NCBI GenBank assembly: GCA_025024175.1
Contig: QCXZ01000137.1
Span: 5,208,001-5,272,000 of the forward strand
Origin: Rhyzopertha dominica
Taxonomy: Eukaryota > Arthropoda > Insecta > Coleoptera > Bostrichidae
Length of the DNA stretch: 64,000 nucleotides
Direction: 5' to 3'
Both the position numbers and the translations under genes were made by a program. The notes below the pieces were generated by a model, which worked only from the letters and a program-made list of their open reading frames with translations, ran no database searches and was not told where the DNA came from. Below, in pieces: positions 1 through 64,000 of this stretch. Each line of letters starts with the position of its first letter. Positions within the stretch are counted from its first letter, which is position 1.

Positions 1-110
1 TAAAATAATACCATTATGTAAAATAACCAAATTGGCTATGAGAATGTATTTTGGGTTGCATTTTTACTTCCGTTAGGGTCATTATCATTCGTGAAACATC
101 CTGTATATGA
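1..110 (-). mobile_element. Terminal fragment of a DNA transposon (unclassified)
   Basis: The minus strand reads from about 107 towards the window edge and starts with CAGGATGTTTCACGAATGA. This resembles the CAGGGTGTTTCA-type termini common in insect mariner-like elements. The rest lies outside the window, so class and completeness cannot be judged. Confidence 0.3.
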
Positions 111-289
111 TTCAATTTTTGGATTCTTAAAAAAATCTATACATATTTCATGTGCAATGTTCTATACCTATCTTCTAGTGTTTCAAAAATAATAAGCGTT
201 TTCAGATTTATTGCAAAAAGTATGATTAAAAAATGAAATTATTTGATTGAAGAAATTCGCTACAACACGCTCAAAAACGAATAACTAAT

Positions 290-620
290 ACTGTTTATTT
301 CTTTATAATGTACAAAAAAAAACAGTAATGCCTGTGTAGATGTTCAAAATGCTCGCCGCGAACGTTTTAGCAATATCCCTACCTCAAAGAAAAATTACTT
401 CTAACATTACTAACATCTCAGGCGTGACTGAATTAATCGCAAGAAACATTATTTGTCTTCTTAAGTCGGGTAAGTCAATTACTTTTGTATATATTATTTT
501 ATTTTCATACAAAGAAGGCTAATAACGTAAAATCAGGCGATCATGCTGGGCATTCCATCGATCCTAGCCTCCCTATCCACTGATTTGGAAATATTCGGTC
601 TGCCGGATATTGATTTGGTA
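290..620 (-). pseudogene. Mariner-like transposase relic, C-terminal part
   Basis: Reading the minus strand gives QWIGRLGSMECPA, a stop, then SPDFT near 550-590. This is the region of the third catalytic Asp in mariner-type DDE transposases (usual form WPARSPDLTPLDFF). Further on, VRGEHFEHLHRH near 330-360 matches the usual C-terminal ending of these proteins. Several stops and frame changes show that it is dead. Only the last third of the gene remains, and no terminal repeat can be paired. Confidence 0.6.
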
Positions 621-639
621 ATACCTCTAGATGTAATTT

Positions 640-1747
640 AGAGTAAAAAAAAAACAAGATATTTACAAAAAAATCTGATTCTGCCATGTAGCTTTATTTG
701 TTGGACTAATAAAGTTATGGGAACAACAAAAAATATTGAATTATCTTGAGGCTGATTTAGATACTCGAAAACACTTTTGTTAGATTAAACCGTTCACATG
801 CTGCCTTACATCTAGAAGTTCATGCATGGGGGCAATCACAAAAGCCGAATACCTATCTTTTTCACAGAAATTTTCCGAATAATTAATCCAACTAATTAGC
901 ATTCAGGTGCTTTCAAGCAGCGAATCGGTTCAAGGCCGTCTATTTCCGTTATTTACGGGTAGTTACCCTACTAAAATTTTATGTCAACTTCAAAAGCCCG
1001 GGCAAAAACCGTTAAGTCCCTAATTATAATTGATAGCGTAACTTTATATTTAGGTTTCGATTTTCAGCGGCTTTGAGAAGGGCTTTCTTTGAAGCCTCCG
1101 CCGCGACCCGGCACAAAAAGGGGCAAATTGCAATTTCCGCATTATCTTAGCAATAAAGCGCCGGAAGCGGGAGATAATCAGTTGAATTAATGCCCGATGT
1201 AAATGCTGGATACTAATTTAAGCGGGCGGTGCCGTTAGTAGTAGGTACATTTCGGAGTGTGCCGGAATAGGAGACGGCGATGTTGTACCGAGATAGGGGG
1301 CGTAATTAAGTTAATTTCTAACGAGAATATTGTGATACGGTGATACGTACATCTTGGCTTTAAGGGAGACCCAAGCTGGACCGCCCACGCGATGAAATTT
1401 TAGACAGCAACCGAATTAAACGCCCTTTGTAGTCACTTGAAAGGACACTGCTAATTATGCCTAATCACTTCACAAAGGTTCACGAACTTTGGTTAAAAAT
1501 AAGTGAAAGGTGTGGATCTGACAGGAATAACTTAAAACTCCGGAAGAAGATGTATTGTAGAAGCTGATGTAGTGTGTTTCTACAATATTTTTTTGCTAAC
1601 TAGTTACAATAAATGAATAAATAGGAATGGAGATACTCTCAGTCCTGCACCTATTGTTGAGTTAGAGATTTTCAAAGCCTGTAACAAAATAACATACAAT
1701 ATGACTATGAATCCAGATGGCATATCATCTTTCATTATCAGCGACTG
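640..1747. other. No gene seen; includes a moderately GC-rich patch
   Basis: No coding sequence is recognised. About 1050-1420 is richer in GC than its surroundings and has no similarity to other parts of the window, so it may be single-copy host sequence. The rest is AT-rich. Confidence 0.5.
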
Positions 1748-1749
1748 TA

Positions 1750-2073
1750 CCGGGTGTTCTAAATTAAGTGCGCACCATTGCTAACTTTTTTATTATCATA
1801 GATACAAAGTCGGTTAAATTGGCAAAGTAATAGTACTTTTTCTACTGATTAAGATGGTGGAAGCAGAAAACAATTGAACATAGCATTTCCGAGAAAATAA
1901 AAGAAATGTCTTTTATTTTAATGGAACACCCTATATATTTTTCAATAAAAAGTTTGAAAATTGTCCATAGAACAAAAATGTTCCTTTACGATGTAGTCCT
2001 AAAATTGAAAATAACCGAATTATTACCATATTTGTCATTTAGACAAGTAGGCTATGTAATTTCTTAAACAAAA
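1750..2073 (+). repeat. Left terminal inverted repeat (324 bp)
   Basis: It is the reverse complement of 3324-3648, from the outer CCGGGTGTTC to the inner CTTAAACAAAA. Only a handful of substitutions and a single-base length difference are visible by eye. Confidence 0.92.
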
Positions 2074-2195
2074 GCTTTATACAATCTGTCAGAGAATTAT
2101 TATTGTGTCAGAATCAATCATTTGGTGTAATTTTTCGTATTAGACGTGTTTTTGGAGCTAGTTAGTTAAGAAGTTAGTTAATTAGTTAGTAGGAA

Positions 2196-3270
2196 ATGGC
2201 GTTTACTCATTTAGAAAAATGCGATATGTTAGAAGTGTATCTTGTTTGCTGTAAAAATAGTGTCCGAGCACTTGAGCAATATGGTCGAATGTACCCTGAT
2301 CGTGATCAACCAGATAGGAGGTATTTTTTGAAGCTCTACAGAAAGTTTAGAAGCAATGAACGGATTTTTGAAAAATCTAGAACTACAAAACAGTTTATAA
2401 TAGATGAACAAGTAGAAATAAATGTGTTGGCATATTTTGACGCAAATAAAAATAATTCAACTAGAGATTTGGTAAGGGATAGTGGCTACAGTTTGTGCAC
2501 AATTTGGAGGATTTTAAGAAAATATAAGTTTGTACCTTATAAGTACCTTCCAGTGCAAACTTTATTACCTGGCGACACTGCAAGAAGACTAATTTTTTTG
2601 TCAGTGGTTGGTAGATATGTGGATGCATAATCCCAATATTTTAAAGAATGTTCTTTGGACTGACGAAGCAAATTTTTCGAATCGGGGTATGTTTAATCGA
2701 AAAAACATGCATTATTGGTCCAGTGAAAATTTATTTATTCCTCATCCCAGAAACCCACAAGGACATTTTAGTGTTAATGTTTGGTGTGGGCTGATGGGCA
2801 GACAAGTAATTGGGCCAATTTTTTATGAAGGCACATTGAATGGAAGGAGATACGTCGACATGCTTTCAGAATTACTCGAAAATTATTTGGATGATATCAA
2901 CTTAGAGACTCGGACCCAAATATATTTCCAACAAGATGGAGCCCCCCCCCCCCCCCCCCATCGCCTTCAGGAAGTAAGAGCGCTGTTAGAGAGATGTTTT
3001 GAAGATAGGTGGATAGGAACGGATGGTCCTATACCTTGGCCCCCAAGATCTCCTGACGTAACTCCATTAGATTTTTACTTTTGGGGTTATGTCAAAGATG
3101 AAGTCTACAAGAGGAGATATGCGAACCTGATAAAACTGAAAAACAATATTAGACGCATTATACGATCCATTGACGGCAGAACAATTTTTAGAGTTACTAC
3201 TCAACGACTACTGAAAAATGTCCGAAAATGTATTGAAGAAAATGGCGATGTTTTCGCACACCTAATGTAA
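2196..3270 (+). pseudogene. Mariner-like DDE/D transposase with one frameshift
   Basis: The first part (2196-2630, 144 aa) is the N-terminal helix-turn-helix DNA-binding region, of the type annotated as DUF4817 in many insect transposases. The second part (in frame from 2608) is the catalytic domain. First Asp is in VLWTDEANF, second in YFQQDGAPP, third in PRSPDVTPLDFYFWG. Together they would make about 357 aa, a usual mariner length. The two parts overlap in different frames; the break maps to a run of seven T near 2590-2598. A run of 18 C (2942-2959) inside the catalytic domain stays in frame but adds prolines right after the second Asp motif, where relatives usually have only one or two. 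As it stands it cannot make a full protein; the T run could also be an assembly error. Confidence 0.85.
2942..2959 (+). repeat. Homopolymer C18 inside the transposase
   Basis: Eighteen consecutive C encode extra prolines just after the catalytic QQDGA motif and keep the frame. Expansion is by whole codons or is a sequencing artefact. Confidence 0.9.
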
Positions 3271-3323
3271 GCTTCTTTATTATCTAAGCTAAAATAAAAT
3301 ACGTTATAAAGAAACAAATTTCG

Positions 3324-3648
3324 TTTTGTTTAAGAAATTACATAGCCTACTTGTCTAAATGACAAATATGGTAATAATTCGGTTATTTTCAATTTTAGAA
3401 CTACATCGTAAAGGAACATTTTTGTTCTATGGACAATTTGCAAACTTTTTATTGAAAAATATATAGAATGTTCCATTAAAATAAAAGACATTTCTATTAT
3501 TTTCTCGGAAATGCTATGTTCAATTGTTTTTCTGCTTCCACCATCTTAATCAGTAGAAAAAGTACTATTACTTTGCCAATTTAACCGACTTTGTATCTAT
3601 GATAATAAAAAAGTTAGCAATGGTGCGCACTTAATTTAGAACACCCGG
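3324..3648 (-). repeat. Right terminal inverted repeat
   Basis: Pairs with 1750-2073 and ends at the TA duplication at 3649-3650. Confidence 0.92.
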
Positions 3649-4109
3649 TATACGTGTATTTTCTGTTCCAGTGCGAATTATATACAATCTTGCACGATAC
3701 TTCAGGCGATTATAGCCGGCAGCAAACAAGATGTAAGCAATCATCGACCAATTTCAATCGTTTGTAACTTTGCTAAGTAGTTCACAATTACATCGTTTAA
3801 TTGCGCATATCCAAAGGTTGGAAATTAGATGACTCATGATAGTCAGCATGTATTTATGGATTGACTCTTTACAATCACAAACCTAATGGTCTTCATACAA
3901 TATATCTCTGAAGTTGTAGATAGTAAAAGTCAAGTGGAGATTATGTACTTTTGATAAAATAAACGACAGTTACTGTGGCATTAAATCTGAAAGGCTGAAT
4001 TCCACAGTAAGGCATTGTTACTGTTTTAGCCTTTTTTGAGCGACAGCAGACAATGTATATCTTATACTTGTAATGTATACTTCAATGGTACATATACAAC
4101 TCTAAGTAC

Positions 4110-4200
4110 GCCGTGTGGCTCTTATTTGGGCTCCCTTTTATTTATTATGTATATTAATGATTTCAGCAGTGCCTGTTTACAAATGATGTAAAAAATCTCG
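4110..4200 (+). pseudogene. Short non-LTR reverse transcriptase relic
   Basis: One frame reads SYLGSLLFIMYINDFSSA, which matches the motif just before the catalytic YADD box in jockey/CR1-type reverse transcriptases (usual form QGSLLGPLLFILYINDL). Nothing recognisable lies on either side, so it is a small remnant. 3651-4110 holds no feature I can name. Confidence 0.45.
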
Positions 4201-4369
4201 ATTGTATAAGCCGATCAATCTGGTGGAATACTGCAGATTTATTTTCATTTTTTTTTATTTGTCATGCAATTACTGAAATAGCACAGAATCTCTCTGGTGT
4301 CACTCAACCATTAAAACAGCTACCAATGCCTGCTTAATTTTTTTGCAAAGTGTCTTAATCCATAAAAAA

Positions 4370-4600
4370 GCCCATGGAGGCCTGCTGTCAGGTTGATGTA
4401 TGCAGGTGCATGCCAACTTGTCAAATTACAGCTAACTTCCTTTATGAAGTCGCACCCATTTGGTATATAGGCAAAACCAGTTCTATGTCTTGCTCTCTCT
4501 ATTAGACCTAAACGACACTGATGAGCTACAATGATAGAGAAATAGATCTATCTGCGGTGCAGACAGCATAGCACAGACATGCATCATTATCGGCAATAAT
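4370..4600 (+). mobile_element. Degenerate copy of the hammerhead-bearing repeat (retrozyme-like)
   Basis: From about 4370 the sequence follows the family unit found at 48471-48904: the GGCCTGCTGTCA block, the TGCATGCCAA block and the CTTCCTTTATGAAG block. About 95 bp of the unit, present in the 48.5 kb copy, is then missing. The TTTGGTATATAGGCAAAACC block and the hammerhead follow. The end contains CAGACATGCAT, as in the 22.8 kb copy. It is clearly older and more diverged than the other copies; no target duplication was found. Confidence 0.7.
4507..4560 (+). ncRNA. Decayed type I hammerhead ribozyme motif
   Basis: The core CTGATGA is intact at 4518-4524 and GAAA at 4539-4542. The short stem III (ATAGATCTAT) is kept and is followed by the C of the cleavage triplet ATC. 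Stem II is weakened (GCTA/TAG with a mismatched closing pair), and stem I no longer pairs beyond two bases. Probably inactive. Confidence 0.6.
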
Positions 4601-5386
4601 ATCACAAGAGAGTGAGAATAAATTGAATATAATTTGACAGAAGGGCCGAAAAAAGGATTATTTTCAAATTTATCGAACTCTCTAGTGGTATTCGAAGGAT
4701 TATTTTTTGACGTAACAAGCAGGAACACTGTTTCAATATTAAAAGTTTGCTCACCTTAGTGTTTTTACATATATTTTCATTGATCCTTTATGGATTTCAT
4801 CGAGTGAAGACGTATTAAATCTTGTTCCACTTATTTTTAGTGAAGTTTGATGACTGACATTAATCCAACAATTTTTGTTGCCATACAAAGCCTACTTTAT
4901 ATTATTCCAGCGAGAATTTCCACTATAATTGTGTTTTGGTTCGTTCAAAATAACGTAGTTGACCCAAAATTTAATTTTTTGGTTGGTTTTCAGAAACGGC
5001 AAAAAATAATCTATTATTATTTGTACATTATTTAATGAGTGTATTATTAAGACAATTTTAAACAAGAATAATTGTTTAGATGTAATTATCCGAATGAAAT
5101 ACACAAAAAAACTATCCAAAAGTATTTTTTAATGTATTTGTTTCATCATTGTGTCGCTATTTGTTCTTAATGTATGAAACTGTTTAACAAAGAAAGTTAA
5201 AAAGAGAAACAAGCAAAAATCGTTTTCTTTTATTTTGTTTTTAAACCGCATCGTTTTAGCTATATCGCTCCTTCTAAACGTTTACATCAAAGCACCTCTG
5301 GATCGACCTCTACGTAGAAAGCATTCGTTAGGCATTTGTCAGTTGCCTACTATCATACTGATAAACAGCTGAATAACATTGCTAAA
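4601..5386. other. No gene seen
   Basis: AT-rich sequence with no convincing coding or structural signal. Confidence 0.5.
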
Positions 5387-6330
5387 ATGGTTTTGAGTGC
5401 AACAGACTCAGCGAAAGCAACTGCTTTAATTCAAGACGGGCGGTTCCAGTATTATGAGGCTAGGGTGTTGGGGGTTTCGAGATGTAGTGTTCAGCGAGCA
5501 TTAAATTGATTCAGAAAAACAGGAGCAAACAGAAGAAAAGTTGGGTCGGGCAGAAGAAGATGTACAAATCACTAAGATGATAACGTTATGACGTTAAGAC
5601 TGTTGCGTAACAGGGACAGTACTGCAATTGGGGTGAGGAATGAATTGGATGAGATGAGAGGAATAGCTGTAAGTGAAACAACTGTAAGCAGAAGGTTGAA
5701 GGAGTATGGATTCAGTGCAAGAAGACCAGCAAACGGTGCAGAATTAACCAGGGGTCACCAAGTAGAACGACTTCACTTCACCAGAGAACATAGCAACTGG
5801 GGCATTGAGATTTTGTTTCCGATCACCAGATGGTCGCCAGCGAGTATAGAGACGAACTGGAGAAAGATCTGCACAGTGCAATATTGTTCCAAGGCTTAGC
5901 TATGGGGGTGGCTCGATAATGGTGTGGGGAGGTATTGGTGTTGAAGCTCTATCGGAATTAGTGGTGGTTCATGCGATATCTTGAAGCCCCATGTTTCCTT
6001 ATGCCTCATTTGTAGACGATAACTTTTGGTTTATGCAAGATAACGCCCGTCCTCACGTTGCACGCATAGTAAATGATTACCTGGATGAGGTGGGCATCCC
6101 TCGCATTATATGGCTAGCAAGAAGCCCGGACTTAAATCCGATAGAGCACGTCTGGGATATGCTTGGAAGAAAGATCAGAGCTCAAATTCCCGCTCCTGCA
6201 AATTTGGCAGCACTCAGGGAAGCACTAGTACGAGAATGGTGATCAGGGAAGCATTCAGAACCTCTTTGAGGGGATACCAAGACGCATAGAAGCCGTAATC
6301 CGAGCTCGAGGAGGCAATACACAATATTAG
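5387..6330 (+). pseudogene. Tc1-like transposase pseudogene
   Basis: Begins with an ATG at 5387 and MVLSATDSAKATALIQDG, typical of the N-terminal helix-turn-helix of insect Tc1-like transposases. The middle (5588-5899) carries VSETTVSRRLKEYGFSARRP. The last part (5991-6242) holds WFMQDNARPHVARIVNDYL and LARSPDLNPIEHVWDMLGR, with the second catalytic Asp and the final Glu of a DD34E enzyme. At least two stops and two frameshifts break it. No terminal inverted repeats were found, so only the gene body can be called. Confidence 0.85.
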
Positions 6331-8449
6331 TTTTCTGAATTTGTTCTGTTCGATTCTTCTTTCACGTATGTTCCTCATGTTGTTCTGTTATTTTTTGTTC
6401 AGTTTGTATCTGTTGTTTAATTAAATTCAGTATAGGGCTTCATGATGGTGTTTAATTTATGAAATACGCAGGTAACCTTCATCAGAAATATAAAACTTGA
6501 TTATGTTTCTTAAAAACAAATTATTACCTAATACAACACATTTTTTTGGCACAAAAAGCGCATAGATCTATCTACGCTAGCATTATTTAATTAGTTAATC
6601 GCAGTAAGGGTAATAAGGGCTTAATGTCGTCATTCTACAAATGTCATGAAACGTCATAAGGTAGAATTTTGTTAATGCCGTGTTATACCCTACACTGTAA
6701 GATAAATTGCGCCACCACCTTCCAATATGCAGGGCATATTTTCGCTCGCGGCTTAAGATGTTACTCATCTCGTATTATTGAATTCTATTTTAATGTACCC
6801 GTTTCCTACCTCCAAACAATATTGCTGTAAAAGGCGCTATCTATGGAAACTTCATAAAGGTTGCCTACGTCCCGCAGGAATATAAAAGCCTTGGATCCGC
6901 TAAGGTTCGCCCGCAGTATTAAACGTCACGAGACGGACTCCTCCACTGATCTTGGTGAAATATATGGCCGCAGGGATAATGGCGGGGACAATAAAATATT
7001 TCGTCCGCTTGTTAGTATACCGATGGACTAAAACGAACTGAATCTGTTGTCTGAACGGCAATTACCATAAAATTTTTTGTTTCCATTCGAGATCTCATTA
7101 ATAATAATGGTAAACGTTCGATTTGAAATATGCTTGTTTTCCCGATGGGGCAATAAAGGAAATTTCGGAGACACATTGTTGTTGTAGCCTGAGAGTTACT
7201 ATGATTCAGGGAGAATGGTACGGAACGGATCTGATTCATAGAAATAGCTGACGCGGTTGATTTTACGGCTAGACGTCTATAAACTCAGGTTATACAAATA
7301 ATGGACGATCTTGAGACTTAATAGTTCTAATTTACTAGCTTCACTTATCTACTTTGTGTTCATTATTTCTGTAACACAAGCCAGAAAGAGATTTCATTTC
7401 TATTTGCCCTGTTATTAATACTTGAAAATAACACCTCGTTGGTTGAAATCGGTCAAGCCAAACCTGAAATATTAGCGATTTTCTATATTAATATTTACCA
7501 GCCCCCCACTCCTTTATTTGACATATAGCAAAAAAATGTTCTAAACAAAAATGTAGATTTTAGTCCAAACAATCTTAAAATGTTTATTACCACAGACATT
7601 AATTAGGCCAAAAATGATATAATAGAGGAACTAGTATTTTAGTTATTTTTGGTTTTGTTATGTTCGATACAGGTGTGTGTCAAAATGTCATGCATATAGT
7701 TATGGAGAACCGAAGATGATGATGTTTTGGCGGAATACATATATCTGTCTGTGTGCTGCAAATAATCTTTAAAAAGTATAATCATCGTGAGTATTATTGT
7801 ACAACACCCATCAGTCGCTCGAGTATTTTATGTACATTTCTTTTGTAAAATCAGAAATAAAAGGGCTACAGGGATCGTAGAAAAAAGTGAAAATCCTAGC
7901 CAACATTAAATGATAAGATAAGGCTAATTGGCCATTCCTTTAAGTACGTATCAGTATTCCCAAAAATTTTAGATACCTCTACAAAACGCAATTTAACTTC
8001 TACCAGGTTTTCAACCGGCTAAGGGCAAAGAACTGGTGGGCTGCGATGGTTCCCATCGGTTTAATTATGTGGTTCGATAACCAAAAGCGGAATATACCCA
8101 CAATCCCGCGGGCATGAGGTAAAAATTTTACATCGCAAATGCTCTACCCACGTGCAATATGATTGCGGTTCTTCCGTACATATTTGTTGAATTAGCGTTA
8201 TCCTCTGATGTATTTGGCATCTAGGAAGGCTTAATTTCCTGCCGTAGTGCAAACGGACGTGTCCCAACAACCGCGTTGACATTTTCGTGTGTTCGGAATA
8301 CCCGTTTTTCCTGGAATTGCTGGGAACAAAATGCCGTTTCGAATAGGACGTAGGCGTTTTGAAATGAGCTGCAATCGCTGATTTCAAATATGTCTGTACT
8401 ATACTAAAATAACATGTCTTGATTTACTGACAGCGTCCGCTCTTGCGGT
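6331..8449. other. No gene seen; likely single-copy sequence
   Basis: Two patches (about 6690-7250 and 8030-8400) have more balanced base composition and no repeat similarity in the window. Short open frames here (75 and 108 aa on the minus strand) have no recognisable motif. CTGATGA on the minus strand near 6485 lacks a GAAA partner. Confidence 0.5.
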
Positions 8450-8579
8450 TACGTTATTACGACAAAAAGACAAATTGCCACGCCCGAAGAATATAAATAC
8501 ATATTTTTGTAATAGAGTTACATAATGTTTACTTCTACAATAAATTCTGCCCGAAGTCTATCAAATCCACTATACTTAA
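8450..8579 (-). mobile_element. PLE-A terminal repeat, part cut off by the gypsy insertion
   Basis: 8521-8579 is the reverse complement of 58877-58935 with small changes (shared TTACTTCTACAATAAAT and GAAGTCTATCAAAT blocks). It continues, after removal of the gypsy element and one copy of its CTTAA duplication, into the PLE-A sequence at 13159. So one Penelope-like terminal repeat was split by the gypsy element. The leftward limit is uncertain. Confidence 0.7.
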
Positions 8580-8769
8580 TGTTGTAGGATGTATGTACAT
8601 TATCTAGTATGCAATACTTTATAGTAGTTGGATATCAGGGTAGGCAAGNAAAATAAAAATACACATAATGACAGATGTACAATGAGTTTCTAATAATGTN
8701 CAATGTAGTGAATAAATGATGTTACGAGGAAGTTGGTGCATTAATTAGAAGACGTAACATAATATAACA
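8580..8769 (+). repeat. 5' LTR of the gypsy element
   Basis: Starts TG and ends CA; identical to 12964-13153 except for two Ns. Confidence 0.95.
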
Positions 8770-8787
8770 TGGTGTCAGGTGATAAGA
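8770..8787 (+). other. Probable primer binding site
   Basis: TGGTGTCAGGTGATAAGA directly follows the 5' LTR, the place and TGG start expected for a tRNA primer site. The tRNA is not identified. Confidence 0.6.
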
Positions 8788-8813
8788 TGAACCCGTGAAC
8801 AGACTGCAGAAAG

Positions 8814-11009
8814 ATGGCAACGTCATTGACTTTAACGATACCGCTTCCAGCACCTTTGGAAATCAAACAAGGCGATTTAATCGAAAACTTGAAGTTCTTC
8901 AAACAGGCCTGGCAAGTATACAGCATAGCAAGTGGGTTAGAGAAGGAGCCAGAAACTAGAAAGGTAGCAGTGCTGTTATCAGCAATCGGTCCGGAGTGTT
9001 TCAGACTCTACCAGAACTGGCCAATAACTGCTGCTGACAAAGAAAACGTTGAAGGTATTTTTAGAGTACTAGAAACGTATTTAACACCCACTACTAACAA
9101 ACGTTACGAGAGAGCCGTGTTCAATTTGGCAAAACAAGAAAATGAAGAAGATGTAGATAGCTACATAAATAGATTAAGAAAGTTGATTAAAAACTGTGAA
9201 TATGGTGCCATGGCTGACGAGTTATTGTTGGATAAACTGATAGTTTCCATAAAGGATTTGGGTTTAAGAGAAAAACTATGGAGTAATGAAAAAATTACAC
9301 TACCTGAAGCGATTAATACCATCAGGATGACAGAGGTATCAAAAAGGCAGATAAAATCACTGAATGAAGGGAAGACTGAAGAAGTGAACGCAGTAAGAAC
9401 CAAAGAAAGAAGAGGAAGTTACAGAAGATCCAATAGTAAGCAGAGATGGAATAGAGATAGGCGTAATAATGGTGAAAAGAGCTGCAGTTACTGTTTGAAA
9501 TATCATGAAAAAGGAAAGTGTCCGGCTAAAGGAGCGATGTGCAATAACTGTGGAAAAAGAGATCATTTTGCGTTGGCATGTTGGTTTTCAAGCAACAGAA
9601 GAACAAGAAGCATGTCTAGAACAAATAAAAGAGAAAATGTGAAAGAAGTTACCGAAGAACCAGCAGAAACTGAATATGTTTATAAGGTAACAAATGAGAA
9701 AAAAGGTTGCTTAACTGCAAATTTGTGTTTTGTGGTAAATGGGCATGAAAAAATAGTTGGTTGTCAGTTGGATACTGGAGCAACATGCAATGTATTGGGC
9801 TACGAAAACTACAAAGAGATAACTAGTGAAAAGGATATTCAGAAGAGTTCCGTAAAATTAAAATGTTTTGGAGGATCGTCGATTGTACCAGTTGGAGAAG
9901 GAATTATCAGATGCAGAAGGAATGAGAAAGAATACAATTTAGTTTTTCAAATTGTACCAGGCGAGCATATGCCATTGCTTTCTGCAAATGCTTGCCAAAA
10001 ATTAAACTTGATTAAAGTATGCAACGTAATAAACACTGTCGAAGATTGTGATAAAGTTGCTATGAATGAAGTACAGAAAATTTTGTATAAATACAAAAAT
10101 GTATTTAAAGGAGTAGGGAAAATAAATAAAGAGATATCATTGACTATTGAGGAGTGTGCTAAACCTGTAGTGCAGACGCCAAGAAGAATACCTGTTGCTT
10201 TAAGAAAAAGATTTAGAGAGGCTTTAGATGAGCTAGAGAAAGATGGAATAATAGAAAGAGTAGAACAGTCTACAGATTGGACGAGTAATGTTGTGATCGT
10301 CGAGAAGAAAGACAATAAATTGAGGATATGCATAGACCCAAGTGAATTGAATCAAGCACTGAAGAGAGAAAATTACCAGATACCTACAGTGGAAGAAATT
10401 CTGCCTGAAATAACGAAAGCAAAAGTGTTTTCAACTTTTGATGCAAGAAGTGGATTTTGGCAACTTCCATTAGATGACAAATCGAAACTACTTACTACCT
10501 TTTGGACACCTTGGGGAAGGTATTGCTGGAAAAGGTTACCATTTGGCATAGCGCCAGCCCCAGAAATATTCCAGAAAACACAACATGAGATTATTGTGGG
10601 ACTAAAAGGAGTTGAAGTGATCGCAGATGATTTTTTGGTATATGGAGAAGGTACTGATTTTAACGAGGCAGTAAAAGATCACAACAGAAATTTGGAATTG
10701 CTGCTGAATAGACTAAAAGAAATGGGAATGACGCTGAATGATCGAAAAACAAACTTATTAAGAACAGAAGTTTCATTTTTTGGATATCTTTTAACAAAAG
10801 ATGGTTTGAAAGCGGATCCATCCAAAATCAAGGCAATTCAAGAAATCGGTACACCCAAAGATGTAAAGGAGCTACAAAGTTTCCTAGGAATGGTGAATTA
10901 TTTGAGCAAATTTTTACCAAATTTGTCAACAGTATCTGAACCTTTAAGAAAATTGACACATAAAGAAACAGAATGGCATTGGGGGAAAAGAGCACGAAGA
11001 GTCTTTTAA
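8814..11009 (+). CDS. Gypsy Gag-protease-RT (first part of gag-pol)
   Basis: 731 aa from an ATG at 8814. Residues 1-215 are the capsid-like Gag region, rich in charged helices. Two zinc knuckles follow: C224-C227-H231-C236 and C243-C246-H251-C256. The protease site is D320-T-G-A. Reverse transcriptase spans about 440-700, with the first catalytic Asp in FSTFDARSGF (D543) and the catalytic pair in VIADDFLVY (D605, D606). IADD replaces the more usual Y(I/L/V)DD, but both aspartates are present. The frame ends early at 11009 because of a one-base excess in a G/A run near 10980-10990. Translation would otherwise run into the RNase H/integrase frame from 11011. It encodes the structural protein and replication enzymes of the element, acting in cytoplasmic particles. 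Confidence 0.93.
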   Translation: MATSLTLTIPLPAPLEIKQGDLIENLKFFKQAWQVYSIASGLEKEPETRKVAVLLSAIGPECFRLYQNWPITAADKENVEGIFRVLETYLTPTTNKRYERAVFNLAKQENEEDVDSYINRLRKLIKNCEYGAMADELLLDKLIVSIKDLGLREKLWSNEKITLPEAINTIRMTEVSKRQIKSLNEGKTEEVNAVRTKERRGSYRRSNSKQRWNRDRRNNGEKSCSYCLKYHEKGKCPAKGAMCNNCGKRDHFALACWFSSNRRTRSMSRTNKRENVKEVTEEPAETEYVYKVTNEKKGCLTANLCFVVNGHEKIVGCQLDTGATCNVLGYENYKEITSEKDIQKSSVKLKCFGGSSIVPVGEGIIRCRRNEKEYNLVFQIVPGEHMPLLSANACQKLNLIKVCNVINTVEDCDKVAMNEVQKILYKYKNVFKGVGKINKEISLTIEECAKPVVQTPRRIPVALRKRFREALDELEKDGIIERVEQSTDWTSNVVIVEKKDNKLRICIDPSELNQALKRENYQIPTVEEILPEITKAKVFSTFDARSGFWQLPLDDKSKLLTTFWTPWGRYCWKRLPFGIAPAPEIFQKTQHEIIVGLKGVEVIADDFLVYGEGTDFNEAVKDHNRNLELLLNRLKEMGMTLNDRKTNLLRTEVSFFGYLLTKDGLKADPSKIKAIQEIGTPKDVKELQSFLGMVNYLSKFLPNLSTVSEPLRKLTHKETEWHWGKRARRVF

Positions 11010-11010
11010 G

Positions 11011-12891
11011 TTGTTGAAAGAGTTAATTACAAAAGCACCTGTTCTGAGATATTTCAACTCAGCTGAACAAATTATTTTACAATGCGATGCAAGTAGTTAC
11101 GGTGTAGGAGCAGCATTAATTCAAAATGGACAACCTGTGGCATTTTCATCGAAAACGTTAACTGCTGCTGAAAGAAACTATGCACAGATAGAAAAGGAGG
11201 CACTAGCGATAGTGTTTGGATGTCGAAGATTCGATCAGTATTTATGTGGACAAAAGGAAATCATTGTACAAACGGATCATCGTCCACTGATAAATATTTT
11301 CAAAAAATCCATGTTAAAGGCACCGAAAAGACTACAACGGATGATGTTGGCATTACAGAGATACCGATTAAAATTAGTTTATATCGAAGGAAAGAAAATG
11401 ATTTTTGCAGACTTACTTTCAAGAGCACCAGAAAAATCGATCGATGAGACCATTACTGAAAATGAGGTTTACAGAATAAAGCTAATGAAGAATTTTATGA
11501 AAGAGGTTGAAGAAATTAATGCACTTACGACATTGCCAATATCTGAAGAAAGAATTCAAGCCATAAGAGATGCTACACAAAAGGATAAAATATTACAAGC
11601 CATTGGACAGTATGTGTTAAATGGATGGCCAGAAAGTGGAAAAGAATTGAAAGATGAAATTAAAGATTACTTTAAGTATAAAGAAGAAATTGTTTTGCAA
11701 TATGGCTTATTGTTTAAGGGACAACGATTGATAGTACCGCAATCGATGAGAAAAGAGATACTGCATAAACTACATTTAGGACATGGAGGAATAGATGCGA
11801 CTATGAAGTTAGCTAAAGATTCAGTATTTTGGCCTAGGATAAGCATGCATATAAGAGACTGTGTGGCAAGATGTACTGTTTGTCAAGTGAATTCAGAAAC
11901 TCCACAGGATTTACCCATGCAGAGCCACGAAATTCCAAAAAGACCTTTTCAAAGAGTTAGTATGGATGCTTGTGAAATTCTTGAAAAAGGGAAGAGAAGA
12001 AGATATTTGATAATTGTTGATCATTATTCAGACTTTTTCGAAATAGATGAATTACCCGATTTGAGTGCAAGAGCTTTGGTCGAAATTTGTAAGAAGAACT
12101 TTTCGCGTCATGGTATACCAGACTGTGTAATTACAGATAATTCCACTCAGTTTGTGAATGAACAATTCCAGAATATGGCACGAAAATGGAATTTTAATCA
12201 TATTACCAGCTCACCGCATTATCCGAAAGGCAATGGAAAAGCTGAAGCAACAGTTAAGATAGCGAAGAATTTGTTAAAAAAATCAATAGAAGCAGGAGAG
12301 GATTTTTGGTTATCACTTTTACATTTAAGAAACACACCAAATAATATGGGTTCAAGTCCGGTGCAGAGATTGTTTGCAAGAAGAACTAGATGTGTAATAC
12401 CACAAACAGAAGAAATGTTGATACCTAAGATACAAGAAGGAGTGAAAGAAAAGATTGAATTGAAGAGAAAAACCTCTAAATATTATTATGATAGAAAAGC
12501 AAGAAGAAGATTACCGAAGTTGAACGTAGGACAAAATGTGATTGTGAAACTGAAACCAGAAGTGGATAATAAATGGACACAAGGACAGATAAAGGAAAAT
12601 CTCAGTGATAGATCTCTTTTGGTAGGAGTCGGTGATAGTATTTATCGTCGCAACACCCAACACGTAAAACCAATTCCTGAGTTAGAAAGATTCTCATCTC
12701 CTCAGCCTGCAACGTCAGATGTTGCAAGTGCAGTGAAACTGCGTAATTCTCCGAATAAAGTGACTTTCGCTGAATTCTTTGAAGAAAAAGAAATTCCGCC
12801 CTGTTTTCCAACCAAAGGATGTGATACAACAGTACTGAGAAGATCAGAGCGCGTAAAGACAAGACCTGTGAAATTTAGAGACTACGTGTGA
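11011..12891 (+). CDS. Gypsy RNase H-integrase (second part of gag-pol)
   Basis: 626 aa. RNase H occupies the N-terminal part, with D26 in LQCDASSYGVGAA, the conserved KEALA (about E63) and D89 in VQTDHRPL. Integrase follows. The HHCC finger has a His pair around 252-258 and C288-x2-C291; the catalytic triad is D319 (SMDAC), D376 (ITDNSTQF) and E412 (KGNGKAEATVK). The spacing of 35 residues between the last two is typical. The C-terminal part has a basic tail. It starts one base out of frame with the upstream part and probably belongs to one polyprotein. Apart from that break every catalytic residue I can check is present, so the copy is only one change away from coding competence. Confidence 0.92.
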   Translation: MLKELITKAPVLRYFNSAEQIILQCDASSYGVGAALIQNGQPVAFSSKTLTAAERNYAQIEKEALAIVFGCRRFDQYLCGQKEIIVQTDHRPLINIFKKSMLKAPKRLQRMMLALQRYRLKLVYIEGKKMIFADLLSRAPEKSIDETITENEVYRIKLMKNFMKEVEEINALTTLPISEERIQAIRDATQKDKILQAIGQYVLNGWPESGKELKDEIKDYFKYKEEIVLQYGLLFKGQRLIVPQSMRKEILHKLHLGHGGIDATMKLAKDSVFWPRISMHIRDCVARCTVCQVNSETPQDLPMQSHEIPKRPFQRVSMDACEILEKGKRRRYLIIVDHYSDFFEIDELPDLSARALVEICKKNFSRHGIPDCVITDNSTQFVNEQFQNMARKWNFNHITSSPHYPKGNGKAEATVKIAKNLLKKSIEAGEDFWLSLLHLRNTPNNMGSSPVQRLFARRTRCVIPQTEEMLIPKIQEGVKEKIELKRKTSKYYYDRKARRRLPKLNVGQNVIVKLKPEVDNKWTQGQIKENLSDRSLLVGVGDSIYRRNTQHVKPIPELERFSSPQPATSDVASAVKLRNSPNKVTFAEFFEEKEIPPCFPTKGCDTTVLRRSERVKTRPVKFRDYV

Positions 12892-12944
12892 GTGGAAGGC
12901 CTTGAAAGACAGTATTTAGTTGAGGTTTATTTTGTTGTTTGTTT

Positions 12945-12963
12945 TTAAAAAAAAAAAGGAAGA
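12945..12963 (+). other. Polypurine tract of the gypsy element
   Basis: A run of A followed by GGAAGA lies immediately before the 3' LTR at 12964, the usual place for plus-strand priming. Confidence 0.75.
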
Positions 12964-13153
12964 TGTTGTAGGATGTATGTACATTATCTAGTATGCAATA
13001 CTTTATAGTAGTTGGATATCAGGGTAGGCAAGAAAAATAAAAATACACATAATGACAGATGTACAATGAGTTTCTAATAATGTTCAATGTAGTGAATAAA
13101 TGATGTTACGAGGAAGTTGGTGCATTAATTAGAAGACGTAACATAATATAACA
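12964..13153 (+). repeat. 3' LTR of the gypsy element
   Basis: 190 bp, identical to the 5' LTR at all readable positions; followed by the CTTAA duplication. Confidence 0.95.
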
Positions 13154-13163
13154 CTTAATAAAT

Positions 13164-13205
13164 AGGCAAAGCGCTTTCAGCTATAATTAGCCATCATCAG
13201 TGCCT
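13164..13205 (-). ncRNA. Hammerhead ribozyme motif of PLE-A
   Basis: Minus strand: AGGCA (stem I), CTGATGA core, one unpaired T, stem II GGCTA/TAGCT with loop ATTA, GAAA, palindromic stem III AGCGCT, cleavage position T, then TGCCT closing stem I with five perfect pairs. Very short stem III is the known pattern of hammerheads in Penelope-like elements, thought to work as dimers. The closing G-U of stem II is a weak point. It would process the element's RNA by self-cleavage. Confidence 0.75.
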
Positions 13206-13369
13206 CATAATGTAAAAAAGATATACAAAAGAATTCATAAAACTGACATTGTCAAAATCGAAATAAGCAATCTTGACTTCAAATAAAAAAGTAGCTTGCA
13301 TGCCAAAAGCACAAAAAAATTTAGAAGAGGACAACTAAAATTACAAAAATCATTCAAAATTATCGTTAT

Positions 13370-13665
13370 CTATAATTATGTGTATTTCAAGAATTTCTAG
13401 AAAATTTAATTTTGAGGACGTATTACAAACATGTAAAGAATTTAAATTATTTAAAGAGGCAGTGTGTTTAAATGACCATAAATGATTTGCTAACGAAGAA
13501 TTTGTGTTAACTGTATCAGTATTTTTATATTTTGCATATTGTTTCGAGTGTTCATTGCCTCTAATTGAAACAGATCTTTCCGTTTGACCAATATAAACAA
13601 TTACACTCGTTACAAGGAAAACTATAAACTCCCGAATGATTCAAAACTGGAATTGTGTCTTTATT
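13370..13665 (-). pseudogene. GIY-YIG endonuclease relic of PLE-A
   Basis: Minus-strand frames give SGVYSFPCNECN, then after a frame change a stretch like YIGQTERSVSIRGNEHS and NTNSSLANHL. This is the Cys-rich finger and GIY-YIG nuclease typical of Penelope-like elements. The matching region at 58297-58580 shares these blocks. Broken by several frameshifts. Confidence 0.7.
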
Positions 13666-14157
13666 GCGAACAAAACGGGAAAACACACTTCCTACCGTAG
13701 AAAAAAACCAACATGAGAGGAAAACAATTTAGATAAACTAAGTGAGACTGGACCAACAAACCTAAGGGGATACCAAATTTAGGTTTCTTCAACATAAATA
13801 AAACTTAAATTTTGTTAAATATTTGAAGTATAATTTTTGTAATAAATGATTTGGAAAGTTGTTATTAAAAGCATTTGACGAAAGAGGTAACTTAAAAAGT
13901 CTATTAAAAAGGGAATGAAATACGGACATTTTGTGTGTATAGTGAAATACAGATAAATTATTAGTTTTGTGAAATCAGCTTAAAATCCAGCAATCGTTTA
14001 AAATATGATTCAATCCATATGAAACCTGTGTGTAACATGTAGCATTATTCTAAAACCCAAAAGAGTTGTGATGACACATCGATGTATGTTGTATTTCCAA
14101 AAATATCAAATAAAACACCTCATATAGTAAAATGTAAAACAAGCAATGAAGAAATAT

Positions 14158-14890
14158 ACAGGGTCGCTACAAAGTATGGAACCAGCAGGATATTTCAGGT
14201 TTTGTCCGACCGATTTTTCTGAAATTGTGCATGGGCCTATGGGTAATTAAAATGCATTTTTTGGAATTTTTTCAACTCCGTGTCAGTTCTCGTTTCCGAG
14301 ATATGGACGCAAGTTGAATTTTTCTAAATAGGCAGTAAAAAAGAAAAACATCATTCCGTGAAAAATGCAGTATTTTTTCAGATTTACATTACAAAACTTG
14401 CTCAAAATGTTCAGCATTTACTTCCTGGCAGTAATGCAGCCTTGAGTAAAAGTTTTCTAATGATATTTGTTGCATTTTTGGAGGTAAGTTCTGAATATCT
14501 GCCCTTTTAAGTCTTCTGCATTATGTGGCCCATTAGCATAAATACGATTTTCAGATACCTCTACGGGAAAAAATCAAACGACGTCAGATCAGGGGAACGT
14601 GCTGGGCACTCTATCGCTCCGCGCCTACCAATCCATCTGTCTGGAAACATCGCATTGAAATATCCACGAACGTTGACTGCAAAATGGGGCGGTACACCAT
14701 CTTGCTGAAACCATATCTGTTCAGAGAGAGGCGCAGCATTTTCACCGTTAGGGAACAGGCAAATATGTTCTGATATAATGTGTTCGCGCAAGAGCTGTAA
14801 ATACTTGACCGCAAATTAATTTCATCCTTCACGGAAGATTTAAGCTTCCTCTCTACATAACTATGGATAGTTTCTGGTGTCACTCCAGTA
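14158..14890 (-). pseudogene. Mariner-like transposase relic
   Basis: Minus strand carries IWFQQDGVPPHFAVNVRGYF, then RWIGRRGAIECPARSPDLTS, the second and third catalytic Asp regions of a mariner-type transposase. Near 14400-14440 NAEHFEQ is the C-terminal signature. The outer end (14158) begins with TACAGGGTCGCTACAAAG, a plausible transposon terminus. The 5' half of the element is missing, so no terminal pair can be shown. Confidence 0.75.
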
Positions 14891-16015
14891 AGATGTGAAA
14901 ATTTTTATTTATGAAATGCAAGAGTTTGTACGCCTAGTATGAAAGAAAAATATCTACTATCTAGCAATACCTTAATACAGTAGTTTTTTCGCAATCTCAG
15001 CAAATGATGTGGGTTTAACTTTTGAGTTAATGGACTCATGTAGAGTTGTTAGATACACTATTCCGAATTGAAACAATAAATTCAATTGAGTTTGTGTTTT
15101 CATGATAAATATGCATGTGTTGTTTAGTGTATTATTATTATTGCCTCGGCAGCTTCGAATTTGGAAAAACTATGAACGATGGTGGAGACCACATCTTGGA
15201 GAAAGCGCCCTAAAGGTTTAGTGAACATCACACAATAATACTGATTTGAATCACGATGTGTTATGTTGTTGAAAAACCCTTTTTGCGTAAAATATTATTA
15301 CCTACTTGATTATGTCATTGAGTGTTTACTAGAAAACACTGCGAAGGCCCTATATTAATAAACTTTCCAATCAAGCAGAGTACCTACCTAAAATTAAAAC
15401 GGAAGTTTCTTTACGGAAGCCGTAGTTTTCCTTCATAAAGTAAGCTAAGTCAACCCCATTTGCTAATGGAAGCAGGCTCGCTATAGTGGAGATGCAAGTG
15501 CGAGTTTGATATATAGCGATAAGAGCTCAAGCTCCAGGGTATGGTGACCAAACTATTTTAGTAAAGGAAACTATTTTTAGAATCAATTTCGACACTTTTC
15601 AACGTATTTTTATTAGTTGCCTGAAGTGGCGCATTTTTCATTGAGATCTTTTCTAAAAACCTGCCCTGCTTTGTAGTAGAAGGTTTAATATTTCATGATT
15701 AGGTCGACAACATTCACACCAGCAATATTTCCAAAAGTGATGAAAAATTCACTAATAATATGAGCCCTTGTTTTGGAGTAGTAATTAAAAAAAGTGCTTA
15801 AGTACAATCAATAATTAAATTAAGGTTTTTTTGTTTGACACTGACAATCAAAGTTGACGTTTATTGAGCAGTATCACGGCAAACACTCGTCGTCAATAAT
15901 AACCAAGTAAATAGTGTCTTTTTTTATAGTACAACCTAAAATTTGTTAGCCGAGAAAGGCTTTGTTAATTTAACCTGAATTATTAAAAGCTGAAAGCCCA
16001 AATTGAAATCGATCT
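14891..16015. other. No gene seen
   Basis: AT-rich, no repeat partner in the window and no coding signal that I trust. Confidence 0.5.
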
Positions 16016-16610
16016 TTTAACAAACTTCCTCCACGAACCGCCACTGATCGTCATTTCCATAATTTCCGCGCATTGAGGGCGGTTTTGTATCAAAACAACC
16101 AGATTTCAGAGATATTGATATCGTAGATGTACGGAGATACGTTTTTGCCTACGTTCAGCTGTGCATCATTTTCTAGAACATCATACTTCGGCTTTGGGAC
16201 CCGCGAACAAACAAGATCCTTTTATACACCCACGAACGTCTGAATCATTGCCTGTGCTTTCAATATTTCTGGCTTTTTGCTTCACTTTAAAACGATCTGG
16301 CACGGACAGCGGCGTTGCTGATTGTTTCATCAATTGCAGATGTAGATGAAGGCGGTAGATTGATAAGTATTTAACGCCACACATCAAATTAAATGTTTGA
16401 ACTAAAGACCTCCTGTAGCTTGGCAATCAAATAGTCTATCATAGAAAATGCGTGTCTAATTCTGGCTTTCGTAAATTCTGTGTTTGTCATTTGTACATCT
16501 AATTTTTAAGTGGCCCCAAAGAAAAAATCCAGTGGACTTAAATCAGGCGACCTAGCAAGGTATTTAGTAGTATCCCCATGTCCTATCAATCGACCAGCTA
16601 AAGGCGAACA
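16016..16610 (-). pseudogene. Mariner-like transposase relic
   Basis: Near 16500-16590 the minus strand reads RLIGHGDTTKYLARSPDLSP followed by LDFFFG, the third catalytic Asp region. After a frame shift the C-terminal IYESQN block lies near 16440-16470. Upstream and downstream limits are vague. Stops and frame changes show a dead copy. Confidence 0.6.
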
Positions 16611-17163
16611 TTAAATACAAAATTGCAACCAGACATCGGGAAATAAATGTACAATATCGGTACAATATTATCACGTAGTAGGTGCAGGTAGATACTGCTA
16701 GATATAAGTTGCTAAATTTCTAAACTTGTAATGTGTTGCCCAATAATACCAACCTACACATCTAGTTTATCAGGATACTGTTCAGTAGCGGTAGTTAAGA
16801 ATGTTTAAAAGTTCATTTAGGCAAAAAGTGACTTAGCAAGATAATAAAATGTTATTTGCAAAATCTGGATTAATATTGGTCATGTCCATCATTAACGTAT
16901 AGAACACAGAACTGCATTTTTCGGTCAGGATCATCGTAATTTAGTTCATGGAGAAGGTGTCCTTTGTAGAGTTTGTATTTCATCTTTTTTTAACATCTCG
17001 GTAACTGATAAATATTATTGTCCAAAGCAAGTGGCTTGGTAAAAGCAGACTATCTCTCTATTTCGCTATCACTTCATTTGTAGATAATTTCGGGACGTTT
17101 CAGCCTTGAGATATCTTCTAATCTCCAGTTTCTTATAATTTTTTATCTAACTTAGACACTGGG

Positions 17164-17165
<2 letters not shown>
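16611..17165. other. No gene seen
   Basis: AT-rich, no recognisable feature. Confidence 0.5.

Positions 17166-17198
<33 letters not shown>
17166..17198 (+). repeat. (TAA)n microsatellite
   Basis: About eleven TAA units. It lies just beyond the 3' side of the minus-strand non-LTR relic and may be its simple-repeat tail. Confidence 0.9.
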
Positions 17199-18450
17199 AC
17201 TTTATTAATTAGCACAAGGCTAGTATTTGATACATTGGAAAATAACATTTAATTATTTATTTAATGAATACATAAAACAAACAACCCAAAACAAATTAAA
17301 CGATATTCGCACGCTACCCAGTGCCCGTAATATAAACCAGCAACTGATTTGAAGCATCTAAGAGATTTAGCAGATCTAACATGAAGTGACAATGAATTGT
17401 ATTTTATGAAACCTTTACAAAATAGAGATTTAGAGGCAGTTGCGTAAGTTCTATTCACAAAAACATCACCAGCATTTCGAGTTTCATACTGATGAACATA
17501 GTGTGCCCTAACTATCATTTTTGTTAGGTAAGGTGGCATGAGATTATTTATTATTTTATATATAAAGACCATCGTAAGATACAGCACCCTATCCGCAATA
17601 TTCAACCACTGTAGAGCAATCAACATAGTCCTAATCGGCGTGAGCCTGGTACACTTTAGAATAATTCTCGTTGCACGATTTTGAAGTTTTTGCAAGCAAG
17701 ACATCTTGTTAAGGTTGAACTGGAACACTATCGACGCACAGTATTCAAAATGAGGTTGTATAATAGTTTTATATACTCTAATGGTCGTTTCCATAGAGAG
17801 GAATTTAGCCACTCTTGATAAAAAGAACAACTTTTTAGATATTTTCTTTTGCATGTAATTAGAGTGCTCATCAAATGATAACAAGCAGTCAATTGTGAGA
17901 CCTAGGTATTTATATATCCGTACAATATCAATTCTACAATTGCAAATATGCAAATCTATTTTATCTAAATCTAAAAATTTATATTTGTATTGAACAAAGA
18001 ATTTCTATGTGGATGAACGTTATTATATTTTCAAACGTCTTGGTGTGAACTGCTGTTCAATTTATCTTTTAAGCTAGTATCATTATAGAAACTAAGGAAG
18101 CGAAAACAGAAGCATACAGTAACATAGCAAACCAAGTGATAACTTCATACACTTAAACAAATGGATCAGGAAATATTATTATATTATATTATATATTATA
18201 ATTAATACAATTGTATGCCCTCTTAAAAAGAATAAGCAGTAAATATTAACATCATTCGCGCACTGACAAACAATATGAGAAATAACAGGTTTAGAATGAA
18301 TCCTTGAACGACACCAGGATCGCAAGAAGTTACTTTGATCTGGACGATGACATGCAAGACTTCTGCTGTGAACTGAGATTTAAAAGCGTCAGCTGATGTA
18401 GAAAAAATAATTGGCTGACTTAAGTAAAGTATCTGCTCAAAAACCTTCAC
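17199..18450 (-). pseudogene. Non-LTR retrotransposon ORF2 relic (jockey/CR1-like)
   Basis: The largest piece is a 230-aa frame at 17261-17953: YKYLGLTIDCLLSFDEHSNY, then VYKTIIQPHFEYCASIVFQ, LQKLQNRATRIIL and LTPIRTMLIALQWLNIADR. This is the thumb and C-terminal part of a jockey/CR1-type reverse transcriptase. Upstream on the minus strand (18450-18223) GVVQGFILNLLFLILFVS is a decayed copy of the usual GVPQGSILGPLLF motif. The catalytic YADD region between them is not readable. A (TAA)n tail lies at the 3' side. Dead 5'-truncated copy. Confidence 0.8.
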
Positions 18451-18572
18451 AAAAAGAGCACAATAGTGCTATTGGATGATAACCGCTAGCATTGATGTCT
18501 GGTTACAGATATCAGGCTAACATTTCTTATTTTATTTTCCGGACTTCAAGACTTAAGTGATATGTGATATTA

Positions 18573-18914
18573 TACAGGGTTTCTATAAATAATTCATGCA
18601 ACGCGGGCGGCGTTGATTTCTGAATTCTTTGTGCCGCCTTTTTGTAACTGCTGCCAAGCTATAATATGCACGGCGATAGTAGTTAGTTCCGAAATGTGAG
18701 CTTTCTGCAACTTTAAAGTTAATTATCCCATATAACACTACAGAATATGTTGAAAATACACACCCCAAGCGTTTTCTCATATGAAAATATATCAGATAAT
18801 TTAAGCATCGACAGATGACAAGTATACGTCACTTTCCTGAGAGGCGGCAAATTGATTTAATCGATAATTTCCATGAGCGCCCTGGATGCATGAATCATTT
18901 ATAGAAACCCTGTA
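18573..18914. mobile_element. MITE with TA target duplication (338 bp)
   Basis: 18575-18912 starts CAGGGTTTCTATAAATAATT and ends with a near-perfect reverse complement (AAATGATTCATGCA counterpart at 18886-18912). It is flanked by TA at 18573-18574 and 18913-18914. No coding capacity. Its central part (about 18610-18775) resembles the middle of the foldback element at 34080-34290. Probably mobilised by a mariner/Tc1-type transposase. Confidence 0.85.
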
Positions 18915-20660
18915 GGACAACTGAAGCTCCTGTCATAATTTGAATATCTAAGAAATAATAAAATTAAATCCTTGATATTACAATTTTTTCTTACTTACTA
19001 GTTTTTAGGATGCCAACATAAAAGCATTCATTTAAAAAATAGTTTTTCATGTAGTATTTATTTTACCTCTGATTTTGTCAACTGACGATGTGCTAAATCT
19101 ATTTTTAATGATCTTCACAAATGATGATTTTGAGAAAAATGTATTGTCAATCAATAAAAAAGTACTACTTGTGGTTATTGCCAGTATAATGGTGTCGATT
19201 TGATAAAAGGCACACGCGTTGGATGAAGTTAAAACCCTCTATTGGTTTTTAGAAACGTCAAAAAAAGAATCAAAATTATTCTTGTTACAGTGAGTTACTA
19301 TAACTTGTCAAAGCGTTCTATCATAGAAAGATACCGCTTAATTATTATCTTTAGGTACATCTGTGTTTTTATGTACTTTTTGTATATTTTTATCAGTCCT
19401 CGAAGTCCATAAAGTATGGTATACACCTTGCTTATGAAAGAAACTGTACGCTCGGGATTTAAAAAATTATTTCAGTCAAGCGGTGTATAATTTTGGAGCG
19501 AATGGTGGCAAACACTGCAGGAAAATATAATTGTAATCTACNAATACGAGTAGGTAGGCTTTAAGCGGGTATTTTTCTTATAAAATAGTACACTTACCAT
19601 GTGAGTCGTCAGATGCCTTCTTTTATAACAGGAGCTGTCAGCATCTGAAAAGAAAAGGAGATAATTATGTATATGGTATTATCACAAAAAATTTTTTTAT
19701 ATGAGTACTTCAGTAGTGTTCTTACCCTCAAATTTATTACGATACATTTTATTTCTGATATAAATGATTAGTTTCCATTATTTATTACACTATTTTATTT
19801 CACAAGAAAAGTTTTTGCCTTCCATACATCTTTTTTTTGCATATTGTCAGTATTAAGCATGTAATTTCTTTATCATTTCATTAATTAAGTTGCACTTTAT
19901 CAGATATCCCAAAAATTAACGGCAAAATACGGAATATGCCAGACGTTTCGAATGCGCGTGTTCTATATCGAGATCAGTGAGATTACTCCCTATGTAATTC
20001 GAAGCTCTGGCTTTCTTTAGTTACGCCACTGCAGATGGGGCTTTATCAAATTAATAAGTTGTGCATATACATGAAAGCGTGGGTGGCTATCGTTGGCCAT
20101 TATGTGTACGCTTTCCAGAACTCCGGCGTGGGATTATATTGATATTGGCCCAGAAAACATCTTAAGTAAAACTATACGTTCAGATCTGAAAGGCGCAGAT
20201 TTACATTCACGGATTAAATATTTGCACGTGGGAGTGATAAAACCATAAAGCTTTGTGGAATGGTAGTATAATGGCTGCTTAGAATTTTTACGGCGGTATT
20301 TATTTTAAGGAGCGTCTTCACAGGTTCTTTAGCTTATTAAATACTAAAATTGCAACGACGAAATTCATTTGCGCTAAAACAAACATTGTTTTACTGTCAA
20401 ATACGAAATTATATTTCGTTTCATTTGATGTTCCATTGCAAATAGTTGGAGATGACCACATTTAAGGTATTTAAGAAAATGACAGATATTTGCAGCTTCC
20501 AAGAAACCGTGTTAGTATTTATTGATAACTTTTTCTTGTTTTTATATGCTTGTTGTAAAAAAACAGTAGTAATTCTCGTCCCAGTATATTAATATTTGAG
20601 AAGATTCTGCTTCGTGGCAACTTGGACAGTAGTACAGTGGATGATTAAGTAAAAAACCCC
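18915..20660. other. No gene seen; possible weak PLE end near 19938-19995
   Basis: Mostly AT-rich with one balanced patch at about 19960-20280. On the minus strand near 19995-19938, CTGATCTCGATATAG then TTCGAAACGTC is reminiscent of a Penelope-like 3' end, but the helices do not form. One N lies near 19542. Confidence 0.4.
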
Positions 20661-20760
20661 ATTAATACTGTTTTAACGTCGACGTTTCGGAAGTGGAATT
20701 ATATTTCGCTTTCTTCAGGACCACAAATAAAAAATAGAGGTGTCAAAGTAATTCAGCAAC
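20661..20760 (-). mobile_element. Decayed Penelope-like 3' end with hammerhead-like motif
   Basis: Minus strand 20722-20678: GTC, core CTGAAGA (position 7 is free in the hammerhead consensus CUGANGA), a long poorly paired stem II region, GAAA, palindromic ACGT, cleavage triplet GTC, then GAC closing a 3-bp stem I. Core is kept but stem II does not fold well, so activity is doubtful. 20760-21330 is AT-rich, perhaps more of the same element. Confidence 0.5.
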
Positions 20761-21329
20761 AATACTGAAGAACAATTGAAATATAAAAACAACCACTCAA
20801 TAGTTAAAATTTATTAAATAATTCAATAATGTTCATTTATATAAACTTTAATTAGTGATAACATGGAAAAAATATAAGTTAATACATACATAAAATTACA
20901 AATTTAAAAAGACAAATGCGGAGAGCGGAGATATTTACCAAATACGATATATGTGTTTAACTTTAGAAAAGTTCAGAAGTATCTTGTGTTGCTGTAATAT
21001 ATACTAGTTAACTAGGGTAAAACAACTGTGCAATATTATCTGGGTTGTACTTGTTCATATCGGATTTGAAATACTGTTAATTATCCATTATTTGATTACT
21101 TCTGGGTAGTATATTATTGACATCAATAAGACATAATTTTAGTTTTGTAATCCCATTAGATGTGGTTCTGATGAAGAGTTAAATAATGCAAGTTTAAAAT
21201 CATTTGTAATTAGACAGGATGAGTTATTTATTGATAAAGAAATCATAATGTGGAGATATAAATTTGATACCAATAATTTTAAGATTTTTTTTTTAAAGAA
21301 TTACCTTGAAATCAAGAAGGGATGTAAAA

Positions 21330-21640
21330 ATAAAACCAATGGTTAGATCGCACCTTTGGTGGCCTCCTGTCGACAAAGATATCGAGAGTAATTCGAAAGA
21401 AACGGTAGAGTAACTAAGGGAATATTTGCCAGATTTGGGTGTCCAAATTTGGTGATAACGGAACTCAATTTAAATCCACAGAATTTACTGAATTTTTATC
21501 TAATATTGGTATGGAATTCCTTACGTGACCTGTTTGGCATCCCACAGACAATGGTCAAGTTGAAAATTTAATAAAAACCCTTAAAAATATATGGTTTAAT
21601 TTTTTAACTTACTAGGGGCAAGATAATGAATTTTAGTAAA
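21330..21640 (+). pseudogene. Gypsy integrase relic
   Basis: Frames read VRSHLWWPPVDKDIE (end of the zinc finger region), then LVITDNGTQFKSTEF and PVWHPTDNGQVENLIKTLK. These are the second catalytic Asp and the catalytic Glu of a Ty3/gypsy integrase. Residues between the finger and the core are deleted and frames change. The sequence differs from the young gypsy element at 8.6-13.2 kb, so it is another lineage. Confidence 0.75.
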
Positions 21641-22733
21641 GTTTCAATAAATTGCCTATTATGAAGATCATTAATTTGGCATGGTGAATTATTAAAACTA
21701 GTTCAAATAAGAAACTTCTTTAGAATATTTAGAAATTTTGTACAAGTGGCTACTGTACATATAAAAGATATTAAAAAATCGGTCCAATTAACACACACTG
21801 CAATATTAGTATTGTGGTTCTGTTAGCCACAGGGCGGGCATCTGGTGGTTAAACAAGGGGCCCGTATAGATTAGAAACTTGATTTCTGTTTCTGCTTCCT
21901 GGATTGTCAGTCTGCAGCTGCTGTTTGGTAATACCCGTTGCGCGGGCATTTAGTCGTGGCGACGATGTCGCTTTTTCTAGCAAAAGAAGCTCCGTTTTCC
22001 TTTCCATTGTTGCATATTCCGAATACTTGCCACACACTTTAAATTATCGTGATTAAAACTGCGTTTGAATCTGCATTCAAAGTGTTCTAAGAAAATCGCA
22101 TGAAACTGACGATTTGTCCAAGTTTGGCATTTGATTTAGCAACTGTAACGATATCCTGTCACCTAACTTTAGGTTACACCTTTTCAAATCAGAAGTTATG
22201 TTATTAGTTTGAAACCGAGCTGAACTGAACCACATCTTTGGATTGGCTTTCCTAAAAAGTGGAGGCAATTATGGCTACTCTACGTGCACGTCATCCATGG
22301 TAGAAATTGTCAGGATTACCAGTCGTGGAGGATTTTTAAAATCCTTTTATCTAGTTTATTTTTGATGTTACAAAAAATGTAAATACAAAAGTTGTAGATA
22401 ATTTTACCCTTAATAAAAAGTGTACTCCAGTTTGCTATATCTGAGATATGACATAAACTTATATTTTTTTAAATAGAAACTATAGTTGGCTATGGATTTA
22501 TAAAGTCGGCGATTTTTTTACTTATCCAACCATATAACACTCGGCATAGTTATTTTGAAAAATACCAGAGTTATGGCCAATTTTCTGTTTTTTGTTGTTG
22601 TTAGTTTTATAAATAGTTAGCCATGAAATACATTGTCTTGTTTCATAAAAGCCCATATTTCAAAAGTAAATTAAAATAATTTATTTAACAGTTAACACGA
22701 AAATGCAAACACAACACAAAACTAACATATGAA
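21641..22733. other. No gene seen
   Basis: AT-rich and without recognisable features. Confidence 0.5.
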
Positions 22734-22735
22734 TT

Positions 22736-23096
22736 ACTACAAAAGGTTAAAATGCATGTCTATGCAGTGCTGTCCTGCGCCTCAACCAACTGCAGATAGA
22801 TCTATTTCACTGTCATTACAGCTCATCAGTGCAGTTTAGGTCTAGTGTAGAGAGCAGGCATAGAACTGGTTTTGCTTATATACCAAAACAGACAGCACAG
22901 CATAGACATGCATTTTAATGTATGTCGTTCTTGCCCGCTAGCAAAAAGTACCGTGGGGGCCTACTGTCAAATTGAAGTATGCAGTTGCATGCCAATTTGT
23001 CAGGTTACAGGTCACTTCCTTTAGGAAGTAGTACCCGTTAAGGTAGCTAGGTGGCTTTGTCATCATGTCAATGTAATTCTTACTTACTACAAAAGG
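22736..23096. mobile_element. Hammerhead-bearing repeat (retrozyme-like), 5'-inverted copy
   Basis: The element spans 22747-23085 between exact 11-bp direct repeats ACTACAAAAGG (22736-22746 and 23086-23096). The right part (about 22890-23085) is on the plus strand and follows the family unit to its CTTACTT end. The left part (22747 to about 22890) is the same unit inverted, including the hammerhead. About 25 bp around GCATAGACATGCATTTTAA occurs in both parts, so the inner join is palindromic. This is the layout of a 5' inversion made during target-primed insertion. It also preserves a stretch (TAGACATGCATTTTAATG) that the 48.5 kb copy lacks. Confidence 0.85.
22788..22836 (-). ncRNA. Type I hammerhead ribozyme motif (retrozyme-like copy 2)
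   Basis: Minus strand: AACTGCA (22836-22830), CTGATGA (22829-22823), stem II GCTGT/ACAGT with loop AATG, GAAA (22808-22805), stem III ATA/TAT with loop GATC, cleavage after the C of ATC, then TGCAGTT (22794-22788) giving a perfect 7-bp inner stem I. The stem II closing pair is G-U instead of G-C and the outer part of stem I has decayed, so activity may be reduced. Confidence 0.82.
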
Positions 23097-23250
23097 GGTT
23101 TATTTCATTTTTTGTATACATACATCCCCAGTATGTAATGTTTGGCTAAAGGTGTAAGCTTGTAGGGGTGAAATCTACGTAATTTCAATGTTTTAACAGC
23201 AGTGCTTTGCGAAGTGTCAGTATTTAAAGCAATATCACGGGTTGAACATG
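23097..23250. other. No feature seen
   Basis: Short spacer between two repeats. Confidence 0.5.
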
Positions 23251-24094
23251 ATACACTAGATACGACAATTCAAGGGTTAACACGACACAACAACAATTTT
23301 AATTAATCAAAGTTCGCTAGTTCTAATACTTAAGTTTCAACAACATTCAAAGATGATTCAAATGATGATTATAAAGAAACTCCAGATGGATTATACTCAT
23401 CACTAGTGTTGCAGGTACGCTGACTCTTCGTGGATGACGACGTCTAAACGTGGATGGTTCTATGTGGTCTATGTATCGATGGCCTATCGTGCTGCTCACG
23501 GTCTTACGTAACCCACAGGTGGATGGAACTTTGACGAGAATTAAGAAAAGGGGTAAACAAAAGCCTGAGATACAAAAGAAACGGATACGTAAGTATAAAT
23601 ATACGGGGTAATATGCTGACAAATCTCTGATGTTATGCGGCTACAGGTAGGTGCACTGAAAATTGCTTGGCCATCCGGCACACGGCCGATGCTGCTTCGA
23701 AGACGACCACTACGAATGTTCACGAAACAGATCCCCAAATTGGTGCTCGAAGAGAAATCCGGCACAAAACAACAAGCCGATTTGGTATTAATTATATTAC
23801 AACAAATTAAAACACGAAAAACTCATCGCAATGACAATTTTTATTTGCACATCGACTTCAACGAATCACGTTCGATCGATGAGTGTCTCGAATATATTCA
23901 ACGGTACACCCGTATAGCGATCGCGACAACAAGGGAAACACAAAACGACTAAAGAAGACCAAGGTTGTAAACAGCGGTTCCAGTCGGGAATACTAACACG
24001 GAAATGAGATGTTTCGAATTAATGTTTTTAAATAAATCCATAAAAATACTTGTATTATAATTTTTTTAAATGAAAAAAAATGTGTGTTACATGG
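23251..24094. repeat. Unclassified ~0.85-kb repeat, copy 1
   Basis: It matches 62326-63199 in the same orientation over its whole length, with several small indels and substitutions. Both copies begin TACACTAGATACGACAATTC and end GTGTGTTAC. No terminal repeat, poly(A) or classic LTR ends (TG...CA) are seen, and no target duplication is clear. The 105-aa frame at 23635-23952 is broken in the other copy, so I do not call a gene. It could be a solo LTR of an unknown element or a non-autonomous transposon. Confidence 0.75.
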
Positions 24095-24143
24095 TTATCG
24101 AAAAAACTCACTCTGTATACGTATTGGATTAAATATATGTTTT

Positions 24144-24472
24144 TAATTATGCACCAGATCGTGATTATAAGTAAAAAAATAAAGCGCACTTACCCCAGTT
24201 TTCCTGACTTCCTCGTCTCTTTAGGGGGTTGGGAAGAATAAGGACATGGAAATGAGGAACCCCCTTTTGATAGATTTACTCAGTTAGAACCTGGGCGATC
24301 GCGAATATTGGTAAATAATTAACATCGCACACACACGCTGGTGANCTTTTTGTGACTAACTTGTCCTTTTTTTCCTATTCGATCTTATCGCCTTTAGTGT
24401 TTTATTGGTTCTCTCGATAGATGCCAGTACATGTCCATCTTGGCATTCAAATCAAAAAATCTAGCCTGAACA
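24144..24472 (-). repeat. 3' LTR of the BEL/Pao element
   Basis: 329 bp; matches 30171-30499 at all readable positions (one N near 24345). Confidence 0.95.
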
Positions 24473-24486
24473 TTCCCCCACCTCTG
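24473..24486 (-). other. Polypurine tract of the BEL/Pao element
   Basis: Minus strand AGAGGTGGGGGAA directly abuts the 3' LTR, as expected for plus-strand priming. Confidence 0.75.
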
Positions 24487-24643
24487 AAGGACTGTCTTCA
24501 GCCCAAGTATAATTAAATGAACAACAAATAATTAAAAAAAAAATAATTATATGATGCTGATAACTTAGGATCTGTATAACATCCCTTAAANCCTTCACCA
24601 ACTATAAACAACATTATATACAAACCCTTAACTGCGCAATAAA

Positions 24644-27600
24644 TTACTGTGAAGGTAAGGGATACAATTTGACTACTGGTCTTTTATAGCGGCCAGTAGT
24701 CGTTCGAACTAATGCGACTCTAACCACCCCGTCGGTACCAGGATATATTTGCTCCACTACACCTAGTGGCCATTGCAGAGGCGGCAAGTTGGGCTGATCC
24801 ATAATTACCACAGTCCCTACAGAAAGAGAAGGAGACGTCTTTGACCATTTATTTCGGACCTGAAGCTCATGAAGATATTCTCTCCGCCATCTTACCCAAA
24901 ATGATTGAATCAGATGATCCACTAGCTGATATCTAGACAACCTAGGAAGAGGAATATCGACTACATCCGCCGCAGGAATCCACTTAAGAGGAGTTAAAGT
25001 CAAAAAATGAGACGGTGTCAGTGCAAGTGGTTCTCCAGGGTCTGAACTTAGTGGACAAAGGGGTCTGGAATTCAACACCGCTTCGATTTGAATTAAAACC
25101 GTGTTCAACTCTTCATAAGTTAAAAGTTGTTTTCCAATCACACGAAAGAGGTGAGACTTCACTGACTTAATGTTGGCCTCCCAAATGCCTCCAAAATGCG
25201 GAGCTCCCGGAGGAATAAATTTCCATTCTACTCGGTGGTAAGCAAAGTTATCATTTAATGCGTCCTGATAATCGGCGGAATTCAAAAATTGCGACAACTC
25301 TTTTAGTTGCGCACGTGCGCCCACAAAGTTTGTCCCACAATCTGAGAATATAACATTACAAGGACCTCTACGAGAAATAAACCTGCGAAAGGCTGCTAGA
25401 AACATAGCAGTAGACAATTCAGAAACTAATTCGATGTGAATCGCTTTGGTGGATAAACACACAAATAAGCAAATATACGCTTTGAGTACAACGGGTTTTC
25501 TCCGACGCGCCATGGTAATACTAATCGGTCCAGCGTAGTCTACCCCGCTTTGTAAAAATGGTTTACATTGGGACACCCTACAAGCAGGAAGATTGCCCAT
25601 TTTGGGGGGTGCAACTGAAGGCCGCATCCTAAAACAACTATTACAAGCTCGAATTCTACCCCTTATTACATGACGAGCGGAAAGAATCCAAAATTTTTGT
25701 CTTAATATAGACAACAACAAATGCGGTCCTGCATGGCAGTTGCTTTGATGATAATAATCGATCAATAAATCAACAAAAGTATCTCGTTTTGGTAACACAA
25801 TAGGATGACAACTATCAAAATCCTCATCAGAGTTCCTTAATCGACCTCCAACGCGCATAATTCCCTGATCTAAAAATGGAGTCAACCGTTGAAGTCGGTT
25901 GGAACAAAATTGGCCACCTTGCAGTTTATTGATATCTGAATAAAAATGTGCAGTCTGAACAACTCGACATACATTTAATTCAGCAGCATTCAAATCACTG
26001 AAACTAATTATAGTTCGTTTGGGCAACAACTTTAAGAACCTCAAAACGTACACCAAAATACGTAGCAAACGAGTATAATTTGAACAACGTTTAATTAGAG
26101 TATATATAGAATTAATCTCAATATCCCGTGGCTCAAGTGTTGTTAGGACCGCTTGATGATTTTTTAATTCTGGCTGGCACTCTAGTGGTTCCGGATCCCA
26201 ACTTATGGGCCAATTATTTTGCTCCAACTTTAACCAAAACGGTCCTGTCCACCAGGATGAATTCGCAATCAATTCACAAGGTGTCAGTCCTCTTGAAAGA
26301 CAATCAGCTGGGTTCTCGGAACCTGCTACGTGAAGCCAGTGATCTATTTTACCTTCTTGAATTTTTTCAACGCGGTTAGCGACAAAGGTTTGCCATTTTG
26401 AAGAAGGAGTATTAATCCAGTGAAGTACTACCATAGAATCGGAGAATGCGTAACTACAATGAACTTCACACCGTTCACGGATCACAGATAATACTGTACA
26501 CATAAGTTTGGTTAACAAAAGCGCTGCACAAAGTTCTAAACGCGGAATGGTTTGAAATTTAATCGGGGCCACCTTGGATTTGGCGCACAACAATGACACT
26601 TGAGCATCCCTTTCATCCTCCTCGCTTTTTACATATACGACTGCTCCGTATCCTAACTCAGAGGCATCGCAAAAACCAATCAACGTGACTTTACTGGGTA
26701 TAGATATACCGATATGTCTTGGAATTAAAATTCCAGATAAATGCGATAATTCCTTCTGAAAGATTTCCCACTGTGCCTTAATACAAGGAGGACAAGGATC
26801 ATCCCACTCCAATCGCTGTTGCCACATTTGTTTAAGTATGATTTTTAAGAATAACGTTACGGGTGAAAAAAATCCCAAAGGATCGAACATTCGTGCAATT
26901 GCTGAAAGAATTGTACGTTTTGTTACATCTTTTGTTATCTCGTGAATCTGGAAGCGAAAAACATCACCAGGATTCGGCTGCCACTCCAGACCTAGGATAT
27001 AGAATGTTCCATCATGCTCAAGACCTCTAGTAAGAGAAACATTTTCATCTGAAGGCAAGAAATCTAGAATTTCTGGCGCATTAGAAGCCCACTTTGTCAA
27101 CTGAAATCCACCTGACTCGAATAGTCCCTTAGACTGCTGATATAATACGGCGGCTTCATCCAATGATGGAACAGAAGTTATAAAATCATCCATATACATG
27201 TCTTTCGGTAATCTATCCTTAATAGTTGGAAAGTTTTTCCCCTCTTCCTCAACCAGTTTATGGACCGTTCTTAAAGCCAAATATGGCGATGAACTAATGC
27301 CAAAAACAACGCAATTTAACTCATACGTTTCAATAGGATCCTTGGAAGAGAATCTCCAAGCAATCCGTTGATATTTTCTATGTGATTCGTCTACTATAAT
27401 CTGACGATACATTTGTTTAATATCGGCACTAAGCGCAACAGAAAATAAGCGAAAATGTATTAACAGAACAAAAATGTCGTTTTGCAACTTTGGACCAGCA
27501 AACAATATCTCATTTAGTGATAAATTATTGTCAGTTTTAGCACTGGCATCAAACACAACACGCATAGGCGTGCTACTGCTTTTTTGTTTAAAAATTCCAT

Positions 27601-29824
27601 GATGAGGAATGTAATATCCCTTACAATCGAGATTTTTCTTTGCTAACGACATGTGTCCTTGCTGTAAATAATCAATCATCACCTGATGATACAACTTACG
27701 AAACTCACGATCACGTTCCAGTCGTTTCTCCAAAAGAAGAAGTCTACGTTTAGCCATTTCAAATGAATCTCCTAACCGATCAGGATTATCACGAAAAGGT
27801 AGAGACACTACAAATCGTCCGGACTGCAATCGACGAACAGTGGACTGATAAAGATTTTCACAATCGATTTCATCCGAGGAGCGACGAACACTTGTATCTG
27901 GAATGTCTTCAATTTCCCAAAATTTCCTAATTAACGAATCACCTGTGGGATGACAAGCCATCATGCAACTACTGACATTGTTTGTTGATGAAGCCAAAAT
28001 CGGAGCTTTCCCCATTAAAATATGGCCCAGAACACTATCAACCGCGACTAACTGGTTTGGTTGTATCTGACAGTGTTCTCCTTTTAATAGATGAGGAACT
28101 AACTCAGCCCCTATGATACCATCTATTTCTCCAGGTATGTGGAAACGCTCATCAGCTAGTTTCAAATTCTGTAAATGCCTTAAATGGGAACAATCGATAA
28201 AACTAGCAGGTAGTTTATCTATGATTTTATCAACAACAAAAGGCTCAAACGAAAAAGAAACTTCAGGATTAATTTTGGAGCTAATACAACAGAATGTTTT
28301 TCCGCGAATCGGGTTTAGCGTACCACCGAAACCCATAATGGATGATTTTACTGGATTCATCCTTAATTTGATTTTTCTACAAAATTTAGTTGTCAAGAAA
28401 TGACATTGACTACCCGAGTCGATTAACAATCGAGCATCATAAGATTTACCCTCTTCATTAATTACGTTTACACGAGCTGTAGATAATAACACCGTGGATG
28501 ATACTTCAGCTTTGGAATGACTGTCATTATTAGCAACAGAACAAAGAACTGAAGAAGTGGCTTGATTATCAGCCTCAGCATTAGAATTTACTGGTGAACT
28601 TGTCTTGAATTCAAAATGTAATAAAGTATGATGTGGCTTATTACACTGCATACATTTGACATCTTTATCACAATTGGATACAGAATGGTTTATTGAAAAA
28701 CACTTCAGACAAACGGCTTTATGTTTTAGCAAACGATATCTATCCCAAGGAGACAATTTTAAAAATTCTACACAATCAATTAATGCGTGCACGCCTTTAC
28801 GGCAAATCATGCACGTAGAGGTTTTATTTCCATTTGGATGAGCATAACGTGGTTTAGAATAAGTTACCAAAGCATGAGGCTTAGTAGTATTGCCTTTATT
28901 GGAAAATGCATATTTGTTCGATGATGAACTACGATCAAATGGTAATGTCTTGATTTGCTTTTCAATAAAACTTACGAAATCTGTATAGGTAGGGATATCT
29001 TTTTCTCTGAACGCCGATTCAAAAGCTCGACGTGATTCTGGATCTAAAATTTTCAATCCTCGATTGAGAAAAATAGTATCAGCTAAATCGTTTACATTCA
29101 AACGCTTTAATGCTGTTATCGGTGCACAAAATTTATCTAACACCATTCCTAGACCTTCACGAGACTCTGAACGCAAAGCTTTAAAATCAAAAATCTGATC
29201 TAAATAATCATCAGCTTGGGCTCTAGGATCATTATACCTATCTATCAACGCGTCCCAAATTATGGAATAATTAGTCGCGGTTGGTGATAAATGCTTACAT
29301 ATATTTAAAGCGGAACCAGAAAGTTTAGAAATTAGGTACTGTACTCTCTGCTGATCCGACAGAGTTTTATTTTCGTGGACAAGATTTTTGAAAACCTCAT
29401 AAAAATTAATCCACTGTCTTTGATCCCCGTTAAAAGAAGGAAGTTCGATTTTCGGGAGACGAATGGACGAACCCGCAATATTCGAGGCATCCGACGAAGT
29501 GGTTAAGGTTGACTGACCATTTCCCTTTAAACCTGATCTTTCAGCAGCATCTTCTATATATTCAACAAGATCTCGAATAGCGTCCGCAAAAGTTGGAACA
29601 AATTCTGGATCTAGCTCCATTTGTAAAGCATTTATTCTAAATTCAATATCATCGTAGTCGTTTAGTGTTTTATCTACTAAACGATACGACACTTTAAATT
29701 GTTGCAGAACTTTCGGATCCTCTATATTTTTAGATAAATCGAAAATGCGCTGTATACGCTGAAAAAGCGTAGCCTTTTTAGCATTTAAAATTTTTATAGT
29801 ATCCTCCGCTTTCGGAGCCATCAC
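24644..29824 (-). CDS. BEL/Pao Gag-Pol polyprotein, intact
   Basis: 1726 aa, one open frame. Residues 1-115 are an N-terminal coiled, charged region; 118-290 match the Gag domain annotated as DUF1759 (LPKIELPSFNGDQRQWINF). Cys/His knuckles: C372-C375-H380-C385 and C391-C394-H398. Protease (DUF1758 type): D469-S-G in LLIDSGSQ. RT: first Asp D801 (SADIKQMYRQI), catalytic YMDD at 877-880. RNase H: D1053 (FCDASELGYGA), E1097 (PRLELCA), D1129 (FSDSM). Integrase: H1359, H1364, C1394, C1397 finger and the triad D1429 (GVDYAGP), D1495 (FSDCGTNF), E1549 (HFGGIWEA). The C-terminal domain is of the DUF5641 type. There is no env. Every catalytic residue I looked for is present. The start is the ATG-ATG at 29824, about 350 bp inside the 5' LTR. 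Confidence 0.96.
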   Translation of the reverse strand: MMAPKAEDTIKILNAKKATLFQRIQRIFDLSKNIEDPKVLQQFKVSYRLVDKTLNDYDDIEFRINALQMELDPEFVPTFADAIRDLVEYIEDAAERSGLKGNGQSTLTTSSDASNIAGSSIRLPKIELPSFNGDQRQWINFYEVFKNLVHENKTLSDQQRVQYLISKLSGSALNICKHLSPTATNYSIIWDALIDRYNDPRAQADDYLDQIFDFKALRSESREGLGMVLDKFCAPITALKRLNVNDLADTIFLNRGLKILDPESRRAFESAFREKDIPTYTDFVSFIEKQIKTLPFDRSSSSNKYAFSNKGNTTKPHALVTYSKPRYAHPNGNKTSTCMICRKGVHALIDCVEFLKLSPWDRYRLLKHKAVCLKCFSINHSVSNCDKDVKCMQCNKPHHTLLHFEFKTSSPVNSNAEADNQATSSVLCSVANNDSHSKAEVSSTVLLSTARVNVINEEGKSYDARLLIDSGSQCHFLTTKFCRKIKLRMNPVKSSIMGFGGTLNPIRGKTFCCISSKINPEVSFSFEPFVVDKIIDKLPASFIDCSHLRHLQNLKLADERFHIPGEIDGIIGAELVPHLLKGEHCQIQPNQLVAVDSVLGHILMGKAPILASSTNNVSSCMMACHPTGDSLIRKFWEIEDIPDTSVRRSSDEIDCENLYQSTVRRLQSGRFVVSLPFRDNPDRLGDSFEMAKRRLLLLEKRLERDREFRKLYHQVMIDYLQQGHMSLAKKNLDCKGYYIPHHGIFKQKSSSTPMRVVFDASAKTDNNLSLNEILFAGPKLQNDIFVLLIHFRLFSVALSADIKQMYRQIIVDESHRKYQRIAWRFSSKDPIETYELNCVVFGISSSPYLALRTVHKLVEEEGKNFPTIKDRLPKDMYMDDFITSVPSLDEAAVLYQQSKGLFESGGFQLTKWASNAPEILDFLPSDENVSLTRGLEHDGTFYILGLEWQPNPGDVFRFQIHEITKDVTKRTILSAIARMFDPLGFFSPVTLFLKIILKQMWQQRLEWDDPCPPCIKAQWEIFQKELSHLSGILIPRHIGISIPSKVTLIGFCDASELGYGAVVYVKSEEDERDAQVSLLCAKSKVAPIKFQTIPRLELCAALLLTKLMCTVLSVIRERCEVHCSYAFSDSMVVLHWINTPSSKWQTFVANRVEKIQEGKIDHWLHVAGSENPADCLSRGLTPCELIANSSWWTGPFWLKLEQNNWPISWDPEPLECQPELKNHQAVLTTLEPRDIEINSIYTLIKRCSNYTRLLRILVYVLRFLKLLPKRTIISFSDLNAAELNVCRVVQTAHFYSDINKLQGGQFCSNRLQRLTPFLDQGIMRVGGRLRNSDEDFDSCHPIVLPKRDTFVDLLIDYYHQSNCHAGPHLLLSILRQKFWILSARHVIRGRIRACNSCFRMRPSVAPPKMGNLPACRVSQCKPFLQSGVDYAGPISITMARRRKPVVLKAYICLFVCLSTKAIHIELVSELSTAMFLAAFRRFISRRGPCNVIFSDCGTNFVGARAQLKELSQFLNSADYQDALNDNFAYHRVEWKFIPPGAPHFGGIWEANIKSVKSHLFRVIGKQLLTYEELNTVLIQIEAVLNSRPLCPLSSDPGEPLALTPSHFLTLTPLKWIPAADVVDIPLPRLSRYQLVDHLIQSFWVRWRREYLHELQVRNKWSKTSPSLSVGTVVIMDQPNLPPLQWPLGVVEQIYPGTDGVVRVALVRTTTGRYKRPVVKLYPLPSQ

Positions 29825-30151
29825 TGTTTATTATTTATAACTATTATTAGTAATGACTTAAAGACAAGTACTAGCATCAATTAATTTACCACTTATTAAT
29901 CAATTCCCAGTAAAATAAATTTCCAACTGTAAATATTTCAAGCAGAAATAATACTGTAAGAAAAAGTAGCGATAAGAGCGAACAGGTTCCTAACGAACGG
30001 ATTTACCTGTCGGAATCGACCTTCTTAAACAGGCATTATTTACTTTATAGCGCCTTAAGAATCAGGCCTAAGAAAACGTTGAAAATTACAATCTTTCAAC
30101 TTTACAAATGCCTCAAGCTAACTAACTTATTAAAATCGCGGAACTAATCGT

Positions 30152-30169
30152 CCGGCTCGATAGGACCAA
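30152..30169 (-). other. Probable primer binding site of the BEL/Pao element
   Basis: Minus strand TGGTCCTATCGAGCCGGA starts two bases inside the 5' LTR. The tRNA is not assigned. Confidence 0.55.
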
Positions 30170-30170
30170 A

Positions 30171-30499
30171 TAATTATGCACCAGATCGTGATTATAAGTA
30201 AAAAAATAAAGCGCACTTACCCCAGTTTTCCTGACTTCCTCGTCTCTTTAGGGGGTTGGGAAGAATAAGGACATGGAAATGAGGAACCCCCTTTTGATAG
30301 ATTTACTCAGTTAGAACCTGGGCGATCGCGAATATTGGTAAATAATTAACATCGCACACACACGCTGGTGATCTTTTTGTGACTAACTTGTCCTTTTTTT
30401 CCTATTCGATCTTATCGCCTTTAGTGTTTTATTGGTTCTCTCGATAGATGCCAGTACATGTCCATCTTGGCATTCAAATCAAAAAATCTAGCCTGAACA
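30171..30499 (-). repeat. 5' LTR of the BEL/Pao element
   Basis: 329 bp, identical to the other LTR; next to GTTTT at 30500-30504. Confidence 0.95.
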
Positions 30500-30504
30500 G
30501 TTTT

Positions 30505-31430
30505 TATATTTTTACGGACTTAATTAAATTTCTTTGGTTTTCGGTGCATGCTCTGTTTCCGGTACGTGTATTACGTAAAGTTATTACTGTGACTATTAAA
30601 ATATCGATGCGTTGAAAACTGCATTTACCTTCATCCTTGGTGTAAGTAAAAGCATCTAAAGAAAATTTGTTTCAAAATTGTCTGTCTGGCTTCGTAAAGT
30701 TATTGTTATAATCACGGTACTACTTTGTTGTTACAGTATGACGTCCCTGGTAACGTGGCTTCAAAACAAAACATATATACTCCTGAACTAACTGCTTACT
30801 TCGCTAATAATATGAATAATAACCACAAAACTTGCAGAATGCATTGTCGCGCAACTTCCTTTCTAATAACGCGCCCTCGCTTCGCCTCGATTTCAATAAC
30901 AACGCGGAGCCGTAATAAAAGATTAAACAGTATGTCGTCGTTTATATTTTATTTTCATAAAGACTTTACTCGGCCGAACGGGACCGTGACATTTACGGAG
31001 AAGATCAGGAGATTAAATTTGCGTAGTTCCATGGACGTTAAATTCTCATTAGTTCGTACCCGATGTCTTGCTGGGCCTTGTGAATCTCCCTAAGGCGACT
31101 ACGGGGAAAATACTGCGGCACCCACACAAAGGACCTCCGTAGCCCTGAGCTTCCCAGGACGTGGCATGTATTCGCCCGGGTCTAAGCAGGTACATCATAA
31201 AAGCGCTGATATTTTCGTGCTTTGCTATAAATAAGACTGAACTGGTCTTCCTTTTTTCCGAAGATGTCGCGTTATTAAGCTGCAGCTCCGAAAATCTTGC
31301 GTTTTGTTTGGACCGGCGGTGACGTCACTGGGTTTACCAGGAATTAAGGTCAAATAAACAGGTATCAGTCCGAGCGAATTAGTTGGTACTCAATCTTTCT
31401 TTTAAATCCGTTTTAGGAAAGGCCTGAATG
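30505..31430. other. No gene seen; balanced base composition
   Basis: About 30720-31200 is less AT-rich and unrelated to other parts of the window. A 122-aa frame (30725-31093) shows no known motif and I do not call it. Confidence 0.5.
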
Positions 31431-32032
31431 GCGTCAACGAGCATTTATTTATATCAAGTGTTGAAAAAGAGGGTCAAATATTTAAATTAGGTAGTAATAT
31501 AGACCAAAATAAACAAGATATATCCGGAGATACGGAAGATTATTCTTTTTTATCTCCTATTCTATTTTGCAACAACTCGAGTTAATTATTATCACAGTTG
31601 GCTGGTGTTTTATAAAATAAACACAAAGTATTTGAGTGTTGTCAGTGCACAAGGTTTTTATGATCACCAAATTCTAGGACTTCGTATATTTGTAACAATA
31701 ATTTTCCAAAACTTGCATCCTACCGGTTCATTGAGAAACAAAAAGGTTAGTATACTAAAATTAAAATTGAAAGTGTTACAAAGTTCATTGCCATTACACC
31801 AAGTTACGCAGAATGAGAATGAAATGGAAAACTCCTTCGTCATTGGACACTACAATAACAGTACATAATAAAAGTAATGTTTCATTTTCAAAAACTGAAC
31901 TTGATCTGTTAAAACAGCTTAAAACATGCAGTAAAACCAAAACTATTTCCTTTAGAAGACATAATTAGTGGTTCTGAAAACGTGATTTTAAATTTCAACG
32001 AAGAAAATAAATCAGAAGTTAGAAGAAAAAGC

Positions 32033-32300
32033 AAAAATATTTTAGAAAAAGGAATACATGAAAAATATCAAAGACAAGGTGCAGTTCCTTTACAGACAAA
32101 GGTTTTAAAAAGTTTAAAATGTAAGAGTTGTTTTTATGTAAAAGCTGATAAGGGAAATTGCATAGTTATTATAAAAAGTATGATTATTTCAATGACGTTA
32201 CTTTTATGTTAGAAACCGGTCCGTACGATGTAACAAGCAAAAATCCATTAAAAAAATTTATAAAAGACGTTAATGATACTTTGTACAGTAGCAGTTTATA
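32033..32300 (+). repeat. Internal direct repeat, copy 1, within the PLE relic
   Basis: Matches 32745-33010 (shared CAGACAAAGGTTTTAAAAAG and GTAAAAGCTGATAAGGGAAA blocks). Confidence 0.8.
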
Positions 32301-32744
32301 AGTAAGTAGTAATCTTAAATACAAGTTAAAGATAAAAAAATCCGTTGATATCAGAAAGCTATGCTCTACCAAAAATTCATAAGCCAGGTAATAAGTATCG
32401 CTTCATAGTCTCAAACGTAAACGCTCCAAATTACCAATTAGCAAAGTGATTGGTTAATGAACTCAGTGAATTAACGTTAAATAATGACTGTTCGGTACAA
32501 AAATTGCCCAGATATAATAAACAGACTAATAAATTTTGATATTAAACCTAATCAAAGACTAATATCTTTTGATGTCGAATCATTGTTCAATAGCGTACCA
32601 GTACCTCAAGCTTCAGAATTTTAGAAGATTTTCTTGAACAAAATAAACTCGATAGAGCGGTCGAATACTTGAAGCTAACAAAACTGTGCATCGATCAAAA
32701 CGCATTTATATTTAATAAAAAATTTTATAAACAGCAAAAAAAAT

Positions 32745-33010
32745 TTTAGAGAAAGAAATACGTGGAAAATATCAAAGACAATCTGCAGTTCCTTCACAGA
32801 CAAAGGTTTTAAAAAGTTTAAAAGGTAAGGGTTGTTTTTATGTAAAAGCTGATAAGGGAAATTCCATAGTTATTATAAAAAAGATGATTAATTCAATGAC
32901 TTTACTTCTATGTTAGAAACCGGCCTGTACGATGTGATAAGCAAAAATCCAATAAAATTTATAATAGAGATTAATGATACTTTGGACAGTCACACTTTTA
33001 TTAGCGTTAT
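32745..33010 (+). repeat. Internal direct repeat, copy 2
   Basis: Second copy of 32033-32300 with moderate divergence. It follows the RT palm fragment, so the order is duplicated rather than natural. Confidence 0.8.
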
Positions 33011-33442
33011 TCTTAATTGAATTCATTAAAGATTATGAAGCACTTAATAATATAAAAAAATCAATGGCGTCAGTATCACAACCTTAATGCCTGTACAGCT
33101 CTCGGCAAGTATCATATAGCTCACATCTAAGATTTATCTCATTTTCTTTCCAACAAAAAGTATTCAGTACAATAAACTGCACCAAAAACAGTTATTTGCT
33201 TTAACAGCGTTTATAACGGGCAGCTAAAATTGGATAAGAGATAAATTATATGGCCCCCGAAAAATAATTTTGCGCTGAGTTTGTTTAAAACGAAATAGGG
33301 AAATCAGTATTTTACAAAGGGGTATTGAATTATAATAATATATGTAATGCAATTAAAAAACTAAAGCCTTACTGGTTTTAAAAGACAGTTAAAAAAATAC
33401 TTGAATATGTATTAATGTGTTTAGTGTTCAGTTAATTATATA

Positions 33443-34931
33443 TACAGGGTGGGCCAAGTGAACGTATTTCTTCCATAACTCCACAACTATTGAAAATATG
33501 AAAAACTTTTTTTATATAAAAGTGATCCAGTTATATATGCTGCATATTGTAAAAATATTTTTGAAAACCGTTCAATTCCGGTTATACAGGAAACGCATTC
33601 CAACTTCCTTATTTTAAATAGAACACCTCGTATATTTTTACATTTTTGCATTCCTTTTGAATTCTAAGGTTATTTTGTATAACATACCATACCTCTAAAA
33701 TGTACAGTTTACGAGAAAATAAGGCTAAAACAAAAAATCGTCGTTTGCAGCGCTCCCCGGCATTTTAAATATCTTCCAATATGAGACACCTAGAAGACTG
33801 CGGTTTGCACGCCGCGTAAGTTAAGAAAATGGCCTATCATTTGCGCCTTCAAGCAGGTTTATTACTTTTAAATTGAAAGTAATACATCAGTTGCCATATG
33901 AAACTTTTTTTACACCATCAGATGCAAAATTAAATTATCTTTAATTTGATGTCACTATCTATTACTAACAGTTTTGCAACAATTTGCGTTTTTTTGATTT
34001 TTTAGATTAAAATAGCGTATATCAGGTATGCCTTGACAAGACCTGGGAAGCGGCTAAATGTCAGCGCTGGCCCTTGGTGAGTTTTAGCGTTAATTGTTGA
34101 ATTCTTTGTGCCGCCTTATTGTAACTGCTGCTAAGCTACAATATGCACGGCGATAGTAGTGAAGGTTGCAGATCAATGTCACCCCACAGCTCCGAAACGT
34201 GAGTGTGTATTTTCAACATATTCTGTAGTGTTTTGTGGGATAATTAACTTTAAGGTTGCAGAAGCTCACATTTCGGAGCCAGCACCGATATTTTACCGCC
34301 TCCCAGGTTTTGTTAAGGCGTACCTGATATAAGTGATTTTAATCTTAAAAGTCAGAAAAACGCAAATTGTTGCAAAACTGTCAGTAATAGATAGTGACAA
34401 CCTGATCTCAAATTAAAGAATACTTAATTTTGCATCTGATGGTGTAAAAAAAGTTGCATGTTCCATTTAAAAAATTGACTTATCGCAGTTTGAAATATTT
34501 CATATGGCAACTGATGTATTACTTTCAATTTAAAAGTAATAAACCTGCTTGAAGACGCAAATGATAGGTCATTTTCTTAACTTACGCGGCGCACAAACCG
34601 CAGTCTTCTAGGTGTCTCATATTGGAAGATATTAAAATGGTGGGGAGCGCTGCAAACGGCTTATTTTCTCGAAAACTGTACATTTTAGAGGTATGGTATG
34701 TTATACAAAATAACCTTAGAATTTTACAAGGAATGTAAAAATATACGGGGTGTTCTATTAAAATAAGGAAGTTGGTATGCGTTTCCGATATAACCGGAAG
34801 TGAACGGTTTTCAAAAATATTTTTACAATATGCAGCATATAAAACTGGATCACTTTTATATAAAAAAGATTTTCATATTTTCAATAGTTGTGTAGTTATG
34901 GAAAAAATACGTTCACTTGACCCACCCTGTA
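33443..34931. mobile_element. Foldback-type element with ~610-bp inverted arms
   Basis: Element 33445-34929 between TA duplications (33443-33444, 34930-34931). Ends: CAGGGTGGGCCAAGTG and its reverse complement with one change. The left arm (33445-34055) pairs with the right arm (about 34294-34929) over nearly its full length with moderate divergence. The middle (34056-34293) is related to the MITE at 18575-18912, partly in direct and partly in inverted orientation. No ORF. Confidence 0.88.
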
Positions 34932-35955
34932 TATACTGTTATTGTAACAGTTTTTGTTATTAGATATAAGTTGAAAGTGTAAGATCATTTGTTGTTTGTG
35001 TAAATAGCCAAATGCAAGATAAAAGGTGTATTACTATTATTAATAGCGGGTTCCACGCGAACCACCAGCATTTTTACATCAAATCGTGCTAGGCATTCTC
35101 TTTGTTAAATCTGCTTCGTTTGTGCATGCCAGATCTGCTTCCTGAAACCCTGGAATTAGCCGTAAAACCTCGGTGCCTTTGAAGGAATTCCTTCGAGCAA
35201 TCGTAAGATTCTTTCCGAGCACCGCAGTCTGATTCCAGCATAAGCGCTGGCGGCAAATTGTGTCAGACGGTGTATATACTTTTGAATAAGAAAGGAGCTA
35301 CAATTACCGTTTGTACTGGTACCAAACGGCGTCCTTGGAGGTGTATCTCCGTTTTCGAGCGGGCGAAGGATACCGCCCACGTCGCAGGAGATGCGGCCCT
35401 GTTAATCTCACAGGCTTCTCGGAATAATACATCTTATGTTTGGTGCAGGCGTGAGTTACACCGCTGCCTTCTAATTATGCGTTATTTGCATGTATAGTGA
35501 GGCCAGACGGGTGCCACAAATTCACTTGTCTGGACGTAATTAAACGTGGACCAGCAATCGAACCTGGTCTTTTCACTTGTGGCAGATTGCAGTTTGTGAA
35601 AGATGATCCTAAAGGAAAACGATGACGTTGGACTTTATATGTGGTACTCAATGTGATAATTTTGCCACCAGACTAAAAGGTACAAATTCATCGCGAATTT
35701 AACGAGTAGTTTAATTTTGACAGCTTGGTACCATATTCTTGCTCGTATCCTCTTTTATTAGATACTGAAAAATAATAATGTCATAACGTTTTATAAGGAA
35801 TAATCTATTAGCGTGGTATGTAGCATTTGCCAATATATTTTTATATCAGTTTCTCTTTAAATTAAGGCTTAAAAGCTACAATAATGTTTTAGAGTCCAAA
35901 ATAAAGGTTTAGTCGTGTATTTTAGAATACCAAGCCCGCATGACTCTTGAACACC
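34932..35955. other. No gene seen; GC-richer patch
   Basis: 35040-35560 is GC-richer with short frames on both strands (74-79 aa) but no recognisable motif. Probably single-copy sequence. Confidence 0.5.
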
Positions 35956-36115
35956 TTCTAAAATTAAGTTTAAATAAAAGACAAGAAAATCTGTCGTTTA
36001 GATTACGACTGTAATCTTTGTCAACGAATTAACCTCAAAAATTTTGTCCGAAACACAGTTCAAACAAATTTTTAAAAGTAAATAAATAAGGTGCCAAGTA
36101 CTGGCGGTTCGTGGC
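35956..36115 (-). mobile_element. PLE-B 3' end fragment
   Basis: Minus strand 36110-35960 matches the PLE-B end at 50975-51110 (shared TTATTTACTTT, GTTTGAACT and TTGACAAAGATTACAG blocks). Includes a decayed hammerhead-like motif at 36028-35988: core TTGACAA, stem II GATTAC/GTAATC intact, but TAAA in place of GAAA. Confidence 0.65.
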
Positions 36116-37860
36116 TTCTCCTGAAGAGGTCAGGTCAGCACCTTTCTTAAAACTAACACAACTTTGTCCGGAAAAATAATACATTCTATTATCGGGGGTC
36201 GAACTTCAGGCTATCCCCCCGGTAGGTTAAGAAACGTTTTACCACTACATCTACCTTCCACGCACCTTGCACCACCCAGGACCACTGATTACGTAGCCAG
36301 CACCATCAAGGTGAAGTAGTTATAAGGATACAATGAGCTGATTTGCTTTCAGTTAGCTGGCACCATCTTGCACCAGTAATTTAGGGCTATACATAAGTTT
36401 ATATTTCTATGACATTTCAAGCAGGATGCATTACGACGCATGTAACTATTCCAACGAATTTGGAAACCATTTATTTTAATGGGTTGAATAGCTTGCACTA
36501 TCGTCCTTGTATCAGTTGATTAATTTCAATTTCAGTTACAAAACTGATACTGATCTATAATTATCTTGTCAAAAATTCTTTAATACCTCTATTACAATAA
36601 TTGAGTATATGTTTATTATATTTGACATTTGAGGCTTTTGTTATTGCTACATAAGGACACCCTTTTATAACTTTGATGGGACAGCTTTATGGATTCTAGA
36701 CAAACAATTTAGGTACTTTGCAGTCGGTACTATCAAAAGATCAAAAGTTTTTATAAGATCTTCAGAAATCTTAGAAATTTTTAGGTGGGATTTTAAGATA
36801 AGTTTTGGCACGTTTCCCCATCTAACAATATGTTAACTTTAGTCTCATAGTCTGTTCTAAAGGCGACATACATGTCCATATGCAAGCAGGAAAACACACA
36901 CACACAAATATCAACCTGGAAATAAAATTGAATAGTCAAGAAGGACCAATAAGAGAGCCGAATGATCACACAATACATAAATCTTTTATTGACGGAACCA
37001 ACTTCAACAAAATTCAAGACTCAATTAGTAAAACACAAGATTTCCAATAAAACAAAAACAACCAGTGTGTTTTAATGACAAAAAAATTCCTGCAGCAGTT
37101 CAAAAATGTAAATGAGTTCACGAAACTGGTTTTCTTGAATGGTGTCCCTTCCACTTTGTCTATAGTTGTGGTACACGCCTGCGAATACTTTAGTCGTTTA
37201 TAGTAAAAAATTGTTTAAATTAAAAAAAAAATACTGTAACTCTTAGAAAAAGCGCAATAGTTTAAGTAAAATTACTCTGGAGTTATACACTTATACTTAT
37301 ACACTTTATTTCACTTTTTGCAAGATATATTAAATAAAAAATATCTTAGTTCGAACAAATTTTATTTAAATTCCTAACCTAAAAGACCTGCTGATATCTA
37401 CTGTATAAAATAATGTTTATCGTACAAATCAAACTCTGGAGTAAAACGAAAAAACAAGTATATCAGGTATCTAAAACAAATGTAATTCCAAAACTTTTTG
37501 TTTGGCAGGTATTGAAATTTTGCATCTGTGCGTATTTTAATTTTCCTACAAACAAATTTTTTCTCCCCCTACATTCGCTGCGCTGGGCTTGTTTATAAAT
37601 TGCAATTCGTATGTTACAAATTGTATTCGCCTGAAATCGATTTTCAATATTCGCTCTCACAGTATACGTTGTCGGAGTGTTAGGGTTCAATATTTACTGT
37701 TGAATTCTACAGGCAACAAATACATCTCAGGCACCTAAACCGTTCTGTGAAGTATGTGATATAAAGTTGTTTTCAACAGGTTGTTATTGTAATGTCAAAA
37801 TTCAATTACCTATTGCAATAGCTTTGTTGCATTTTTTGCGAATCAGAGAGAGTGTCTAGT
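36116..37860. other. No gene seen
   Basis: AT-rich. No repeats or coding motifs recognised. Open frames here (60-76 aa) are not convincing. Confidence 0.5.
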
Positions 37861-37874
37861 ACAAAGATTACGTC

Positions 37875-38773
37875 TCAAATTTGCAGAAGTTTGATAGAAT
37901 TAGAGACTGCTTTGTCAACACTGTTATTAACAGTTCTTAATGATGTCAATGATATCTTTTGCTTGAACCCAACTCTATTTCGCGTTGCTATGATTTTAGT
38001 GCGAATCCGACGGTCAACTTCTTCCCGCAAATTCTCTGTGGGGTTGAGGTCCGGTGACGATGCCGGACATTGCCTAACCTGAACATTGTTTTCGTGAAAC
38101 CACTCCTGAACAGGACGAGATGGCATCTCCCACTCTATTCCCCTCTAAAAAGTGCAGTGGACCTACTCTATTCCACGAAAAACAACCCCATCATAACACA
38201 CTGTCTTGCCTGTGCTTAATTGTTGGTGTAACATACTATGGGTTAAATCTCAAATTAACCGGACACCTTATCCCATCAGAATTAAAAATTGTGTAACGAG
38301 GTTTATCGTTAAACAATATTTTTCTCCAATGTTGAACGTTTCAGTTCAAATGTTGACGAGCAAATTCAAGCCATTCATGTCTATTTCTTTCTGAAACAAT
38401 TGGTTTCTCAGCTGGACGTCTGCTATAGAGTTTTGGCTCAACTAATCCGTGTTGAACAGTCCTTGCACTAACTGTCAGTTCAGGAATTTCAGCAATTATT
38501 CGTGGACTTTCAAGGATCTCTTTGACTAACACTTTTGATTCGACTGTCCACCCAAAATGTAGTTTTTCTAGGTCTTCCTGATTTTGGCAATTTTTCTACA
38601 TGTCCTCTCTCATTATTACATGAAGTTATTTTGGATACACTATATTTGGGTAAAAGAAACTGTCTGGAAATGGTAGTTACAGTCATTCCTTCCAAACAGG
38701 CGTTCACCATCATTTGTTTTAACTCTATATAAATTGGTTTATCTTTTGGCATGTTTCTTTCCGGTAAAAACAT
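37875..38773 (-). pseudogene. Tc1-like transposase pseudogene
   Basis: Minus strand, in order: MPKDKPIYIELKQMMVNACL and HTH sequence KSGRPRKTTFWVDSRIK (38773-38510), then LTVSARTVQHGLVEPKLYSR (38532-38341), a broken catalytic middle with remnants of the usual WWGCFSW block (about 38340-38130), then VRQCPASSPDLNPTENLREE (38126-37875) with the third catalytic site including Glu. Several frameshifts. No terminal inverted repeats found. Confidence 0.85.
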
Positions 38774-39300
38774 TAATTATGCACTTAATAATCTCACAAT
38801 AAGTTTTTCTAAATCAGCTTGTTCTTAACCGCCTTTTTTCGCGTGAAATCAAAAGTTGCTTTACTTTTGTCGCTGTCAGAAAGTGCACTTCTCATAAATC
38901 GTTAACCACTAATTTTATGTGACACTTGCAAACAGTTTCATTTTCCCTGAAAGGGTAGCCTACTATGAGCTTTTAATCTGAAAGGTTTTTAATTTCTCTG
39001 GTTACCAAGGAGATTTTAGAAAATGACTTATTTGATTATTATGATAGGGTTGCTTCACTTTTATCCAATATTGTAGAAGGCCCAAAACGGTACCCTGTGT
39101 AACTCCGAGTTCTGCTTAAGAAATACTCTTTTCTTTGTCATATGATGTTTGTTGTAGTAATGCGGGTTTTCAACAACATCCAGGTTTCTGTCCTTGGTCA
39201 TAAAGTGTAAGAATAGCTTGCAACTAAACTTTAGTACTATAGCCAACTAGAACTAGACTACAACGTGTAACTTTTCTAAATAAAGCCATGCCTATTTTAA
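38774..39300. other. No gene seen
   Basis: AT-rich spacer. Confidence 0.5.
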
Positions 39301-39415
39301 AGTAAGAATTTAGGATGGCAATGCCATATGTCAGCATTACACAGACATGATGACAAAGCCACCTAGCTGCCTTAACGGGTACTACTTCCTAAAGGATGAC
39401 CTGTAGCCTGACATG
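39301..39415 (-). mobile_element. Fragment of the hammerhead-bearing repeat without ribozyme
   Basis: The minus strand equals the terminal ~113-bp repeat of the 48.5 kb element (TGTCAGGCTACAGGTCA ... ATTCTTACTT), with a few changes. The hammerhead part is absent. This resembles a solo terminal repeat or a 5'-truncated copy. Candidate duplications TGCCTATTTTA/TGCACATTTTT are imperfect. Confidence 0.75.
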
Positions 39416-40339
39416 CACATTTTTGTTTGTCGTTTATGAACAATAGAACAAAGAAGACGTAACACATCGGGGTCGTCTTTTAATACATAAATATGTTACA
39501 GCTAACGTATAATACACAAATGGAGAAAGACTTGAGTATTCATATTTCAGTTAATATATTTTTACAAGCTTCGGCGACTTCAGTGCTGAACTTTTTACTT
39601 ATCATAAAAGGTAACTAAAAGTAATTAAACGTGTTATTCTTAAGAAATCGCATTTCATCGCCCACTTCTTGAAACGCTGCAAGTTGTTAGAGTCCTACAC
39701 AGGCCATAAAAAAGTGGAAGGCGTTGTGAATCTTATTAAGTTGGTTCTGATCTAAGGTGTTCGAATGACCGCTTCGTTCCGATTTAACGTTGGAGCCCAC
39801 GCGAACGTAAAAATGGAGTTATTCTACTAATAATAAGATTACAGAGTGCTGTGTCAGGCTTTTAGAGGCAATAAGGGGAGGTTACATTATTTTCTAATAA
39901 TAGGCAGGAAAAAGAGCTTTGTTAAAATTAAAGTAGTTAGAAAAATGCCTTGTCTAAATATAGCTTTCGTACAGACGATATAAGCAAGTCGCGGTCCTTG
40001 GAATACGGAATAACATCAATATTGATATCTAGAACAGACGAAATTTAAAGGTGTCGAACGCAAGCCGTCCTGATCAAGATAAATGGCAATTTTAAATCCG
40101 CGGGTATATAAGAGGCTATCATATTTCTTCTAAAGGTAAGCATAAATCTGCAATGTATGAAATGGCTAACATGTGTGTGGTTCTTCCCTAATTTGGTTAT
40201 TATAAGAGGGAAATGCTCGGAAGGAAGGGGTTTAATGTAAGTTTGCAAATATTGTCGACATTACTTACACCATAACTAGACGAATAAAGCCTTTATGGAG
40301 GAAAACGTATAAAAATGAAAACGTAATATTAATATTACG
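39416..40339. other. No gene seen
   Basis: AT-rich, no recognisable feature. Confidence 0.5.
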
Positions 40340-40745
40340 TGCGTAAGTTCCTCAAAGGCGAGGTTTAAAAGTAGCTGCATGATGAGCTAGTCTGGTCTTC
40401 CACCTAACTAGTAAAATTGTAAAAGGACGTTTGAACATTTGAGATCGATGCAATGGCGTTAGCAATCCTTTGAATCTGACGCTAAGATGGTGCACATCTG
40501 GGCTAAATGAAATTTTGTTATAAACATAAGTTAGTATTCGAAAAAGAATGATCTCCTGATAGAGGCAGGCATAATGTAGATATCTCCGTCTATTTATGCT
40601 AAGCCAGCCCACCTCAGCAAGTTCGTGACTGATACGGGCAAATATTTTTTGTATTAACTTAAGTAGTTACATGCAGTTAAATCGGATCTGAGTGTCCATA
40701 AATCTACCATGATCGACAAAATTTAACCTTGTACTATCTATATAA
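40340..40745 (-). pseudogene. Non-LTR retrotransposon ORF2 C-terminal relic
   Basis: Minus strand reads GWLSINRRRYLHYACLYQEI, then YVYNKISFSPDVHHLSVRFK, the C-terminal region after the reverse transcriptase in jockey/CR1-like elements. Related wording occurs at 63414-63692. 5'-truncated copy. Confidence 0.7.
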
Positions 40746-40994
40746 TAATAGTCTTTATAATACTTTTTATTGTCCAGCGGTATACACCAATTGCAGGATA
40801 ATTGTTCTTTAAGTTCAGACAAACAGACAATATAAAATTACCCTACAAAGCAAAACCCCCTCAACAACTGTCTACGTGATACAAAATTAATATCGCCAGA
40901 ATTTCCATAACAATTAAAATTATTGCGCATGAGATTCACAGGAGCTCTCGTCATAATACTACTTTTACCCACAGTACAATAGAAAAGCGGTGTA

Positions 40995-41070
40995 TGCCTG
41001 CTAGGAATACGCGGAATACAGAAATTAATTAATGTCTGCTAGAAATACGCGGAATACAGAAATTAATTTT
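40995..41070 (+). repeat. Tandem duplication, two 38-bp units
   Basis: Units begin at 40995 and 41033; shared GAATACGCGGAATACAGAAA-type core (AATACGCGGAATACAG) with two substitutions near the start and end. Confidence 0.85.
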
Positions 41071-41276
41071 AGACAGTAGAATAGAACAATCAATGTTATT
41101 ATGTAATAGATCATAAATGTATATAACAACTATAAATTGGATAATAGATCAGTGCAGAGATTTCAATGCAAAGATATTACTAAAATTCTTGGTGTTACAA
41201 ATAACAAATCCCAAAGTTTTATAACACCAGAGTAGTAATATGATCACTAAATGTACATGAAACATCCCATATTATA

Positions 41277-44018
41277 TACCGTTTTTCACATAAGTTTGCA
41301 GTTACGCAATGATTTACTTGTTTTTATTGCCACCATAACATACCTAAGAGCAGACAATTCATTGGTGCAGAACGACTGTGACATTTCATTTATGTTGGTA
41401 CTAGCGTCCATGGTTGTCGGATCTTTTGACACTGACACTGTCGATTGACATTTCACTTTGAATGTCAAAGCGTGTTTATAACAGTTTGTGTGATTTTGGT
41501 TTTTTGCTCTTATTACGGTTGCATTAGCCTTTGTGTTCTGTAAAATCAGTTTTGTTTTAAAACTAGCTGTAGTCGGTTCGTGAGAACAACTTAAAACAAG
41601 CAGGTTTTCTGCTACGTGTGGAATAACATGCCAAAACTGTTAAGCAGCAGAGCCAAGGAAATGTTTCCTTCTTTGATCTCTTTGAGAAGGAGCTAGAGAA
41701 TGGGCCACTGCAGTCTGTTAGAGAAGTAAGTATACAATGATTGTTTTTTGCACAGTACAAAATACCTAACCTACAAATCTACATTGAAATTTGTAGCATG
41801 TGGCAAACGCATTAGACTTAAGTTTGTCTACTGTAAACCATTTGTCAGCGAGCGCGAGAAGTGGAAAGCCAGTGTGCAGTCCAAAAAAAGAAACGACTAA
41901 GAGCAAGTCCCATCACTAACTNNTCTTCGTCTCAGCAGGTTGCAATTCGTGATGTCATATACGATATGTACAAAGAAAGTAANTTATCAAGGTCAGCACT
42001 TAGAACATTATTATTAATGTGTTTTATATTTTAGAAGTAANCATAACCTTATCTACTCTTTCCATAAAACTGAAAGAAAAGCAACTATTTATTGGGAGCA
42101 AATCATCACTGTGGAAGTTAATAATTTCCATGGGCTTCAAATACAAAAAAGATGACCCCCCGCGGTGGTTTAATGGAAATTAGTGACATTGCTTCAAAGC
42201 GCATACAGTTTTTTGCACTCATATAAACAACTTCAAAGTCAAAATATGTACCAGTTTGTTTTCTTGGATGAAACATGGATATTCCAAGATGGGACACAAA
42301 AAACACAATACGCCATGGTGAAATGAACAGCGAAAATTTTCTCCGATGGTTTGAAGAGCAGTTAGTTAAAATTAGAGCAGCCATCCGTTATTGTTATGGA
42401 TAATGCACCCTACCACAGTGTAGTCGAAAATAATTGACAAATGGTGGGCAAGGGAACAACTGCTTGATGCCGAAGATATTGCTCAAGTTATAATTAATGT
42501 AAATAGTGATGACAGTGAAAGTGAAGTACTTTTCAATAAAGCTTAAACACAACCACAAAGTACAGCTTTGGAATGTATAAATTTATTATCCTGAAAATAG
42601 TTACCAAGTGAAGCAAAGCAGAGCTGAACACTACAATGTGTTCACAGATTAGGTTTCAGATACATATTTCGATTTAATAATTTCACTGCAAGAAGGAATG
42701 TATGTTTCTCTTAAAAAGTAAAATGTATCAAGTAATATTTATAGCAAAATTTACTCTAAACAGTATCTAGCGGATGTCTCCAAAAATAAAGTGTAAGCAT
42801 CTCATATTAATCAGAATGAACACTGCCAACTACCGCTTCCACCCTGTTCTTCCATTAAAACAAAAAAAAATAGCCACTGAAAGTGTTTTGCCAGCATATA
42901 ACTTTTAATAATATGTATAAAAGAACATGTTCATAGATACTTTTTGGTTTGATGTAAAAGTTTGATATTGGTTTGTTGGGGATGCAGTGCATGTCTTGCA
43001 TTAATACGTCAACATAAAATTTGTTCAAAATATTCCACTTTTAAGATAACCAAATTAAAGTTTTATTGTTTCTGATTCATAAAAGTTTTAAATCAAAACG
43101 ATAGAAAAGTATACTCGTAGTAGGTATAGTGTGATATCTGATTTTAAGTGTTTGGTCGATTAGGATCTACAGGCATGGTGGTTGATATTTCAATTATTAT
43201 CAATGTTTGATATTATACATTTCATGCAGTTGCCAGCTATTTTAACCCTATAATATTTCTATTAGCAGCTTTTGTAAGATTGGAATCTGATTGCTTTTGT
43301 ATCTCAAACTACACAGTTGATGTCAAGACTAATATCTGCTAAAATGTGAAGCTTCTACAAAACAAGCTTGAAATTTGTTGTAGCAATACACAACACGATA
43401 TCATAATTTCATATTTTGTGAATAGGTTTCATGTTATTGGGGATGCTGGACAGTGTTCACCATACATTTGAGGCTGTGGTATTCACAAAGTTTGTTAATA
43501 CTGCTAAAACGATTTAACTCCCGCTATAAACAGCCCCTGTTAGTCACTCTCTTTATGTCAGTAGTTATAACCATAACCTCAATTTGAATATATACGATAC
43601 GACGTCGTGTTTCGGTTCTGTATTTTATAATTTTCAAGTAGAACTCCTTGTTGTACATAGGATTTCTGAAATCTAAGAAACGTTTTAACATCAACACGCG
43701 TGCAGCAGGGTATCACACGGTCACCGCAGTTTTACCCATTTATTTACAGTTAAGAGTTAAAATTTGCGAGGCAAATGGAGCAAATCAGGAATGTGGCAAG
43801 ATGCAGCTCACTAACTACCGCGATACACTGTGCTCCCATGAAATTGCACCATGACCTCTAAATATAAAATTTTACGCACTAAGCGATACGGAATTGACAG
43901 ATCAAATGTCAATGTTAATTTGTGAGGTTAGTTTGCTTGTCAACTAGCGGTAAACCTGGCAACAATGATAACAAGTGACATTATGACCTAACTGCAAACT
44001 TATATGAAAAAACGCATA
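41277..44018 (+). mobile_element. IS630/Tc1-superfamily transposon, ~2.74 kb, decayed
   Basis: Terminal inverted repeats of about 26 bp: left CCGTTTTTCACATAAGTTTG from 41279 and right (minus strand from 44016) TGCGTTTTTTCATATAAGTT, both continuing into TGCAGTTA. TA flanks at 41277-41278 and 44017-44018. Inside is a transposase relic on the plus strand. The rest (42560-43985) is non-coding AT-rich sequence. Confidence 0.7.
41575..42560 (+). pseudogene. IS630-like DDE transposase relic
   Basis: Frames read FDLFEKELENGPLQSVRE (41660-41730), a possible intron or gap after AGAAGTAAG, then VANALDLSLSTVNHLSARAR (41800-41860) as an HTH region. Next come AIRDVIYDMYKES (about 41940-41980), QFVFLDETWIFQDGT (about 42235-42280) and SVIVMDNAPYHSVVEN (about 42385-42430). 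The last two carry the first and second catalytic Asp of a family common in insects. Frameshifts, stops and several Ns; the final catalytic residue was not found. Confidence 0.7.
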
Positions 44019-44105
44019 CTTGTCTTTTACAGATTCTACTCTTGTTAAGATTTAGCCGTTCGTCACATATTCATGCACTAGTGGAGTTTTTACGAGTGTA
44101 GCAAA

Positions 44106-44530
44106 TTACTTACACCAGGTATATAAATTATCAATTTGATTGTGTAATAATACACAGTCATCTAAAGTACTAACATTTGTATACAGTTTAAGATCATCTG
44201 CAAGCATTAAACAAGGGCATGTTATGATCAGTGGTAAGTCGTTAACAAATACTGAAAATAATACGGGCCCTAAGTTAGACCCCAGCGGCACACCCGAGGT
44301 AGGGACAAATGAATTAGAGTGAAGACCACCGTAACACACAAAGTGCACCCTGTTCGGCAAATATGACTTAAGAAGCGATAATAACGGTGCACTAACCCCC
44401 ACCATGTCTAGATTCCTCAACAAGATATAAACATTGAAAGATTGTTTAAGAAATTCTGTACTACTTTTATTACCAAAGACCATCAGTTGCGATTTAGACG
44501 AATTCAAAGCCGTGTTCAGCAGACAATATT
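44106..44530 (-). pseudogene. Non-LTR reverse transcriptase fragment with permuted order
   Basis: 133-aa frame. It contains GVSAPLLSLLKSYLPNRVHF, then SGVPLGSNLGPVLFSVFVND, then LMLADDLKLYTNVS (catalytic pair as LADD), ending DNLYTWCK. The block LNSSKSQLMVFGN, which normally follows the WC(K) region, is found at its N-terminal side instead. So the fragment reads as a circular permutation of the usual palm order. Not a functional gene. Confidence 0.75.
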
Positions 44531-44930
44531 CTTAAGTTTTCAAGATTTTCATTCAGAATTTAGCCAGCCCCAAATTCAAGTAGTTATTGGCGATTTCTTT
44601 TAAAATCTTTTAAAATTAAAGTTCATTGTACCATAATCTTTTAGGAAGTATTGCTGCAATTTTGACATTAACATATAAGAAACNTTTAATAATATACANA
44701 ATAAAAAGTTTAGGAATTGAAATTTGAAATTAAAATAAAAGTGGTTTGTGAATCTGACTAGTGACNACGACGTATATTTNACCTTATTTGTTATCCTCAT
44801 TATATTGTATGCAAAATTTCTGGATTGTTTTATATGTGTATCACATTTAGTATGTACTGGTTAAAATTCCTTTCCCTAATGTAGATGCCCATTTAAAACT
44901 CAAATCAGTAAGTAACATGTTGTTGTTCCA
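44531..44930. other. No gene seen; several Ns
   Basis: AT-rich with ambiguous bases near 44684, 44699, 44766 and 44780. Confidence 0.4.
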
Positions 44931-44972
44931 CTTCTTGTAAACTTAATGTAAATTGGATTGTTGTTGTAGTAA

Positions 44973-45012
44973 GCCCTGAAGAAGATTGTAATAAAGCAAT
45001 TGAAAGCTTGGC
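44973..45012 (+). ncRNA. Hammerhead ribozyme motif (PLE-D, copy 1)
   Basis: GCC (stem I), core CTGAAGA, stem II GATTG/CAATT with a G-U closing pair and an 8-nt loop, GAAA, palindromic stem III AGCT, then T and GGC closing stem I. Short stems I and III suggest function, if any, as a dimer. Confidence 0.6.
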
Positions 45013-45333
45013 CAAAATAAAGAGTACCCTTTAATCTTTACCACTAGGTCGAATTCCCCCAAGATATTTCAGCTCAATATTGACAAGTAAACGACCGCAA
45101 ACTATATTTCCTGTTGTGTTGAATTTAAACGTACAATTTTAAGCTATATTTGAATATTCTATGATCAATTATTTATTTCTTGTTAATTTGAACTACTAGA
45201 CGCAGGAACACGAAGAAATTACATGGTATATTGAAGAAAAATAACTCACAACATAAAATTTTTTTAAATTAATCTCACTTTCGGTAAGATTTACGTAAAA
45301 CCTAGTATACTCCATTGTAAATTTATTGTAGAA

Positions 45334-45370
45334 GCCCTGATGATGTCTTAAATAAAGACGAAAGCTTGGC
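45334..45370 (+). ncRNA. Hammerhead ribozyme motif (PLE-D, copy 2)
   Basis: GCC (45334-45336), CTGATGA (45337-45343), one unpaired T, perfect 5-bp stem II GTCTT/AAGAC with loop AAATA, GAAA (45360-45363), stem III AGCT, T, then GGC (45368-45370). All core positions match the consensus. The best preserved of the PLE hammerheads in this window. Confidence 0.75.
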
Positions 45371-45544
45371 AATGAAAAAAGAGTTCGCTTAATTTTATTA
45401 CACCAAAAGGTCGAATGCCCCCTACTTCTAAAGCTTGAATATGGGCTATATATAGAGTGCCGGTAGATCACTCAGTTTATATGTAAGAAACTCTCAAATC
45501 GGGGTAGTTCGAACGCGTCACTGTAGTGGATTAATGTGCATATT

Positions 45545-46110
45545 TCAAAATTCAAACACTGCCTGAAAAACTGGTTGCCGGAATTTACGGTGCGTTACAA
45601 GAAGCTTGCCAGGGGTCGTGTGAGGATAGTTCAACTGTAGCTTGACGGAGTAAGCGTTCCAGAGCGTTGGACTAGTGTTAAAGGCGACCAGAAAAGTTGG
45701 AGACCTCATACTGCTACCGACAACTCTTTTCCTGCTATTGTGGCTACAATAATGGAAGAAGACCGTATGCACAAACAAGTAACAGACAAAAACCAAAAAA
45801 CAGATGTATTTGTCTTCTTTGTAGAAAATTTAAATGCATGATTGCAAAAGTGTAGACGAGATATGAAAGACAGAGGCGTAGTCCTCTTGCACGATGACGC
45901 TTGATCGCATAAAGCAGTGTCGTTAAAGGAGTTTGCGAGAAGAACTGCTGTGAAATTCTACCACATCCCTGTGCAGCCCTGACATGAGTCCTCCAGATTT
46001 CGTTCTGTTCCTCCAGTGGAAAGGAGAATTTAGTGAAATACGATATTGACTTGGAAAAATAAAAGCCCTACAACAGTATGTGCGTTCCAACAGGAGAAAC
46101 ATCTCGACAA
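45545..46110 (+). pseudogene. Mariner transposase relic
   Basis: Plus strand: SWRPHTATDNSFPAIVATIM, then RDMKDRGVVLLHDDA, a stop, SHKAVSLKEFARRTAVKFYH, then after a frame change DMSPPDFVLF. These are the second and third catalytic Asp regions of mariner (DD34D) transposases (usual GVLLLHDNARPH and YSPDLAPSDYHLF). Dead copy with stops. Confidence 0.75.
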
Positions 46111-46119
46111 AAATGACGT

Positions 46120-47400
46120 ATTTAGGTACATTACATTACTTCCGAACGACTTTATTGCTATTTTTTTAAATATACGTTTCATTTGCGATCTATGTTTTTG
46201 ACATGGGCTCACATTCAATCTTAGGTGTACTAAATTCGCAATAAACAAATCTGTGGCCAGAAATATCGTCACAGTTCATTGTGTAACATTCAGAGAATGA
46301 CAACTAAACAAAGCTCAATCAGAACATCAAGTTAATAACTCCAAGCATCCTTTTAACTTCGACTTAAATTTGTAGGGAAATCTATTTCAATAAAGTAAAT
46401 AACCGCGAAATGTAACGAGTTTCCTCAAATCTTAGCCACAACCTATGGAGCTGAAATTCTCGTCGCTGCAATGAAACGATTTTACTTTTCGTTTTTCCAC
46501 CACCATCCACGATGATTGGAAACCATGCGAAGCAGTTGCATTATCGTCGCTCGCAATTAACGTGGGCTGTAAGGGCGGATACGTCCATTACACACGGACC
46601 ACCACTCATTTCTGGTTTCGCCGGCGATGGTCCGATTGCAAAGGACGGGCTTCAACAGATACGTCAGCCTCCGGTGGCGTTTGCTATGAGAAGCACGTGT
46701 CCCGCGTCAGCTCGTTACTACAGGTACGCGAAAAGAAAATTGCCGGAAAGCGTCGCAACAGTTCTGATCGTGGGAGAGACGTGGGCTTTTCTCGTGCGCG
46801 GAAACTCCACCAATTTGGCGAGTTGGACGTTGGACGTTAATTGACACAGGAGGAAAGTTGTCGGTGGTTATGGCAAGGGTGGGGATTTTTTAAGACACCA
46901 TTCTGACTATTTTGGAAAATATATGACAAATTAGGAAAATACCCAGAAAAAATCAATTACGCAAGGTTACACTTTTTGATCTACTTTTAAAATTTGTCAG
47001 ATCTGCTTCCTTTGTAGGGAGTACTTTTTTACATCAGCATCTTAGTAATACCTAAAATCCAGTATTGGGTCCCCAAATTGGTAGTATAGGATTACTATTA
47101 CAAACCTGCGTTTTTCCGCTGATTTCTACACTTGCACAGTGCTCATCCGTATGTTGGTTAAGGGGATTACGCCCGTATTCTGCTTATAGGATTCACAATG
47201 TAAACTTGACAACGAATGTCTTCAAAAGTAACAAGAATTTTTACCTCATTTTTTTTAATGAAATGTTTTAATGTTCTGAAGGAGCATAATTTTTTTTGCC
47301 GATTGGTAACACATTGGGAAGGTCGGATGCAAAATTTTATTTAAAAAAATTGAAAAATGCGACTATTACAGCTAACGAATTATGTACATTTAATTCATCT
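46120..47400. other. No gene called; GC-rich island at 46440-46870
   Basis: 46440-46870 is clearly GC-richer than the neighbourhood and holds two overlapping plus-strand frames of 110 and 92 aa with no known motif. It may be single-copy host sequence, perhaps a regulatory region or exon. 46970-47040 has weak similarity to the hammerhead repeat terminal block (TTTGTCAG, GCTTCCTTTG, GGGAGTAC). Confidence 0.35.
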
Positions 47401-47408
47401 ATCCCTAA

Positions 47409-47432
47409 GAGCTCTCTCTCTCTCTCTCTCCA
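47409..47432 (+). repeat. (CT)n microsatellite
   Basis: About ten CT units. Confidence 0.9.
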
Positions 47433-48119
47433 TCCGCAAACAAGTCGCAAAGTGTTACCGACCCGTTATAAACTTCAGCCTATTCACAACACTAAATAGC
47501 AAATACCCCGACTGTGCTGGACTTTTGGATCGCAAACTCGTAATAGCAACTTTTAACTGACAATTGGCCACAAATCTTAATACGAATGTCTTGTTTGAGA
47601 GAAGTCATCAACACTATATTGTTTTTTTTATAATTGTTCAAATAAAAATATTAAAAATCATTAGTTTCCTACAGAAGCTAATAATTAGTTCGAGTTATTA
47701 ACCTGTATGATATATTATAATGATTATAGGGAGATTTAATGGGTTTTTTCAGGTATATACTAAGGGTACGGAGCAGCTGTATCTTGAAAATCCCCCACAC
47801 CTTCGCTTTAGGAGATTTTTTTTTTATAAAAACGTACCAGGGAAATTCACTAAAAATATTTCGAAGTTGCCAAGTTTCCCATTAGGGGGCATATTTGACA
47901 TCATGTTCGAAAGCAAATGAATCCGAGATTTGCCCATAAAATGTGGATGGAAAATAGAAATTTTAGAATCTTTGTTTAATTACCTTTTCTCTACTTGCAA
48001 TGGTAACGGCACTACAAAGCAAAATAACATCGAAACTTCTAGATGCTGAATCTTCTAAACAATAAAAATAATAATTATACGAGGGTAAATGCTTTCAGCG
48101 TCCATAATATAATATAATA
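47433..48119. other. No gene seen
   Basis: AT-rich spacer without recognised features. Confidence 0.5.
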
Positions 48120-48230
48120 TTTTCTCGGAAAGATCGCAGTCGTTTTAAAACACTGACAAAAAATATTAGTCTGACGTTTCGATTACACCTGTAATTTTTA
48201 TCAAAGACGAATTTTAATACCCTATCCGCA
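48120..48230 (-). mobile_element. PLE-B 3' end, inverted relative to 51 kb copy
   Basis: The reverse complement of this segment matches 51035-51135 (shared GGTGTAATCGAAACGTCAGA block and the following GTCAGTGTTTT). It carries a hammerhead-like motif at 48208-48169. Confidence 0.75.
48169..48208 (-). ncRNA. Variant hammerhead-like motif (PLE-B, copy 1)
   Basis: Minus strand: GTCT, core TTGATAA (consensus CUGANGA with positions 3 and 8 changed to U and A), stem II ATTAC/GTAAT with loop AGGT, GAAA, stem III ACGT, cleavage triplet GTC, then AGAC closing a 4-bp stem I. See the finding on covarying core positions. Confidence 0.55.
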
Positions 48231-48355
48231 CAGTGAAAAGAATCACAAAAGAATTGAAATTAAAAGAGACGTTGTCAAATTGGAAATAAGCAGTTCACTT
48301 CAAACAAAGGTAGGCTGCTATAATTAGCTGAAAGCGCTTTGCCTATTACACATTT
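48231..48355 (+). mobile_element. PLE-A 3' end fragment
   Basis: Shares AAAGAATTGAAATTAAA-like and TAGCTGAAAGCGCTTTGCCT blocks with PLE-A ends at 13.2 and 58 kb. The 5' half of its hammerhead (CTGATGATGGC) is rearranged to GCTGCTATAATT, so the ribozyme is broken. Joined directly to the PLE-B fragment. Confidence 0.65.
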
Positions 48356-48470
48356 ATTAATAAGGCGGATAGTTGGCCTCTGTGGAGTTGAATCTTGAAA
48401 AGTTACATGTTACATAGCTAACTATTCACTTATAGGAAATGGATCAATTTAGAATAATTTCCTATTGTAT

Positions 48471-48583
48471 TGTCAGGNTACAGGTCACTTCCTTTAGGAA
48501 GTAATACCCGTTAAGGAGCTAGGTGGCTTTGTCATCATGTCAGTGTAATGCTGACAGATGGTATTGCCATATAAATCCTTACT
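48471..48583 (+). repeat. 5' terminal direct repeat of the retrozyme-like element
   Basis: Matches 48792-48904; TGTCAGG ... CTTACTT; one N at 48478. Confidence 0.9.
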
Positions 48584-48633
48584 TACATGAAACCATTGCT
48601 TTGGTATATAGGCAAAACCAGTTCTATGCCGTG

Positions 48634-48717
48634 CTGTCTGCACTAGACCTAAACTGCACTGATGAGCTGTAATGACAGCGAAATAGATCTATCTGCAGTT
48701 GGTTGAGGTGCAGACAG
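48634..48717 (+). ncRNA. Complete type I hammerhead ribozyme
   Basis: Outer stem I: CTGTCTGCAC (48634-48643) pairs perfectly with GTGCAGACAG (48708-48717). Internal loop: TAGACCTA opposite GGTTGAG. Inner stem I: AACTGCA (48652-48658) with TGCAGTT (48694-48700), 7 perfect pairs. Core CTGATGA 48659-48665. Stem II GCTGT/ACAGC (48666-48670, 48675-48679), perfect, loop AATG. GAAA 48680-48683. Stem III ATA/TAT with loop GATC. Cleavage expected after C48693 in the triplet ATC. Every invariant core position is present. The stem I internal loop facing the stem II loop is the place of the tertiary contact in natural fast hammerheads. Predicted self-cleaving RNA on the plus strand. Confidence 0.93.
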
Positions 48718-48791
48718 TCGGTTCTTGCCCGCTAGCAAAAAGTGCCGTGGGGGCCTGCTGTCAAGTTGAAATATGCAGTTGTATGCCAATT

Positions 48792-48904
48792 TGTCAGGCT
48801 ACAGGTCACTTCCTTTAGGAAGTAGTACCCGTTAAGGCAGCTAGATGGCTTTGTCATCATGTCAGTGTAATGCTGACAGATGGTATTGCCATCTAAATTC
48901 TTAC
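48792..48904 (+). repeat. 3' terminal direct repeat of the retrozyme-like element
   Basis: Second copy of 48471-48583; ends CTTACTT directly before the 12-bp duplication. Confidence 0.9.
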
Positions 48905-48916
48905 TTCCTATTGTAT

Positions 48917-50229
48917 AAATAGATTTTTTGGTTTCTTTAATTAGCTCAATACAATTGAGTCGTAGCATTATAGCACTAAATTTTGCAGATATGAATAATA
49001 GCATCGCTTATGTTTCAGTAAATATAGTAGAGAGGTTTTGGTCACTCGGGAATTCACCTCAATTTATATATTTAATCATCTAAAACAGCAACTACACATA
49101 ATTAAAACCGTGAAGCCAATCAAGAAGCAGTAAAAAGGTACATTACCTAACGTAATATAGGTGCATTGTGTATTTTGATATAGCTAACAGAGATTGCACT
49201 TCAATGGAAATAAAGAAAGTGAAAAACTCAATTAGAAAATATAACTGTTTAATGCGTAATTCTGTATAGGTCCTTACCTAATAAAGAGCACGACACAGAA
49301 TATACGGTATTTATTTTCGTGATTTTTCAGTAAGCAAATGTGATCACTATAAAAGCGGTAGGTAATTATTTCTCTGATAAGGGCAAAAAAGTAAAACTAA
49401 ACTAAAAAACGGCTGTTTTATACATCTTTTTTGATTTTGCGTGGTACAAGAAAATATGAGAAATATAATTTAAAAAAAATGTAATTGTAATCTGTCATGT
49501 ATGAGTTGACGTGTCAATTTTAACAAGACATATGACAGTTATGTTTTTATTAGTTAAAGTTTGTTTAATGTTGCGTCAGTGTTATTTAGCGATAGCAACA
49601 TAAGAAAATAAAAAATTTCGTTTCACAGTAGCGCTATTATAAAACGCAATTTGTCTTCATTAAGAACGCAAAATAGAAAAATTTAATTTTTGCGATTACG
49701 GTTCTCCTGAAAACGTAAAACGAGAACATTTGACAGAAAAGGATAAACGTTGCCGGTGATCGGCGGAAATTTTACTAGAACGCAATACGACGGACGATGA
49801 CGCTCTCTCACAAATTTGATGACGTTAACTTACTACTCCTATATTAGTGTGTCAACAGGGCGTGTTTGCTTTATTGAAAAGTATGAAGTTACGCGACGAC
49901 CAATAACTTAAGCATCAGCAAACTGCGTGCGACTAAATTAATTGATTTCATTCCTTTGGCGCTTCGCTCTTGCTACCCACATGTAAAGGGATAAGAGAGT
50001 TGCCGGACAAAGTATAACGACGCCCAATATTTGTTGACTTTTCTGATTTCCTTTGTAGGGTTATTTTAGCGGAGTAATGCACATCTGAGGAGAGTATGAA
50101 CGTAACATTATCAAATAATCTTCAGTATTCGTTACACCTTAATTAATAGTATTATAGCAACTTTATATACTACATTGATCATGGCCGTAGCCAGCTTTTG
50201 AGACAAAACAGGAATTACCTAAGTTATTT
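48917..50229. other. No gene seen
   Basis: AT-rich; a slightly richer patch at about 49720-50060 has no recognised features. Confidence 0.5.
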
Positions 50230-50539
50230 GTTAGAGCACAAAGAATCTCAGACGAAAGTTCTTTACAAAAAAAAATATATCATTTTAAGTCAGCGCTAGT
50301 GAGAAATGGTTATAGCAATTAGAATATTTGGTAAGTTTTTAATAAAAATGCTCCAAATCAAGTAAATTCTCAGCCACATCAAAGTAAATTGAAGTTGAGT
50401 TTGCCTTATGTACAAAGCCTTTCGGAAAAATTAAAGAGGAAGCTTAGAAAACACGATATTTTAGTTTTATCAACGACTGAAATATCGTGTACATATAATA
50501 ATTATATAAAATTTTAAGTTCTACTAAAGATAAGGTACA

Positions 50540-50765
50540 TTTAGAGAGTGAAGGTGTTTACAAAATTACTTGTTCTTGCGGCAAGAGTTACATAGGTCAA
50601 ACTAAAAGAAAAGTAGGTACGCGTTTGAAAGAACACATACGTGCTACTAGGCTGCGACAGATAGATAAATCTTCCGCAGCTGAACACTCATATTTGACTA
50701 AACACATGATTGACTTTGATAAAACAAAAATTTACATAGAGAAAAATATTATCACAAACGTCTAA
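50540..50765 (+). pseudogene. GIY-YIG endonuclease fragment of PLE-B
   Basis: Reads EGVYKITCSCGKSYIGQTKR, then RLKEHIRATR, with the GVY...YIG pair, the preceding CxC and the catalytic Arg (TRLKEH) of Penelope-type GIY-YIG nucleases. The frame stops at about 50765; a further CRNTNNFNRDCGNYEL block lies in another frame downstream. The nuclease would nick target DNA for element insertion. Incomplete, without a start. Confidence 0.8.
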
Positions 50766-51037
50766 TAAAAGAAGTTATAGAAATGTGCAGGAATACTAAT
50801 AATTTTAATAGGGATTGTGGAAATTATGAGTTAGGTGACATTTGGAAGGTTATTTTGTTGTTATCTTTTATCAAGTAGCTCGTGTATATCTAGTAGGTAG
50901 ATAGTTCCTTTTTCGTCGTTAGGTTCTTTTTATCAGGTTGGCACGTTGTTTCTATGACGTCTTGCTTCCTTGGTGATTTGTTTATTTACTTTCAAAATTT
51001 TGTTTGAACTTGTGTCAGGCAAATTTTGAGTTTCTTC

Positions 51038-51077
51038 ATCTTTGACAAAGATTACAGGTGTAATCGAAACGTCAGAC
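51038..51077 (+). ncRNA. Variant hammerhead-like motif (PLE-B, copy 2)
   Basis: TCT (51039-51041), core TTGACAA (51042-51048), an unpaired A, perfect 6-bp stem II GATTAC/GTAATC with loop AGGT, GAAA (51066-51069), stem III ACGT, cleavage triplet GTC (51071-51073), then AGA closing a short stem I. Alternative pairing TTTGAC/GTCAGA would give a plain bulged hairpin. Confidence 0.55.
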
Positions 51078-51140
51078 TAATATCTTCTTGTCAGTGTTTT
51101 CAAGCGACAGCGATCTTTCAGAGAAAATATTATCTTAGCT

Positions 51141-52425
51141 AGTAATGATAAAAAAATATCAAAGCTCAGAATGAGGTAACAACCTGGTCGTGAAACAATC
51201 CTAAGACTGTAATGATTTAAGCTGCTGTTTTAGTTAATCTTAGTTAAACTTAAAAATACAAGTTATAAGCCCAAGCATTATGCGTCAGCTGGGCAAACAC
51301 CCCCATTGAGCATTAAATTAATAGTCGTTTTATATACACTTTTTACTAGTACATCTAATTTTGCTCAAATTTCTGCATAATTTAAACCCATCATTTGTTA
51401 TTGCCCCCAAGCTGTTAAAATCCTTTCATGTACTAATGTAGGTATTCCTTATGATCAATTAATATTGTTATGGCAATGTAAGATATACTTCCACCGATAC
51501 TTCTGTTGCAATTTTTATGTGACATAAAAGTAGTTTGTTTTTAAATTTAATCAGATACGCATAGTTTAAATGCTTAAAGCGCCTAATGTCGTCATCTGAA
51601 ACTGAATTTGAGCAGATCGATAATACTCCATTCAGCTTGGACATTAGCAAATTTTGGATTAAATAAATTTAAGTAATTTTAAATAAATCAAATTTAAGTA
51701 CGTCTTTTTGCTTTCTGGCTAAAATAGTGACCGAGGAATAAATCGAAAATAATGCTTTTGAGTCGATTATATCAATGCTAGATAATAGCCAGACACTGCA
51801 ACACATCAGTGAAATGATAGCATATTTTGTACACATTATGAATACTGTGTAAATTCAGAATTAGATACTGGCATAAAATTATGCTTTGTTATGAACACCG
51901 TACAGAATATACCATCTTTTTTTAGACTGAGCCTTTGGGTTTACTTGATTATCACATTTTTCATTTAGCTATTATTTTTTTTAAGTTAAGCCAACCACCG
52001 CGCACTGTAGTCCGCCAGTGCACTGCTCCCAAAAATTAACCCACCACTTAATATTTTAACCAAATTAAGCCCCATTTAAATAAACTAAAATATATTTAAT
52101 GGGATTTTCAAAATACTTTTGTATACTGCCATTTTAACAGCATCCCGGGTTTTATTTCCTGCTTATAGTTCTACTGAATTCCGAAAACTTATGTTAAATA
52201 GACTTTCATAATTCTTAGTTCGGTAGGATTTTTCCTCAAAATAACTACTATTTTTTTAGGTTTTTTTGTTTCGCAGTATTAATTGTTAAAATGTAATGCT
52301 AATTTAGAAATTTGGAACAGAGAAAATTGGAGCCAAATACATATATGCGACCGATTCTGTGAAAACATATTAAGAGAACTAAACAAAGTTTGACAACGAC
52401 TTATTGAATGTCATTTTCATAGGTC
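51141..52425. other. No gene seen
   Basis: AT-rich, no recognised features. Confidence 0.5.
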
Positions 52426-52560
52426 AAATATGGAAATTGTGAAATACATTATAAATTTTACTTCATTTACAATTTAGTGAATACATACTAATTAACCAGC
52501 TAAATGTATGGAAGGTGGGAAGGGTCCAGAGTTGGCAGTCCAGGTCCAATAAAGCTACGC
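52426..52560 (+). repeat. Dispersed repeat, inverted partner of 54395-54580
   Basis: Blocks ATTGTGAAATACATTATAAA and TTAACCAGCTAAATGTATGG followed by GGTGGGAAGGG and CCAGGTCC recur inverted at 54395-54580. Probably two copies of one transposon end. Confidence 0.6.
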
Positions 52561-54360
52561 TCGGTTAGACTTAACTTTTCTATTATTTTGCCGTGTTTAA
52601 CTCGTGATATTCAATGTACTGTTTTAGGTGGTACGAAAACATAACTTCATAAATTATGTATATGCACTCCGTTTGCTTTTAAACTGAATGTTTCAAACGC
52701 GAGCATATCAAACAGAATGAGCGATATTGGCCAGGGACAACTTTAATGGGGCACTTATTATTATGATTATGCATTTCACTATTCAAAAACGTTAATACGT
52801 ACAACCTTGTTCAGACATTGTTTGCAATACTTTAATTGTAAAAAAGAGCTAATTTTGAGTATTTTTACATTACGTTTGTGGTCACGTCGCGTAACTTCTT
52901 ATATCCAAATATTTCCTCAGCTGTTTTGAAGTCTAATTTGCTTTGAGTCTATTGATTGTTTAATTATAAGATTTCAAAACCTAATCTCTAAATTTCAAAA
53001 ACCTATTTTAATTAACCTACGCGTACATGCGACTAAAGATGCTTTTATTTCTATTAGATGTAATTATATCTAACCATGGTACATAAATTAATTTCATACA
53101 CACTAAAAATGATGTGATGTCCAGGTTTTAGCTTCAGTAGTTTCGCTTAAAACGCATTCTGCAAAAACACACATTTATTTTCACATTTCCATGTTTATAT
53201 TTGCGTTGTAAATATCCGAGGCAGAACTTGCATAGCAGCCACAAAGGATAACATTTTTTGTTTTTGGCGTGGCGTTTCATACGCGAATATGCAACGCAGA
53301 AAACGTTTTTCACACAGTATCCTGTGGTTATGAATAAGCTATTCACGGCCTTTACAGCATACACTGAAGTAGCAGCAGCAGCTGACAGTTAATGAACGAG
53401 CAAACGATTTTTAATTAAAATTTCTGCTTTTGGACGTCCAGCATAACTAAATCACGATGTGACAGATTTTATCCGGTGTTAAAATATGACTGTAGGTCAA
53501 CGGATATTACGAGATTATAAAAGTGGACAAAAAAAGCTAGGTAACAGAAAATAATCTGAATACCTACTGTAAAACCTAAAAATAAAAGGTTAATATTTAT
53601 TTTCTACAAAATATCAGCCAATCACAAAACATATATGGGTGTATGCAAAAAATAGAGAAGCAGGAGGTTCTTTAGGCAAAAATAAAGCAAATTAGGTCAT
53701 TTTATCTTAGTACAATTTTTCTTTCCTAAAAAGTTATGAGCGCACAGTGCCAAAATTATCATTGTAGGCGGTCAAAACTACTTATAAACGATATTTTAAA
53801 GAAAAGATAATAGCTTTAATTGGCAAAGTTATATTAAAGGAAAGTCTTTGTTTTAGATGAACAGAAAAATACTGGAGAGAAAGTTAATTATTGTCTGAAA
53901 TTTGCTTTTAATTAACGTGGATGATATTTTAATTGGTTAACAGGTATAAGAAGAGTTATTTATTAAACATTGTACGGATCAGTAACATTTATAGGATATG
54001 TATTTACAACACTGGTACTTACTCAAATATTATACCAATTGCTACATTAATCTGATTCTGTATCATTTGTAATTTCGGTTCGTTATTTTTATATAAACAT
54101 TTGAGCAAATTAATTGCCTTTACCTTTCTCAACGTACCGATGAGACAAACCACTCTGTATTTGGTCAGACGTTATCATAGCCATGTTCATAATATCTTCC
54201 ATTGTTGCCTTTCTGGAAATCTTTCTTGAATTGTCTCCTTCATATTGTTTTAGATCTTTATATTTGTCTCTTCGGCTTCTTTTAACACCTATCCTAAAGG
54301 AATAATGAACGACTCACTAATTTCAGCTCCACGTATCAATATTTTGTGCATCATTGATGG
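52561..54360. other. No gene called
   Basis: AT-rich. About 54130-54330 on the minus strand has a fragmentary frame (ARKATMEDIMNMAM-like) that might be a transposase tail, too weak to call. Confidence 0.4.
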
Positions 54361-54580
54361 CATCATGTTCGTACCGAAGCGGGAAGGGGGTGCAACGGGG
54401 GGCAGCTGCTCCCCCCTGGACCTAGTTTGCCAATTATGAGCCCTTCCTCCTTCCCATACATTTAGCTGGTTAATTATTCGTGTACACCTAAAAATTGTCT
54501 TATCTTATTTACGAAATTGTAAATGCAGTAAAATTTATAGGTAAGTGTATTTCACAATTTTCATCCAGAAGTCATAATTG
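54361..54580 (-). repeat. Dispersed repeat, inverted partner of 52426-52560
   Basis: Starts with a G/C-rich stretch (GGGGGGCAGCTGCTCCCCCC, a near palindrome at 54397-54416) and continues as the inverted copy of the 52.4 kb repeat. Confidence 0.6.
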
Positions 54581-56420
54581 ACCCATGCGAATGATCTTCT
54601 CTAATAAGCCATTGTCGAATGGTTTCTAAGCTTAATCGACGCCATGTGCGTTTTGAAGCTGTGACTGCAACATTCTTGTTGTTACGAATCGTTGACTTAG
54701 GGCCGATAGTCTTAAAAGACTTGGTCAGGATGAGTCTGCTTAGTTCAGCTTTTCTATATTCTACATCCAGTAAAAGCATTATCAGCAGGAATTAAAACCC
54801 GGTGTGTTGTTAAAAATCTAATTAAATATATTTCAGTTTATTTAAATGAAGCTCAATTTGGTTAAAATATTAAGTAGTCGGTTTATTTTTGAGAGCAGTG
54901 CACTGGCGATCTAAGAAGGTTGGCTTGACGCATAATGCCGAGGCATTTCTCGTTCTGAGTTTTGATAATGTTAGTTATCCATCGAGTCTCTTTTCCTGGG
55001 GAGTAAAAATTATTACAATTGTATCTTTACCACCTATACATATTCATTTACAGTTTAAATTTCTAAGGCTTCTAGTGTGAAAAGTTGAAACTGTACTAAA
55101 AGCGCATCGGTTAATGCATTAGTCTTTGATATGTGCGAATTCTGAATCAGAAATCGTGCTTCTATTAGTAGAAGCTTTTAAGGTGAAATTTATGTTCCTT
55201 TGGTACTTCGTATGATATCATTATACATTATGTGGATCACGGATCTTTATTCTCCCAAATAACATGTATCGACTCATTCTTTGTTAAACGCGAGAGCGAT
55301 GCAACTGAATCCGTTAGATATCACCTAACTGAGATCATCAGTAATTGAATTAATAATAAGGGGGCTTTGTATGATGAGTGTATATAGAGAAGATATGACC
55401 AATTTGGGCCTTTATTTCACAGAAGATATTTTGAGTCGCCTTGCAGAAAATCCATGAAGATTATTTATTAATTACTTAACTGCCTATATTTGATAAACGC
55501 ATGTTTCTATTTACGTTGAATTATACACTGCAGGACATTCCTGCTTTGCCCCCTCCCAGACCAAAAGCTGGGTACGCCCATTGGTGGAGTAAAGTACTAA
55601 TTTANAATTACAATATTAAAAAATGCAAGCTAGATACACCAAGACAACAGTAACTTCTGAATGCAGACAGTTCATTGCATTTTGACTGGGTTTACCATTT
55701 AAAGATTTAGATGATGGAGTTTCTTTAAGAACAATTTTCCTATCAATCACGGTAAGACGTAAAAAGTGAATCGCCTGAAAATTTTGCCAAAGTTTGGGTT
55801 ACTAACAAGCCACATAACACAAAAATAAAGCATCATTCTATCCATTGTTGTCTATGAATTTTTTATTAATGCAAATATTTTAGTTTCACTTTAACAAACT
55901 GATTAAATGCCATTTCAAGTATACTTTTAGTATGCGGTGACAGCTTGAGTATAATTCTGAAATAGGAATCCATACATTTTCCACAGAAGTGCACTTTGTT
56001 TACAGCATTTTCTCATAATTCGATAAGAATTATCTTTCTATCAATCTTCTTAAACGTCTATCAATTTTTGTTGTTGATGAATGAAATGTATAAGCCATCA
56101 TTTGGAATTTCTACCACAAACAAAACTGCTTCAAGTTCTTTCAAGCATAATATTATGTATACCACCAACACTTATATTAAATATATATATTAAATATTAA
56201 ATAACGATCTCACAAATTACAAAACACGAGAAACTTTGAAGACAAGTTAGTGATGTGTTGACGATCTTAACGCAACTGACAGTTGACACCCAGGCGTAAC
56301 AGTAGCAAGTCTCTACCCTTATTTGCTGTCAATGTAACTTTCAATTTCCATAGTCTACTCCGATCTCAATAATTATGAAATATGTTGAATGGATTCAAAG
56401 GTGCATTCATTGTGAAACAT
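54581..56420. other. No gene seen; possible transposon end near 55540-55590
   Basis: On the minus strand near 55585, CCAATGGGCGTACCCAGC is a type of terminus often seen in insect transposons, followed by G-rich sequence. No partner found. Rest AT-rich. Confidence 0.4.
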
Positions 56421-56489
56421 CCTGGATCAATTAGGTAGCTTGGAAACAGGCTGATTGAACGTATGTGCTTTGTCTCACTTGATTTATAT

Positions 56490-57119
56490 TGTGGAAATTT
56501 GCATAGATCAAAGTTATTTTACGTTCAATGACACATTCTACAAGAAAGACGATGGACTGCCAATGGGTTCACCTTTGTCTCCAGTTTTGGCCGTAATTTT
56601 CACGTCAAATTTCGAAGAAAAGCTTTTTGCAAAGAAAAATGAAATTATTAAAATGTATTATTCTGGACTAGATATGTCGATGATATTTTTTGTATTTGGA
56701 CGGGAACTGACAGGCAATTGGATGTATTCTTAAAATTCTTAAATACAATAAATAAAAAGATTCAATTTGCCATAGAAAAAGAAAAGGATGGAGTTCTTCA
56801 TTTTCTGGACTTATCAATGTCGGTAGAAAATAGTAAAATAGACTTTGAAATTTATAGAAAACCAACACAGTCAGATGTTACAATCCCGGCTTCTTCAAAT
56901 CAATCGTTACAGATTAAGCATTCCGTGTTTTATAGTTTAATAAACAGACTAATAAACATACCACTTAGAAAAGAAAGTTTCGAAAAAGAATTGACGACAA
57001 TTAAACAAATAGCCTTTAACAATGGATACGACACAAAAATTGTGGACCAAATACTTAAAAAGCAATATAAAATTAGAATACAAAGAATGCTGTACAATGC
57101 TAACATCAATGAAAAATAA
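56490..57119 (+). pseudogene. Penelope-type reverse transcriptase, C-terminal half
   Basis: First frame: SYFTFNDTFYKKDDGLPMGS and PLSPVLAVIFTSNFEEKLF, the palm motif before the catalytic site. A frameshift lies between about 56630 and 56665. The second frame then carries the catalytic YVDD at 56673-56684 (TRYVDDIFCIWTG), followed by VLHFLDLSMSVENSKIDFEI and YRKPTQSDVTIPASSNQS, all typical of PLE RT. An in-frame TAA at 57117-57119 interrupts it; the same frame continues through 57120-57221 into the nuclease. The N-terminal half of RT is missing. Confidence 0.88.
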
Positions 57120-57665
57120 CATATTTTTGCCGCAGTAAATTATGTCAAAGGAGTTAGTGTTTGTGTTAAAAATAGGCTGAATAGACTCGGAATAAGAGCA
57201 ATAGAGGTCAATAAGTGCAATTTGGGAGGTCTTCTAGTTAACAATAAGCCAAAATCTAATAAATTGAACGGCATTTACCAAATAAAATGCATGCAATGTG
57301 ACATGATATACACAGGACAATTAGGTAGAGCTATTAAAAACAGAATTAAAGAACACGTTGCGAATGTAAATTCAAACAAAAGCACGAATGATTTTGCTGA
57401 CCATTTCATAAGAAATAATCATCATTTAGATGAAAACCACGTCAAAATTTTGCATTGCGAAAGGAAAGGTAAAAAACTGAACCTTTTGGAAATTAAAAAA
57501 GCTCAGCATCAGAAAAAACATTTAGCAAATACAAATAGAAATTCCCACGTCAGGTACGCCTTTGATATTGCCCAAATTATAAACCCAGGCGAGAGTTTTT
57601 ACAACTGTATTTTACAACCCCTGCAAAAAAGGGGATGCAAACAAATTCTGCACATCGGAGTTTAG
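57120..57665 (+). pseudogene. GIY-YIG endonuclease of PLE-C
   Basis: In frame with the RT. The linker (57120-57221) has no stop; the nuclease reads LNGIYQIKCMQCDMIYTGQL with the GIY and YTG pair and a CxxC, then RIKEHVANV with the catalytic Arg, and LNLLEIKKAQ with the usual Glu. It ends at a TAG at 57665. This domain nicks DNA to prime element insertion. Intact by itself, but fused in frame to a stop-bearing RT. Confidence 0.88.
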
Positions 57666-57679
57666 TATAACGCTGTTAT

Positions 57680-57721
57680 TTCTTTGACAATGACCGTTTT
57701 AGGTCGAAACGATCGTCAGAG
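57680..57721 (+). ncRNA. Variant hammerhead-like motif (PLE-C)
   Basis: TTCT (57680-57683), core TTGACAA (57684-57690), unpaired T, stem II GACC/GGTC with loop GTTTTA, GAAA (57706-57709), stem III ACG(AT)CGT palindrome, cleavage triplet GTC (57715-57717), AGAG closing stem I (one G-U). Core positions 3 and 8 are U and A instead of C and G. A competing 7-bp helix CTTTGAC/GTCAGAG is possible. Confidence 0.55.
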
Positions 57722-57779
57722 TTATCTTATAAATCAAGTGAGACAAAGCACATACATTCAATCCAGGGTTGGCATGATT

Positions 57780-57920
57780 AAAACAAAATGTTTAAAACAG
57801 AATGTTTTAAACTTGTTTAAAACAACGCTTCTGTTTAAAACTTTGTTTTAAACAAATGTTTAAATCATTTGTTTTAAACAGTGATTTTTTTTGTTAATGT
57901 TTTAAACAGTGTTTTTTGAT
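57780..57920. repeat. Subterminal GTTTAAAAC-type motif cluster, left end of hAT
   Basis: At least seven copies of GTTTAAAAC/GTTTTAAAC in 140 bp, in both orientations; mirrored at 59600-59700. Confidence 0.75.
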
Positions 57921-58152
57921 TACTATTACGTGTGATTCATTAATTATTACTATTAAGCTCGTTTATATTCCACAAATAGATAGACAAGATTATTAGCAAT
58001 TACATATCTACATAATGTCACCCCACATTTGCATTAAAGATGAATTGAATACAAAGCCAGACCCAGTTAGAAAATACGTAAATGTTTTTTTCAAACTTTT
58101 TATTGATACAACAGTTTTAATTTAACTTTAACATTTTTTATATTTAATGAAT

Positions 58153-58194
58153 AGGCAAAGCGCTTTCAGCTATAATTAGCCATCATCAGTGCCT
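58153..58194 (-). ncRNA. Hammerhead ribozyme motif of PLE-A (left arm)
   Basis: Same structure as at 13205-13164: AGGCA, CTGATGA, stem II GGCTA/TAGCT, GAAA, AGCGCT, T, TGCCT, with perfect stem I. Confidence 0.72.
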
Positions 58195-58296
58195 CATTGT
58201 GTAAAAAAGAATACAAAAGAATTTATCTTGACTTCAAACAAAAAAGTAGCCTGCATGCCAAAAGCACAAACATGAAATCAATGATCAGATAAAGAA

Positions 58297-58580
58297 TCAG
58301 AATAGGACAGATAAATTACAAAAACCATTCAAAATTGTAAAATTACCGTTATCTATAATTTTGTATATTTCAAGAATTTCTAGAAAATTTAATTTTGAGG
58401 ATTTATTATAAACATGTAAAGAATTTAAATTATTTAAAGAGGCAGTGTGTTTAAATGACAATAAATGATTTGCTAATGAAGAATTTGTATTAACTATATC
58501 AGTATTTTTCATATTGTTTCAAGTGTTAATTGCCTCTAATTGAAAAAGACCTTCCGCTTTGACCAATATAAACAGAATTA
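58297..58580 (-). pseudogene. GIY-YIG endonuclease relic of PLE-A
   Basis: Includes IVNTNSSLANHLLSFKHTAS and LNFLEILEIYKI (the usual Glu block), closely matching the relic at 13370-13665. Upstream GIY motif region decayed. Confidence 0.7.
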
Positions 58581-58834
58581 CAGAATTAAAACTATAAACT
58601 CCCGAATGATTCAAAACTGTTATTTTGTCTTTATTGCGAACAAAATGGTAATTTTACAATTTTGAATGGTTTTTGTAATTTTAGTCGTCCTTTTCTAAAT
58701 TCTTTATTTGATCATTGATTTCATGTTTGTGCTTTTGGCATACAGGCTACTTTTTTGTTTGAAGTCAAGATCGCTTGTTTCGATTTTGACAATGTCAGGT
58801 TTATAAATTCTTTTGTATTCTTTTTTACACAATG

Positions 58835-58876
58835 AGGGACTGATGATGGCTAATTATAGCTGAAAGCGCTTTGCCT
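58835..58876 (+). ncRNA. Hammerhead ribozyme motif of PLE-A (right arm)
   Basis: AGGGA, CTGATGA (58840-58846), stem II, GAAA, AGCGCT, T, TGCCT; one G-G mismatch in stem I compared with the left arm. Confidence 0.68.
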
Positions 58877-59139
58877 ATTCATTAAATATAGTAGATTTGA
58901 TAGACTTCGGGGAGATTTATTGTAGAAGTAAACATTACTCTTATATCCACTTAGAGGAAAATGGACCAGTTTACATTGTTTAAAAGTCTTAAACTTAACA
59001 TAACAGAAAAATTTGTATTTCTGGTCCAATACTACAAAACCATAAATAAGAGGTTCATTCAACACTTACTAGATAATTATATCTTTAGTACAAAAAAAAC
59101 AAATAGTTATCAGAACTTGGGAATATAAAAAACAATAGA

Positions 59140-59280
59140 GAATAAAAAAATTAAAGCATTTTGACTTTTTTACTAGTGTAACCATATCTTTTTTGCACTT
59201 CTTGCATTGAGCTCGCATTCTACCGTTTTGCACCTTAATTTTGTCAAAGTTATTCCACACTGCATCGTTCCTACTACGCC
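59140..59280 (-). pseudogene. BED zinc finger of a hAT transposase
   Basis: Minus strand VWNNFDKIKVQNGRMRAQCK then KCKKDMVTLVKKSK: the conserved W-x-x-F and C-x2-C of a BED-type DNA-binding finger found at the N-terminus of hAT transposases. The His pair and the whole catalytic domain are missing. Confidence 0.7.
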
Positions 59281-59800
59281 ATTGTAATTGTTGAATTTTA
59301 AACTTTTAAACAGACAATGTCGGTTTCTATTCTCTTTGTTAAAGTTGATATTGGCTAAAATCAACCCAGTAACTTTAAATTGGGGTATGTGATTGGTCTA
59401 GATTTTAAGAACAATGTTGATTCTAGTTTAAAATAGAAAAGAGAAACCGACTCATAATAACTAAAATTATTGCGTAAACAAAAAGACAAATGACAACTGA
59501 TAATCGTAGTCATCTAAGGATTTTTAGACAACTGCTACGCTCCGCGCCATCTGCTCGTATTTATTTTCATTACTATGTATAGTAAATTTGCATGAGAGTT
59601 TATGTTTAAAACAGTGTTTAAAACGTTTTAAACATGTTTTCAACTAAATAAAAAAACATGTTTAAAACGATTTAAACATGATTAAATTAAAAAAACTGTT
59701 TGTTTTGTTTAATTTAAAAAAAACATTTTTTTGTTTAATTAAAAAAAACATTTTTTTTCCAACCCTGGTTCAATCAGCTTGTTTCCAAGCTACCTAATTA

Positions 59801-60282
59801 ATTCTGAAGTATTCTACACAAAAAAATCCGAGCAATTAGTTTGGCCCCAATGTTAAATTTGATTTGCGGATGGCATCACATTTTGAATCACGGATTGCAT
59901 CATATTATCCGGACTGTTCGAGAAAACGTATATGACGGAAAATGTGATGTTGCATTGTGCAACCGCAACACGGAGCTTGTTTAATTACCTCTCGTAATTA
60001 CTGATAACGCGGTTTCGGCGCCTATATCCTGATTGTTGCTTATTAACATGACGCCTACGCGNTATGCCTTTATGTATACCTATATACATAATAAATCTGC
60101 GTATGCTGGATGCACACCTGTGGAGCGCGAAATTGGGAAGGGGCCCCCATAATCCGTTGTGACGTCGCTGTTATTACGTGACTAAAGTCTTCGTGTCAAA
60201 ATGTTGGCGTTGCCTTAAACCACGGGGGATACACTGCTTTAGTAAAAAGATAGTCAGATTCTTCCGTTTCATTTCGGAAAGG
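59801..60282. other. No gene seen
   Basis: 60000-60250 has balanced composition and may be single-copy sequence. One N near 60062. Confidence 0.5.
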
Positions 60283-60408
60283 TACGAGTTGGGTCCCACT
60301 AAGCCCCTATGTACCTGATAGCTAGAAAAGGTTCTATGCGAGTTGGGTCCCACTAAGCCCCTATGTACCTGTTAGCTAGAAAAGGTTCTATGCGAGTTGG
60401 GTCCCACT
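60283..60408 (+). repeat. 54-bp tandem repeat, two units plus a partial third
   Basis: Unit GCGAGTTGGGTCCCACTAAG ... TAGAAAAGGTTCTAT. Two full units and the first ~22 bp of a third; the two units differ at one or two positions. Confidence 0.9.
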
Positions 60409-61284
60409 GATTCCTGGAACTGTTTAATCCCAATAAAGCTACTACATTTTCCCCAAAATCCCTTCTTCCTAATATTTTGTCATTCATTGNCGTACAATTT
60501 AGCAGCCCGTTTAAANAATTTGCAATATTTGGGCTACGACAGATAGTGCATAAATTTGAGTTTCATTTGTGAAGTAGTGTTCAGAACAATGTCAAGTTTC
60601 AGTTGTGAATTGAGTGAAAAAGGCAAAGAACTTATTGTTTTAAATAAGTTCAAGTTCGGCTTTCACAAGTATATAAACAAGAAAACCTTGAAAAGGTGAA
60701 CTTTTACTACTAAAAAAACCTTGTGCAAGGCATTTATTAAGACCGAGGGTAAGTTTTAGTAAGAATCTTTTTTGATAAGTTTAAATTTAAATTCCTCTTT
60801 CGGTTTTTAATGCTGTAAAATTTCAAATCAGTGTAAAAAAACAATGAATATTGTTTAGCTCGCGATTGCTTTCTCAAAAAGCGAGTCCAAATTTTGTAAG
60901 TCTTGAAATTACGAATTAAACAACAAACATGCTTACCTGCTATTCAGTAAACAATTGAAAAAAAAACACGAAATTTATTCAAAATTTCAATAGCATGAAA
61001 TCATCAAAAAACAATATCATACGACGCTTAAGGTTTTTTAGAATTGTTAGTAATAACAGACAATACCTATTAAGTGACCTATGCTGTGTGCTTTGAAATA
61101 CGAATGTTCATTACTTTTGAATAGTAGATGGCAGACCCTGCGTATGGGTTATCGCAGTATCCAGAAAAAGAAGTTTTATCGATTTCTGCTGAAGAATGGG
61201 TTTTGTTATTTAAAAATATCTTGAAAACATTTGAATGCGCAAGTTAATCAAATATGGCATTTCTAAGAAAATATTTTTATAACA

Positions 61285-61372
61285 CTACGGCTTACTGGGA
61301 CCCAACTCGCCTATGTTTGGGACCCAACTCGCATTGCAGATTAGTATACTTGCTTCGGCCGGGACCCAATTT
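61285..61372 (-). repeat. Inverted cluster of the GCGAGTTGGGTCCCA motif
   Basis: On the minus strand the motif GCGAGTTGGGTCCCA occurs twice, with a third diverged copy (AAATTGGGTCCC). The outermost continues AGTAAGCC, like the left cluster's CTAAGCC. Left and right clusters thus form inverted termini around about 0.9 kb of AT-rich, non-coding DNA (60409-61284). Confidence 0.75.
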
Positions 61373-61489
61373 ACCTACTCCCTTCATTTCACCATATCTG
61401 TGCAGAGTAGCCCAGGTAGCAAATCGTTTATCGGAGCTCATTTCTCTTTATAATTTAAACACGAACGCAACATAATTGCCTCCATTATT

Positions 61490-61735
61490 GCAAAATTATG
61501 TCATATGCGGATGATACGTCGACATGTCCTTTCCGGCCGCAAATGTAGCCCTTAGTATTAATAAATTTAATGAAGATCTATTCCAACTATTAATTACCTC
61601 TAAAGCCGATGCCCTGATGTTGAACCCCAAAAAATCTAAAGCTATTATGTTTGGGAAAAGGAGGGACATAGTGGACTATAAGGATAGCATTGTAGTTTGT
61701 AGCGGTACACTCGCCAAAAAGTATTAAACTAGGTG
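61490..61735 (+). pseudogene. Non-LTR reverse transcriptase relic (part 1)
   Basis: Reads KIMSYADDTST at about 61493-61525: the catalytic YADD of a jockey/CR1-like RT. After a frame change MLNPKKSKAIMFGKRRDIVD follows. The coding similarity stops near 61705-61735 and resumes at about 63200, so an insertion separates the two parts. Confidence 0.75.
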
Positions 61736-62325
61736 CAGTGGAGACGCGAGACCACGGTAGCTCAGCGTAGGGGGTTGGGGGTTGATAAAATAAACAAAGG
61801 AAATAAAGAAGGAGCGCCACAGATTTGATGTTCCCCACTGTACGACTCCAAATCTGAAAAGTCAACAACGATGGTCGAAATAAGAGTCATACGAATGCTT
61901 AACAAAGTGTTCGTTTAATACCCAATCAATTTTACCGATTGTCAACGTAACATATAAAAAATTCAAGATATATCAAAGAGATAAGTATAGTTATTAATTT
62001 ATAATTCCATTGCGCTGAAAACTAATTGTTATAATACAAGTAAGTAAACACCAAAGCGGATTGGCGATTGCGGGCCACCAAAACAAGAATTGCGCAAAAA
62101 CTGAATTAAAAAAATATATAGATATATTGAACGCCATCGACCAAACGCGGACCGTAGCGCTACGTTCAACTCGGTGCGACGCGATTCGCGAAAACGTAAA
62201 TACCGAATTAAAGATTTTTGAAAACCCTGCCGCAAAAAGCCAATGTTGATTGGTACTCAATGAACGTATGCAAGAAAAGAAAATAAGGTAAGTATATCGA
62301 ATTCACAAAAAAATAGTTACTATTA
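61736..62325. other. Insert of unknown nature within the non-LTR relic
   Basis: Follows the non-LTR break and precedes the 0.85-kb repeat. A 62-aa plus frame (62061-62249, NKNCAKTELKKYIDILNAID) looks protein-like but matches nothing I know. Possibly the inner part of the element whose end is the 0.85-kb repeat. Confidence 0.35.
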
Positions 62326-63199
62326 CACTAGATACGACAATTCAAGGGTTAACACGACACAACAATAATTTTAATGAATCAAAGTTCGGCAGTTCTAATA
62401 CTTACGTTTCAAAAATTAATAATATCAACAACATGCAATCGGTAAGTATATGATGATTATAAAGAATTATTTTCAAAGAAACTTCAGATGGATTGTACTC
62501 ATCACTAGTGTTGCAGGTACGCTGGCTCTTCGTGGATGACAACGTCTAAACGTGGATGGCTCTATGTGGTCTATGTATCCATGGCCTATCGTGCTGCTCA
62601 CGGTCTTACGTAACCCACAAGTGGATGGAACTTTGACGACAATTAAGAAAAGGGGCAAACAAAAGCCTGAGATACAAAAGAAACGGATACGTAAGTATAA
62701 ATACACGGGGTAATAAATGCTGACAAACCTCTGATGTTATGCGGCTACAAGTAGGTGCACTGAAAATTGCTTGCGCATCCGGCACACGGCCGATACTGCT
62801 TCGATGACGACCACTACGAATGTTCACGAAACAGATCCCCAAATTGGTGCTCGAAGAGAAATCCGGCACAAAACAACAAGCCGATTTGGTATTAATTATA
62901 TTACAACAAATTAATACACGAAAAACTCGCAGCAACCAATCTGCTAAATCGCAATGACAATTTTTATTTGCACATCGATTTCAACGAATCACGTTCGATC
63001 GATCACTGTCTCGAATATATTCAACGGTACACCCGTATAGCGATAGCGACAACAAGGGAAACAAAAAACGACTAAAAAAGACCAGGGTTGTAAACAGCGG
63101 TTCCAGTCGGGAATACGATGTTTCGAATTAATGTTTTTAAATAAGTCCATAAAGATACTTGTATTATAATTTATTGGAAATGAAAAAGAAGTGTGTTAC
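62326..63199. repeat. Unclassified ~0.85-kb repeat, copy 2
   Basis: Direct-orientation counterpart of 23251-24094, with TACACTAGATACGACAATTC at the start and GTGTGTTAC at the end. It has two small insertions (near 62420-62480 and 62930) relative to copy 1. Confidence 0.78.
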
Positions 63200-63790
63200 G
63201 AGTTAAAATAGAAAACCAAAAATTAGATCTTGAGAGCACAATAAAAATATTAGGGCTAAGCATAGATCAAAATTTGTGTTTTAAAAAACATATTTCAAAA
63301 TGCCCTTAAAGGTCCTACTTACGTATAAAAACTTTGTATTCAAATAGACATCTCTTACCCCAGTTAGTAAAATTATTATTATGCAACTCATTAATAATCT
63401 CTCTATTTGACTATTGCGTCTTGATAATTTAGACAAGTCTAGAATTCAACGTGTGCAAAATTCCTGCGTAAGGCTGGCACTAGGTATGAGTAAATATCAG
63501 CACATTTCGCGTGCTTTTCGTGACATTAGTTTGTTCAGAATGTACAGTCGTAGAATCCTGCATGAACTTTGTATATACCATACTATTATAGCAACTAAAA
63601 TCTCAACTTATCTATACAATAAAATAACTTTCCGCACAGACGTACATAATTTAAATCTGAGATACAAGGGCGATCATTTTCATACATGGTAACTCATATG
63701 TGGAATACTGTTGATCAAACCAAAAAGATGTACCTAGTGCAAATTTTAAATGTATTACAAAGCCCGCTTGCTGCAGCTTGAATGTTAATG
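63200..63790 (+). pseudogene. Non-LTR reverse transcriptase relic (part 2, C-terminal)
   Basis: Reads LDLESTIKILGLSIDQNLCF, then after frame changes SRIQRVQNSCVRLALGMSKY, RAFRDISLFRMYSRRILHEL and LYNKITFRTDVHNLNLRYKG. This is the thumb and C-terminal region expected after part 1 in a jockey/CR1-like element. Confidence 0.78.
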
Positions 63791-63872
63791 AATTATTATT
63801 TCTTTTTTAATGTAAGTAATATAGTGCATTACATGAAACTGTATCGCATTATCTTGGCTTATCTTATCTCTC

Positions 63873-63873
63873 C

Positions 63874-63952
<79 letters not shown>
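63873..63952 (+). repeat. Long (CT)n microsatellite
   Basis: About 38 uninterrupted CT units near the window end. It translates as Leu-Ser repeats in an open frame that is not a gene. Confidence 0.95.
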
Positions 63953-63955
<3 letters not shown>

Positions 63956-64000
63956 GAAGCAAGGGTTGTATTCAAGTAGTTTTTCCTTAATTTATCGGGG

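Follow-up and report, generated by a model that had tools for sequence, protein, structure and literature searches.

Positions 48471-48904 of the window (the whole 64-kb stretch of DNA analysed, from Rhyzopertha dominica) hold a short insertion, here called copy C, with a direct repeat at each end and a hammerhead ribozyme motif between the repeats. Its features, including the flanking target site duplications (TSDs), are as follows.

48459..48470, no strand: left TSD of copy C, TTCCTATTGTAT, 12 bp
48471..48904, + strand: copy C, the element as first reported, 434 bp
48471..48582, + strand: terminal repeat R1 of copy C, 112 bp
48583..48904, + strand: one contiguous unit of copy C, 322 nt
48627..48726, + strand: extended type I hammerhead with a rod-like stem I (from Rfam, folding and coordinates)
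48652..48700, + strand: hammerhead core, comprising stem I, CTGATGA, stem II, GAAA, stem III and C17
48693..48694, + strand: predicted cleavage site, C17^T (by coordinates)
48792..48904, + strand: terminal repeat R2 of copy C, 113 bp, TGTCAGG...AATTCTTAC
48905..48916, no strand: right TSD of copy C, TTCCTATTGTAT, identical to the left at 12/12 positions

A preliminary description had presented copy C as a 434-bp non-coding element with exact 12-bp flanking repeats and direct terminal repeats of about 113 bp at a period of 321 bp, and this anatomy was borne out. None of 20,000 random flank pairs drawn from the window was as good as the 12-bp TSD. R1 and R2 share their left (TGTCAGG) and right (CTTAC) ends and agree at 107 of 111 comparable positions, one N (in R1) being left out of the count, plus a 1-bp indel; the period is 321 bp before the indel and 322 bp after it. 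When the frames of the window were screened, no stop-to-stop frame of at least 110 aa was found to overlap 48459-48916. The GC content is 44%, i.e., below 50%.

Searches with copy C as query (BLAST and nhmmer) revealed three further insertions, giving four copies of the family (A, B, C and D) in 64 kb. The preliminary description had overlooked the other three, together with the inversion in copy B and the Penelope-like remnants discussed below.

4365..4558, + strand: copy A, old and internally deleted, with a degraded hammerhead (80-87% identity)
22734..22746, no strand: left TSD of copy B, 13 bp, TTACTACAAAAGG
22747..22888, - strand: inverted 5' segment of copy B, with an intact-looking hammerhead
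22889..23083, + strand: forward 3' segment of copy B, ending ...AATTCTTAC
23084..23096, no strand: right TSD of copy B, 13 bp, TTACTACAAAAGG
39302..39413, - strand: copy D, a solo terminal repeat with both ends as in R2

The right end of copy C recurred in copy D and, if an internal deletion is accepted (see below), in copy B, which also has a 13-bp TSD. Copy B as a whole (22747-23083) consists of two parts placed head to head, the 5' part on the minus and the 3' part on the plus strand, with the inversion junction located to a precision of about 2 bases. The two parts overlap by about 30 nt of unit sequence, mostly within a 29-nt stretch that, by eye, is absent from copy C. Only 1 of 20,000 random flank pairs was as good as the TSD of this copy. 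The flanks of copy D match at 8/13 positions, which 1037 of 20,000 random pairs equalled, and its TSD is not convincing. By eye, copy A continues to about 4584 and stops there, and no TSD was seen in its flanks. No array longer than a partial tandem was found in the window. Exact-pattern scans of viral and prokaryotic contig collections gave no match, a result that is little informative given those taxa.

The window is also rich in other transposable elements. Ty3/gypsy-like frames (8799-12891, + strand) and a BEL/Pao-like frame of 1727 aa without a stop (24644-29827, - strand) were named by eye from their translations. A transposase at 2193-3270 (+ strand) is spread over two overlapping frames with DUF4817 and DDE_3-like domains, DDE_3 falling below its cut-off. 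It has 337 related proteins, the closest among the matches listed reaching up to 74% identity over the full query; among the best 120 of the 337, five carry an organism's name, with identities of 41-42%. Three of the five come from aphids, one from a wasp and one from a sea spider, which makes an arthropod host likely.

A type I hammerhead in copies C and B

The hammerhead of copy C lies between R1 and R2, and its coordinates confirmed the full type I core that had been claimed. CTGATGA (48659-48665) is followed by a 5-bp stem II (48666-48670/48675-48679, loop AATG), exactly as described before, then by A15.1 at 48683, a stem III of three A-T pairs (48683-48685/48690-48692, loop GATC) and C17 at 48693. 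The cut is predicted 3' of C17, at the position proposed earlier. Of the stem I first described as 7 bp plus 10 bp, the proximal 7 bp (48652-48658/48694-48700) stood, and in the free fold stem I is extended by 4 bp and then by 12 bp more.

A generic descriptor (CTGANGA, stem II of at least 4 bp, GAA, A15.1-U16.1, H17 and stem I of at least 4 bp) matched twice in the 64-kb window, in copies C and B, and had no match in 100 first-order resampled windows. With a looser pattern, drawn up after inspection of copy C, there were three sites in the window against a mean of 0.01 in 100 shuffles. Copy B is about 7% diverged; its hammerhead core is preserved, as are the three proximal stems apart from a single change, G-C to G-T at 10.1-11.1.

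The covariance-model check suggested in the preliminary description went against it, in that no Rfam match was obtained anywhere in the window at gathering scores. The best Rfam match of copy C was HH9 (28.5 bits, E 4e-5 for 491 bases), which falls below the HH9 gathering cut-off of 52. In a lax Rfam scan, the hammerhead of copy B also matched HH9 below the cut-off (24.0 bits, E 0.0011), and copy A did so at chance level (12.8 bits, E 3.3).

The free fold of the hammerhead region had a z-score of -6.4, with none of 200 shuffles being equally stable. The hammerhead fold is not the minimum: without constraints, the most stable structure (-45.7 kcal/mol) has some of the core bases wrongly paired, and the enforced hammerhead fold (-42.1 kcal/mol) lies 3.6 kcal/mol above it, in a folding model that ignores the non-canonical contacts of the hammerhead core. 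Folded as a circle, the unit 48583..48904 reached -116.1 kcal/mol with 68% of its bases paired (z -5.2; equally stable shuffles 0/100).

Insertion ends and template

The right end ...AATTCTTAC is common to copies B, C and D. Placing it in copy B requires accepting a 28-nt internal deletion between two AAT motifs; in a MAFFT alternative, copy B ends at a similar upstream site, with two changes. Copy A stops elsewhere, at ...GACATGCAT just 3' of the ribozyme (by eye), so that AATTCTTAC is the right end in three of the four copies. The start of the inverted segment of copy B (22747-22760, ...GACATGCATTTTAA) lies near the unit position at which copy A ends, and the two may mark a second start point of reverse transcription. 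The left end TGTCAGG is shared by copies C and D, i.e., by two copies only.

The AATTCTTAC end lies 211 nt 3' of the predicted cut, and the element end is therefore not a ribozyme end. Beyond AATTCTTAC the unit continues with TTACATG, and the targets start with TTCC (copy C), TTAC (copy B) and TTTA (copy D). Target and RNA could thus pair over 2-4 bases; owing to the TT or TTAC at the junctions, the start point is also defined only to within 2-4 nt. AATT spans the left border of the TSD in copies B and C.

Since copy C contains more than one unit and an intact hammerhead, the sequences on either side of the cut were contiguous in its template. Judging from the sequence, this template would have been a circle or a concatemer, the two giving the same insertion, and reverse transcription past one unit, as originally proposed, appears to be the simplest account of 434 bp derived from a 321/322-nt unit. 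The insertion length is equally compatible with a linear template, transcribed through a tandem in the genome, in place of a circle, and in the cited passages on a Penelope-like element (PLE) from Anolis, unprocessed RNA was the main substrate in vitro (PMC11167929). The differences between R1 and R2 (five, with the N position omitted) point the other way: compared with copy D, each is private to one repeat, as one circular unit would give, and compared with copy B they are private at the three sites with data, the other two having none. This pattern weakly fits an origin of both repeats from one unit, with mutations in the repeats afterwards. We give the linear template an appreciable chance, although one well short of even.

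Penelope-like remnants and a possible mobilising enzyme

Two remnants that resemble PLEs lie in the same window.

56500..57665, + strand: Penelope-like remnant with a YVDD stretch, an in-frame stop and a GIY-YIG-like stretch
58126..58903, no strand: second Penelope-like remnant, with inverted arms 93-97% complementary and GIY-YIG-like residues seen by eye only

The first, a candidate relative of the mobilising machinery, lies within 56453-57763 between inverted arms of 36 bp that are 97% complementary. Its GIY-YIG piece matched Pfam at 18.9 bits (E 0.0019), below the cut-off of 22.6, found no homologous protein at E 0.001 and gave only a meaningless match (E 0.53) against the PDB. The reverse transcriptase (RT) piece had no match in Pfam, the PDB or phage proteins, and its assignment thus rests on a motif that we take to be Penelope-like. 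BLAST and nhmmer detected no shared sequence between the PLE remnants and the retrozyme in the window; the link to PLEs therefore rests on the anatomy of the insertions.

Several motifs in the window recall hammerheads. Each arm of 58126-58903 carries CTGATGATGGCTAATTATAGCTGAAAGCGCTTTGCC, a hammerhead-like motif with a palindromic GCGC and an off-consensus stem II that occurs again at 13175-13200. As hammerheads, the CTGATGATGGCTAATTATAGCTGAAAGCGC motifs near 13175, 58164 and 58840 failed the generic descriptor, and a lax Rfam scan of 57600-58950 found no hammerhead match for the two near 58 kb, so we do not call them hammerheads. Motifs of the form CTGA(A/T)GA...GAAAGCTTGG at 44976-45005 and 45337-45363 look like minimal hammerheads and likewise failed the descriptor. 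Just upstream of copy C is a pair of inverted arms (48082-48099/48327-48344, 18 nt, 78%), the second of which contains GCTGAAAGCGCTTTGCC, so that the pair may be a further remnant related to 58126-58903.

Of the features expected of mobilisation by PLEs, the inversion, the partial tandem and the TSDs were seen here; the right end is common to three of four copies, copy A differing, and the set does not distinguish a PLE from a LINE. Copies B, C and D resemble published outcomes of Penelope-like insertion in having a partial tandem, a head-to-head inverted 5' part with an overlap, a solo terminal repeat, TSDs of about 10 bp and a right end within the unit; unlike PLEs, the retrozyme has no RT/endonuclease gene. 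For bdelloid Penelopes, the passages cited describe partial tandems, solo pLTRs, TSDs of 8, 9 and 10 bp and head-to-head inverted pLTRs with an overlapping direct pLTR; they attribute the inversions to self-priming rather than to extension of both strands, and mention solo pLTRs, and some other insertions, without TSDs (PMC3846280). The Anolis PLE is described as starting reverse transcription internally, preferring ATT sites and extending both strands; its start site, in the portion cited, had no homology to the target, in contrast to the target pairing proposed here (PMC11167929).

These likenesses suggest the following cycle. Tandem or partial-tandem transcripts would self-cleave at the type I hammerhead, as their sequence implies, and, as for published retrozymes, the monomers would be circularised or uncut multimers would persist. 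A Penelope-like RT/GIY-YIG enzyme would then nick AT-rich DNA and usually begin cDNA synthesis within the unit, 211 nt downstream of the cut (...AATTCTTAC|TTACATG), where pairing of 2-4 nt between target end and RNA may help; the end point is seen in three copies, and from it we infer the priming. Copying would go once round plus 112 nt more (copy C) or end after 112 nt (copy D), a copy inverted head to head, as B is, would arise where both nicked strands are extended, and repair would leave TSDs of 12-13 bp, the length found in copies B and C. By analogy with the published insertions, we put the chance that a Penelope-like enzyme moved these retrozymes at about even.

A LINE-type enzyme could instead have moved the same retrozyme family, copy B then being a product of ordinary twin priming, the process described for L1 insertions that are inverted and truncated and lie between TSDs (PMC2837659). 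Consistent with this, the 15-bp TSDs of Nematostella retrozymes are compared with LINE insertions in the passage cited (PMC4918200), and the window contains a fragment of a non-LTR-type RT (44106-44531; RVT_1, E 6e-6, below the cut-off). However, the right ends of copies B, C and D carry neither poly(A) nor a microsatellite tail, the right end lies within the unit, AATT crosses the left border of the TSD in copies B and C, and solo-repeat and partial-tandem copies are as reported for PLEs (PMC3846280, in part). We regard a LINE-type mover as unlikely, without being far-fetched.

Probable retrozyme identity and implications

Metazoan retrozymes are described as units of about 170-400 nt with low GC, type I hammerheads and large TSDs, in genomes that also contain PLEs, and insects are listed among their hosts (PMC7229834, in the sections cited). 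The family found here has a type I hammerhead with an intact core (Rfam HH9 below the cut-off), a partly tandem unit of 321/322 nt, no coding frame, a GC content under 50%, a unit RNA predicted to be highly paired and dispersed copies, two of the four having TSDs longer than 4 bp (12 and 13 bp). These properties support the identification made in the preliminary description, and from the sequence the copy C family is very probably a metazoan non-LTR retrozyme.

The reading of the 113-bp repeats as true LTRs, with copy D a solo LTR left by recombination, draws on the common ends of R1 and R2, the bounding of copy D by both ends and the repeat's initial TG. Plant LTR retrozymes have 4-bp TSDs (PMC7229834, in the part cited), whereas those here are 12-13 bp; the repeat terminates in AC, not CA; copy B is inverted; and neither a primer-binding site nor a polypurine tract was noticed by eye. 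We rejected this reading, which is very improbable, on TSD length, repeat ends and copy B. A chance hammerhead inside an unrelated repeat (a SINE or satellite fragment) would suit the sub-threshold Rfam score and the loss of structure in copy A, but it is the least credible of all, given the descriptor's absence from the resampled windows and the conservation of core and proximal stems in copy B.

The present family shares a non-autonomous retroelement nature and a hammerhead with plant LTR retrozymes and differs from them in its hammerhead type (I rather than III) and TSD length; its unit is about half as long as theirs. Nor does the element contain the RT plus GIY-YIG frame of an autonomous PLE. 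Its hammerhead combines a 3-bp stem III with a long stem I, whereas PLE hammerheads have the minimal form. By description, its closest counterparts are the metazoan non-LTR retrozymes of coral, mussel, axolotl, Nematostella and the tick Argas monolakensis (PMC7229834 and PMC4918200, in part), which it resembles in its type I hammerhead, unit of about 320 bp, GC content, lack of an ORF, partial tandem, large TSD and highly paired RNA. The four copies in the window differ in form, C being a partial tandem, B inverted, D a solo repeat and A decayed, and no array of greater length was found among them. Among insects, interspersed repeats with hammerheads were reported from Aedes aegypti in 2011 (PMC3088659, as excerpted), and a hammerhead repeat, pDo500, is described from Dolichopoda cave crickets (PMC2837043, as excerpted). 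The latter, compared by description only, is a satellite of about 500 bp, whereas the copies here are dispersed insertions with TSDs.

Animal retrozymes are thus already known, with insect and tick hosts, and what is fresh here is the set of insertion structures. We conclude that these copies probably represent a non-autonomous metazoan retrozyme family of about 320-350 nt per unit, perhaps moved through the Penelope-like cycle proposed above. More tentatively, a Penelope-like enzyme may initiate on a circular hammerhead RNA, at an internal site that it prefers, through 2-4 nt of target pairing, with both nicked strands extendable, the number of laps and a preferred stop at TGTCAGG then setting a partial-tandem, solo-repeat or inverted outcome; we think this full scheme possible rather than likely. 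Metazoan retrozymes give rise to linear and circular RNAs, and PLEs are named, in the sections cited, only as likely candidates for the mobilising enzyme (PMC7229834, PMC7761336). The mobilisation question would take more than four copies to settle. If the scheme were true, it would provide evidence, at the genome level, as to which enzyme moves animal retrozymes. Clean TSDs, an internal right end common to three copies and an inverted copy together make a countable test of mobilisation by PLEs in copy-rich genomes.
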